Assembly (NCBI GenBank): GCA_023138835.1
Contig: JAGLOP010000006.1
Coordinates: 62,001-126,000 of the forward strand
Length of the DNA stretch: 64,000 nucleotides
Source: Arcobacteraceae bacterium
Lineage (GTDB): Bacteria > Campylobacterota > Campylobacteria > Campylobacterales > Arcobacteraceae
Direction of reading: 5' to 3'
The notes beneath the pieces are model-generated. The model was not told the DNA's origin. It searched no databases and saw only the letters and a program-made list of their open reading frames with translations. Both the position numbers and the translations under genes were made by a program. Positions 1-64,000 of this stretch are shown one piece after another. Positions within the stretch are counted from its first letter, which is position 1, and every line of letters starts with the position of its first letter.

Positions 1-2747
1 TCTTTATCTTTATTTGAAGCTTTAATCTTTTCATATTCTTCCTCTCCAAATTCCTTAATAAACAACTCTTTTATTGAGACCTCTTTATCTTTCTTATCAA
101 TTAGACTCATAAGCATCTCTTTTTGAAATACTAATAAATCATTTTTTTCATCATAAACTGGGTTTACTTTCAATGATAAGTTTGGTTTTTTATTTAATGC
201 TTTTGCCAAAGTATCTAATTTTTCTTTTTGTGTTGGTATTATAGTTGCCACCCCATAATCAAAATCTATACTGCCTAATTCATCAGAATCAATACCAAAT
301 AAAGAACCTAAAAATCTAAAAGGTGCCGTTACAATATTTGTGATTATATTCCCTACTGCACTCCAAATAGCTCCGCCTAATTGAAAATCTGGATTATCTA
401 TATCCCCTTTTACAGGCACATCTACTTCGATAAAACCGTCACTATCTTCTAATAAAGCTATAAATAAACCTATTGGTAAATCAACCGCATCTTTACTTTC
501 AATTTTTTCACCTAAAGTTAAATTTTTTATTCTCATATTGTTTGTACTGTTTAATTTAGAATTTCTAATTTGATAATTTAAATCCAACCACAATTTACCT
601 TTATCAATTTTATTTCCAATAAATTTAGTTGAATATGGTGAAAATGAGGTTATATCTAAATTTTCAAAATCAACTTTTACATCTGTTCGTTTTTTAAAAT
701 TGACTAAATTTATATCTCCAACTATAGTTGCCATCCCATACTCATCAACTATACCATTTAGTTTCAATTTTGTATGAGCATCATTTGATGATATATCTTT
801 TATATTCGCTTTTAAACTATGAATTTTTGTTGCAAAATATAAAGGGAGGGAAAAATCTGAAAAATTAGTTTTACTATTTTTTAATTCAAACTCTTTAATA
901 AAATATTTAAAATCAGAAGTTGTTGTTTGCTCTTCTTTTTCTTTTACATCTTTTGATGGAATAAGATTATCAAGATTTGTTGTTGAATCTTCGGCAATAG
1001 CTATTTTTGAATAAGCAGTATTCAAAGTTACTTTTTTGATATTCAAATTATTTGGTTTAAAAGTTAATTTATCTACTTTTAGTTGTTTAAAAGAAGCTAC
1101 TCTTTGATTTGTCAAACTATGAAATATATCAATTTTATCAAGTGATATATCTGCCGTTATATTTGGAAGAAATTCTTTTTTGCCTTTTTTTAGCTTTACA
1201 TTAATATTGTTGTTTAATAAACCACTTTTTAAATCAATATTTACAAACTCTTTTAAATAAGGCAGATAAGGTACAAGTGTCATATCTTTTGTTTTTATAT
1301 TTAAATCTAAATTTAACGGTTCAACAACTACCATACCTTTTGTAGTAATAGTACCTTTTTTTGGAGCATCAAGTGATAAGTTAAATACAATTGGTACAGT
1401 TTTATCTAATGTAAGGGCATCTACTTTTGCATTTATATTTTTAATCTTTAACTGTATTGGTGTTTTTTTTGTTAAGTCATTAAATATAAAACTTGCATCT
1501 TTTATCTTAACATTTTTTGCTAATAAATCTATATCTTTATCTTCTTTTTGTTTATTGATATTTATTTGTTTTATATTATTTGTTAAAGTTGTTACATTTG
1601 CTTTTAAATCTTTATTCTCATAATTAACATCATTTAATAAAATATTTGTATCGTCAATAATTACTTTTAAATTATCATTTTTAAAGTTTACATCATAAGC
1701 TAAATTTGTATCAAGTTTATTTATATTTAGTAAAAAATCTTTTGTTCCATTGATATCTTGATATGGTCTGTTTATTTTTATATCTTGCATTGATAATTTA
1801 CCATTTAATTTTATATCAAGTAAATCAATATCTTTTTCTATATTTATTTGTTCAACTCTGTTTCTTAACATACCAAGATCAATATTTATATCTTTTTGTT
1901 TATATTTTATATTTTTTGTAAAAATATCTATATCATTTATACTTATCTTTAAATTGTCATCTTTGACTGCAATTTTATATCTAAAATAAAGATCAATTCT
2001 CTCTCCGCTTAAATCAAAATCTACATCATCTTTAATATATGTATATATTTTATCAACTCTAAGATTGTCCAAACTAAAACTACCCTCCAGTTTCACCGGA
2101 TTTAGACTTAATGATGAATTTATTTTAACTACAGCTGTATTTGTAATATCGGTTATAACTATCAATTTACCTTTGCTATTTGGCACTAAAGATAAATTTT
2201 GCACATTTATATCAAACTTTTTTGTTTTTATTTCAAATGGGGAAGATTTAGAATTGTCAATAAAAACAATTCTGCTGTCTATGAGTTTTATATCCTTTAT
2301 TTTTACAATTACAGGAGTTGAAATCTTTTCAGTCTCTTCAGCTTTAGCTGTTTTATCTTTATTTAAAAAATCCAAAATATATTGAAAATTTGTCACCTTT
2401 TGCCGGTCTAAAATAGTATTTGTTTTTAAATCTTTCATATAAATGGATTGAATTACAAAAACATCTGTAAAGATACTTTTAAATTCAAAATCCAGTCCAA
2501 ATTTATTGAAGAATAAGAGAGTTTTATTTTTATCATCTTGAATTAACAAATTTGTTAATTCTACTTCAAAAGTATATGGATTGATATATACTCTTTCCAA
2601 ATACCCATTTGCACTTGTAAAAGTTTTAAGAGTTTTTGAGAAATTTGCTTGTATAAAATATGGTAATATCACAAAACCAAGAAGTGTATATATAACTACT
2701 AAAGCAACTATTATCTTTAAAACAATTGATTTATATAATTTTTTCAT
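1..2747 (-). CDS. DUF748/AsmA-like large envelope protein (C-terminus beyond window edge)
   Basis: Open minus-strand frame from ATG at 2747..2745 to the window edge (absent from ORF track because it is open). My translation starts MKKLYKSIVLKIIVALVVIYTLLGFVILPYFIQANFSKTLKTFTSANGYLERVYINPYTFEVELTNL, an N-terminal TM followed by a DUF748-like pattern. Confidence 0.75.
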   Translation of the reverse strand, partial: MKKLYKSIVLKIIVALVVIYTLLGFVILPYFIQANFSKTLKTFTSANGYLERVYINPYTFEVELTNLLIQDDKNKTLLFFNKFGLDFEFKSIFTDVFVIQSIYMKDLKTNTILDRQKVTNFQYILDFLNKDKTAKAEETEKISTPVIVKIKDIKLIDSRIVFIDNSKSSPFEIKTKKFDINVQNLSLVPNSKGKLIVITDITNTAVVKINSSLSLNPVKLEGSFSLDNLRVDKIYTYIKDDVDFDLSGERIDLYFRYKIAVKDDNLKISINDIDIFTKNIKYKQKDINIDLGMLRNRVEQINIEKDIDLLDIKLNGKLSMQDIKINRPYQDINGTKDFLLNINKLDTNLAYDVNFKNDNLKVIIDDTNILLNDVNYENKDLKANVTTLTNNIKQININKQKEDKDIDLLAKNVKIKDASFIFNDLTKKTPIQLKIKNINAKVDALTLDKTVPIVFNLSLDAPKKGTITTKGMVVVEPLNLDLNIKTKDMTLVPYLPYLKEFVNIDLKSGLLNNNINVKLKKGKKEFLPNITADISLDKIDIFHSLTNQRVASFKQLKVDKLTFKPNNLNIKKVTLNTAYSKIAIAEDSTTNLDNLIPSKDVKEKEEQTTTSDFKYFIKEFELKNSKTNFSDFSLPLYFATKIHSLKANIKDISSNDAHTKLKLNGIVDEYGMATIVGDINLVNFKKRTDVKVDFENLDITSFSPYSTKFIGNKIDKGKLWLDLNYQIRNSKLNSTNNMRIKNLTLGEKIESKDAVDLPIGLFIALLEDSDGFIEVDVPVKGDIDNPDFQLGGAIWSAVGNIITNIVTAPFRFLGSLFGIDSDELGSIDFDYGVATIIPTQKEKLDTLAKALNKKPNLSLKVNPVYDEKNDLLVFQKEMLMSLIDKKDKEVSIKELFIKEFGEEEYEKIKASNKDK

Positions 2748-2771
2748 ATTTTAGTACCTTACTGATATTAA

Positions 2772-3593
2772 TTATATCCAAATATTATCAATCAATCTAG
2801 TATTATCAACTTTAACGGCGATTAAAATAATTGTATTTTTTAACTCTATTTTTTCTATTCTTTCAAATTTTTGATTTACAATGGATATATATTCAATATC
2901 CATTTGTTGTAAAACTTTACCCATAGCAGTAATTATCTCATCACAATCCAAACAATTTTTTGCCACTAAATTAGAGGCGATTCTTAATGACTTAGATATA
3001 TTTAAAGACAGTTCTCGTTGAGGCTTGGTTAAATAAATATTTCTACTACTCATGGCTAGTCCATCTGATTCTCTTATGATATCACACTCAACAATATTGA
3101 TATCCAAAAACAGGTCGTCTACCATTTGCTTGATCAAACTTAACTGTTGAGCATCTTTTTTACCAAAATAAGCATTGTCAGGTTGAACTATATTAAAAAG
3201 TTTAAGCACAATTTGAAGTACACCGTCAAAATGCTCAGGCCGCCTTTGCCCTTCCAAAGTATAACTTCTTAAAATTGGAGCTTTAATTAAAACTTCGTCA
3301 TTGCCATACATCATATTTATATTTGGGGTGAAAAGTATATCTACTTTGCAAAGTTCACAAATCTTTTTATCTACTTCCATTTTGACAGGATAACTGTCTA
3401 AATCTTCACCGGCTAAAAACTGAGTAGGATTTACAAAAATAGACACCACAACAATATCATTTTCCTCTTTAGCTTTTTTAATCAAAGAGATATGCCCATC
3501 ATGCAATGCACCCATAGTAGGGACGAAACCAACAGTAGCTTTGGTATTTTTAATAATATTTCTTAAATCTTGTATTGTATTTATTATATTCAT
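2772..3593 (-). CDS. panC: pantothenate synthetase
   Basis: VGFVPTMGALHDGHISLIKKAK, FVNPTQF, YFGKKDAQQL, SSRNIYL motifs; 273 aa. Confidence 0.96.
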   Translation of the reverse strand: MNIINTIQDLRNIIKNTKATVGFVPTMGALHDGHISLIKKAKEENDIVVVSIFVNPTQFLAGEDLDSYPVKMEVDKKICELCKVDILFTPNINMMYGNDEVLIKAPILRSYTLEGQRRPEHFDGVLQIVLKLFNIVQPDNAYFGKKDAQQLSLIKQMVDDLFLDINIVECDIIRESDGLAMSSRNIYLTKPQRELSLNISKSLRIASNLVAKNCLDCDEIITAMGKVLQQMDIEYISIVNQKFERIEKIELKNTIILIAVKVDNTRLIDNIWI

Positions 3594-3662
3594 AAGTTTA
3601 TTATATCACATAATAATTATTAACTCTTTTACACAACAAAAAATATTTTAAATCTTTTATGA

Positions 3663-3668
3663 TATAAT
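3663..3668 (+). promoter_or_regulatory. putative sigma70 -10 box (TATAAT) upstream of Fur-family gene
   Basis: TATAAT about 28 nt before the ATG at 3696; no experimental support. Confidence 0.35.
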
Positions 3669-3695
3669 GAGATATAACGACAAAAGGGTATTAAG

Positions 3696-4136
3696 ATGCA
3701 GGATAATTCTGAAATAATCGATAAATTAAAACAAATTATCAAAGAGAAAGGTTTAAAATATACAAAGCAAAGAGAGATTATCTTTGAAACTATTTTAAAT
3801 AGTGACGCACACCTTAACGCAGATGAACTTAATATGATTATCGGTCAAAAATACCCAGATGAAAAAATAGGAATTGCAACTATTTATAGAGCTTTAGCAT
3901 TTTTGGAAGAATCAAACCTTATCTCTTCAATCGCTTTAGACAAAGATGGTAAAAAATTTGAACCAAATACAAAAACACATCATGATCACTTAATCTGTGT
4001 AAAATGTAATAAAATAATAGAATTTTTAGATACTCAAATTGAGAGAAAACAAGAAAAAATAGCTAAGGAAAATGGCTTCAAACTTTTAAATCATACTATG
4101 TATTTATACGGTGTTTGTAAAGATTGCCAAGATTAA
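3696..4136 (+). CDS. Fur family transcriptional regulator
   Basis: KYTKQREIIFETIL; IATIYRALAFLEE; HHDHLICVKCNKIIEF; C-terminal CKDC metal motif. Confidence 0.9.
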   Translation: MQDNSEIIDKLKQIIKEKGLKYTKQREIIFETILNSDAHLNADELNMIIGQKYPDEKIGIATIYRALAFLEESNLISSIALDKDGKKFEPNTKTHHDHLICVKCNKIIEFLDTQIERKQEKIAKENGFKLLNHTMYLYGVCKDCQD

Positions 4137-4158
4137 AAATAAATTCATATAAAATCTT

Positions 4159-7100
4159 ATGATAAAATCACTTATAAAATTTGGACTAGAAAAACCAATA
4201 CTCAATTATATGCTGCTTCTATTTATCTTTATGTTATCGGTATTTTCATACTTCAAAATACCAAAAGAGATATTTCCACCTTCCTCTCTTGATGCTATAT
4301 CAATAACCGGTAATTATGCAGGTTCCAGTAGTGATATGCTTGATCTTATGGCTGTATCTAAAATAGAAGATGACTTGGCAAATGTCAATGAAGCTGATAC
4401 TATATCCACTATTATAAAATCTGGTTTTTTTAATATAAAAATAGATTTAAAAAGTGACTATAAAGTAAATGAAGTTATTGATGATATAAAAGATATAGTC
4501 TCAAAAACAAAAGCAGATTTGCCAAATGATATGGAAGAACCTATAGTAAAAGAGGTAACGCACTCTTTTCCTTTAATTACCGTTGCGATATACGGTGATA
4601 AAACCAAAGAGCAGTTGCTTCAAGTGGCAAATAATATTAAAGATAAATTAAATCATCTAAATGATTTGAGCAGTATAACTATTTGGGGTGATAGTGATAA
4701 GGAGTTGCTTATCACTTTTGATGAATCCAAAATAGACGGCTTTGGATTAGATAAAACCGCTGTTATTAATGCAATTACACAGATGAGCTCAATATTTCCT
4801 GCAGGTATAATTAAAGATATAGGAACTCACTATTATCTTAGCAGTCAAAATGGCGAGAAAGATTTATCTAAACTGAAAAATTCTATTATAAAAATAGGTG
4901 ATACTCATATATATCTAAAAGATATAGCAAATATCTCATATACACTTGCAGATGTAAACAACATCTCACATTTTAACGGTAAACCAAATATCTCTATAGG
5001 GATAAACAAAGGGACTTCCGGAGATGCTATTGCTCTTGTAAAACAAATCAAAGATATACTAAAAAATGAATCAGCTAAATATAATGATATAAAATTTGAC
5101 ACCTACACAGACACATCTGTTTGGATAAAAAACAGACTTAATACTGTTGTTTCAAATATATTATTTGGGATAATTTTACTCTCTATTGCTCTGTTTTTCT
5201 TTATAAATATAAGAATTGCATTTGTAGTAGCTATTGGAATACCAACAAGTTTTATGATAGGACTTATAAGTGCCCAATATTTGGGGTATAGTTTAAATAT
5301 GCTTTCACTTTTAGGAGCATTGTTAGCCCTTGGTATGCTCGTAGATGAGGCTATTGTTGTTGGGGAAAATATATATAGACATATAGAGATGGGGAAAGAT
5401 AAGATGAGTGCGGCTATTGATGGAGCTGTTGAGATGTATCCGGCTGTTTTAACGGCAACTGCCACAACTATATTTGCTTTTTTACCTATTTTACTTATGA
5501 CCGGAGAGATTGGCGTATTTATGCGGATTTTGCCTATTATGATATCTGTTTTACTTCTTAGTTCTTTGATTGAAGCATTTTTCTTTTTACCTTTGCACGC
5601 AAAACATACATTCAAAGCAAACAAAGATGGTAAAAAAGCGGATACATTTTGGGATAAAAACAAACAATTGTATAAAGTTCTATTGGACTTTGTATTAAAA
5701 TGGAAATATCTATCTATAATACTTTTAGTTAGTTTTATAGCTATCTCAACTTTTAGTTTGATAAAAATATTAAAATTCGAATTTATGCCAAAGTTTGATA
5801 CGACACAGGTTTATATCTCAGGTTCAGTTGGTGTCGGTCATAGTATAAAAGAGACTGAAAAAATAGTAACGGCATTAGAAAAAAAGATACTTAGGAACTT
5901 TGAGTTAGGTGATGAGATAGATTCTATCAGTTCAGTTATTGGGCTGAAACTAGATGGAAAACAACTACCTCAAAATGAGGAATTTTATTTTCATCTATTT
6001 ATAAATCTTCAAGAAAGGGCTCCGTCAAACTTTTTTAATATTTATATCAATCCAATTTTAAGTCCAAAATACGATGCTACAGATATGACAAGAGTTCAAT
6101 CAGCACAAACAATTGCCGATAATATGACTAAAGTATTAAAAGATGAATTAACATCTTCTACATATGATGAGATAAAAATATATGTACCGGGTACTGGAAT
6201 AGTAAAATATGATATTGAATTAGCTTTGAGTGGAGCTAATCAAGAGGAAGCTTCTAAAGCAATTACTCTTATCAAAAATAAATTGTCGAAAATTAATGGT
6301 GTTACAAATATAGCAGATGATATACTTTTGGGAAATATTGATTTAAAATTCACTGTAAACAGTTATGGGCAAAGTTTAGGATTCAATGAAACAAATATCG
6401 TAAACAGTTTAAAACCATACTATTTTAAAGGCTCTTTTGGCAAAATGTATGATGAAACAGGGATAGTGGATATAGTATTTCAAAGTAAAAATAAAGATGA
6501 TAAAAGTTCACTTAGTGATTTTGAGTTAAATATACCAAACAGTGCTCAAAAGATATTGTTAAAAGATGTTGTAGCGTTTAGAAATATTCCAAGTCTTAGT
6601 CAAATATTTAAAGAAGACGGCACACGAATTCAAAGTATAACTGCCTCACTTAATAATACAACAAGTGATGAAGTATATACAGAACTGCAACCAACTTTGG
6701 ATACTTTAAGTAAAGATATCAAAGTGGATATCAAAGGGGAACAGCAAGAAAATAAACAGATACAACAAGAGATGGGTGAAGCGTTTGTTATAGCTTTGGT
6801 TTTAATCTTTATCTCTTTGGTTATGATGTTTGACAGCATAGTAAAATCATTTATAATTTTAAGCACTATCCCATTATCTATATTGGGTGTACTTATTGGG
6901 CATTTTATAATGGGGCTTAATCTTACAATGCCTGGACTTATTGGTATAGTCGGACTTGCCGGAGTTATTGTAAATGATGGTATTATTATGATGGATTTTA
7001 TACAAAAAGCTAAAACTTTAGAAGAGATGAAAAACCTAGCATTGCTTAGACTCAGACCAATACTTTTAACTTCACTTACTACAATACTGGGACTTAGTAC

Positions 7101-7245
7101 TCTAATATTTTTTGCATCAGGGCAATCACTTATTTTACAACCAATGGCCGTAGCACTTGGTTTTGGAATACTTTGGGCAACTATTTTAAACCTTTATTAT
7201 GTACCTATGTTGTATAGAATAATTTATTTAAGAAAAAAGAATTAA
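4159..7245 (+). CDS. RND family efflux transporter permease (AcrB/HAE1-like)
   Basis: 1028 aa; two sets of TM blocks; LLALGMLVDEAIVVGENIYRH and GLAGVIVNDGIIMMDF signatures. Confidence 0.93.
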   Translation: MIKSLIKFGLEKPILNYMLLLFIFMLSVFSYFKIPKEIFPPSSLDAISITGNYAGSSSDMLDLMAVSKIEDDLANVNEADTISTIIKSGFFNIKIDLKSDYKVNEVIDDIKDIVSKTKADLPNDMEEPIVKEVTHSFPLITVAIYGDKTKEQLLQVANNIKDKLNHLNDLSSITIWGDSDKELLITFDESKIDGFGLDKTAVINAITQMSSIFPAGIIKDIGTHYYLSSQNGEKDLSKLKNSIIKIGDTHIYLKDIANISYTLADVNNISHFNGKPNISIGINKGTSGDAIALVKQIKDILKNESAKYNDIKFDTYTDTSVWIKNRLNTVVSNILFGIILLSIALFFFINIRIAFVVAIGIPTSFMIGLISAQYLGYSLNMLSLLGALLALGMLVDEAIVVGENIYRHIEMGKDKMSAAIDGAVEMYPAVLTATATTIFAFLPILLMTGEIGVFMRILPIMISVLLLSSLIEAFFFLPLHAKHTFKANKDGKKADTFWDKNKQLYKVLLDFVLKWKYLSIILLVSFIAISTFSLIKILKFEFMPKFDTTQVYISGSVGVGHSIKETEKIVTALEKKILRNFELGDEIDSISSVIGLKLDGKQLPQNEEFYFHLFINLQERAPSNFFNIYINPILSPKYDATDMTRVQSAQTIADNMTKVLKDELTSSTYDEIKIYVPGTGIVKYDIELALSGANQEEASKAITLIKNKLSKINGVTNIADDILLGNIDLKFTVNSYGQSLGFNETNIVNSLKPYYFKGSFGKMYDETGIVDIVFQSKNKDDKSSLSDFELNIPNSAQKILLKDVVAFRNIPSLSQIFKEDGTRIQSITASLNNTTSDEVYTELQPTLDTLSKDIKVDIKGEQQENKQIQQEMGEAFVIALVLIFISLVMMFDSIVKSFIILSTIPLSILGVLIGHFIMGLNLTMPGLIGIVGLAGVIVNDGIIMMDFIQKAKTLEEMKNLALLRLRPILLTSLTTILGLSTLIFFASGQSLILQPMAVALGFGILWATILNLYYVPMLYRIIYLRKKN

Positions 7246-7341
7246 TACCAAAAAAAGAATATTTTATTTGGTATAAGAATATAAGAAGTAAAATAATAGT
7301 AAAATAGGGGTATAAAAATAAACACCTTTAGGATACGCACT

Positions 7342-8160
7342 ATGGATACAACACTTGCTGATAAGATAGATTCTTTACCACCCTTACCGAAAACAATTCT
7401 TGATCTTGAAGAATTCAAAAAATCAACAACTAAAAGTCCAGAAGATTTATTGATAATAATAGAAAAAGATCCTTTAATAGTTTCAACATTGTTAAAAGTG
7501 GCAAATTCTGCAATGTTTGGTTTTAACAGCAGTATTGAAACTTTAAGTAGAGCATTGGGTTTATTAGGTGTAAACTTTACTCTTTCTATTGCATTTGGTA
7601 GTGCAATTAAGAACTCACTTGACACTGATTTAAAGGCATATGACTTGAATAGTGATGATTTTATGAGAATTTCAAATATGGCTTCAAATCTTATATCACT
7701 TTGGATTTCAAGAGTTGATTTTAATTTAAAAGAGGAGCTTTTATTACCTGTATTTTTACAAGAAACCGGTAAATTTATTATCTCTGATTTAGCCAAAGAG
7801 CAAAAAAAGACTGATGACTTCTTAAAAACTTTAAGAAATAACAGTGATATTCCAAAAATAGAGAAAGAATTTTTTGATATAACAACTTCACAAATAACAG
7901 CTGCTATTTTTAAACATTGGAAATTAAGTGATAAGTTAATTTCTATGATTGAATATGTTGATGATATAGATAACTGTCCTGATAATTATAAAAAAGAAGC
8001 ACAAATTTTACATATTGCAAAAATTGCTTGTAATGTAATGGATCCTTTGAGTGATAAATCGTGTGAAGATGCTATAAAAAAAGCAGGTCAATTTGGTCTA
8101 AACACCTCAGCTTTAAAAAAAGCAATTGAAAAAATGCAAGATAGACTATTAGACGAATAA
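7342..8160 (+). CDS. HDOD domain-containing protein
   Basis: LPPLPKTILDLEEF...DPLIVSTLLKVANSAMFGFNSSIETLSRALGLLGVNF typical HDOD. Confidence 0.88.
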   Translation: MDTTLADKIDSLPPLPKTILDLEEFKKSTTKSPEDLLIIIEKDPLIVSTLLKVANSAMFGFNSSIETLSRALGLLGVNFTLSIAFGSAIKNSLDTDLKAYDLNSDDFMRISNMASNLISLWISRVDFNLKEELLLPVFLQETGKFIISDLAKEQKKTDDFLKTLRNNSDIPKIEKEFFDITTSQITAAIFKHWKLSDKLISMIEYVDDIDNCPDNYKKEAQILHIAKIACNVMDPLSDKSCEDAIKKAGQFGLNTSALKKAIEKMQDRLLDE

Positions 8161-8231
8161 AATATACTAAAATCTAAATTAACAAAAATAAAAGTTGTAA
8201 TTTTAAAAGTGTTATGGTAAAATAGTACATT

Positions 8232-10673
8232 ATGAATTATACAAGAATAATATACTCTTCTCTTTTTATTATTTTAACGGCTCTATTCTCTGGATGTGGA
8301 GGAGGTGGCGGTGGAACATCTGAAGGTTCTGCCGGCACTGCTATAAGTGGAATCTTTGAAGATTCACCTGTTAGCGGTCTTGAATATAGTTACGGTTCTA
8401 CAACCAGTATTACTGATGCTTCCGGTAAATTTACACATGATTCAGGAGCTGCTGTAACTTTTAATATAGGTCATGCCATCATTGGTACATCTTCATCATC
8501 AAATTTAAGTGGTTATAAATTTCCACAAGATTTGGCAGGTGTTGCTTTAGCAGATACAAATGCTTCAAAAGTTTTAAACATTGCAATATTTTTACAATCA
8601 CTTGATAGTAATAATAATCTTTCAGATGGAATTGATATAAATAGTACCATAACTAGCTGTTATAGTACTGGTGGCGATGCTAATTTAACATCTTCTACCT
8701 ATATACAAATTATGACTATTGCCGAACTAAATACTACAATACAAAATTGTAATGCTACTGCAATAGATTGGCTAACTGCACGGAATCATCTTGATAGCAC
8801 AATGATAGGTCATGGAATTGAACCACTATTAAATGTGCCAACTATTTCTAGCATTACACTTTTAGATTCTCCAAGTTTAAATGATACAAGTATAACATTT
8901 AGAGCAACTTTCAGTGAAAGTGTATCAAATATTGATATAAGTGATTTTAATACAACACTTACAGGTAGTGCTGATGGGATTATATCTTCTGTCAGCAGCA
9001 GTAGCGGCAGTAGTGTAGATATTACTGTTTCTAGTATATCTGGTGACGGTACTTTAAAACTTAATCTTAAAACAACACATAATCTAATAGACAGTCATAG
9101 TAATAGTCTAAGTGGTGGATATACAAGTGGTTCTACTCACACTTTAGATTTAGTTGCACCTCAAATAAGTAGTGTAGATATGCCTGCTAATGCAACTTAT
9201 AGCTCGGGAGTTAGTTTGGATTTTACAGTTAATGTTGATGAAAATGTAACTGTTGTAGGTACTCCAAGATTAATATTGGATATTGGAGGTACTGAAAAAT
9301 ATGCAGACTATAATAGCAGTGAAAGTAATTCAACTTCTTTAAAATTTAAATATATTACAGAAACTGGGCTAGAGGATTATACGGGAATAGATTTGAACTC
9401 AACAATAAGTTTAATTAGTAGCTCTATAAAAGATAATGCTACAAATGATATAAATACAACTTTAACTACTAGTGGAGTACAAGCTGGAATAAAAATAGAT
9501 ACCGCACCTCCTGTATTTCAAAATGATGATACACTTAGTAGATGTGAGAATAAAACTGATATAAATTTTGATATAAATGCAACTGATGGAAGTGCTATTA
9601 CATATAGTGTGATTAATGATTTAAACAGTAGTGAGTTTAATTATCTCAATAGTAATCAAACTATAGGAAGCTTTATAACTGCACCTAATTATGAATCTAC
9701 AACAAGTTATCAAGTTACAATAAAAGCCACAGATGCTGCTGGAAATGAAGCTAATCAGACAATTACTATAAGTGTGCTAGATAAAGACTATGAAGATAAT
9801 GACCTATATTTAAAATATGTGGTTTACGATAATAATCTTACCTCAGGAACTGTAAGTGATGACATAGCTTATATATATTTTAGTAAGAGAGTGGATGTAA
9901 ATGAAAGTGAACCTGCCGCATTAAATTTATCTAGTCCAATTAGTGACTATAATATCAATGTAGCAGGTTCAATAATTAATGTTACCTCTTCTACTTATAG
10001 TAATACATTATTTGATAGTCAAAAAATAATTATAGATACAGGATCAGAATTTGATGTAAATGGTTCATTGCCAGATACAAACTTATCAATTAAAATCTAT
10101 CAAATAAGAGATTGGGATGATGATGAAGACTGTAGATTTTATCCAACTGATTATAATCAGACTGTTGCTATCAAGATTGAGTATGTTCTAAAAACAGATC
10201 AAAATGATGGAGGATATGAAGATGATGGAGATAGAAATACAAATTTATTTGAAGATAAAAAATATTCTAGCGGTGTAACGCGTAACTATTCTAGAAATGA
10301 CACAAATGGAACAGTTATTGACCACATTATGCAATTAATGTGGCAAGATGATACAAATACAACAAAAGACTTTAATGATGCTATAACATATTGTAATGAT
10401 TTAAATTTAAGTAACTATTCTGATTGGAGACTGTCATCAATTAAAGAATTATCTACATTAATTAGTTATAACAGGCTTGATTCTAATTGGATTAGTGATA
10501 CTTTTATAAATCATAAAAATAAAAAATATTGGTCATCTACAAGTAATGATAGTTCCCCTGGTAATGGTTGGTATATAAATTTTGATAATGATACTAGTGA
10601 TACTGGCGGAGAAATTATGCATTTTATTAAAAGCGAGTTTATAAATGTGAGGTGTGTTAGAAATGTTAATTAA
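8232..10673 (+). CDS. surface lipoprotein with Ig/cadherin-like repeats and C-terminal DUF1566 (Lcl C-terminal) domain
   Basis: Lipobox LFSGC followed by GGGGGG; repeated beta-rich segments; C-term IDHIMQLMWQDD...DWRLSSIKELSTLISY...YWSSTS...VRCVRN is DUF1566-like. Confidence 0.75.
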   Translation: MNYTRIIYSSLFIILTALFSGCGGGGGGTSEGSAGTAISGIFEDSPVSGLEYSYGSTTSITDASGKFTHDSGAAVTFNIGHAIIGTSSSSNLSGYKFPQDLAGVALADTNASKVLNIAIFLQSLDSNNNLSDGIDINSTITSCYSTGGDANLTSSTYIQIMTIAELNTTIQNCNATAIDWLTARNHLDSTMIGHGIEPLLNVPTISSITLLDSPSLNDTSITFRATFSESVSNIDISDFNTTLTGSADGIISSVSSSSGSSVDITVSSISGDGTLKLNLKTTHNLIDSHSNSLSGGYTSGSTHTLDLVAPQISSVDMPANATYSSGVSLDFTVNVDENVTVVGTPRLILDIGGTEKYADYNSSESNSTSLKFKYITETGLEDYTGIDLNSTISLISSSIKDNATNDINTTLTTSGVQAGIKIDTAPPVFQNDDTLSRCENKTDINFDINATDGSAITYSVINDLNSSEFNYLNSNQTIGSFITAPNYESTTSYQVTIKATDAAGNEANQTITISVLDKDYEDNDLYLKYVVYDNNLTSGTVSDDIAYIYFSKRVDVNESEPAALNLSSPISDYNINVAGSIINVTSSTYSNTLFDSQKIIIDTGSEFDVNGSLPDTNLSIKIYQIRDWDDDEDCRFYPTDYNQTVAIKIEYVLKTDQNDGGYEDDGDRNTNLFEDKKYSSGVTRNYSRNDTNGTVIDHIMQLMWQDDTNTTKDFNDAITYCNDLNLSNYSDWRLSSIKELSTLISYNRLDSNWISDTFINHKNKKYWSSTSNDSSPGNGWYINFDNDTSDTGGEIMHFIKSEFINVRCVRNVN

Positions 10674-11094
10674 AAAAATATTTATAATATTATTCCTAAA
10701 TATTATTGCGGTTGCAGATTTTATTAGGAGTGACATAGGCATAGTTGTTGATACAAATACCGGGTTAATATGGCAAGATAATAACACCGATACTTTATCA
10801 AGCTGGGAAATTGCTGTAACAGAGTTTGGTAGATGCAAAACACTTACATTAGCTGGACTTGAATGGAGACTACCAAATATTAATGAATTAAAAACATTAA
10901 TCAACTATGATACATCAGCACCAGCAACATACAATGAATTTGTAAATACTTCTTTAAACCATTATGTAACTTCCACAACATATATGCCAGACACAAGTAA
11001 AGTTTGGTATATACAATTTAGTACAGGTGAAGTTTTATATAAAGAAAAAACAGGAGAAGGTCCATATTACTACAAATGTGTATCTAATAGATAA
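10654..11094 (+). CDS. DUF1566 (Lcl C-terminal) domain protein, secreted
   Basis: Signal-like N-term; TGLIWQDN...EWRLPNINELKTLINYD...KCVSNR; start probably ATG 10663 preceded by GAGG rather than GTG 10654. Confidence 0.75.
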   Translation: MLEMLIKKIFIILFLNIIAVADFIRSDIGIVVDTNTGLIWQDNNTDTLSSWEIAVTEFGRCKTLTLAGLEWRLPNINELKTLINYDTSAPATYNEFVNTSLNHYVTSTTYMPDTSKVWYIQFSTGEVLYKEKTGEGPYYYKCVSNR

Positions 11095-11096
11095 TA

Positions 11097-11363
11097 TTAA
11101 GAAAAAAATTTTTTAATATCTTTACCTTTATCTAACTCTTTTTTAATATTGACACGGTATTCTTTTAAAAAATTTATATTTTTATAAAATAGTTCTGACA
11201 ATTTTTGTAAATCTAATAATTCCAAATCAAAACTTTCAGAGATATCAACATCAAGATATTTTTCAGACCATCTTTGTAGAGCTGGTGCTTTTTGATTATC
11301 ATCTAAAGAATCAATATAAGTTAATTCTTCTAATGCTTTTAGAGACCTGTTTCTTCTTTCCAT
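11097..11363 (-). CDS. small protein overlapping fliS; possible FliT-like flagellar chaperone
   Basis: Start overlaps end of fliS; short acidic/helical 88 aa; position only. Confidence 0.45.
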   Translation of the reverse strand: MERRNRSLKALEELTYIDSLDDNQKAPALQRWSEKYLDVDISESFDLELLDLQKLSELFYKNINFLKEYRVNIKKELDKGKDIKKFFS

Positions 11364-11695
11364 GCGTCTATGAGTCCTTGTACTACTTTTGTAACTTGTG
11401 CAATTGCATTTAAATTATCATCAATACCAGCACTGAATAAAGTCTCAATTTGATATAAATATAAACCATCAAGATAATAAGCTACATCCCCACCGTCAAA
11501 GTCAAGTATATTTCTCATCTCATCAAAAATAGCAATAGATTTATTGATATATTCAAACTTCTCTTCTATATTACCCTCTTCAATTGCATTTTTTGTAAAT
11601 GAAAGGTATTTTAACAAGCCTTCATAAAGCTTTAATATCAACATATATGGGTCGTCAGTCACCGCTGCTTGTTGATTATATACATCTAGTCCCAT
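11339..11695 (-). CDS. fliS: flagellar export chaperone FliS
   Basis: 118 aa, NQQAAVTDDPYMLILKLYEGLLKYL; adjacent to fliD. Confidence 0.92.
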   Translation of the reverse strand: MGLDVYNQQAAVTDDPYMLILKLYEGLLKYLSFTKNAIEEGNIEEKFEYINKSIAIFDEMRNILDFDGGDVAYYLDGLYLYQIETLFSAGIDDNLNAIAQVTKVVQGLIDAWKEETGL

Positions 11696-11755
11696 ACTTT
11701 ATCTCTCCAAAATTTTATATGTATTTATTATATTATATTTTAACTATAAAACTTA

Positions 11756-13339
11756 TTAGCTACCTGATATAGATTGATCTATCATCATTTTTAAACTTCC
11801 AAACTGAGCTTCCATAGTTGCAATCAATGAACCATAAGCTGCAAATTCTGCTGCCATTAGTTCATATTTACTGTCTAAAGCTTCTATCTCACTCTCTAAA
11901 TCTTCATCAAGTGTTGTTTTTCTCGATGTCATACTATCAGCATATTGACTTAATAAACCTTCATATCCATCAAGTGCATCAGCATAAGTATAAAGAAGTG
12001 TTCCTAAACCTTTATTTTCAGCTGTTCCTATAAATAATGCTTTTAAACTATCCAAATCATCTGATACTGCCGTATTAAAAATTGCTTCATCAATTGATAA
12101 AAATCCTGAAGTATCCAAACTAAATCCAAAATTAAAAATATTTTTATCACTGCTTGCACCATAACTATCAAACAATATATCTTTCATACTTGATTTCATA
12201 AGTCTTAATGATGATTTATCTTGAACTGATGAGTCTGTACTATTTAATTCCGCATCAATTAAAGTTATCATAGAATTATATTTTGATACCATATCATTAA
12301 CACCTGTTAATATAGTACTTGTATCTTGTCTTATAGTAATACTTGAATCACCTACTTCATTAGCTGTTATTGTCAAACTTCCCTGAGTTGTAATACTATT
12401 TGATGATACATCATAACTTACACCATCTATTGTTGCTTGTAGATTTTGTGCACTAACTACTGCACTTGTAAAACCCAAATCAACACCAGTTTGTGTAACT
12501 TCAACATCAGCACCATCTACTCTAGTAATTGCGAGCTTGCTATTAACTATTGAAGCATTAAAGTCTGCATGAGCATTAATCTCATCAGCCAACATTTCAT
12601 AACTTTTATCTTTAGTTGTAAAGTCTATACCATTTAAAGTTATTTTATCTCCAACATCATCCCCACCTACAATTTGACTAGTAGTTGATGAAATAGTAGA
12701 AGATTTAATTTCACTATTTATACCTATATTAACCCCTGTCTGATTAATAGTTAAAGCACTTGCAGTCCCACTTTCAGCACTTTTAATTATAAGTCTATAA
12801 CTACTATCATCAACCTGCTCAACAGAAGCATTAAAATTAGAATTATTATTTATATCTGTAGCTAATTCCTCATATGTTTTTCCCTCTGTAGAAAAATCAT
12901 AATCTGTACCGCCAATACTAATAGTTATCAAATCACCACTGTCATTTCCCCCGTCTACCTGAACTGTTTTATCAGCAAATGTCCCAGTCTGATATACATC
13001 TTTTTGAGCAAGTTGTGAAATAGTGATATTCGTAGTACCTTCAATTAAAGCACTTACATCATCAACATCATAATTTACCGCAGTTCCACTAGTAGTCGCA
13101 GTTTTCTGCTCAAAAGCATTTGTTGTGTTATCTAAAGATAAAGCTTTAAAACTAGTAATTAGTTCTAAATTTAAAGCATTGATCGCCAGCATAGTAGCAG
13201 ACTCTGTTTCCCAAGATTCTAACTTTGCTTCAATAGGCTCAACTGTTGCTTTTCTCTCAGCAGCTTTTAATTTATCAATTACTTCTTGACTTAAAGCAGC
13301 TGACCCACCACCTGCTAGTCCTAATACACCTTCAGCCAT
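11756..13339 (-). CDS. fliD: flagellar filament capping protein FliD
   Basis: 527 aa; N-term G-rich then VIDKLKAAERKATVEPIEAKLES; FliD_C-like end TRKTTLDEDLESEIEALDSKYELMAAEFAAYGSLIATMEAQFGSLKMMID. Confidence 0.93.
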   Translation of the reverse strand: MAEGVLGLAGGGSAALSQEVIDKLKAAERKATVEPIEAKLESWETESATMLAINALNLELITSFKALSLDNTTNAFEQKTATTSGTAVNYDVDDVSALIEGTTNITISQLAQKDVYQTGTFADKTVQVDGGNDSGDLITISIGGTDYDFSTEGKTYEELATDINNNSNFNASVEQVDDSSYRLIIKSAESGTASALTINQTGVNIGINSEIKSSTISSTTSQIVGGDDVGDKITLNGIDFTTKDKSYEMLADEINAHADFNASIVNSKLAITRVDGADVEVTQTGVDLGFTSAVVSAQNLQATIDGVSYDVSSNSITTQGSLTITANEVGDSSITIRQDTSTILTGVNDMVSKYNSMITLIDAELNSTDSSVQDKSSLRLMKSSMKDILFDSYGASSDKNIFNFGFSLDTSGFLSIDEAIFNTAVSDDLDSLKALFIGTAENKGLGTLLYTYADALDGYEGLLSQYADSMTSRKTTLDEDLESEIEALDSKYELMAAEFAAYGSLIATMEAQFGSLKMMIDQSISGS

Positions 13340-13350
13340 AATTTACTCCT

Positions 13351-15564
13351 TTATCTTGTCATTCCAAGAATTGTTGCTAACATCTCATCAATGATAGTTA
13401 TCAACTTTGCATTTGCCTCATAAGCAGCCTGATATTTGATAAGGTTCATCATCTCTTCATCTTTATCAACTTTTGTTAACTTATCATAAGTTAACTGCAA
13501 AGATTCAGTTACTGCATCTTGTGTTTCTTTTTGAAAATCTATATTTTCTTTATTATCTGAAATTGATATTTTTAATGATTGATAAAACTTTGAAAAAGAT
13601 GTACCTTTCGTATCTGTCCCATCAATTACAATATCGGTTTTCCACTGCAATTTCGCTAGATAATCTAAATTATCTTGATTAAGTGTAGCTACTACACCCT
13701 CATTAAATTGTAAACTATCCACACTACTTCCAGTAAATAACGCCAAATCAACTCTTTGGTCTCTATAGCCTTCTAAAGATACATCAACGGCACTTTTACC
13801 ATAGATGTATTCTCCATCACTTGTTTCAACATATGATGATGAGATATCAGATAATGCAGCTGCAAACTGATCTAGTTCTTCTTTATATTGAGTAAAATAA
13901 TTTGAAGTTGAAGTTGTATTTAAATTATTAAGCATTGGATTTAAAGTACCTGATTTTACAGTAAGCTCTTTGTCAAATATCTCAAGATGTATATCGTCAG
14001 TTCCTTCTACACTGATGATTGAATTCTTTGTAACTTCTACCGACTCTCCACCTGTTATAGTAGCATCCACTTCATCTTTTACTACAATTCGTCCAGAAAA
14101 TTTACCTTTATCTCCATCTATATTCGATTCGATTATTAAATACCTGTCTTTATTTGCATCACCTGCATCATAGTCGGGATGGTCAGAACTGTTAGTTAAA
14201 ACTTTATCCCCATTTGAATCAATTACATATTGACCATTATATGCTGTTATTTGTGATGACATATCCGGGTCACTATTAATTTTAGCAACTAATGCCCGAA
14301 CTATATTATCTTTATCAACTGTTATAGTCTCATAAGTTTCAGGGTCAGTACCAATTGGCACATTAGTTATCGTATCTCCATGATGAATTGTAATTGAAAA
14401 TTCATTGTTCAACGTATATGTAAGACTGTCAAGTACCCCTTTTGTTGTTTCAACACCTTGGGCAAAATCAATTCCTTCACTTAAACTTTGTGATAAACTA
14501 TCTACATCGCCTTCTGTATTTACAAAAGTAATTTGAAGTTCCGATGATGATGATTTTACAATATCTGCTATTTCTCTATTGGGATATGCACTGTTCCAAT
14601 TTGATATAATATTAGCTTTATCTGTTATAATATAATCAATCGTTGCTTCCGCTGTGTCACCGGAGGCGGAGCTAGGTACAAGTGTTCCTAAAAAATTGAC
14701 TTGACCCGTAGCATCACCGGTTACTCTGACTGTTTGTATTTCTGCTGCTTTATCAGTATCATCCCAATTCGCAGAATCTACTAAACTACTCGTTCTAGAA
14801 CCATCAGCTTGTATATCTGCATACATATCTTTTTGGGGAATCTCTTCTGTAACTATATTTAGCGAATGAATATTATTTTCAAATCTTACTGCTGTCGTAC
14901 CGCTAATGCTTAATTCATAATTTAATGACCTGTCTATCTCTATATCTATATACTTTGCCAACTCTTGCTCTAATTGATCCCGCTTGTCTAATAAATCATT
15001 TGACGACCCAGATGTCAACATTTGATAATTAACAGTTCCTATATCATTTAAAAGTGAATTTACCTCTTCAACTTCATTTATTAAAGTATTTTTAGTTGCC
15101 ACTTCTCTTTGTTCAATACCTGAATATAATGTTTTTAAATCATCAACGATAATTGTTCCGGCATTTCTTAAATTATTTTTATATATTTCATTATCCGGAT
15201 TTGCTCTTAAATCTTCAAGTGATTGAAAATATCTGTCTAAGTCTGCTGAAAAACCACTATCTTCTGTTTCATAAAAAATTGATTCTATATCAGCTAACAT
15301 TGTTGATAACTCATCGTATTGTGATTGTTTACTAACAGAAGATGTCAAATTATCAAACATATAAACATTTGTAACTCTGGTTGTATCACCTATCTCAACA
15401 CCACGACCAGTAAGTCTGGCATCTACATGGGAAGATTCTTCAAGACCCACTACCCTTTTTTTGTATCCGGGAGTATTTTCATTTGCGATATTGTTCATCA
15501 CATTTTCAACTTGTTCTCTTGCTGCTGCTAATCCAGATGATGCAACATTAATCGTATTTAACAT
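13351..15564 (-). CDS. flgK: flagellar hook-associated protein FlgK
   Basis: N-term INVASSGLAAAREQVENVMNNIANENTPGYKKRVV; C-term EEMMNLIKYQAAYEANAKLITIIDEML. Confidence 0.93.
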   Translation of the reverse strand: MLNTINVASSGLAAAREQVENVMNNIANENTPGYKKRVVGLEESSHVDARLTGRGVEIGDTTRVTNVYMFDNLTSSVSKQSQYDELSTMLADIESIFYETEDSGFSADLDRYFQSLEDLRANPDNEIYKNNLRNAGTIIVDDLKTLYSGIEQREVATKNTLINEVEEVNSLLNDIGTVNYQMLTSGSSNDLLDKRDQLEQELAKYIDIEIDRSLNYELSISGTTAVRFENNIHSLNIVTEEIPQKDMYADIQADGSRTSSLVDSANWDDTDKAAEIQTVRVTGDATGQVNFLGTLVPSSASGDTAEATIDYIITDKANIISNWNSAYPNREIADIVKSSSSELQITFVNTEGDVDSLSQSLSEGIDFAQGVETTKGVLDSLTYTLNNEFSITIHHGDTITNVPIGTDPETYETITVDKDNIVRALVAKINSDPDMSSQITAYNGQYVIDSNGDKVLTNSSDHPDYDAGDANKDRYLIIESNIDGDKGKFSGRIVVKDEVDATITGGESVEVTKNSIISVEGTDDIHLEIFDKELTVKSGTLNPMLNNLNTTSTSNYFTQYKEELDQFAAALSDISSSYVETSDGEYIYGKSAVDVSLEGYRDQRVDLALFTGSSVDSLQFNEGVVATLNQDNLDYLAKLQWKTDIVIDGTDTKGTSFSKFYQSLKISISDNKENIDFQKETQDAVTESLQLTYDKLTKVDKDEEMMNLIKYQAAYEANAKLITIIDEMLATILGMTR

Positions 15565-15617
15565 GTTATACTCCTTTTACTATTACACAGTTTACTACTA
15601 CAATTCTTAAAATTAGA

Positions 15618-16325
15618 TTAAAATGGCCACACCGTTTCAATAATTTTTGATCCCCAGCCTTTGTGATTAACATCATTTTCTTCACCGTCTTTTTGATATT
15701 TGACTTTTAAATTTGCCAACTGATGCGAATATACAGTATTTTCTGGAGTAATATCATAAGGACGGATAATTCCACTTATTCCTAAAAATTGTTTTTGACC
15801 ATCTATTAACATCTCTTTTGAGCCTTTAACAAAATAATTTCCATTTTGATAAGTTTGTTCTATGATAACTGAAACAGTTGTCGTAAACTTTTCATCTACT
15901 TTAGAAGTAGCAGAACCGGAAAATGAATTTGCCGTAGTAGACTTAAAACCAAATCCTATAGAATTATTAAGATTTTCTAATTTTGAACTAACTCCAGCAC
16001 TATTTAAACCTGTAGTAACAGGCGAAAATACACCGCCACCCAATGATGATGTGTTATCCTTGTCAACTGATCGTGAACCTTTTGAGTCATTTTGAAGTGT
16101 TTCTTGAACTATGACTTGAAGTATATCCCCAATTTGTAAATCTTTTTTATCAGCAAACAGGGATGCTCCTTGCCGGGAATACAATGAACCATTTTTTCTT
16201 TTTATAATTTTATGTTTTTTTGGAACCTGAAGCTCAGGCTTAGCACCTAAATCAATACTTGTACTAGACTGAGAACATCCTGAGTATAAAAAGATAAAAA
16301 TTAAAAGAAAAATACTATGTTTCAT
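15618..16325 (-). CDS. flgH: flagellar L-ring lipoprotein FlgH
   Basis: Lipobox YSGCS; SLFADKKDLQIGDILQVIVQE; NGNYFVKGSKEMLIDGQKQFLGISGIIRPYDI. Confidence 0.94.
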   Translation of the reverse strand: MKHSIFLLIFIFLYSGCSQSSTSIDLGAKPELQVPKKHKIIKRKNGSLYSRQGASLFADKKDLQIGDILQVIVQETLQNDSKGSRSVDKDNTSSLGGGVFSPVTTGLNSAGVSSKLENLNNSIGFGFKSTTANSFSGSATSKVDEKFTTTVSVIIEQTYQNGNYFVKGSKEMLIDGQKQFLGISGIIRPYDITPENTVYSHQLANLKVKYQKDGEENDVNHKGWGSKIIETVWPF

Positions 16326-16737
16326 AACGACTTTCCACTATAAACTTTAGATCAATGGCAATTTTTATATCTTGTGCAGTTTGCTTCATCATAGCCTGAA
16401 CACCATATCTTATAAGTAAAGGTTCAATATCCGTATCATAATCACAAACTATAAAAAGTTTTTTTTCAATGATTCTAACACTTCTAATATTATTCTGACC
16501 CAATAAATCTACAGCTGTTTCAGCTTCTTTGTAAATTAATTTTTCCAATACACGAGCTAAATTAATTTTTTTATTTTTACCTTCAATATCAAGTTTTTTT
16601 ACAAGAGTATTATTCATCCCTTGAAACTTGTCACTCATATGTGTATAATAAGCATAAAACATCACTATTAACCCAATTACACTAAGTGTTTTGGCTGCTA
16701 ATCGTTTATAATTCTTACCTTTAACTACTAAAATCAT
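16315..16737 (-). CDS. hypothetical membrane-anchored protein in flagellar block
   Basis: One TM near N-term (LSVIGLIVMFYAYY), then ~100 aa domain; wedged between flgH and fliL with overlap. Confidence 0.6.
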   Translation of the reverse strand: MILVVKGKNYKRLAAKTLSVIGLIVMFYAYYTHMSDKFQGMNNTLVKKLDIEGKNKKINLARVLEKLIYKEAETAVDLLGQNNIRSVRIIEKKLFIVCDYDTDIEPLLIRYGVQAMMKQTAQDIKIAIDLKFIVESRYET

Positions 16738-16757
16738 ATGTTTTTAATATCCTTTAA

Positions 16758-17315
16758 CTACTTAATAACAAAAGTTGTAAAAAATAATTTTTTTACATTA
16801 TTTCGCTCAATCTCTTCATTTGATGATGTTGCCTCATTTACAATAGAATTAATTTCATCTATCATCTCTTCTTTTAACAATGCTTTACCACCCACGGTTA
16901 AAAGTTCTTCACTTGTTCTTGCACTGATTTGTGCAATTACCGCATCTACAATTTCCGCATTATTAGCTTCCATAATAGCTTCGATTGTCGGCTCTGAACT
17001 TTTAATAGAAAAAGATAGTTTCATAAGCTTTTCTCTACCTTTGGCATTTGTAATATTTAATACAAGATTTTCTATTTTAGCAGAAAAAGATCCTGCACTT
17101 TCTTGGGCTTTGGCCTCTGCTTCCATCTGCTCTTTCTTGATTTCTTCGGCTGACTGTGGTTTGTCCTCTAACATACCTTTTGAATATATAAAGTATCCTA
17201 TTGCACCAACTGCACCAATTAATAAAACAATAAGTACTATCAGTACTATCATTAGCATATTGCCACCTTTTTTTGCAGGTACTTCTTCTTTTTTTACTTC
17301 TTCTTCGTCAGCCAT
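16758..17315 (-). CDS. fliL: flagellar basal body-associated protein FliL
   Basis: Single TM MLMIVLIVLIVLLIGAVGAIGYFIY, FliL-like periplasmic part ending NNVKKLFFTTFVIK. Confidence 0.85.
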   Translation of the reverse strand: MADEEEVKKEEVPAKKGGNMLMIVLIVLIVLLIGAVGAIGYFIYSKGMLEDKPQSAEEIKKEQMEAEAKAQESAGSFSAKIENLVLNITNAKGREKLMKLSFSIKSSEPTIEAIMEANNAEIVDAVIAQISARTSEELLTVGGKALLKEEMIDEINSIVNEATSSNEEIERNNVKKLFFTTFVIK

Positions 17316-17893
17316 TACTTTTTTCCCTCACTCGTTTCTTGTTTAAACTTATAGTCTTTCATTTTTGTCATTATAAGTGTTTTTGTCGGCACATCAAATT
17401 TTTTTAAAAGCTCTAACACTCTTTTTTGTTTTAATCTTACTATAATATCAAATACTTCATTAATTCTACCATTTGTTACCATTGTATTAAAAATATCAAG
17501 CACTACTTTTACTTTCATTTTATCATACATTGTAATTGTTCTATCCACCACTACTCTCGTAATTTCATCTTTTATTTTTTGATTTTCTTTTTTAATATCT
17601 TCTATATCTTTTTTAGTTAACTCAATTTTTGCTAAAATATTTTCCAACTCTTTCTTATGTTCAAAATATTTAGTCTCTTTTTTATTGTAAAATTCATTTA
17701 AATCTTGTTTTAGTACTATAAGCTCTTGCTTCTCTTTATAGAACTCTCCCTCTTCCATAACAGAAGCACTAGCTAGCGAAAAGTGAAACATGAAAAGTGA
17801 TGCAAGAGCAAAGCGAATAAATCCTGCTCGCAGGCAAAAATACCCTATTGTAAATTTTTGCATATTAGCTTGCTTTCCATTTGGCTTGTACAT
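17315..17893 (-). CDS. MotE-like flagellar protein
   Basis: Signal sequence, long coiled coil, then MYDKMKVKVVLDIFNTMVTNGRINEVFDIIVRLKQKRVLELLKKFD (MotE/FliG-M-like); start likely at internal Met. Confidence 0.7.
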   Translation of the reverse strand: MYKPNGKQANMQKFTIGYFCLRAGFIRFALASLFMFHFSLASASVMEEGEFYKEKQELIVLKQDLNEFYNKKETKYFEHKKELENILAKIELTKKDIEDIKKENQKIKDEITRVVVDRTITMYDKMKVKVVLDIFNTMVTNGRINEVFDIIVRLKQKRVLELLKKFDVPTKTLIMTKMKDYKFKQETSEGKK

Positions 17894-18269
17894 ATTCAGC
17901 AGCAGTTTCTTCTTCGGCTTTGATCATTTTTTTAAATCTCTTTTTCTCTTCTTCATCTTTTATATATTTAAATTGTTCAGTTTCTTTATTTAACTCAATT
18001 ATGAGTTTATTATACTTTTCAACCTCTAAAAGAAGATATGATTTTCTTTGGTTTAATTTTATAATATGACTTTTCATAGTATTTTTATGAATAGCCAAAA
18101 CTTTAAAATCACTTATAGCCCCAATAGCTTGAACAGTAGCAGTTGAAATACTTTTATATGTAATTTCTATCTCTTCATCTAATGAATCAATATTAGCTAA
18201 CAGTTGTTGTCTTTGAAGAAGTTGTTGATTGGTCTGTAGTTTTTTGAGATTATATAATTTATTTATCAT
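17865..18269 (-). CDS. FliJ-like coiled-coil flagellar export protein
   Basis: 134 aa entirely coiled coil, between fliQ and motE-like gene. Confidence 0.55.
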   Translation of the reverse strand: MINKLYNLKKLQTNQQLLQRQQLLANIDSLDEEIEITYKSISTATVQAIGAISDFKVLAIHKNTMKSHIIKLNQRKSYLLLEVEKYNKLIIELNKETEQFKYIKDEEEKKRFKKMIKAEEETAAEYVQAKWKAS

Positions 18270-18532
18270 TTAGTATACCCAAAATTTAAAATCATATTCC
18301 AAAGTTCAAGAGTATATGCTTCAATATGATCTCCAATCCAAGGTAAAGATATAACGATAAATACAGATACAATTATCATTTTTGGTACAAAAGACAATGA
18401 AGCATCACTAATTTGCGTAACGGCTTGAAATATACTGATAATCAAACCTATTACCATACTTACAATAAGCGATGGCAACCCTAATAGAAGAATGATTTTT
18501 ACCGTGCTTTGGGAGATACCGATTAAATCCAT
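18266..18532 (-). CDS. fliQ: flagellar biosynthesis protein FliQ
   Basis: 88 aa with two TMs; PSLIVSMVIGLIISIFQAVTQISDASLSFVPKMI. Confidence 0.96.
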   Translation of the reverse strand: MDLIGISQSTVKIILLLGLPSLIVSMVIGLIISIFQAVTQISDASLSFVPKMIIVSVFIVISLPWIGDHIEAYTLELWNMILNFGYTK

Positions 18533-18533
18533 A

Positions 18534-18806
18534 TTAACTCTTAACTTTTATCGATATCTCCAGAGTTTTACCATCTATTAGCTGTTTTAATAATTCAATA
18601 ATATTATTGGCATTTGATGAATCTAAATTCATTTGCACTACATCATTTTCTTTTATTTTAACTGCAACTTGTGGTTGTTCAACTCTAGAAACTTGTTCAA
18701 CTCCAGCAGCGTCTTGATTAGAAGATATCGGATTACCCCCCATATCTGACAATGCCGCGACTATATCATCTTCATTAATCTCATCTAATTGTGTTGCTTG
18801 GGCCAT
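18534..18806 (-). CDS. hypothetical flagellar-cluster protein with FliM-N-like peptide
   Basis: N-term LDEINEDDIVAALSDMGG resembles the FliM N-terminal peptide; abuts fliQ. Confidence 0.6.
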   Translation of the reverse strand: MAQATQLDEINEDDIVAALSDMGGNPISSNQDAAGVEQVSRVEQPQVAVKIKENDVVQMNLDSSNANNIIELLKQLIDGKTLEISIKVKS

Positions 18807-19256
18807 TTATATCTCCTTCTCATGTATCTGTGATAATGCTGAGACTATATCATCTTCTCTCATCTCATTTATTTTTGTTATCTCATTTATATTATATGTT
18901 TCAAGTCTGTTAAGAATATATTGCGCAATACTGGCAACATCGTCTAATTCTACCTTTATAGCTATCTCATGCTGTTCTAAAAAATCTTTTTCAATACCAT
19001 CTTTTGGATTTAAAAATTTTAAATATTTAGTCAAAAAGTTATTATCTATCAATCTCTGACTATCAATAAGAAATATACTGTCAGAATTTAATTCAATAAT
19101 ATTCTTCAGTTCTTCCGCTGTATCAACTTCTATAATTTTACCAAAAAGTTCATTTAATTCGGCAACTTCATTGAGTTTGTCTTTGATACTGTCTTTTGCT
19201 AAAACTTTTGAAATCTCCTTTTTAAAAGATTCCCTACCGTAAATATAAATATTCAA
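18807..19256 (-). CDS. hypothetical flagellar-cluster protein with C-terminal copy of the EDDIV(A/S)AL motif
   Basis: C-term INEMREDDIVSALSQIHEKEI; abuts 18534..18806. Confidence 0.6.
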   Translation of the reverse strand: MNIYIYGRESFKKEISKVLAKDSIKDKLNEVAELNELFGKIIEVDTAEELKNIIELNSDSIFLIDSQRLIDNNFLTKYLKFLNPKDGIEKDFLEQHEIAIKVELDDVASIAQYILNRLETYNINEITKINEMREDDIVSALSQIHEKEI

Positions 19257-19349
19257 AAAAAACCTTTGATTAATTTCTAACTATTATACCATTTTTTATA
19301 AAATTTTAGATAAAATGTTAAATATTCATATTTTACAGGAAAATTTTAT

Positions 19350-20402
19350 TTGAAAAAAATTATATTAATTTGTATTCTTACAAATCTTATTTATGCACAG
19401 ACAATCAAGGACATTTCAAATATAGTTGGAATTAGAGACAATCAACTTATTGGATATGGTTTGGTAGTCGGTCTTGCAGGTACCGGCGATAAAAGTCAAT
19501 TTACTATGCAGTCATTACAAAACTTGCTTAGAAACTCTTATATAAAAATTCCAGCAGCATCAATTAAATCAAAAAATGTAGCTACTGTTATGGTGACAGC
19601 TATTTTGCCTCCGTTTTCAAGACAAGGTGATAAAATTAAAATCGAAATATCATCAATTGGTGATGCAAAATCAATTGATAAAGGTAAATTATTATTAACT
19701 CAACTCAAAGGTATAGATGGTCAAGTATATGCTATAGGACAGGGAAAAGTAATAGGTACTACTGATAATCCAACTACTGGTTATATTTATGATGGAGCAA
19801 ATATTGAAAATGAACTTGATTTTGCTATTAAAGATGAAAAAAATCTAACAATCAGCTTAATAAAACAAGATGCCAAAAATGCAAGTATAGTAGAGAAAAA
19901 AATAAATGAGAAATTTAAATTAAATATTGCACAAGCAATTGATACAAGAACTATTCAAGTAAATAGACCAATAAATATCTCTATGGTTTCATTTATAGCA
20001 ACGATTCAAGACATACAAATAGATTCTAATTTTAGAAAAAAAATAATAATAGATATCTCAAAAGGTTTAATTGTAGCAGGTGCTGATATTATCGTACATC
20101 CCGTTACCGTAACTAGAAAAGATTTTACTTTAAGAATTAAAAATATAAAAGTGACAGATGATCAGTGGGATAATCCGGCAACAAATAAAGGTAAAGATAT
20201 AGGGGATGATGTAAGAATTGGGAATAAACCTGTAGAAATAAATTTAAATAATGCACTTATAAATACAAAAGGACTCCCTACGGTTTCAGACTTAATGAGA
20301 GCTATGAAAGTTATGAAGTTGGATATCCAAGATATAATAGAAACTATCCAAACATTAAAAGAGCTGGGCGCAATAGAAGCCCAAATCGAAACGGTGAGAT
20401 AA
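19350..20402 (+). CDS. flgI: flagellar P-ring protein FlgI
   Basis: IKDISNIVGIRDNQLIGYGLVVGLAGTGDK; TTG start. Confidence 0.97.
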   Translation: MKKIILICILTNLIYAQTIKDISNIVGIRDNQLIGYGLVVGLAGTGDKSQFTMQSLQNLLRNSYIKIPAASIKSKNVATVMVTAILPPFSRQGDKIKIEISSIGDAKSIDKGKLLLTQLKGIDGQVYAIGQGKVIGTTDNPTTGYIYDGANIENELDFAIKDEKNLTISLIKQDAKNASIVEKKINEKFKLNIAQAIDTRTIQVNRPINISMVSFIATIQDIQIDSNFRKKIIIDISKGLIVAGADIIVHPVTVTRKDFTLRIKNIKVTDDQWDNPATNKGKDIGDDVRIGNKPVEINLNNALINTKGLPTVSDLMRAMKVMKLDIQDIIETIQTLKELGAIEAQIETVR

Positions 20403-20403
20403 T

Positions 20404-21504
20404 ATGGCTGAATTTTTAAGTCAAGATGAAATTGATGCGCTTTTAAATATAGCAGAAGAGGGTGAAGACCTTGATGCTGTTGAGGATGAAACAAGTTCTT
20501 TAGGTAAAGAAAAAAGTTATACAATTTATGACTTCAAAAAACCAAATAGAATTTCATCAGACCAGATGAAAGCATTCAATGCTTTACATGATAAGATGCT
20601 TCGTACTACGATAACTGACCTCTCCGCAATGCTTAGAAAAATAGTAGATATAAAAGTATACAGTATAGAGCAAATGACTTATGGGGAATTTATACTCTCT
20701 ATTCCACAAATCACAAGTTTAAATACACTTTCTATTAAACCGCTTGAAGGTCGAATAGTAATAGAATGTAACCCTGGTATTAGTCATAAAATCATTGCCG
20801 AACTTTTGGGTAATGGGGGAAGTACACTTAGTAACAGCGAAAGAGAATTGACTGAAATAGAGATGAATATTTTTGAACATTTTTATCAACTTATTGTTAA
20901 TCATATGAAAACTGCATGGGAAGAAGTGGCTACAATAAATTTTAAAATAGAAACAAGAGAAACAAATGCAAATGCTATTCAAATCATTTCTGATCATGAA
21001 ATTATTTTATTGGTTGTATTTGAAATAACAATAGAAGAGGAGAGTGGATTCTTATCTATTTGTTATCCTATCTCATATATTGACCCTTTATTAAATAAAA
21101 TTGTCGAAAAGATATTTGCGGAAGGTCGAAGTAAAAGTATAAGCAAGAAAAAAGACATTAACACTTTAATATCAGGTGCACAGATGAAAGTAGAAGCTAT
21201 GATGGCTGAAACTGAACTAAGTATGCAAGAACTTTTAAACTTAAAAAAAGGGGATACAATACTCTTTAGTAAAAATGCGACAAGTGCATCATCTAGAGTA
21301 TATATTAACAATAAAGAAAAATTTGCCGCTATTTCAGGTATCTCCAATAATAGAAAAGCGGTACAAATCAAAACTAATATTGACCATGAGAAACAAGAAA
21401 CACTTATAGAATTAAAACAATTACGAGAAGAGAGAGAGACTGCTTTGAAAAAAGCAAATGAAGCTATTGCAAGACTGCTTAATACTAAAGATGATTTTTC
21501 TTAG
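20404..21504 (+). CDS. fliM: flagellar motor switch protein FliM
   Basis: N-term LSQDEIDALLN; DFKKPNRISSDQMKAFNALHDKMLR; AELLGNGG. Confidence 0.96.
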   Translation: MAEFLSQDEIDALLNIAEEGEDLDAVEDETSSLGKEKSYTIYDFKKPNRISSDQMKAFNALHDKMLRTTITDLSAMLRKIVDIKVYSIEQMTYGEFILSIPQITSLNTLSIKPLEGRIVIECNPGISHKIIAELLGNGGSTLSNSERELTEIEMNIFEHFYQLIVNHMKTAWEEVATINFKIETRETNANAIQIISDHEIILLVVFEITIEEESGFLSICYPISYIDPLLNKIVEKIFAEGRSKSISKKKDINTLISGAQMKVEAMMAETELSMQELLNLKKGDTILFSKNATSASSRVYINNKEKFAAISGISNNRKAVQIKTNIDHEKQETLIELKQLREERETALKKANEAIARLLNTKDDFS

Positions 21505-21514
21505 GAGATAAATA

Positions 21515-22504
21515 ATGTTTAATAATAAAACTATACTAGTTACCGGAGCAGATGGTTTTATTGGGTCACATCTTGTTGAACTATTAGTAAAAAACGGTGC
21601 AAATGTAAAAGCACTTAGTTTATATAATTCATTTAATTATTGGGGCTGGCTTGAAGATATTGATTGTTTAGATAAAATAGAAGTTTTAAATGGTGATATA
21701 AGAGATCCTCACTATTGTAAAATGATTACAAAAAATATAGATATCGTTTTTCATTTAGCAGCACTTATTGCAATCCCTTACTCTTATGTTGCACCAAGTA
21801 GTTATGTAGATACAAATATCAACGGAACTCTAAATATTGTACAAGCTTGCTTGGAAAATAATGTTCAAAGAGTAATTCATACTTCAACTAGTGAAGTTTA
21901 TGGAACTGCACAATATATTCCAATAGATGAAAAACACCCGCTTCAACCACAAAGTCCATATAGTGCCTCTAAAATTGGCGCTGATAATATGGCTATGAGT
22001 TTTTATAACTCTTTTGAATTACCGGTTACAATTGCCAGACCTTTTAATACCTATGGTCCTAGACAAAGTGCAAGAGCAGTTATACCAACTATTATCACAC
22101 AAATTGCCAATGGTGCAAAAGAGATAAAGCTAGGGGATATAAGTCCAACTAGAGATTTTAATTATGTAGAAGATACTTGTAATGGATTTATAGCATTGGC
22201 ACTTAGTGATAAAACTATTGGAGAAACTGTAAATATTGGTTCAAATTTTGAGATAAGTATAAAAGATACGTTAAATTTAATTAAAGATATCATGAATAGT
22301 GATGTTCAATTTATAACAGATGAGAAAAGGATAAGACCAAAGAACAGTGAAGTACATAGACTTTGGTGTGATAATACTAAAATAAACAATTTGACTGGAT
22401 TTGAACCACAATATTCTATAAAAGATGGACTAACCAAAACTATTGAGTGGTTTAAAATAAAAGAAAATTTAGCTAAATACAAATCAGATATTTATAATGT
22501 ATAG
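21515..22504 (+). CDS. legB: NAD-dependent 4,6-dehydratase, LegB-like
   Basis: GADGFIGSHLVELL; STSEVYGTAQYIPIDEKHPLQPQSPYSASKIGAD; followed by legC-type aminotransferase. Confidence 0.85.
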   Translation: MFNNKTILVTGADGFIGSHLVELLVKNGANVKALSLYNSFNYWGWLEDIDCLDKIEVLNGDIRDPHYCKMITKNIDIVFHLAALIAIPYSYVAPSSYVDTNINGTLNIVQACLENNVQRVIHTSTSEVYGTAQYIPIDEKHPLQPQSPYSASKIGADNMAMSFYNSFELPVTIARPFNTYGPRQSARAVIPTIITQIANGAKEIKLGDISPTRDFNYVEDTCNGFIALALSDKTIGETVNIGSNFEISIKDTLNLIKDIMNSDVQFITDEKRIRPKNSEVHRLWCDNTKINNLTGFEPQYSIKDGLTKTIEWFKIKENLAKYKSDIYNV

Positions 22505-23633
22505 TTCAACTGTTGATTTTATCAAACAACTTTATCCCAATAAAGACTTTATACCTTTACATGAACCTAAATTTGCAGGAAATGAAAAAAAATATTTAAA
22601 CGACTGCATAGATTCAACCTTTGTATCAAGTGTTGGAAAATATGTAGATATATTTGAAAAACAGTTTGCTAAAAAAGTTGGTACTAAATATGCTATTGCA
22701 ACTATAAATGGAACTTCTGCTTTACATATCACACTATTACTTGCCGATGTTAAAAAAGATGATGAAGTGATAACTCAACCACTGACATTTGTAGCAACTT
22801 GTAATGCTATTAGTTACTGCGGTGCAAAACCGATTTTTATTGATGTTGATTTAGATACTATGGGATTGAGTCCCAAATCATTAAAAGAATTCTTAAAAGA
22901 AAATTGTGAGATTATTGATAATAAATGTATAAATAAAACTACAGGAAAAATTATAAAAGCTTGTGTACCTATGCACACTTTTGGTCATCCTTGTAAAATA
23001 GATAAGATTCAAAAAATTTGTAAAAAATGGAAAATAACTTTAGCAGAAGACAGTGCTGAGAGTTTAGGAAGTTTTTATAAAAACAAACACACTGGCACTT
23101 TTGGAAAACTTGGAGTTTTTAGTTTTAATGGAAATAAAATAATAACCTCAGGTGGCGGAGGAGTAATAGTAACTAATAATAAAAAATTAGCCGCAGAAGC
23201 AAAACATCTTACAACTACATCAAAAATACCTCATCAATGGAACTATTCACATGATAAAATTGGGTATAACTATAGAATGCCTAATTTAAATGCCTCATTA
23301 TTAGTTGCACAACTTGAACAATTAGATAACTTTTTAAAGTCTAAAAAAGAATTAGCAAAAAGATACGATAAGTTTTTCAAAAATAATAATATTAAATTTA
23401 TAAAACAACCAAAAAATTCAAACTCAAATTATTGGCTGCAATCAATTATGTTAAAAAATAAACAGCAACGAGATATATTTTTAAAATATACAAATAAAAA
23501 TGGTGTGATGACAAGACCTATTTGGTCTTTAATGAATCAGTTAGATATGTTCAAAGATTGTCAGTGCGGTGAGTTAAAAAATTCTAAATATTTAGAGCAG
23601 CGAGTTGTAAATATTCCAAGTAGTATGACATGA
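22497..23633 (+). CDS. legC: PLP aminotransferase, LegC-like (DegT family)
   Basis: FIPLHEPKFAGNEKKYLNDCIDSTFVSSVGKYVDIFE; AEDSAESLGSFYKNKHTGTFGKLGVFSFNGNKIITSGGGG. Confidence 0.87.
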   Translation: MYSSTVDFIKQLYPNKDFIPLHEPKFAGNEKKYLNDCIDSTFVSSVGKYVDIFEKQFAKKVGTKYAIATINGTSALHITLLLADVKKDDEVITQPLTFVATCNAISYCGAKPIFIDVDLDTMGLSPKSLKEFLKENCEIIDNKCINKTTGKIIKACVPMHTFGHPCKIDKIQKICKKWKITLAEDSAESLGSFYKNKHTGTFGKLGVFSFNGNKIITSGGGGVIVTNNKKLAAEAKHLTTTSKIPHQWNYSHDKIGYNYRMPNLNASLLVAQLEQLDNFLKSKKELAKRYDKFFKNNNIKFIKQPKNSNSNYWLQSIMLKNKQQRDIFLKYTNKNGVMTRPIWSLMNQLDMFKDCQCGELKNSKYLEQRVVNIPSSMT

Positions 23634-24208
23634 GTAAAAACGAAATTATATTAGTAGGTGGCGGTGGTCACTGTAAAGCTGTTATAGATATTATTGAACT
23701 TGAAGATAAATTTACTATTGCCGGTATTATTGATAAAAAAGAATTGATTGGTCAATATATACTAGGATATAAGATTATTGGTTGTGATGATGATTTAGAA
23801 AAGTTATTTGAAAAATATAAATATGCTATTGTAACAGTTGGTCAAATAAAAACAAATACTTTACGAGTTAACTTATTTAATCAATTAAAAGATATTGGCT
23901 ATAATTTGCCAATTATAAAATCACCGCTGGCATATATTTCAAAACACTCTAATATTGGTGATGGCACCATCATAATGCACCAAGCATTAGTAAATGCAAA
24001 TACAAAAATAGGAAATAATTGTATCATAAATACTAAAGCATTAATTGAACATGATTGTATGATAGAAGATAGTTGCCATATATCTACAGCTTGTGTTATT
24101 AATGGCGGGGTAGTTGTTAAAAAAGATACTTTTGTTGGCAGCAATGTTACTACAAAAGAATATATAGAAGTTGATGGCTTTATAAAAGCCGGTAGTTTAC
24201 AAAAATGA
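23630..24208 (+). CDS. NeuD/PglD-family sugar O/N-acetyltransferase (LegH-like)
   Basis: ILVGGGGHCKAVIDII N-term; left-handed beta-helix hexapeptide C-term. Confidence 0.88.
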   Translation: MSKNEIILVGGGGHCKAVIDIIELEDKFTIAGIIDKKELIGQYILGYKIIGCDDDLEKLFEKYKYAIVTVGQIKTNTLRVNLFNQLKDIGYNLPIIKSPLAYISKHSNIGDGTIIMHQALVNANTKIGNNCIINTKALIEHDCMIEDSCHISTACVINGGVVVKKDTFVGSNVTTKEYIEVDGFIKAGSLQK

Positions 24209-25200
24209 GTGTATTTATAATAGCAGAAGCCGGAGTCAATCATAACGGCTCAATACAACTCGCAAAAAAATTAATAGATGTTGCTATTGATGCCGGGGCA
24301 GATGCTGTAAAGTTTCAAACATTTAAAACTGAAAATCTAGTATCAAAAGATGCACAAAAAGCCAACTATCAAAAGGAAACTACTGATTCAAAGGAATCTC
24401 AGTTTGAGATGATAAAAAAACTAGAATTAGACGTGGATACTCATATTGAACTTATCAATTATTGTAAAACTAAAAATATTATATTTTTATCAACTCCATT
24501 TGATTTAGATAGTGTTGATCTACTTAATAATTTAGAATTAAATATATTTAAAATACCAAGTGGAGAGATTACAAATTTACCAATTTTACGAAAAATAGGA
24601 AATTTAAATAAAAAGATTATTTTGTCAACGGGTATGGCAACACTAGAAGAAATAGATGATGCGTTTAATATATTAATAACTGCCGGTACAAAAAAAGACA
24701 ATATCACAATACTGCATGCAACTACAATGTACCCTACTCCATATCAAGATGTAAATCTAAAAGCTATGGTAACTATAGGAAATAATTTTGATGTAGCTTT
24801 TGGATATAGTGACCATACTTTAGGGATAGAAGTTGATATAGCAGCTGTTGCTATGGGCGCTAGTGTAATTGAAAAGCATTTTACTTTAGATAATAATATG
24901 GAAGGTCCTGACCATAAAGCGAGTCTTGAACCAAATGAATTAAAAAATATGGTAAAAAGTATTAGAAATATTGAGTTAGCTTTAGGAGATGGGATTAAAA
25001 AACCAAGTCCTAGTGAAACTCCTAATATTGAAGTTGTCAGAAAATCTATAGTAGCTTCTTGTAATATTAAAAAGGGTACTATACTAACGGAAAATAACAT
25101 AACTGTAAAAAGACCGGCAACTGGGATAAATCCAATGCTTTGGGATAGTATTATAGGAATTTATGCCGCAAAAGATTATAACAAAGATGAATTAATATGA
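24205..25200 (+). CDS. legI: N-acetylneuraminate/legionaminate synthase (NeuB/LegI)
   Basis: IIAEAGVNHNGSIQLAKKLIDVAIDAGADAVKFQTF; GYSDHTLGIEVDIAAVAMGASVIEKHFTLD; C-term SAF. Confidence 0.93.
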   Translation: MSVFIIAEAGVNHNGSIQLAKKLIDVAIDAGADAVKFQTFKTENLVSKDAQKANYQKETTDSKESQFEMIKKLELDVDTHIELINYCKTKNIIFLSTPFDLDSVDLLNNLELNIFKIPSGEITNLPILRKIGNLNKKIILSTGMATLEEIDDAFNILITAGTKKDNITILHATTMYPTPYQDVNLKAMVTIGNNFDVAFGYSDHTLGIEVDIAAVAMGASVIEKHFTLDNNMEGPDHKASLEPNELKNMVKSIRNIELALGDGIKKPSPSETPNIEVVRKSIVASCNIKKGTILTENNITVKRPATGINPMLWDSIIGIYAAKDYNKDELI

Positions 25201-26585
25201 GAATACTTTTAATAACATACGATAATGAATCATTAATACAATGGTTCCCACAAGGTACAGCATATATTGCTGCAACACTTTTAAAATATGGTCATGAAGT
25301 TGAGATTTATGAACAAGATATACACCACTATCCGGAAAGCCATTTAACACAAAAGTTAAATGATGAACACTATGATATGGTTGGTCTTAGTTTTATTGGT
25401 GGCTATTATGAATATAGAAAAGCACTTCTAATATCTGAAGCTATTAATGCCTCAACACAACGACCATTTTATGTAATTGGTGGATTCGGTCCAACACCGG
25501 CACCAAACTATTTTTTAAAGAAAACCGGTGCGGATGCTATTGTAATGGGAGAAGGTGAAAATACAGTAATCGAACTTTTAGATTTTTTAAAAGAGAAAAA
25601 AGATTTTAAAGATGTACTTGGTATTGCTTATCAAAAAGATGGAAGAGTTTTTATAAATCCAAGCAGACCTCTGATTGAGGATGTTGATTCTATACCGATG
25701 CCTGCATATCATCTATTTAATATGGAACACTATAGATTATTAAGAATGCCGAATTGTTCAAGAACTGACTTTATTATGCCGGTACTTAGCGGTCGTGGTT
25801 GTACTTTTACTTGTAATTTTTGTTATAGAATGGATAAAGGTTTTAGAGGTAGAAGTAATGAATCTATAATTGAAGAGATAAAATACTTACAAAAAAACTA
25901 TGGTATCACTTATGTTGCATTTTCAGATGAATTGCTTATGTCCTCAATTGGTAGGACTATGAGTCTTTGTGAAGATATGATAAAAGCAAATCTAAATATA
26001 AAATGGGACTGTAATGGGCGATTAAATTATGCCAAACCAAAAGTTTTAAATCTTATGAAAAAAGCCGGTTGCGTATTTATAAACTATGGTATTGAGGCAT
26101 ATGATGATCAAATACTTCAAAATATGGATAAAGTACTAACTTGTAAGCAGATAGAAAATGGGATAGTTGAAACACTAAAAGCTGATATTAGTCCAGGATA
26201 TAATATTATCTTTGGAAATATAGACGAAACACGAGAAACACTTATGCAAGGTGTTGATTTTTTACTTAAATATGATGATGGTGCACAGATGAGAACTATA
26301 AGACCAGTTACCCCTTATCCTGGTTCACCACTATATTTCCTTGCTATAGAAAAAGGTATGCTAGAAGGTATAGAAGACTTTTATGAAAGAAAACATACAA
26401 ATTCTGATCTTATGACTTGTAACTTTACAAAATTAACAGATGAAGAATTTTACCAAGCATTAATGGATGCAAATGAAATTTTGCTTGATAATTATCAAGC
26501 AAGAGTTAAAAAGAATACAAGAAAACAACTTGAAGATTTATATTTAAAACATGATGCTTCATTTAGAGGTTTTAGGCAGTCATAA
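25197..26585 (+). CDS. B12-binding domain radical SAM protein
   Basis: N-terminal B12-binding-like fold (FYVIGGFGPTPAP...GEGE); GRGCTFTCNFCYR CX3CX2C. Confidence 0.88.
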   Translation: MRILLITYDNESLIQWFPQGTAYIAATLLKYGHEVEIYEQDIHHYPESHLTQKLNDEHYDMVGLSFIGGYYEYRKALLISEAINASTQRPFYVIGGFGPTPAPNYFLKKTGADAIVMGEGENTVIELLDFLKEKKDFKDVLGIAYQKDGRVFINPSRPLIEDVDSIPMPAYHLFNMEHYRLLRMPNCSRTDFIMPVLSGRGCTFTCNFCYRMDKGFRGRSNESIIEEIKYLQKNYGITYVAFSDELLMSSIGRTMSLCEDMIKANLNIKWDCNGRLNYAKPKVLNLMKKAGCVFINYGIEAYDDQILQNMDKVLTCKQIENGIVETLKADISPGYNIIFGNIDETRETLMQGVDFLLKYDDGAQMRTIRPVTPYPGSPLYFLAIEKGMLEGIEDFYERKHTNSDLMTCNFTKLTDEEFYQALMDANEILLDNYQARVKKNTRKQLEDLYLKHDASFRGFRQS

Positions 26586-26587
26586 AT

Positions 26588-27754
26588 ATGGGAAAGAAGA
26601 TATGTGTCGTAACTGGAACTCGTGCAGATTATGGGCTTTTATATTGGCTAATAAAAGAGGTAGAAAAAGATAAAGATTTAGAACTTCAACTTATTGTCAC
26701 GGGTATGCATTTAAGTAGTGAATTTGGATTTACATATAAAGAGATAGAAAAAGATTTTAAAATTGACAAAAAAATAGATATATCATTAACAGATGATACA
26801 CCTATTGGTATTTCTAAATCTATGGGGATAGCCCAACCTTTATTTGCACAAGCTTATGAAAAACTAAGTCCTGATATAATTATTTTGCTTGGCGATAGAT
26901 ATGAAATATTCAGTGCTGCAAGTGCTGCCATGATTTCAAGAATTCCTATTGCACATATTCATGGCGGGGAATCAACACAAGGATTGATTGATGAATCAAT
27001 TAGACATTGCATAACTAAAATGAGTCATATACATTTTACTGCTACTAAGATATATAAACAAAGAGTAATTCAACTTGGTGAACAACCAAATAGAGTATTT
27101 AATGTAGGTGGAATGGGAATCGAAAATATAAAAAGATTAGAACTCTTATCAAAAAAAGAGTTTGAAAATTCAATTAATTTTAAATTAAATAAAAGAAATA
27201 TCTTGGTGACATTTCATCCTGTAACTTTAGAAAATGCCACATCTCAAATTCAATTTCAAGCAATTTTAGATGCACTAGATAAATTGTCAGATACAAATAT
27301 AATTTTTACTAAAGCAAATAGTGATACTGATGGAAAGATTATAAATCAAATGATAGATAATTACGTAAAGGCAAATTCTAGTAAAGCAGTAGTTTTCACA
27401 TCTTTAGGACAACTTAGATATTTATCAGCTTTAAGATTTATAGATTGTGCAGTTGGCAATAGTTCAAGTGGACTTACAGAAGTACCATCCTTTCATATTG
27501 GTACTATTAATATAGGTGATAGACAAAAAGGTAGAATAAAAGCTAAAAGTGTAATTGATTGTAATCCTACAATACAAGATATATCAAATGCTTTTAATAT
27601 CTTATATTCTAATGAATTCCAAAATACCTTACATAATGTTCAAAATCCTTATGGAGATGGCTGTGCTAGTAAAAGAATTATCAAAATATTAAAAAGTATA
27701 TCATTAGATAATATATTAAAAAAATCTTTTTATGAAGTGGACTTTAATTTATGA
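26588..27754 (+). CDS. legG: UDP-N-acetylglucosamine 2-epimerase (hydrolysing), NeuC/LegG
   Basis: CVVTGTRADYGLLYWLIKE; LGDRYEIFSAASAAMISRIPIAHIHGGE; GNSSSGLTEVPSF. Confidence 0.93.
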   Translation: MGKKICVVTGTRADYGLLYWLIKEVEKDKDLELQLIVTGMHLSSEFGFTYKEIEKDFKIDKKIDISLTDDTPIGISKSMGIAQPLFAQAYEKLSPDIIILLGDRYEIFSAASAAMISRIPIAHIHGGESTQGLIDESIRHCITKMSHIHFTATKIYKQRVIQLGEQPNRVFNVGGMGIENIKRLELLSKKEFENSINFKLNKRNILVTFHPVTLENATSQIQFQAILDALDKLSDTNIIFTKANSDTDGKIINQMIDNYVKANSSKAVVFTSLGQLRYLSALRFIDCAVGNSSSGLTEVPSFHIGTINIGDRQKGRIKAKSVIDCNPTIQDISNAFNILYSNEFQNTLHNVQNPYGDGCASKRIIKILKSISLDNILKKSFYEVDFNL

Positions 27755-28632
27755 AAATAGTTTTTATTGGTACCGTTGAATTTTCTTTGTCGGCATTAAA
27801 TAAACTTATAGATATAAATGCCCAAGTTGTAGGAGTCGTCACAAAAAAGAACTCAAACTTTAATTCTGATTTTGCCAATCTTACTCCAATATGTAAAAAA
27901 AATAATATCCCTTGCATATATTCAGATGATATTAATTCTACAAATACAATAAGTCAGATTAAATCTTTAAAGCCAGATATTATATTTTGTTTTGGATGGT
28001 CATCTTTAATAAAAACAGAACTTTTAAATTTAACCCCTATGGGTATAGTTGGTTTCCATCCAACACAATTACCAAAAAATAGAGGAAGACATCCTATAAT
28101 ATGGACATTAGCTTTAGGATTAAAAAGTACAGCATCAACATTCTTTTTTATGAATGAAGAAGCAGATAACGGAGATATACTTTCTCAAAAAATATTAGAT
28201 GTAACTTATACCGATAATGCAAAAACTCTTTATGATAAAATCACAAATACAGCATTAATACAAATAGAAGATTTTGTACCCAAGTTACAAAACAATACAT
28301 ATGCCAAAACTAAACAAAATAATTTATTGTCTAATACTTGGAGAAAAAGAGATAAGAAAGATGGTTTAATTGACTTTAGAATGTCAAATGATACTATATA
28401 TAATCTAGTACGGGCATTAACTAAACCTTATGTTGGTGCTCATATTGAATACAATAATAAAGATGTTATAATTTGGAAAGTTGAAGCTATACCTTATGAT
28501 GGTTTAAACATAGAAGCTGGTAAAATACTACAAGTTAAAGATAATGAGATTATGGTAAAAACTTCTCACGGTGCAATTAATATTATTGAACATGAATTTA
28601 TAGAAATACCTAAAAAAGGAGATTATCTATGA
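27751..28632 (+). CDS. sugar N-formyltransferase (methionyl-tRNA formyltransferase-like)
   Basis: GFHPTQLPKNRGRHPIIWTL; FMNEEADNGDILSQ. Confidence 0.88.
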   Translation: MKIVFIGTVEFSLSALNKLIDINAQVVGVVTKKNSNFNSDFANLTPICKKNNIPCIYSDDINSTNTISQIKSLKPDIIFCFGWSSLIKTELLNLTPMGIVGFHPTQLPKNRGRHPIIWTLALGLKSTASTFFFMNEEADNGDILSQKILDVTYTDNAKTLYDKITNTALIQIEDFVPKLQNNTYAKTKQNNLLSNTWRKRDKKDGLIDFRMSNDTIYNLVRALTKPYVGAHIEYNNKDVIIWKVEAIPYDGLNIEAGKILQVKDNEIMVKTSHGAINIIEHEFIEIPKKGDYL

Positions 28633-29297
28633 TAAAACAAAATAATAAAGTTTTATGTATTGCGGTACATCCTGACGATGAAACACTTGGCTGTGGAGGA
28701 ACACTTTTAAAACATAAAGAAAATCTCGATGAAATATCTTGGCTTATATGTACTCAAACTAATCCTCAAAATGATTTTTATAAGATAAGAGAAGAAGAGA
28801 TTAAAACTGTATCCAAAAAGTACAATTTTGACAATGTTTATAATTTAAAACTCAATACTATGCAAATTGATGAATATAGTATGAGTGATTTAATAAGTCA
28901 AATATCAAAAATCATAAATGAAATAAAACCAAATATCATATACTTTCCTTTTAGAGGTGATGTACACAGTGATCACAGAAAGATATTTGAAGCTGCTTAC
29001 AGTTGTACAAAATCGTTTAGATACCCATTTATAAAAAAAATTTATATGATGGAAACACTAAGTGAAACTGAATTTGCTCCAGCTATCAATGAAGATAGTT
29101 TTATTCCAAATGTATTTGTTGACATTACACAGTTTATAGATGAAAAAATAGAAATTATGAGAACATTCAAAAGTGAAATTTCAGAGCATCCATTTCCAAG
29201 AAGTGAAAAGAATATAAAAGCTTTAGCAACATTTAGAGGTGCGACTGCTGGATGTGAATATGCTGAAAGTTTTATACTTCTAAAGGAAATTTTATGA
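28629..29297 (+). CDS. PIG-L/LmbE family deacetylase
   Basis: CIAVHPDDETLGCGGTLLKHK; HSDHRKIFEAAY. Confidence 0.92.
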   Translation: MIKQNNKVLCIAVHPDDETLGCGGTLLKHKENLDEISWLICTQTNPQNDFYKIREEEIKTVSKKYNFDNVYNLKLNTMQIDEYSMSDLISQISKIINEIKPNIIYFPFRGDVHSDHRKIFEAAYSCTKSFRYPFIKKIYMMETLSETEFAPAINEDSFIPNVFVDITQFIDEKIEIMRTFKSEISEHPFPRSEKNIKALATFRGATAGCEYAESFILLKEIL

Positions 29298-30349
29298 AAA
29301 ATATACAAAATATTATAGTTAAAACTACAGATACTATCAAAGAAACTTTACAAATTATAGATACCCAAGCTCTAAGAATTGCAGTTGTTATTGATGATGA
29401 AAAAAAAGTTATCGGTACAATTTGTGATGGAGATATCAGAAGAGCTATTTTAAAGGGTTTTGATGTAAATGAGCCAATAGAAGATGTTTATTTTAGAACA
29501 CCGACTATATGTAACATAAATGAACCAATCGAAAAGATTATTCAAATTGCAATATCAAAAAAAGTATATCAAATACCAATCATAGATGATAATGGTCACT
29601 TAGTAAAGATTGAGGACTTAGGTAATATGTTGAGTCTTACAAATAGACCAAATGAAGTTATATTAATGGCTGGGGGATTAGGAACAAGACTTAGACCTTT
29701 GACACAAAATACTCCAAAACCACTCTTAAAAGTAGGTAATCAACCAATTTTGGAAACTATTATAAATAACTTCTCAAAATATGGATTTAAGAATATTACT
29801 ATTAGTGTAAATTACAAATCAGAAATGATTATGAATTATTTTGGAGATGGCAGTAAATTTGATGTAAATATATCTTATGTTCATGAAGATGACCGATTAG
29901 GTACCGCAGGAGCATTAAGTTTACTTAAAAATAAACCAAATCAACCTTTTTTTGTGATGAATGCTGACTTACTTACAAATGTTAACTTTGTACACTTATT
30001 AGACTATCATATAGTTGAAAATACAAATGCTACAATGTGTGTAAGAGAATATGATTTTCAAGTACCTTATGGTGTGATAGAAGTTGATAATCAACAAATA
30101 ACTTCTATCATAGAAAAACCATTACATAAGTTTTTTGTAAATGCCGGTATATATGTACTGTCACCTAAAGTTTTAGACAATATTCCACATAATACATTTT
30201 ATGATATGCCAACTTTATTTGATGAATTAATCAAAGGAAACCAAAAAGTTTTATCTTTCCCTATCCATGAATATTGGCTTGATATTGGAAGAATTAGTGA
30301 TTTTGAACAAGCTCAAACCGAGTATGATGATGTCTTTGAAACAAAATAA
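29294..30349 (+). CDS. ptmE: CBS-domain nucleotidyltransferase, PtmE-like (glucosamine-1-P guanylyltransferase type)
   Basis: Two N-terminal CBS motifs then VILMAGGLGTRLRPLTQNTPKPLLKVG. Confidence 0.85.
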   Translation: MKNIQNIIVKTTDTIKETLQIIDTQALRIAVVIDDEKKVIGTICDGDIRRAILKGFDVNEPIEDVYFRTPTICNINEPIEKIIQIAISKKVYQIPIIDDNGHLVKIEDLGNMLSLTNRPNEVILMAGGLGTRLRPLTQNTPKPLLKVGNQPILETIINNFSKYGFKNITISVNYKSEMIMNYFGDGSKFDVNISYVHEDDRLGTAGALSLLKNKPNQPFFVMNADLLTNVNFVHLLDYHIVENTNATMCVREYDFQVPYGVIEVDNQQITSIIEKPLHKFFVNAGIYVLSPKVLDNIPHNTFYDMPTLFDELIKGNQKVLSFPIHEYWLDIGRISDFEQAQTEYDDVFETK

Positions 30350-31019
30350 ATTTTTAGCAATTATTCCAGCCCGAGGGGGAAGCAAAAGGCTGCCAAATAA
30401 AAATATATTAAACTTAAATGGTAAACCACTTATCTCATACAGTATTGAAGCTGGATTAAAAAGTAACTATATAAATAAAGTATTAGTAAGTAGCAATAGT
30501 GATGAAATATTGGATATATCAAAACAATTTAAATCACAAACAATAAAACGGCCTGAACATTTAGCAACTGATACAACGACTGTATTTGATACTATCAAAC
30601 ATGTTATAGAAAACAATGAACACTTTGAATATATCGTTTTACTACAACCCACTTCTCCACTTAGAACTTCAAAACATATTGATGAAGCAATTGAACTATT
30701 AGAAGAAAAAGATGCAGATGCGATCATATCAGTATGCGAAACAGAACACAGTCCATTATGGGCGAATACTTTGCCGCAAGATGGTAGTTTTAAAGGTTTT
30801 ATGCGTGATGAAATTCTAAATAAAAGAAGTCAGGATTTAGAAAAATATTACAGAATCAATGGGGCTGTTTATATTTGTAAAATATCAAAACTACTTGAAG
30901 AAAAAACTCTTTTTCTTCAAGATAATATATTTGCATATAAGATGGAACAAATAGATTCAGTAGATATTGACACAAAATTAGATTTCTTAACAGCCCAAGT
31001 GATTTTGGAAAACAATTAG
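30324..31019 (+). CDS. acylneuraminate/legionaminate cytidylyltransferase (NeuA/LegF-like)
   Basis: FLAIIPARGGSKRLPNKNI; LLQPTSPLRTSKHI. ORF-track start 30267 is over-extended; MMMSLKQNKF at 30324-30330 is likelier. Confidence 0.92.
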   Translation: MMMSLKQNKFLAIIPARGGSKRLPNKNILNLNGKPLISYSIEAGLKSNYINKVLVSSNSDEILDISKQFKSQTIKRPEHLATDTTTVFDTIKHVIENNEHFEYIVLLQPTSPLRTSKHIDEAIELLEEKDADAIISVCETEHSPLWANTLPQDGSFKGFMRDEILNKRSQDLEKYYRINGAVYICKISKLLEEKTLFLQDNIFAYKMEQIDSVDIDTKLDFLTAQVILENN

Positions 31020-31025
31020 GATAAA

Positions 31026-32789
31026 ATGGAAACATTAGAAGAGATACAACAAACTATTCAAGAGATATTTTTAAAGAATCTTAACTTTTTTAAACAACAT
31101 CATATATATCTCTATAATCAATTAATGGAATTTGAAAAAAACATACAAGAAAATTATTTTATAGATTTTATTGATAATCATTTTGAATTATTGGATAAAG
31201 ACAATATTCCAACATATAATTGTGATCCTTTTTATGATGCAAAATACAGAGTAGAAAATTTACATAAAAATATCAGTGGTATATCAACAATTGATACAGT
31301 ATCCAGAGAAATTTTATCAGATGAGATATATGAATCAAATAAATTTATTAATGAATTTATCAACCTTTTTGCAGGTCAAGAGATCGAAACTAATGTTAAA
31401 TTTAAAAAATTTATATTTATTGGGACTTTATTGGGTGTTCATATCAATGATATTGCAAATGCTAATGATTTAGAAGTAATTTTAATAGTTGAAGACAATA
31501 TTGAAATATTTAGATTGTCTATGTTTTTAACAGATTATAAAACAGTTGCCAATAAAAGTAAAATATTTTTTGCGATTAATTCAAATGAAGCTGAACTATA
31601 TAATACAATATTTCAATATCTTAAGTTTAAAAATGAATATAACTACTTTTTAAAGTTTGAAATAGCAAGTCAAAAGGAGATACCGCTTTTACATCAAATA
31701 TCTCGAATAATATCATCACAAAGTAAAACTATATATTCATATAGCAAATTTTTAGAAGCTTATAGCAATGGCATAGATAATTTTACAAATACAAAAAGAT
31801 TGATTAATTTATCAAAGCAATTCAATGAATTTGAAAAAGTACCTGTTCTTTTTCTTGGCGGTGGTCCATCTTTAGAAGATAATATTGACTTTGTAAAGAA
31901 TAATCAAGATAAATTTTTAATAGTAGTTGTTATGGCATCTTTAAAAAGATTAGAAAAAGCAAATATTATTCCTGATATTATTCTAACTATAGATAGCCAT
32001 ATTAAACTACTTGAATTTATCGATGTAGATAAAAAATATTATCAAAATTCAATTATATTTGCTAGCATGAACACACATCCACAAGTTATAGATAAACTCT
32101 CAATATCAAAAGATTTATATTTATTCCAATCAAATACAGAAATATTTTATAATCATGGAAATTTTACAGGGGCAACTGTAGGAGATATTGGTGTAAAACT
32201 TTTATTAAAATTAGGAGTAACTTCTTTATATTTATTAGGTATTGATGCTGCATTTAATCAAATTACCGGTGCAACTCATGATTTAACACATGCATATTCA
32301 ACAATTCAAAAATTGGAAACTACAGAAGATGAAAATATTGATTTTGGCAAACAAACTTTTAAAGTAGTTGGTAATCAAAAAGAGGCTGTATATACAACCG
32401 GTTCATACAAATTAACTATTGATAGTTTTAATGATATTAAAGAGTTATTAAATCATAATATTAAAATCTACAATCTGTCAAATCATGGAGCATTATTAAA
32501 TGGTACTATACCAACGACTTGTAAAGAGGTAAATTTAACAATAACGATTGATAAAAAAATATTTTTAAAAGAATTTATAAACAATATATCAAAATATATT
32601 ACAACACAAAAACCTCAACACTCTATAGCAAAGCAAATCATTCAACAATATGAAGAGTTAATTAATCCATATTACTTTTACCTTTTAAACAACCATAAAA
32701 ATGTTAAGAAAAAACAGTTAGATAAAATTAAAAATAATCAGTTAAACATTATAACAAAACAACTAAAATCAATCTCTAACAATATTTAA
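31026..32789 (+). CDS. Maf-family motility accessory factor (DUF115 / MptE-like)
   Basis: VPVLFLGGGPSLEDNIDFVKNNQDKFLIVV...IPDIILTIDSHIK; GATVGDIGVKLLLKLGVTSLYLLGIDAAF. Confidence 0.88.
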   Translation: METLEEIQQTIQEIFLKNLNFFKQHHIYLYNQLMEFEKNIQENYFIDFIDNHFELLDKDNIPTYNCDPFYDAKYRVENLHKNISGISTIDTVSREILSDEIYESNKFINEFINLFAGQEIETNVKFKKFIFIGTLLGVHINDIANANDLEVILIVEDNIEIFRLSMFLTDYKTVANKSKIFFAINSNEAELYNTIFQYLKFKNEYNYFLKFEIASQKEIPLLHQISRIISSQSKTIYSYSKFLEAYSNGIDNFTNTKRLINLSKQFNEFEKVPVLFLGGGPSLEDNIDFVKNNQDKFLIVVVMASLKRLEKANIIPDIILTIDSHIKLLEFIDVDKKYYQNSIIFASMNTHPQVIDKLSISKDLYLFQSNTEIFYNHGNFTGATVGDIGVKLLLKLGVTSLYLLGIDAAFNQITGATHDLTHAYSTIQKLETTEDENIDFGKQTFKVVGNQKEAVYTTGSYKLTIDSFNDIKELLNHNIKIYNLSNHGALLNGTIPTTCKEVNLTITIDKKIFLKEFINNISKYITTQKPQHSIAKQIIQQYEELINPYYFYLLNNHKNVKKKQLDKIKNNQLNIITKQLKSISNNI

Positions 32790-33479
32790 TATTTCAGTTT
32801 GTGCCAAAGCATAACTTTCAACAGTACCGATATCCCTATGGTAAGTATCGTTTAAAAAAGTATTTATTTTCCCCATAAATGCAGGAAGTACATCATTGCT
32901 AAAATCTACATCTTTTTTATTTAATTCTTGTATAAAGTCAATTACTGATGGTTCACAAATATACACTGCCCCATTAGCAAGATTTGATGGCGGATTTTTA
33001 ACTTTTTCATAAAAATTTTGTACTATATTTTTACTATCTAGCTCTACTATACCACAACTTGACGGATTGTCACTTTTAAAAAGCATCATAGTTATTTCAC
33101 AGTTTTTTGGTCTATTTCTATGAGAATTAATAAAATCTCCAAAATCACAAAAAGATAAATTATCAGCATGAACAAGCATAAAAGGTTCATCTTTAAAAAA
33201 ATCTTTATTATTTAAAACTGTACCACCTGTATTTAATAATTTATCTTCAAATACTAAAGTTACTTGATTCTTGTATGTACTTTTATTTATAAACTCTTCA
33301 ACTTGTTCTGCCAAATAAGATGTGTTTATTAAAAATTCTTCTATCCCTGCTTTTGATAAGTTCTCAAGCCAATATTCTAAAAGTGGCTTTCCATTTATAG
33401 GAACTAAACATTTTGGTATATTATTTGTAACAGGTCTAAGTCTTGTGCCTAGTCCGGCAGATAGAAGTAAGGCTTTCAT
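32769..33479 (-). CDS. sugar-phosphate nucleotidyltransferase (HddC-like)
   Basis: MKALLLSAGLGTRLRPVTNNIPKCLVPINGKPLLEYWLENL. Confidence 0.85.
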   Translation of the reverse strand: MKALLLSAGLGTRLRPVTNNIPKCLVPINGKPLLEYWLENLSKAGIEEFLINTSYLAEQVEEFINKSTYKNQVTLVFEDKLLNTGGTVLNNKDFFKDEPFMLVHADNLSFCDFGDFINSHRNRPKNCEITMMLFKSDNPSSCGIVELDSKNIVQNFYEKVKNPPSNLANGAVYICEPSVIDFIQELNKKDVDFSNDVLPAFMGKINTFLNDTYHRDIGTVESYALAQTEILNIVRD

Positions 33480-33480
33480 A

Positions 33481-34893
33481 TTACTCTAATTCTTTTAATA
33501 TTTCATCTTTTTGTATTGGGATATTTCCTACACGACTAACTTGAATAGCAGATGCCAAAGAGCCTAAATACGCACTTTGCCAAATAGTTGCACCTACACT
33601 TAAAGCCATAGCACTACAAGTAAGAAGAGAATCTCCTGCCCCACTTACATCTTTTACAATATTTCCTAAAGCATTGATATTATCTGTTAATAATCCATTA
33701 TTAGCATTATTATATATCATCATCCCCTCTGCACCTAAAGTTGTAAATATATACTTTGCTTTTGTTTTATTGGCAAGTTTATCTGACAATACAACAAGTC
33801 CAGATTCAAAATCATTTAATGATAGTCTTATTTCTCGCTCAGTTGGTGTAACCAATGTCATATCTTTAAATTTTGATATATCTCCAACTTGTGATGAACT
33901 TTGTGAATCTGCTACCATAAAGATATTATTTTCAAGCCCTTTCTTTGTGATACTCTTAATAAGAGTATTTGTTAAAACTCCGTAACTAAAATCAGAAAAT
34001 ATTATCAAATCTATATCTTTGATATTTTTTTCTATATCTTTTAAAATCTGATTTTCAATATCTTTGCCAATACCATGTTGTTTTAGATGATTTACTCTAA
34101 GTAAAGTTTTAGTATTTGCTCTAAATCTTTGTTTTAATGTAGTTGGTCTTGTAGTATCTGTATATAATGATACATCAATATCTAACTTTTTTAAACCATC
34201 TTTTACAAAGTCATAATTTTCATCATCTCCGGCAACTGAAATAAACTTAACATTTGCTCCTAATGTTTTAGCATGACTGGCTACTATTGCAGCACCACCA
34301 ATAAACTTGTCATTTAAAAGTGGGCTTACTACAATTGTAGGGTCTTCTTGACTCATTCCAAGCGGTTCACAAGTTATATATTCATCAACAATAGTATCGC
34401 CTATAACTAATACATTAAGTTTTTTAAATTTTTCTATAATATTTTTCAAATCTGAAAGGCCAAAATTATGTCTTTTTATGTAATTGAAATTATGATTTAC
34501 ATTATAATTTGAAGATAAAAATTCTTGCTTTAAAAGGTCAAGCGAAGAAAATCCAATCTCACCAGAACCAAATAAAAGTTTACCGCCATAACCATTAACA
34601 ATCTCTAATTCCAGATTATCTTTATTTTCATGTTCTTTACCTTTTACAACTATATCAGGTTTATTTTGTTTTATATAATCTACAGGTGATATATCTAATA
34701 TAAATGCTTCATCTACATAACTTGTAGCTTGAATAGACTCGAGTCTTATATCTTGGTTTATCCCTTTATGGCTAACTTTATCACTATTAACTCCAACTAT
34801 CAGATAATTACCACTATCTTTTGCAAACTTTAAAAGTCTTAAATGCCCAGGATGAAGAATATTAAAATCACCATATACAAATACTTTTTTCAC
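33481..34893 (-). CDS. bifunctional cytidylyltransferase-like / PfkB sugar kinase (HldE-like, inverted domain order)
   Basis: N-term YGDFNILHPGHLRLLKFAK (HxGH nucleotidyltransferase); C-term LNVLVIGDTIVDEYI...FIGGAAIVASHAKTLGA...DVSGAGDSLLTC (PfkB). Confidence 0.85.
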   Translation of the reverse strand: MKKVFVYGDFNILHPGHLRLLKFAKDSGNYLIVGVNSDKVSHKGINQDIRLESIQATSYVDEAFILDISPVDYIKQNKPDIVVKGKEHENKDNLELEIVNGYGGKLLFGSGEIGFSSLDLLKQEFLSSNYNVNHNFNYIKRHNFGLSDLKNIIEKFKKLNVLVIGDTIVDEYITCEPLGMSQEDPTIVVSPLLNDKFIGGAAIVASHAKTLGANVKFISVAGDDENYDFVKDGLKKLDIDVSLYTDTTRPTTLKQRFRANTKTLLRVNHLKQHGIGKDIENQILKDIEKNIKDIDLIIFSDFSYGVLTNTLIKSITKKGLENNIFMVADSQSSSQVGDISKFKDMTLVTPTEREIRLSLNDFESGLVVLSDKLANKTKAKYIFTTLGAEGMMIYNNANNGLLTDNINALGNIVKDVSGAGDSLLTCSAMALSVGATIWQSAYLGSLASAIQVSRVGNIPIQKDEILKELE

Positions 34894-34901
34894 TTTTATT
34901 C

Positions 34902-36011
34902 CTATATAAAATTTAAATGCTGAGGATTATTTCCACTTGGAACTTCTAATTTATTAAGCCCTTTTTTATAACTGTCTAATACCTCATTTGTTTTATCTTG
35001 TAAACATAATGTTTCACACATTGTACAAGCATCAAACTTATCTGAAGCTAAAAAATCCATAACTTCCCAATATCTATCACTTTTTACTATATCCTTAAAT
35101 CTAACATTTGGATCAGTTATATTTGTTATATGGTATTGCTTATATTTTTCATTAAAAAAACTTCCACAAGGTGCTATAAGTCCAGTTCCAGACATTTGTA
35201 AATGAAATGGCGTACCATAACATCTATTATAGTTTCTAACACCTTTTGATGTTATCTTTGACCATTTAGCAGTTACAAAATATTCATCATCACTATAACT
35301 TTCTGCTTCTTTTAAAAGTTCATATAAATTCTCATATTCATTATAATCAACACCTAAAGTACCATCTTCATCATCACTGCAATGTTTTATGACCAAATAA
35401 TCAGGTCTCAACTCTTTTCCCAGCTTTGCTAAAGGAATAATTTGATCACCGTATTTTGGCATAAGAACCATCTGAATACCAATAGTTACATCAAGATTTA
35501 ACTCTTTTTTTACTCTCATTGCTATTTTAATATTTTCACAGGTTTCATAAAATTTTTCTACTGGGACTCCCATAATCTCACTATATCTTTGAGGTTCACC
35601 AGCACTAAAATTAAATCTTAAATATGTAAGTGAAGGTAAAATCTTTCTTAATACTTTTTCATTTAAAGTATTTCCATGAGTCGCTATTGCCATATCTAAA
35701 CCAACTTTTTTACCATATACAATCACATCTTCATATATTGGATTAGCCGTACTTTCACCATCACTAACTAAACTTATAGCTTTAACACCAATTTCACTAC
35801 AATCATCTAAAAAGTTTTTCATAATATCATAGGTAATTTTATGTGCTTTATTTCTTTGCATATTGGCATAGCAAAATTCACAATTATACTGACAAGCTTG
35901 AGTTAATGCCATATCAATTGTAATAGGTGCAATTCTTTTGCCATCTTTCCATTCTTTTAATCTATCTTGATGCCATAAAATCTTTGAACCATCTAATATT
36001 AACTCTGACAT
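34902..36011 (-). CDS. radical SAM protein (SPASM-like C-term)
   Basis: ACQYNCEFCYA; C-terminal Cys cluster CTMCETLC; tail QHLNFI. Confidence 0.87.
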   Translation of the reverse strand: MSELILDGSKILWHQDRLKEWKDGKRIAPITIDMALTQACQYNCEFCYANMQRNKAHKITYDIMKNFLDDCSEIGVKAISLVSDGESTANPIYEDVIVYGKKVGLDMAIATHGNTLNEKVLRKILPSLTYLRFNFSAGEPQRYSEIMGVPVEKFYETCENIKIAMRVKKELNLDVTIGIQMVLMPKYGDQIIPLAKLGKELRPDYLVIKHCSDDEDGTLGVDYNEYENLYELLKEAESYSDDEYFVTAKWSKITSKGVRNYNRCYGTPFHLQMSGTGLIAPCGSFFNEKYKQYHITNITDPNVRFKDIVKSDRYWEVMDFLASDKFDACTMCETLCLQDKTNEVLDSYKKGLNKLEVPSGNNPQHLNFI

Positions 36012-36024
36012 TTTAATCCCTTTT

Positions 36025-36519
36025 TTATAAACATCTTAGGTATGTTGGACCATTATGCTCAAACATATCTTTTATATCTTGCTTTAAAGTTTCTCTGACA
36101 GGAGAAAAGATTTTAATATTTTTAAAAATTTCAATCATTTTTACATCATCTTCATCCATACAATGACTACGACCTAGTTGCTCAAAATAATTATCTGCAC
36201 CAACACCAATTAATTTTACATCAAGTTTATGTTCATTTAAATCATATCGTATTTGTTCATAAGCTCTCATTACTAAAAAAGGCACTTGTGAATAAACAAT
36301 TGGCTTAAGCCCTGCAAGATACATACCAGCACTCATACTAATAGTTGCTTGTTCACAAATACCTGTATTAAAAGTTCTATCTTTATGATTACCAAAAAAA
36401 TCATCTAAAACTGAAAAACCCATATCTCCTACAAGCAAACACATCTTTTCATCATCTTTAAAATATTGATACACTTCTGCCATAACTTCTTGTTTTGTAG
36501 CTAAATTATTCATCACCAC
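36025..36519 (-). CDS. transketolase pyrimidine-binding domain, truncated C-terminal subunit
   Basis: FNTGICEQATISMSAGMYLAGLKPIVYSQVPFLVMRAYEQIRYD; 164 aa. Confidence 0.85.
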   Translation of the reverse strand: MVMNNLATKQEVMAEVYQYFKDDEKMCLLVGDMGFSVLDDFFGNHKDRTFNTGICEQATISMSAGMYLAGLKPIVYSQVPFLVMRAYEQIRYDLNEHKLDVKLIGVGADNYFEQLGRSHCMDEDDVKMIEIFKNIKIFSPVRETLKQDIKDMFEHNGPTYLRCL

Positions 36520-37297
36520 AACCTAATATATAACCATCCTGTGTTGGACATCTAAAATGATGTGCAATAGAATTTTCAAATAATTCTATACCTTTTCCTT
36601 TTATTGTATCGCAAACTATTATAGATAAACTATCATTCTTAAAATTAAAGAATTTATCCATAGTAGTTTTTAATATATTTTCATCATGTCCATCAATTCT
36701 ACTAAAATTATTGGTATAAGCATTTAAAACTTTTGATAATTTATCATTATCAAGTCCTACATTTTTAACTTTGTCCATAGCCTGAAGTCCATTTGCATCT
36801 ACTATTAAAAGAAGATTATCAAGTTTAAATCTAACAGCAAGAGCCAAAGCTTCAAAATTACTTCCCTCTTGCATCTCCCCGTCACCAACCATACACACTA
36901 CTTTTTTATTTGTTCCTTGCATTTTGAAAGCTTGTGCCATGCCAACTGCTATTGGTAATCCATGCCCTAAAGAACCTGTAGATGCCTCTATCATATAATC
37001 TAAATTTTGAGTTAGGCAACCTTTTATGGTAGCGCCATTATAAAACTTATCCAACTCCTCTTTTGGTAATAGTCCAAGTTGGTTTAATATTATATAATAA
37101 GCATAAGCGCCATGTCCTTTACTTAATATAAACCTATCTCTACTTTCATCTTTAGGATTATTTTTATTATAAGTTAAAAAATCTCTAAATAAAACTGTTA
37201 AAATCTCTACACAAGATAAAGAGGGGGCAAGATGTCCTGCTCCTGTTTTACAAGATAATTCTATAGTTTTTTTTCGTATATCATCACTATTTAGCAT
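36506..37297 (-). CDS. transketolase N-terminal (ThDP-binding) subunit
   Basis: KTGAGHLAPSLSCVEILTVLF; SKGHGAYAYY; GSLGHGLPIAVGMAQAFK; VGDGEMQEGSNFEAL. Confidence 0.93.
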   Translation of the reverse strand: MLNSDDIRKKTIELSCKTGAGHLAPSLSCVEILTVLFRDFLTYNKNNPKDESRDRFILSKGHGAYAYYIILNQLGLLPKEELDKFYNGATIKGCLTQNLDYMIEASTGSLGHGLPIAVGMAQAFKMQGTNKKVVCMVGDGEMQEGSNFEALALAVRFKLDNLLLIVDANGLQAMDKVKNVGLDNDKLSKVLNAYTNNFSRIDGHDENILKTTMDKFFNFKNDSLSIIVCDTIKGKGIELFENSIAHHFRCPTQDGYILGCGDE

Positions 37298-38287
37298 CTA
37301 TTTATCTCCTAAACACTCAAACCAATCTTTGGTAGCATCTTCAATACTAGTTTCATCCCATACAGGTGCATCTCTCCACTGTTCAATATTATCAAGCATA
37401 ATCTTTACACCATCTTCAAAGCTAACCTTTGGTTTCCAACCTAAAACTCTTTTTATTTTAGAAATATCAGCATAAGTACAGTCAGGCTCACCAGGTCTTT
37501 TCGGAATATAAAGTTTTTTTCCACCAAGTAGTTCAACTAAATAGTTTATACTGTAAGTGTTATCACTTCCTACATTAAAAATCTCTTGAGTTATATCACT
37601 TTGACTAGCAAGATAACAAGCATCAACTATATCAGTCACATAAGTAAAATCTCTTGTTTGTTCCCCATCTCCAACAATCGTTAAAGGCTTATTATTAAGC
37701 AATTGTGCTAAAAATACACCAAATACAGCCCCATAAGTTCCGCTAGTTCGATGTCGTATCCCATATACATTAAAAAATCTCATAGAAACTACTGGCATAT
37801 CATAAAGCTGACCCCAGTGCACCACATACTGTTCCCCTACTGTTTTAGTATGTGCATAAGGATATTCAGGTGCAATTGCACTAGTTTCTAGTGTTGGATA
37901 AATATCTGGTATTCCATAACAACTACTTGAAGCTGCATATACAAACTTTTTAAGATTTTTTGATTTTTTAGCTGCTTCTAAAACTCTTATAGTTCCATCT
38001 ACATTTGCTCTATGATACTTTATAGGATTATTAATAGAGGGAACTATATCAGCAAGTGCGGCATAATGAAATATATAATCTACATTTTCAAAATATTCAT
38101 CCAAGTTTACTTCATAATCACCAATATCAGCATTGATAAATTTTATTTTACCCTTATGATGTTCAATATTATTAAGTCGTCCATTTGCAAGATTATCTAT
38201 AACAATAACTTCATAGTTTTCTTTAACTAACAAATCAACCATATGAGAACCAATAAACCCAGCTCCCCCTGTTACTATTGCTTTCAT
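37298..38287 (-). CDS. NAD-dependent epimerase/dehydratase
   Basis: VTGGAGFIGSHMVDLL; ASSSCYGIPDIYPTLETS...YPYAHTKTVGE. Confidence 0.9.
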   Translation of the reverse strand: MKAIVTGGAGFIGSHMVDLLVKENYEVIVIDNLANGRLNNIEHHKGKIKFINADIGDYEVNLDEYFENVDYIFHYAALADIVPSINNPIKYHRANVDGTIRVLEAAKKSKNLKKFVYAASSSCYGIPDIYPTLETSAIAPEYPYAHTKTVGEQYVVHWGQLYDMPVVSMRFFNVYGIRHRTSGTYGAVFGVFLAQLLNNKPLTIVGDGEQTRDFTYVTDIVDACYLASQSDITQEIFNVGSDNTYSINYLVELLGGKKLYIPKRPGEPDCTYADISKIKRVLGWKPKVSFEDGVKIMLDNIEQWRDAPVWDETSIEDATKDWFECLGDK

Positions 38288-38296
38288 ACTATGCCT

Positions 38297-39391
38297 TTAT
38301 ATAAAATTATCATGCTCTAACGGATTTTTTAATCTAAACAGATATCGATTTACTTCATCCATTCTACAATTCACTCTACAATCATCTATATTAAGTTTAT
38401 CCATTATATATTTATAAGACTCTTTTCTCTTTTCACTTTCCCAAATCTCTTCAAAACTATTATCATATATATTTCCATAACAAAAATTATCATTTCCTAA
38501 ATATGCACTACAGCCAAATACTTTACCATCTGCTGCTATATATCCCCAAAAAAATGGAGTTGAGTAACACTTATCATAAGGTTGTTTCTTTTGAATATAT
38601 TTTTTCATAGTATTTGCTCTAAATACTACATTAAATCTTTCATCAGAGATTGTATTTAACTCTTCTTCTATATCCATCATTTTACTATAATCTATATCTT
38701 CATATTTACTTGTATCACTTGATAGATGTTGTGAATATGGTTTAATTACAAGATAATCAACTCCAATATCTTTACATTTTTTAGCTAATATAATTGCTTC
38801 ATTTTTATTTTCAGGAAGAAGAAGCATTTGTACCCCAATAGTACATTTAAGATTATTCTTTCTTTTATACTCAAGTGCAAATTCTAAATTTAATATAACT
38901 CTATCAAAATCCATCTCGTTTGTTTGATGAATAGAAGCATAAGTTTTTGCCGTTCCTGCATTTAAACTTACTTTAATCCACGAACAATGTTCTATATATT
39001 TTTGAACTGCTTTTTTATTTAATGGTACAAAATTAGTTGTAAGCGAAGTATCAATACCTACTTGTGTACAATGTTCAACTATTAAATCTAAGTCTTTAAA
39101 CAAAAGAGGTTCACCTTCTCCTGCAAACATTACACTTTTCACACCATGTTCTGCCATATTTGTTAATGTATTTTTTAATATATTAAAATCTAACCCAATA
39201 TTTTCATATCCCATATAATCTAATGCACAAAATGTACATCTATGATTACATCCACCATAAGGAGATATCTCTACATATATAGGATAAATTTTTTTTAATT
39301 TATCCCAATTAGCTTTAGCTTCATACCACTTTGCAATTCTTATTGGATGAAAATTTAATTTATGACTATCTATAGCATATTTATCACTCAT
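38297..39391 (-). CDS. radical SAM protein (SPASM-like C-term)
   Basis: GGCNHRCTFCALDYMGYE; GCSAYLGNDNFCYGNIYDNSFEEIWES; tail EHDNFI. Confidence 0.88.
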   Translation of the reverse strand: MSDKYAIDSHKLNFHPIRIAKWYEAKANWDKLKKIYPIYVEISPYGGCNHRCTFCALDYMGYENIGLDFNILKNTLTNMAEHGVKSVMFAGEGEPLLFKDLDLIVEHCTQVGIDTSLTTNFVPLNKKAVQKYIEHCSWIKVSLNAGTAKTYASIHQTNEMDFDRVILNLEFALEYKRKNNLKCTIGVQMLLLPENKNEAIILAKKCKDIGVDYLVIKPYSQHLSSDTSKYEDIDYSKMMDIEEELNTISDERFNVVFRANTMKKYIQKKQPYDKCYSTPFFWGYIAADGKVFGCSAYLGNDNFCYGNIYDNSFEEIWESEKRKESYKYIMDKLNIDDCRVNCRMDEVNRYLFRLKNPLEHDNFI

Positions 39392-40358
39392 ATATTATCC
39401 TGCTATTTTCTACTTTTATCTCTTGCATTAAATCAGTAATAACATCCAAACATTCTTTTGGATACTTACCAACTGCCGTTTCTTCTGACATTTGAACACC
39501 ATAAATACCACTTTTTAAAGTATTGTACATATCAATTACTTCAGGTATAATTGGTATTGGATTTTGTTCCATTGATTTTAGGAACTGTGTTGCTAAAAAT
39601 ACTTTTTTATTATAAAAAATAGCCTTTTCTATAATATAATTTTGAAAAGATGGTACCTTAGTAAGTCCTATTTCTGTAGATAAATCTCCTCTATCAATTA
39701 GAATATATTCAACCTCATCTAATATTTCATGAAGATTATTAACTGCACTTAGAGTTTCAACTTTTGAGATGATTGTACTATTTTTTATAAGCTGTTTAGC
39801 TTCTTGTATATCTTTAGCATTTCTTACAAAAGAAAGTCCTACAAAATCTAAGCTATATTTGTTTGCTAATTTTATCAATTCTTTATCTTTATCAAATAAA
39901 AATGGTATATTCTGATGTATACCTCTTACATGCATACCTTTATTATTTAAAAGTCTTCCCGTAGAATGTGATAAAAATGTAATACATGATAATTCAAAAT
40001 TTATATTCTTAACTACAAACCTAAATATAGAATCATTTGCCCAAACTTCATCACCAATTCTTATATGCTTGAAAAACTCTTTATAGTTCATTTGATTAAA
40101 GTATATGTTAAATTCTTCACCATCTTTTATATCAATAAAACCATCCTTAAGATTTGCTGTTCTTACTTTATTTCCAGGTAAATCCATTAAAATATTTGCG
40201 TTTTTAACTTGAGATTGTATCTCTAAAATATATTTTTCTATTGTCTCTATTGTTCCGTGTGCACCATTGATTCTATAAATATTTCTTTCGTTATGAACTT
40301 CATTTAATGGAGTAGTATGCAATAATGATGGTCCTACTGTTGCAATTATTCTTTTCAT
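39384..40358 (-). CDS. stand-alone pyruvate kinase-like protein lacking C-terminal regulatory domain
   Basis: MDLPGNKVRT; ISKVETLSAVNNLHEILDEVEYILIDRGDLSTEIG; FLATQFLKSMEQNPIPIIPEVIDM...MSEETAVGKYPKE; 324 aa. Confidence 0.85.
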   Translation of the reverse strand: MKRIIATVGPSLLHTTPLNEVHNERNIYRINGAHGTIETIEKYILEIQSQVKNANILMDLPGNKVRTANLKDGFIDIKDGEEFNIYFNQMNYKEFFKHIRIGDEVWANDSIFRFVVKNINFELSCITFLSHSTGRLLNNKGMHVRGIHQNIPFLFDKDKELIKLANKYSLDFVGLSFVRNAKDIQEAKQLIKNSTIISKVETLSAVNNLHEILDEVEYILIDRGDLSTEIGLTKVPSFQNYIIEKAIFYNKKVFLATQFLKSMEQNPIPIIPEVIDMYNTLKSGIYGVQMSEETAVGKYPKECLDVITDLMQEIKVENSRIIYE

Positions 40359-40360
40359 TT

Positions 40361-41431
40361 TTATCCTTTAATAAACTTATCATCTTTTAATTTTATAATA
40401 CTATCAGCTACTTCTGGTCTCATAAAAACTTCATTTGGTCTTTGACCTTGTGCTAACATCGATCGTATTTGTGTTCCACTGATCTTTTGTATGTATTCTA
40501 TACTATGATTACAAGTTTTATCAGAAACTATCTGTGAACATTTTGTGCAAAAATATGGCTCACTTAACAACAATAATTCTATACCAATATCATAATTGGA
40601 TATAATCTTTCTAGCTAATTCTTGAGCTTCGTATTTACCATAAAAGTCACCAACACCAGCATGATCTCTTCCCATTATAAAATGTGTACAACCTAAATTT
40701 CTTCTAATAATAGCATGAAATATTGCCTCTTTTGGTCCTGCGTATCTCATGGGTGTTTTTAATGTATCAAAATATATATTTAAATTTGTATAATATTCTT
40801 TAATCATTATATTATAGCCATTTACAACTGCTTCTTCACTAAAATCTCCAGCTTTTTTCCAACCAACCAATGGATTGATAAATAATGCATCACATACTTC
40901 AAGTGCCACTCGCTGAAGATGTTCATGAGCTTTATGTATTGGATTTCTTGTCTGAAAGCCTGCTATTGTATTCCAATTTTTACTTTTAAAATATGCTTTA
41001 GTATCTTTTGGATCTAAACTATTGTTTAAAATATTTTCATCTATAATAACAATCTTACCGCCAACTCTATATTTATCTCTTTTTAATTCTTTTGCAACAC
41101 CTGGATGATTTTCATCATCAGTACCAAAAATTTTAAGTATATCCTCTTGAATATTTACAATATAACAATCATCAATTTCCATATATCCAATAGTATTATG
41201 ATTATAAGATAAATCTAAAGTAGTTGCTTCCACTACTTGCATATAAGTATGATAATCTAAGTCTAAACTAATAGGGATAGTCCAAACTTCACCATTGTTT
41301 AATAACATTTTATTAACAACACTATGATAGTCAGATGAATTCATAAAACCACTTAATGGGTAAAATAAACCTGTTGCAATATTTATACAATCTTGCAATA
41401 ATTCTTCATTTAACTCATAATTAATTTTCAT
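40361..41431 (-). CDS. sat: sulfate adenylyltransferase (ATP sulfurylase)
   Basis: AGFQTRNPIHKAHEHLQRVALE; MGRDHAGVGDFYGKYEAQ; GTQIRSMLAQGQRPNEVFMRPEVADSI. Confidence 0.95.
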   Translation of the reverse strand: MKINYELNEELLQDCINIATGLFYPLSGFMNSSDYHSVVNKMLLNNGEVWTIPISLDLDYHTYMQVVEATTLDLSYNHNTIGYMEIDDCYIVNIQEDILKIFGTDDENHPGVAKELKRDKYRVGGKIVIIDENILNNSLDPKDTKAYFKSKNWNTIAGFQTRNPIHKAHEHLQRVALEVCDALFINPLVGWKKAGDFSEEAVVNGYNIMIKEYYTNLNIYFDTLKTPMRYAGPKEAIFHAIIRRNLGCTHFIMGRDHAGVGDFYGKYEAQELARKIISNYDIGIELLLLSEPYFCTKCSQIVSDKTCNHSIEYIQKISGTQIRSMLAQGQRPNEVFMRPEVADSIIKLKDDKFIKG

Positions 41432-41909
41432 CTAAACTACTTACATATTCTACAATCATTTTCAAACTATCCTTTATATCTATTTTAGAAGTATCAATTA
41501 TTAAGTTTGAATTTGTAGGTTCATCAAATTCTAAATCAACTCCAATCACATTTACACTATTATAAACTTCATTCTTATTAGTTATATCTTGTAAATCTTT
41601 TTTCAAATAAACCTCTATATAAGTATCAAACTTTTTTTTAGAAAAATTTCGCAAATCTTGATATGGAGATATATTACATACAATTGGTATGATATCATTT
41701 TGCTCCAATAAATATGTACTAAGCATTATTCTTTTAATATTTGCTATTCTATCTTCTTTTTTATACCCTAAATCATTATCATAAAAATCTCTAACCAAAT
41801 CACCATCTATAATACAACTTTTAACATTTTTATTGTCAAAATGTTCTTTTAACGCATTGCCAAGAGTAGTTTTCCCAGCTCCACTGATTCCAAGTAACCA
41901 AATTACCAT
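41421..41909 (-). CDS. cysC: adenylylsulfate kinase-like (CysC)
   Basis: IWLLGISGAGKTTLGNALKEHF; IDGDLVRDFYDNDLGYKKEDRIANIKR; next to sat. Confidence 0.88.
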   Translation of the reverse strand: MVIWLLGISGAGKTTLGNALKEHFDNKNVKSCIIDGDLVRDFYDNDLGYKKEDRIANIKRIMLSTYLLEQNDIIPIVCNISPYQDLRNFSKKKFDTYIEVYLKKDLQDITNKNEVYNSVNVIGVDLEFDEPTNSNLIIDTSKIDIKDSLKMIVEYVSSLDEN

Positions 41910-42619
41910 ATTATGCCTTTACTAACTAATAAACTACCAGAAAATAGTAAAAATAAAGAGAATAATTTATCATAATTATAGTCTTGTATTTTATTAAAGA
42001 ATAATTTATTTATAACTAAATAAGTAGTTAATCCTATTATTATATATATATAATTGCTAAACTGATATTTAACATTCAAAAATAATATTGTAACTATTTG
42101 AAAGATTGCAAAAGTCATATATACTATTGCGGTAGTGACTCTTTTTTGATATTTATTTAATCTTGTAGTAGATATCTTAGCTGTTAATAATGCCCCTCCA
42201 AGATTTGTAATTCCATGCGTAATTCCCATACCTATATAAAATATTTTGTTGTAACTTAGTAATACTTTAAACCAAGTTTTTAATATCTTTATATAGCCCT
42301 TAATGGCAATAAATATTAAAAACAAACCTATTGGAAGATTAAGATTCACATTAATTTCAGATGCTAACAGTAAAAATAATATTATAAATGGCACTGTAAA
42401 TAAAATAATATTCTTATATAAATTAAAATCTATTTCTTTATAGTCTTTGGTTATTTGTAAAAAATTTATTGCTACAGAAATAGGAAGTAAAATAAGTAAA
42501 GTTTCTAAAAATGGATAATTTACCAATAAAAGCATTGGTGTACCAAAAAGAATAACACCAACGCCAAATAAAGATTGAATAGCTGAAGTTACAATAACTA
42601 CAAGTATAATTATTTCCAT
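41903..42619 (-). CDS. TauE/SafE family anion permease
   Basis: Multiple TMs, SLFGVGVILFGTPMLLLV, GITHGITNLGGALLTAKIS; adjacent to sat/cysC. Confidence 0.78.
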   Translation of the reverse strand: MEIIILVVIVTSAIQSLFGVGVILFGTPMLLLVNYPFLETLLILLPISVAINFLQITKDYKEIDFNLYKNIILFTVPFIILFLLLASEINVNLNLPIGLFLIFIAIKGYIKILKTWFKVLLSYNKIFYIGMGITHGITNLGGALLTAKISTTRLNKYQKRVTTAIVYMTFAIFQIVTILFLNVKYQFSNYIYIIIGLTTYLVINKLFFNKIQDYNYDKLFSLFLLFSGSLLVSKGIIW

Positions 42620-42661
42620 AATTCTTTACATTTCCTTTTCTTTATATTCTAAATAGATAAA

Positions 42662-43768
42662 CTATATACTTATCTTATAAAAGTTATTTATTGTATTACA
42701 AATATATTCTACTTCTTTCGTTGTAATATTTGATATAGGCAATGTTAAAATATTTAATGATAATTTTTCCGTATTTTTTAAATTATAATACTTATCTTTA
42801 TATGGTTTCTGTTGATGAATTAAAATAGGATAATGAATTTTAGCTTCAATACCATGCTCTAATAAATACTGTTGTAATTTATCTCTATTTGTAACTTTAA
42901 TTATATATGTATGGTATGTATGATACACATCGCTAGGAACATCAATTAATTTCACCTCTTTTATACTTTTTAATAATTGACTATAAAGATTTGCCGTTTT
43001 TATTCTCTTTCCCAACAAAGAATCTAATATTGTCAATCTATAACTTAAAACTACTGCATTTAAACTATTAAGTCTTGAAACTCTACCTATAATATTTTGC
43101 CTATCTCTATCAATTAAGCCATGATTCCTCACTTGCTTTAAATATATAGAAATATCTTTATCATCAGTAGTAACAATCCCTCCATCTGTGATTCCTGATA
43201 AGTTTTTTGTTGGATGAAGTGAGAAACAACCTATTTTCCCAAAAGTCCCTGTTTTTTTACCTTTATATACAGAGCCTACACTTTGTGCAGCATCTTCTAT
43301 TATATCTATATTATATTCTTTAGCAATAGAATTAATTTCATCCATTTCACAAACAAGGCCCATTAAATGAACCGGAATAATGGCTTTAGTTTTTTTTGTT
43401 ATTACAGCTCTTAATTTTAAAGAATCCATTAACAAATTATCATTAATATCTACAAAAATAGGTGTCGCACCAACATATTCAATAGCATTTGCAGTAGCTA
43501 TAAAACTATTTGATACTGTTATTACCTCATCACCTTGACCTATTCCCAAACTTTTTAATGCAAAAATAAGGGCATCCGTTCCTGAATTTAATGCAATAGC
43601 ATATTTGCTACCACAATACTTGGCAAAGTTTGCTTCAAATTCTTCAACTTGCTTTGCATAAACAAATTGTCCACTTAAAAACAACTCTTTTAACCTTGGT
43701 GAAATTTCCTCTTCATATTCTTCTTCACTTATACCTAAATTTACATAATCAATCATGTTTATTCCCAA
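42662..43768 (-). CDS. DegT/DnrJ/EryC1/StrS family aminotransferase
   Basis: CGSKYAIALNSGTDALIFALKSLGIGQGDEVITVSNSFIATANAIEYVGATPIFVDI; FSLHPTKNLSGITDGG. Confidence 0.9.
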   Translation of the reverse strand: MGINMIDYVNLGISEEEYEEEISPRLKELFLSGQFVYAKQVEEFEANFAKYCGSKYAIALNSGTDALIFALKSLGIGQGDEVITVSNSFIATANAIEYVGATPIFVDINDNLLMDSLKLRAVITKKTKAIIPVHLMGLVCEMDEINSIAKEYNIDIIEDAAQSVGSVYKGKKTGTFGKIGCFSLHPTKNLSGITDGGIVTTDDKDISIYLKQVRNHGLIDRDRQNIIGRVSRLNSLNAVVLSYRLTILDSLLGKRIKTANLYSQLLKSIKEVKLIDVPSDVYHTYHTYIIKVTNRDKLQQYLLEHGIEAKIHYPILIHQQKPYKDKYYNLKNTEKLSLNILTLPISNITTKEVEYICNTINNFYKISI

Positions 43769-44666
43769 AATATTTTTTATAATACAAATCCAATTCTTCT
43801 TTATATTCAGATTTAATTAAATCTGAACTATTTCTATATGAAAGTTGTGGCAAATGCTTTTTTTTAAAATTTAAATTTATATTATCTTTTTTTACAAAAG
43901 TATGAAATTTTTCTACAACACTAAAACTATCTGTATAAATATCCTCATAATCTATATGCAAAGTTTGTTCTTCTTCAAAATTATTTACAATAGCATCTAT
44001 TTCATTTTGAATGGATTTTACTTGAAAAACAATTTGTTCTATTGGATTCTTGATTTTTAAAACTTCTTCAATATTTTTAGGAGGATGTCCATAAAATATA
44101 TCTATATTACCACTCTTACTTAACCGTGCATTGATAATAGAATTACATATAAAATACAAATCTCTTGTCATATTAATAATTTTTATATTTGGTAAACTTT
44201 TTTTAATTTTTATTAAATTTGATAAAGCAAATACATTATCTATAATTAGAGGTAATTCTTTTGTATTTGCAATAGATATTAAATTTTGTTTTAAGAAATC
44301 AAAGTTATTCATATTAGTATAATGTTTATCACCCTTTAAATCCAACATATCTTTCCAAAACCAACCCCATTCATGTGGTTCATTTATACCATCTGTATTA
44401 CCATATTGAGATAAAAAACTACTCTTATAATTTTTATCTATAAAAGATTTTTCCAACTCTATACCAAAAAGTGGTGCTTTATAAAATTTTGCTAAAAAAT
44501 TACTTATATAACCAACTTCTAAATTACTCGTAAGTAGTTGTTGCAATAATGCTGAAGCACCTCTTGGTTGGGCAATAATAAAATAAATAGGATAAGACTC
44601 TTTTGTAAATTTAGAAAGTAATTTTTTATTTTCATTATATAAAGTTTCATTTAATAAATTCAACAC
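43749..44666 (-). CDS. sulfotransferase-like protein
   Basis: IYFIIAQPRGASALLQQLLTSN PAPS 5'-phosphate loop-like motif; NMTRDLYFICNSIINARLS 3'-phosphate motif-like; 305 aa. Confidence 0.65.
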   Translation of the reverse strand: MLNLLNETLYNENKKLLSKFTKESYPIYFIIAQPRGASALLQQLLTSNLEVGYISNFLAKFYKAPLFGIELEKSFIDKNYKSSFLSQYGNTDGINEPHEWGWFWKDMLDLKGDKHYTNMNNFDFLKQNLISIANTKELPLIIDNVFALSNLIKIKKSLPNIKIINMTRDLYFICNSIINARLSKSGNIDIFYGHPPKNIEEVLKIKNPIEQIVFQVKSIQNEIDAIVNNFEEEQTLHIDYEDIYTDSFSVVEKFHTFVKKDNINLNFKKKHLPQLSYRNSSDLIKSEYKEELDLYYKKYFGNKHD

Positions 44667-44678
44667 GTATATAACCTC

Positions 44679-45725
44679 CTAAATAAAATTAAGATGTTGT
44701 TTTTTAGAAACAACATCTTGATTTAAAATATTATCAACTAAATCATTTAATTCATGATACCTGCAACCAGCTGGACACTTACTCAAATCTAATTTATCAG
44801 ATAACTTCACAATATTCTTTTCTATTTTATCTAAATCATCAGTAATTTTTCCTACACTTACCCTATGTGGACCACAATATATAATCTTATTATCTTCATA
44901 AATATTTACATTAAAGAAACCTGCTACACATAATTTATAATAAAATATCGTATGTTCTTGTTCATGAGATAATATTTGATGTGGTCTATAAAATATTTGA
45001 AAATTATCATTTTCCAAATCTTTTCTAATATGTTCAACAACTGGAGTAATATCTTCATAAGTTAAACTATTCTTTTCTATATTCTCACCCACACCACCTC
45101 TATTAAATACAGGTTTTACTGAAAAATAATCAGCTTTTATCTCAGATGATATTTTTGCACTATTATATAAGTCATCTAAATTTTTATGGTGTGTTGCATA
45201 CTGAATACCAACTGTTGGGATTTTATTTTGGCGTTTATCTATTAAACTTTTAGTATTTTGTATAATCTTGTCAAAATGATTATTTACATCATGCATATAA
45301 TTATGTACTTTCGGACTTCCTGCATCTAAACTTATTCGTATCCAAGTAAAATGATTTAAAATCTCATCTTCAAATCTATCTATTAAATATCCATTTGTAA
45401 ACATCGCTTGTTCTATCCCTAAATTTGATATTGCTACAACTAGTTCTTTAAATCTTGGATATGCAGTTGGTTCTCCATTTCCTACATAAGTTATTGCTTT
45501 TAGACCTCTTTTTTTAGCTTTTTGCAAAAAAGAAATTATTTTATCAAAGTCTAATAAGTGTGCATTATCAAGTTGATATTCATAAGCAGTACACCATAAA
45601 CACCTATGATTACAAAAATTACCTAAACTAATTGTTGCATGTACTGGAAATATTGGTGTACTATTTTTTATAGCCATTATATTTTCAGGGTGATACAATA
45701 TTTTATTAAATGTTAAAAAATTCAT
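44679..45725 (-). CDS. radical SAM protein (SPASM-like)
   Basis: GNFCNHRCLWCTAYE; YVGNGEPTAYPRF; tail QHLNFI. Confidence 0.87.
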   Translation of the reverse strand: MNFLTFNKILYHPENIMAIKNSTPIFPVHATISLGNFCNHRCLWCTAYEYQLDNAHLLDFDKIISFLQKAKKRGLKAITYVGNGEPTAYPRFKELVVAISNLGIEQAMFTNGYLIDRFEDEILNHFTWIRISLDAGSPKVHNYMHDVNNHFDKIIQNTKSLIDKRQNKIPTVGIQYATHHKNLDDLYNSAKISSEIKADYFSVKPVFNRGGVGENIEKNSLTYEDITPVVEHIRKDLENDNFQIFYRPHQILSHEQEHTIFYYKLCVAGFFNVNIYEDNKIIYCGPHRVSVGKITDDLDKIEKNIVKLSDKLDLSKCPAGCRYHELNDLVDNILNQDVVSKKQHLNFI

Positions 45726-45726
45726 A

Positions 45727-46800
45727 TTAATTCTCTTTTATTTTAAAATAATCTTGAATTTTCATTCTCGCAGTAAATAATGCTTCCTCATTTTCTATTC
45801 TATACATATGAGCACAGCCATTACAACTCGTTTCTTCTGCTTGATAGTTTATATGTTTTTCTCTTAATTTATTATATTCATTATTTCGCCAAGTTTTTAA
45901 TAATTTATCACCTTTCATCATATCACCTTTAATATGTATATTATGAAAATCATGTTGACAATGACTAATTTTACCATTTGCTAATATTGTTAAAATTTCA
46001 TAAGGTTTTGGGCAACTTATATATTCTTTTTTATTTACTGTTTGTACTGCTTCTTTATAATCAGCTTCATCATTCTTTTGTGATGCTTGATCAAGCATTG
46101 GACCAATAGTTATATCATCAACATACTCCCCCCATTCTTCTAAAAACAATTCTAAATCTAATTCATTTGATAATAATGTATTTATTGAAATTTCAATTTT
46201 ATCTTCAAAATCTTTCTCTTTTCTCATTAAAAAAAGCTTTTTTAATCCATTTTTAACTTTTTCATAGGAAGCTCCTCTTCTGTATTTTTCAAATAATTCC
46301 TTATTGTGTCCATCTATAGAAATCTGTAAAAAATTAGGCGAAGTTTTAATATCCAAAATTTTTTCTATATTATTATCATTTAATAATGTACCATTTGTAG
46401 AGACTGATATATTCTTAATTCCATTTTCTTTAGCATATTGAATCATATCAAATAATTGCGGATTTAAAAATGGTTCACCCGTCCCTTGAAAAACAAAAAA
46501 CTCTTGAAAATCTTTTGCTTCTTCAACAATTTTTTTAAAAATATTAAACTCTAGCATAGATTTATTTTTATCTGTTAAATAAGTCGGGCACATAAGACAT
46601 GTTAAATTACATGATGAAATTGGTTCGACAGTAACAAGTTTTGGTGGCATAAATTCCTTATCATTAAAAAATGATTGCATACTTCGAGTAGAGCATTTAG
46701 CTGGAATCTTAATATCATTATAAAATCTTTCTTCCACTGGTTTCATAGCACCAATAGTACTCATGTCTCGTTTTCTTTTTTTTATATTTGGATTTATCAT
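45727..46800 (-). CDS. radical SAM/SPASM protein
   Basis: SCNLTCLMCPTYL; FQGTGEPFLNPQ; CPKPYEILTILANGKISHCQHD...CNGCAHM. Confidence 0.88.
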   Translation of the reverse strand: MINPNIKKRKRDMSTIGAMKPVEERFYNDIKIPAKCSTRSMQSFFNDKEFMPPKLVTVEPISSCNLTCLMCPTYLTDKNKSMLEFNIFKKIVEEAKDFQEFFVFQGTGEPFLNPQLFDMIQYAKENGIKNISVSTNGTLLNDNNIEKILDIKTSPNFLQISIDGHNKELFEKYRRGASYEKVKNGLKKLFLMRKEKDFEDKIEISINTLLSNELDLELFLEEWGEYVDDITIGPMLDQASQKNDEADYKEAVQTVNKKEYISCPKPYEILTILANGKISHCQHDFHNIHIKGDMMKGDKLLKTWRNNEYNKLREKHINYQAEETSCNGCAHMYRIENEEALFTARMKIQDYFKIKEN

Positions 46801-46821
46801 CTAGTTTATTATCCTTATTTC

Positions 46822-47766
46822 TTATACTGTTTTTTCTCTGTATTGTGGAAAAAAATCATTATTTTCTTTTTCCATTTTTATTACTAATTTATCATAAATT
46901 TCTTTATTGAATATTTTTTTTCCTATATAAAAAGGTATAGTTTTATTAGAAAATTCACTTTTATATTTATATAACCCATCTTTTCCACCACTTAAAAAGA
47001 ATATCTTCTTTATATCTTTATAGTATTCAAATACTAAATCAAATAATAATGAGTTAAATCCATATTGTAAGTAGCTTGATAAAGTGCCGCCTAAAAAATA
47101 ATATACATTATCATTATCTTCAATTAAAAATAGACTACTTACAACTATACCATAATAAGATATACTAAATATTTTACCAAATTTTACTAAATATTTTAAT
47201 ATTTCTATATCAAAATAAAAATATTGATCAGCTTTTAATCTATCCATTGTTTCGCAATAAGGTATATAAAAACTCTCTACACTATCTTCAATAATAAATT
47301 TATATTGATATTTTCTTGCTTTTTTTATATTCCTTGTTTTTCTTCTTGAAAAATATTTTTGATAATCAACTTGTAAATCAACTATTATATGATTTTGTAG
47401 TTTAATAATATCTAAATATTTATTGATTAAATTATAGTTTTGATGTAACAATGGATTAAATCTAAAAAATCCTGATATTATATTTTCTTGTTTACATTTT
47501 AGTTCAAATTCTTTAAGAATTTTTTCTAATATCTCATCACTTGTATAATAAAATCCACCATAATCAAATGGAGTAATAATATCAAAATACTTATCTTTTT
47601 CCAAAAAAGTTAATTCATTAGAAATATCTCTTTTTATATACTGAAAATAAGCTTTTTCTCCATTAGATTCCAATTTGATGTTCTGATATATACCTTTGTC
47701 AAATTTAGCAACACTTTCACCCCAATCAGAATTATATGAATAGCTAAGTTTATTTAATTTATACAT
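46822..47766 (-). CDS. FemAB/GNAT-like aminoacyl/acyl transferase
   Basis: YFSRRKTRNIKKARKYQYKF; YFLGGTLSSYLQYGFNSLLFDLVFEYYKDIKKIFFLSGGKDGLYKYKSEFS pattern of FemAB-type double GNAT. Confidence 0.65.
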   Translation of the reverse strand: MYKLNKLSYSYNSDWGESVAKFDKGIYQNIKLESNGEKAYFQYIKRDISNELTFLEKDKYFDIITPFDYGGFYYTSDEILEKILKEFELKCKQENIISGFFRFNPLLHQNYNLINKYLDIIKLQNHIIVDLQVDYQKYFSRRKTRNIKKARKYQYKFIIEDSVESFYIPYCETMDRLKADQYFYFDIEILKYLVKFGKIFSISYYGIVVSSLFLIEDNDNVYYFLGGTLSSYLQYGFNSLLFDLVFEYYKDIKKIFFLSGGKDGLYKYKSEFSNKTIPFYIGKKIFNKEIYDKLVIKMEKENNDFFPQYREKTV

Positions 47767-47771
47767 AAAAT

Positions 47772-48863
47772 TTATTTTTTAATTTTATTTCTTCGATTAT
47801 AAATTGACAAATCCATATCAGATAAATCCCATATATCTTTTCTTTTAAAGTCTTTATGAAAATTATGAGTACATCTTTTACAAGCATCTGGTGGATTACT
47901 CGAATTTACACGATTTCTAAAATCAACATATACAGGTGAATTCCAAATCTCTTCTACTGTTTGATCATTTATATTTCCAGCAAAGTCACTACAAGAAAGT
48001 GAAACACACGGTCTTACATTTCCATCCGCTTCTATATGAAATCTTTCAAATGGCTCATAGCATTTTTTATGATATTGCGTCTTTTTTTCAAAATCTAAAT
48101 CATTAAAATCATCTCCATCAAACTCAACTTTTACTTCTAAATCATTAGCTAAAGCTTGAGCTTCTTTTACATATTTACCTATAATATCGCGATGTTTATA
48201 AGGTGTTATATTTACTAACTCTGGAGCATAAGCTTTTAGATATGTTATTTTTACACCTTCTGAACAATCCAACTCTTTAGCTAATCTAATAATACCATTT
48301 AACTCTTCTTTATTTTCATAAGTTAATACAAAAACCAATCTTACTTTTGGATATACAGAATTATTATCTTTTTTAACTTGGTTTAATATTTTAATATTAT
48401 CTATGACAGTATCTAACTTATCTACACCATGATACTTCTCAAACATCTCTTTTGTTATCCCTGCAAATGATATTGTTAAAAAATGTAAATTACCTTTTAC
48501 AATTAACTCGGAAATTTCTTTATCCATTAATATCCCATTTGTAGAAAAATATTTCTCAGCATCAAACTGATTTGTCCATTCAAAGATTTCTTTAAAATGT
48601 TTTGCAAAAAGAGGCTCTGTTGAAGAAAAATAAACTATATGTTTTACGCTTTTTAGAAATGTTTCTAGTTTCATAAATTGATTTAAATCTATTTCATATT
48701 TTGAATAGTAATTTGCAAAGTTCAAGTGACAATATGTACATCGAATATTACAATTACCTGTTAAATTCATACTGATTCTTATAGGATTTGATTTTAAACG
48801 AGACAATCCTTCTTTTTTCTCTTGATCATTAAGTAGTTTATTTTGCTCTATAATCTTATTCAC
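47772..48863 (-). CDS. radical SAM/SPASM protein
   Basis: GNCNIRCTYCHLNF; CYEPFERFHIEADGNVRPCVSLSC...CKRCTHNFHKDF. Confidence 0.9.
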   Translation of the reverse strand: MNKIIEQNKLLNDQEKKEGLSRLKSNPIRISMNLTGNCNIRCTYCHLNFANYYSKYEIDLNQFMKLETFLKSVKHIVYFSSTEPLFAKHFKEIFEWTNQFDAEKYFSTNGILMDKEISELIVKGNLHFLTISFAGITKEMFEKYHGVDKLDTVIDNIKILNQVKKDNNSVYPKVRLVFVLTYENKEELNGIIRLAKELDCSEGVKITYLKAYAPELVNITPYKHRDIIGKYVKEAQALANDLEVKVEFDGDDFNDLDFEKKTQYHKKCYEPFERFHIEADGNVRPCVSLSCSDFAGNINDQTVEEIWNSPVYVDFRNRVNSSNPPDACKRCTHNFHKDFKRKDIWDLSDMDLSIYNRRNKIKK

Positions 48864-49692
48864 TTACTATCCTCTTAAAATTTAAATTGTCAATTTTTCG
48901 TATTGTATATTCAGATGAATTCTTTATTATATCAATATTTTTTAATAAATAATCTGATTTATCATAAATTGCACTAAAAATTTTACCTGTTAAACCATCT
49001 GCTTTATTTGATATTAAAAAATCTATAAGAGAGCCTATTGTTGTACCAACATGATTCAAATCTTGAGTATTATTGTTTTTTTCAATATCACTTACAAGAT
49101 TATCTCTTAGATTTGTATTATATGAGCCTGGAGAGATACAATTTATATCTATGTTATACTCTTTTAACTCTCTAGATAACGACTCATTTAATCCATACAG
49201 AGCATATTTAGATGTTATATATGCACTCTTATTTATAGCTGTTGCATTCCAACCTACACCAGCTCCACAAATATTTATAATTTTTCCCCTTAAATCATTT
49301 TTCATAGACTCTAGGCTTTCGACTATACAATGTAAGCTACCATACAAATTTACATCTAAAGTCTTTTTGTAATTTAGTAAGTTTATATCATCTATTGGAC
49401 CAACTGGACCTGCAATAGCAGCGTTATTAATCAATATATCTATACTATTAAAATCATTTCTTATCATTTTAAAAACTTTCTTAACATCATTTTGGGATGC
49501 TAAATCTACACAGTATGCTTTTAAATTAGTTTGAGGATAAATATTCATAATAAATCGTACAGTTTCATTTAACTTATTTTTATTTTGAGACAAAAGAACT
49601 ATATTAAACTTTTTTTGTGAAGCAAAATAAATCGCTAATTGTTTTCCTATACCACCATTTGCACCAGTTATAATTATTGTTTTTTTAATCAT
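48856..49692 (-). CDS. short-chain dehydrogenase/reductase
   Basis: IIITGANGGIGKQLA; LINNAAIAG; SAYITSKYALYGLNESLSREL. Confidence 0.92.
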   Translation of the reverse strand: MIKKTIIITGANGGIGKQLAIYFASQKKFNIVLLSQNKNKLNETVRFIMNIYPQTNLKAYCVDLASQNDVKKVFKMIRNDFNSIDILINNAAIAGPVGPIDDINLLNYKKTLDVNLYGSLHCIVESLESMKNDLRGKIINICGAGVGWNATAINKSAYITSKYALYGLNESLSRELKEYNIDINCISPGSYNTNLRDNLVSDIEKNNNTQDLNHVGTTIGSLIDFLISNKADGLTGKIFSAIYDKSDYLLKNIDIIKNSSEYTIRKIDNLNFKRIVSE

Positions 49693-51157
49693 TTATAATT
49701 TTATCTCCAAAAAGTTCACATAAGGTTGGTTTATCAAAATTATACATAGGAATAAGTGTAAAGATATTACATATATCAATATATTTTAATGCAAATTCCC
49801 TTATTAATTCTTGATTATAACTTAATAGTATAATACTTTCATCTTTGGACGGCTTAATATCAATAGAATTCAAAGCTGAAAATTCTTTACACTTTTGTAA
49901 TAAAATATCATCATTACAACTGTCTTTATCCCATAAGATGGTACTACTTTCTAATAAATCTTTATTTAAATGTATATCTTTTTTACTTTTTAATGAAAAA
50001 ACAACTTCTTCAAAACCTAAAAGAGCCTTATAATATGGATAAACAATACTATTTTCATCTATGATATTTTCAATTTTTCTATACTCTACTAAATTTTGAG
50101 TACAAAATATATACTTCTTACTCTGTTCAATATCTATTTCTTCTAATTTCACAATATTCTTTATCAATACATCTTTTTTAAAAATATTAAATATATTTTT
50201 AATATTTTCTATTTCAATATCATTAAGTCCAATACATACAACTATAAAAGTTGTATGTAACGATATAAAATCTGATAAATTATTAATACTTGTATATCCA
50301 AGCAATACACTAACATCTCCCAACAATAATTGAATTCTATAAAATATATCTATATCAAAAAATTCTTTTGCTGTATTAGTTTTTTTACCTTTATTATTCC
50401 AATATGCACCATTATTTAGTGCCTCTTCCAATTCATTATAAATTTGTATAGAATCACTATTAAGAGATAATATTTGTGCTATTCTTTTAATTTCATTTAA
50501 TTTATCTGTTATTGTTAAGTTTTCAAATGTAAATTCATAAACATTATTATCATCCTTATACTTAATAAAATCAACAGCATTAAATCGTATTTCATTAAAG
50601 AAACAAATTCTTAAATAACTAAAAGCTTTTTGTAAATCCTCAGGATAAAGACCATAATTCATATTATTATTAGTATATCTTCTTATTTGAAAACTCAACT
50701 GATTAGAACTAATCGTTTTTTGATATTTTTCTTTACTTATACTTTGAGCTTTTATAATCGAAGTGGCTTCATCAAGTGGATTTCTATGTATAAAAAAATA
50801 GTGTGAAATATATTTGTCAATTTGATGTGTTTTATACATTCTCATAGATTTATGTGTTTGAAATACTGAACATTTAGACGCTATATATTTTGGTTCTAAA
50901 AAATTATTTTCATAGTATAAAAAATTTTTATTCTTTATATTTTCATAATATTTAATAGTCAATACATTAAACCCCAAATCTTTTAATGGCTGCACAACAT
51001 CCATACATTCGCCATCAACATCAAATGGAAAAACTTCTTTATCATCAGACAATAATTGTGATATTGACTTAAATTGAGAATTAGATTTTAAATATTTAGC
51101 TACTATACCCCATAAATATCCCGTAGATGTTCTTTGTGGTCCACCTATATAAATCAT
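49685..51157 (-). CDS. sulfotransferase-like protein with ~190-aa unassigned C-terminal region
   Basis: N-term IYIGGPQRTSTGYLWGIVAKYL (P-loop-like); SHYFFIHRNPLDEATSIIKAQS (3'-phosphate motif-like); 490 aa. Confidence 0.6.
   Translation of the reverse strand: MIYIGGPQRTSTGYLWGIVAKYLKSNSQFKSISQLLSDDKEVFPFDVDGECMDVVQPLKDLGFNVLTIKYYENIKNKNFLYYENNFLEPKYIASKCSVFQTHKSMRMYKTHQIDKYISHYFFIHRNPLDEATSIIKAQSISKEKYQKTISSNQLSFQIRRYTNNNMNYGLYPEDLQKAFSYLRICFFNEIRFNAVDFIKYKDDNNVYEFTFENLTITDKLNEIKRIAQILSLNSDSIQIYNELEEALNNGAYWNNKGKKTNTAKEFFDIDIFYRIQLLLGDVSVLLGYTSINNLSDFISLHTTFIVVCIGLNDIEIENIKNIFNIFKKDVLIKNIVKLEEIDIEQSKKYIFCTQNLVEYRKIENIIDENSIVYPYYKALLGFEEVVFSLKSKKDIHLNKDLLESSTILWDKDSCNDDILLQKCKEFSALNSIDIKPSKDESIILLSYNQELIREFALKYIDICNIFTLIPMYNFDKPTLCELFGDKIIND

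Positions 51158-64000: not shown

Follow-up and report, generated by a model that had tools for sequence, protein, structure and literature searches.

The phosphoramidate block and the sulfation module

The window, by which we mean the whole 64,000-nucleotide stretch of Arcobacteraceae DNA analysed here, contains flagellin, nonulosonate-type and Maf-like genes, and among its minus-strand genes is a contiguous block that resembles the phosphoramidate genes of Campylobacter. The block opens with a Cj1415-like CDP-amidate 3'-kinase of the APS-kinase family (55612..56118; APS_kinase, 2.2e-40; PRK05541, 228 bits), ahead of which two glycosyltransferase-like genes are transcribed. It continues with a 256-aa methyltransferase (54841..55611; Methyltransf_11), a Cj1418-like L-glutamine kinase (52523..54841; NF004508, 998 bits against a cut-off of 501; PPDK_N and PEP-utilizers) with relatives in many phyla, a Cj1417-like gamma-glutamyl-CDP-amidate hydrolase (51900..52526; NF045546, 189.8 bits against a cut-off of 250; Peptidase_C26) and a Cj1416-like CTP:phosphoglutamine cytidylyltransferase (51154..51903; NTP_transferase), homologues of which adjoin a glutamine kinase in other genomes. 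By its linkage, the methyltransferase is a candidate phosphoramidate O-methylase; such a gene is present in most loci of this kind, and many of them hold a second copy, about 35% identical.

The final gene of the block, ST490 (49685..51157), encodes a 490-aa orphan, sulfotransferase-like protein that is a candidate phosphoramidate transferase. The stretch from 51157 down to 49685 is a single open frame on the minus strand (the plus strand is stop-rich there), and, as the sequence-only reading had stated, the gene is directly coupled to the cytidylyltransferase: its ATG overlaps the stop codon of the Cj1416-like gene by 4 bp in an ATGA junction, and a ribosome-site-like stretch, AGAGGA, lies directly upstream of the start. 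From the Cj1415-like gene on, the gaps between neighbors are 0, -1, -4, -4 and -4 bp, the last being this overlap. ST490 is the sole gene of the block that codes for neither a known pathway enzyme nor a methyltransferase, and it shares with the NF058596 family, described below, linkage to Cj1415-1418 homologues, here in an operon-like block.

A sulfation module is found farther along the same strand. ATP sulfurylase (Sat; 40361..41431; PF01747, 7.2e-82) adjoins an APS kinase, CysC2 (41421..41909; TIGR00455, 110 bits against a cut-off of 138.7), which, with the Cj1415-like gene, makes up the genome's only two genes of the APS-kinase family. The two belong to a conserved module (window 39384-42619, minus strand; L142:8862-12115, where CysQ lies behind it) that also contains TauE and a pyruvate-kinase-like protein, the latter an unexpected companion of sulfate activation, and the CysC-Sat pair recurs in L141. 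Three genes from this TauE-CysC2-Sat-PK module stands ST305 (43749..44666, minus strand), a second sulfotransferase of 305 aa, probably PAPS-using, which scores 29.5 bits with Sulfotransfer_3, over the cut-off, and is the genome's only PF13469 match. A search for its relatives gave only two distant ones, in loci having neither Sat nor glutamine kinase, and these are uninformative on its donor. At the end of rSAM348, just before ST305, lies a terminator-like hairpin of 12 pairs followed by a T-rich tail (44691-44719, minus strand), a possible boundary between the phosphoramidate and sulfation blocks. Five radical-SAM genes are scattered through a glycan-type gene run (34902-48863, minus strand).

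Sulfotransferase-type genes at phosphoramidate loci of other genomes

No gene of the pathway is more specific than the glutamine kinase, which was used to retrieve comparable loci (80, from many phyla); 19 regions from genomes of the order were retrieved via the Cj1416-like protein. A sulfotransferase-domain protein is encoded in 31 of the 78 loci with a glutamine kinase (Cj1418) ORF, a Cj1421/Cj1422-type DUF2972 protein in 17, and one or the other in 47. When only ORFs of 200 aa or more are counted, sulfotransferases account for 28/159 of those adjoining pathway genes versus 2/426 at least three genes away (Fisher p = 6e-15, to be read with the related loci not being independent), and 18 of 35 sulfotransferase genes directly adjoin the Cj1415-like kinase. 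Because PF13469 is moreover rare in the order overall (12/120 genomes), the association is more than that of glycan islands merely containing sulfotransferases. In the locus DNA analysed, ATP sulfurylase was encoded in none of the 78 loci, and on this ground the idea that these loci themselves produce PAPS was set aside.

The gene next to the Cj1415-like kinase shows, in many loci, the sulfotransferase signature GRSGSxxLQSLLDxHP...R-x-P...S, and several locus sulfotransferases score above the cut-off of Pfam Sulfotransfer_3 or Sulfotransfer_1. A profile built from locus sulfotransferases matches human tyrosylprotein sulfotransferase 1 (2e-14), and the profile of a second set (L053, L054 and L057) matches cytosolic sulfotransferases (4.5e-8). 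In Lachnospiraceae loci, the sulfotransferase domain forms the C-terminal part of proteins of ~550-850 aa, and the Pfam matches are weak.

Other kinds of protein are also found at these loci. A CDP-alcohol phosphatidyltransferase (L022) and a Glyphos_transf protein (L029) occupy a place comparable to that of ST490, which counts against the reading of ST490 as a transferase of the sulfotransferase type. The former (PF01066; L022:8124-8855) directly follows a Cj1416-like gene, 75% identical to that of the window, exactly where ST490 lies, and possibly represents an alternative solution to phosphoramidate transfer. In another subtype, a PF00551 formyltransferase-domain protein is encoded near the Cj1415-like kinase (L051:3582-4319, L068:8511-9203, L109:7887-8612; L063, L070 and L115 are look-alikes by sequence), often together with a short unannotated protein and with no DUF2972 or profile-recognised sulfotransferase in the locus; the phosphoramidate product of this subtype is possibly different.

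The known TRANSFERASES Cj1421 and Cj1422 were assigned their MeOPN role through knockouts (PMC11800397; PMC3907429). They belong to NCBIfam NF058596 (O-methyl phosphoramidate transferase), of which DUF2972 is the C-terminal part. Thirteen divergent members share only five invariant residues, and three of these, R97, D98 and P99, sit in an RDPISxxK[ST] motif that comes after a hydrophobic strand and is preceded by a near-invariant G loop, so that NF058596/DUF2972 carries a conserved 3'-phosphate-type motif. AlphaFold2, run on the core of a C. jejuni DUF2972 member with a 19-sequence alignment, gave a confident model (pLDDT 81, pTM 0.81) with a strand-loop-helix both at the G-containing loop and at the RDP motif. 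When this model was compared with the PDB by Foldseek, ranks 1-5 were all PAPS sulfotransferases (tyrosylprotein sulfotransferases 1 and 2, Teg12, and the Schistosoma and hydroxysteroid sulfotransferases; probability 0.90-0.99), with scores that were weak in themselves (E-values of 0.009-0.025, no TM-score above 0.46); P-loop kinases came close behind. The model thus lends moderate support to a sulfotransferase-like P-loop fold for the DUF2972 core. Tandem DUF2972-like genes or fragments adjoin the phosphoramidate genes in Helicobacter-type loci (L075:4681-8413, L077:178-5119, L087:4671-8076, L027:1690-5294).

CysQ normally destroys PAP, the by-product of sulfotransferases. Genes for CysQ-type 3'(2'),5'-bisphosphate nucleotidases occur in 21 of 96 phosphoramidate loci (L047:12938-13684, L059:12950-13696, L058:6115-6855 and 18 further loci), often between or adjoining the Cj1417- and Cj1416-like genes, and three of the four proteins tested passed the TIGR01331 cut-off. 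In loci whose DNA holds no Sat, CysQ would clear the cytidine 3',5'-bisphosphate left by a sulfotransferase-like phosphoramidate transferase. No Inositol_P/CysQ homologue was found in the window's own genome (86.6% complete), and this was counted against the transferase reading of ST490.

Taken as a general rule, the earlier suggestion that a sulfotransferase fold could transfer phosphoramidate, 3'-phospho-CDP-amidate being a look-alike of PAPS, is well supported by sulfotransferase genes beside Cj1415-1418 homologues in many phyla with no Sat nearby, by the RDP...S/T motif and PAPS-sulfotransferase structural matches of the Cj1421/Cj1422 family, and by CysQ in many loci. The same comparison bears on the possibility that ST490 is an ordinary PAPS-dependent sulfotransferase of the Sat-CysC2 module, which follows the Cj1416-like gene by happenstance. 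The island also has a PAPS-making module, with Sat, CysC2 and TauE placed 7-10 kb downstream on the strand of ST490; the motifs of ST490 are those of PAPS enzymes; and the solved-structure sulfotransferases that match the neighbor families of phosphoramidate loci are all PAPS users. However, a different sulfotransferase, ST305, is the one close to the module, the 4-bp coupling ties ST490 to a phosphoramidate block that is otherwise without a transferase, and sulfotransferase genes accompany phosphoramidate loci that have no Sat in their DNA. On balance, PAPS-dependent sulfation by ST490 appears unlikely.

Motifs and relationships of ST490

Two stretches of ST490 had been likened to the 5'-phosphate loop and the 3'-phosphate motif of PAPS sulfotransferases, and both are present. 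The first, GGPQRTSTGYLWGIV (residues 5-19; 51101..51145, minus strand), is a 5'-phosphate-loop-like motif by sequence and resembles the tyrosylprotein sulfotransferase loop IFIGGVPRSGTTL. Within it, residues 5-16, GGPQRTSTGYLW, look by eye like a 5'-phosphosulfate loop. The block PSSM, however, placed its best match elsewhere, and the GGPQRTST stretch is not the best-scoring first block of the protein in a two-block test. The loop moreover reads RTST versus the usual RSGT, which counts against a sulfotransferase identity. The second stretch belongs to residues 120-136, YFFIHRNPLDEATSIIK (50750..50800, minus strand), which form a 3'-phosphate-type motif (R125, S133) in which RNPLDEATS spans residues 125-133; the arrangement of a hydrophobic strand and then R-x(7)-S is seen in YFFIHRNPLDEATS (residues 120-133), and in a block derived from phosphoramidate-locus sulfotransferases, ISHYFFIHRNPLDEATSIIK scores 10.6 bits, inside the range of bona fide sulfotransferases. 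Residues 211-232, FENLTITDKLNEIKRIAQILSL (50462..50527, minus strand), are similar by eye to the sulfotransferase E-D/N-L strand and the helix next to it, and hhalign gave a weak, non-significant local match starting at residue 223. The C-terminal region (residues 292-490; 49688..50284, minus strand) matched no family or relative, in agreement with the earlier description of the last ~190 aa as unassigned.

Of 1000 shuffles, 8 attained the ordered two-block motif score of ST490, 16.4, as did 9 of 1133 real ORFs, including two that are or look like sulfotransferases; none of 196 ORFs of similar length did so. Against a profile of 27 phosphoramidate-locus sulfotransferases, the best score was 3.0 bits, which 48 of 3000 shuffles also attained and which is not significant, and profile comparisons with three transferase families likewise gave no significant result. 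ST490 lies below the curated cut-off of the sulfotransferase superfamily (PF00685/PF13469), and the whole protein matches nothing in Pfam or NCBIfam at E <= 1, NF058596 and DUF2972 included; a search of PHROGs returned one match (E 0.11), and one of PDB sequences returned none. No homologue was found in 250, 107 and 398 genomes of the order, family and phylum, respectively, in a collection of 85,488 genomes, or in the viral contigs, plasmids and phages searched. NuoD and FeoB, which had appeared as weak candidates, were checked, and their matches were due to chance. A Pelagibacteraceae protein encoded in the equivalent position (L051:8119-9045) gave nothing significant by BLASTP; one tiny, non-significant piece of that alignment pairs the RNP motifs of the two proteins. 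An AlphaFold2 model of ST490, made with no homologues in the input, had a pLDDT of 31 and was uninformative on a P-loop-type fold.

Comparisons with three sets of proteins show where ST490 stands. With the superfamily PF13469/PF00685 (tyrosylprotein sulfotransferases, cytosolic SULTs and Teg12/StaL), it shares, in the same order, a putative N-terminal G-x-x-R-[ST]-x-T-like loop, an R-N-P-x-D-x-A-x-S motif and, by eye, an E/D-N/D-L strand followed by a helix; it differs in its lack of a profile match, in its RTST loop, in an extra C-terminal region of ~200 aa and in the donor nucleotide and transferred group that we infer for it. With the sulfotransferases of phosphoramidate loci (L047, L059, L104, L124, L089 and L096, the C-terminal domains of the ~800-aa Lachnospiraceae proteins, and L053/L054/L057), it shares partner genes, sulfotransferase motifs and a locus without Sat among those genes. 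Unlike ST490, the better-matching of these are recognisable Sulfotransfer_1/_3 members, and about half adjoin the Cj1415-like kinase, few being found after the Cj1416-like gene, the place of ST490. Like Cj1421 and Cj1422, ST490 is encoded next to Cj1415-1418 homologues, has a hydrophobic strand that leads into an R-x-P...S/T motif, and would be expected to use 3'-phospho-CDP-amidate as donor. The proposed comparison with these two proteins nevertheless yielded no significant similarity: profiles detected none, hhalign aligned YFFIHRNPLDEATSIIK with the RDPIS motif of DUF2972 at a non-significant E of 0.27, and ST490 has neither the DUF2972 region nor a helical region at its N-terminus.

That ST490 itself is a sulfotransferase is therefore an educated guess, which draws on gene position and on motifs only marginally above chance. 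The profiles, the shuffles and the uninformative model would all agree with a protein without this fold, such as an unrelated glycan-modifying or scaffold protein with a chance likeness in its motifs. Against this, the motifs have the order and spacing expected of sulfotransferases, in which S likewise lies eight residues after R, and a transferase is what the general rule leads one to expect at this gene position. We regard a chance likeness as improbable, slightly more so than PAPS-dependent sulfation.

A putative phosphoramidate transferase

Going by position, the simplest pairing is of ST490 with phosphoramidate and of ST305 with PAPS, and the reverse is possible. That ST305 transfers phosphoramidate and ST490 sulfates, or that another gene of the island (glycosyltransferase-annotated) or a distant one performs the transfer, agrees with the 37 bits of ST305 in the two blocks trained on phosphoramidate loci, far over the score of ST490, and with C. 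jejuni 81-176, where one MeOPN transferase gene lies far from the biosynthesis genes (PMC3907429), but ST305 stands near the conserved TauE-CysC2-Sat-PK module and Sulfotransfer_3 is so broad a family that the block score is silent on the donor, and we consider such a swapped or shared pairing the least probable of the alternatives.

We somewhat favor the view that ST490 belongs, although highly diverged, to the sulfotransferase superfamily and moves (O-methyl-)phosphoramidate from 3'-phospho-cytidine-5'-diphosphoramidate onto a hydroxyl group of a surface or flagellin glycan, with cytidine 3',5'-bisphosphate as the by-product. Formation of 3'-phospho-CDP-amidate by Cj1415-1418 was shown in C. 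jejuni (PMC11800397), and homology and gene order suggest the same route in the organism of the window. The Cj1418-like kinase would produce phosphoglutamine, the Cj1416-like enzyme would join it to CMP, the Cj1417-like hydrolase would set free CDP-amidate, and the Cj1415-like kinase would add the 3'-phosphate. In the fifth step, the N-terminal loop of ST490 would grip the 5'-diphosphate, R125 and S133 would grip the 3'-phosphate, and the acceptor hydroxyl would attack the terminal phosphorus; the 256-aa methyltransferase would act before or after transfer. The comparison of loci, together with the Cj1421-type fold, speaks for enzymes of the sulfotransferase type performing this step in general, and such proteins probably use the amidate in its 3'-phosphorylated form. 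Position and motifs suggest that ST490 performs the step here, and the flagellin, nonulosonate-type and Maf-like genes of the window point to a surface or flagellin glycan as the acceptor.

In broader terms, the evidence leans slightly towards phosphoramidate decoration being a nucleotide-swapped copy of sulfation that operates on CDP-amidate, with an APS-kinase-like 3'-kinase, transferases of the sulfotransferase fold (Cj1421/Cj1422 and several independent sulfotransferase lineages in many phyla) and CysQ. In this scheme, ST490 would be an extremely divergent, independently recruited transferase. If the scheme is true, CDP-amidate is 3'-phosphorylated because the pathway follows that of sulfation with another nucleotide.

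PAPS enzymes recognize their donor by its 3'-phosphate, and for this reason a sulfotransferase-type transferase would, if true, account for the 3'-phosphate of the carrier. No explanation for this phosphate was found in the MeOPN literature examined. DUF2972 is mentioned in existing literature, and in the open literature, papers that name phosphoramidate, sulfotransferases and Campylobacter together do not, by title or abstract, concern a link between the first two. For the last MeOPN step, in which the group leaves the activated carrier, knockouts are the only basis of assignment, and 3'-phospho-CDP-amidate is still termed the "likely donor" (PMC11800397). Some Campylobacter species possess Cj1416-1418 and are missing a Cj1421/1422 homologue (PMC3907429); for these, the scheme, if true, would supply candidate transferases. 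It would also predict a 3',5'-bisphosphate by-product and with it a need for CysQ, and many annotated sulfotransferases whose genes adjoin those of glutamine kinases would move phosphorus, not sulfur.
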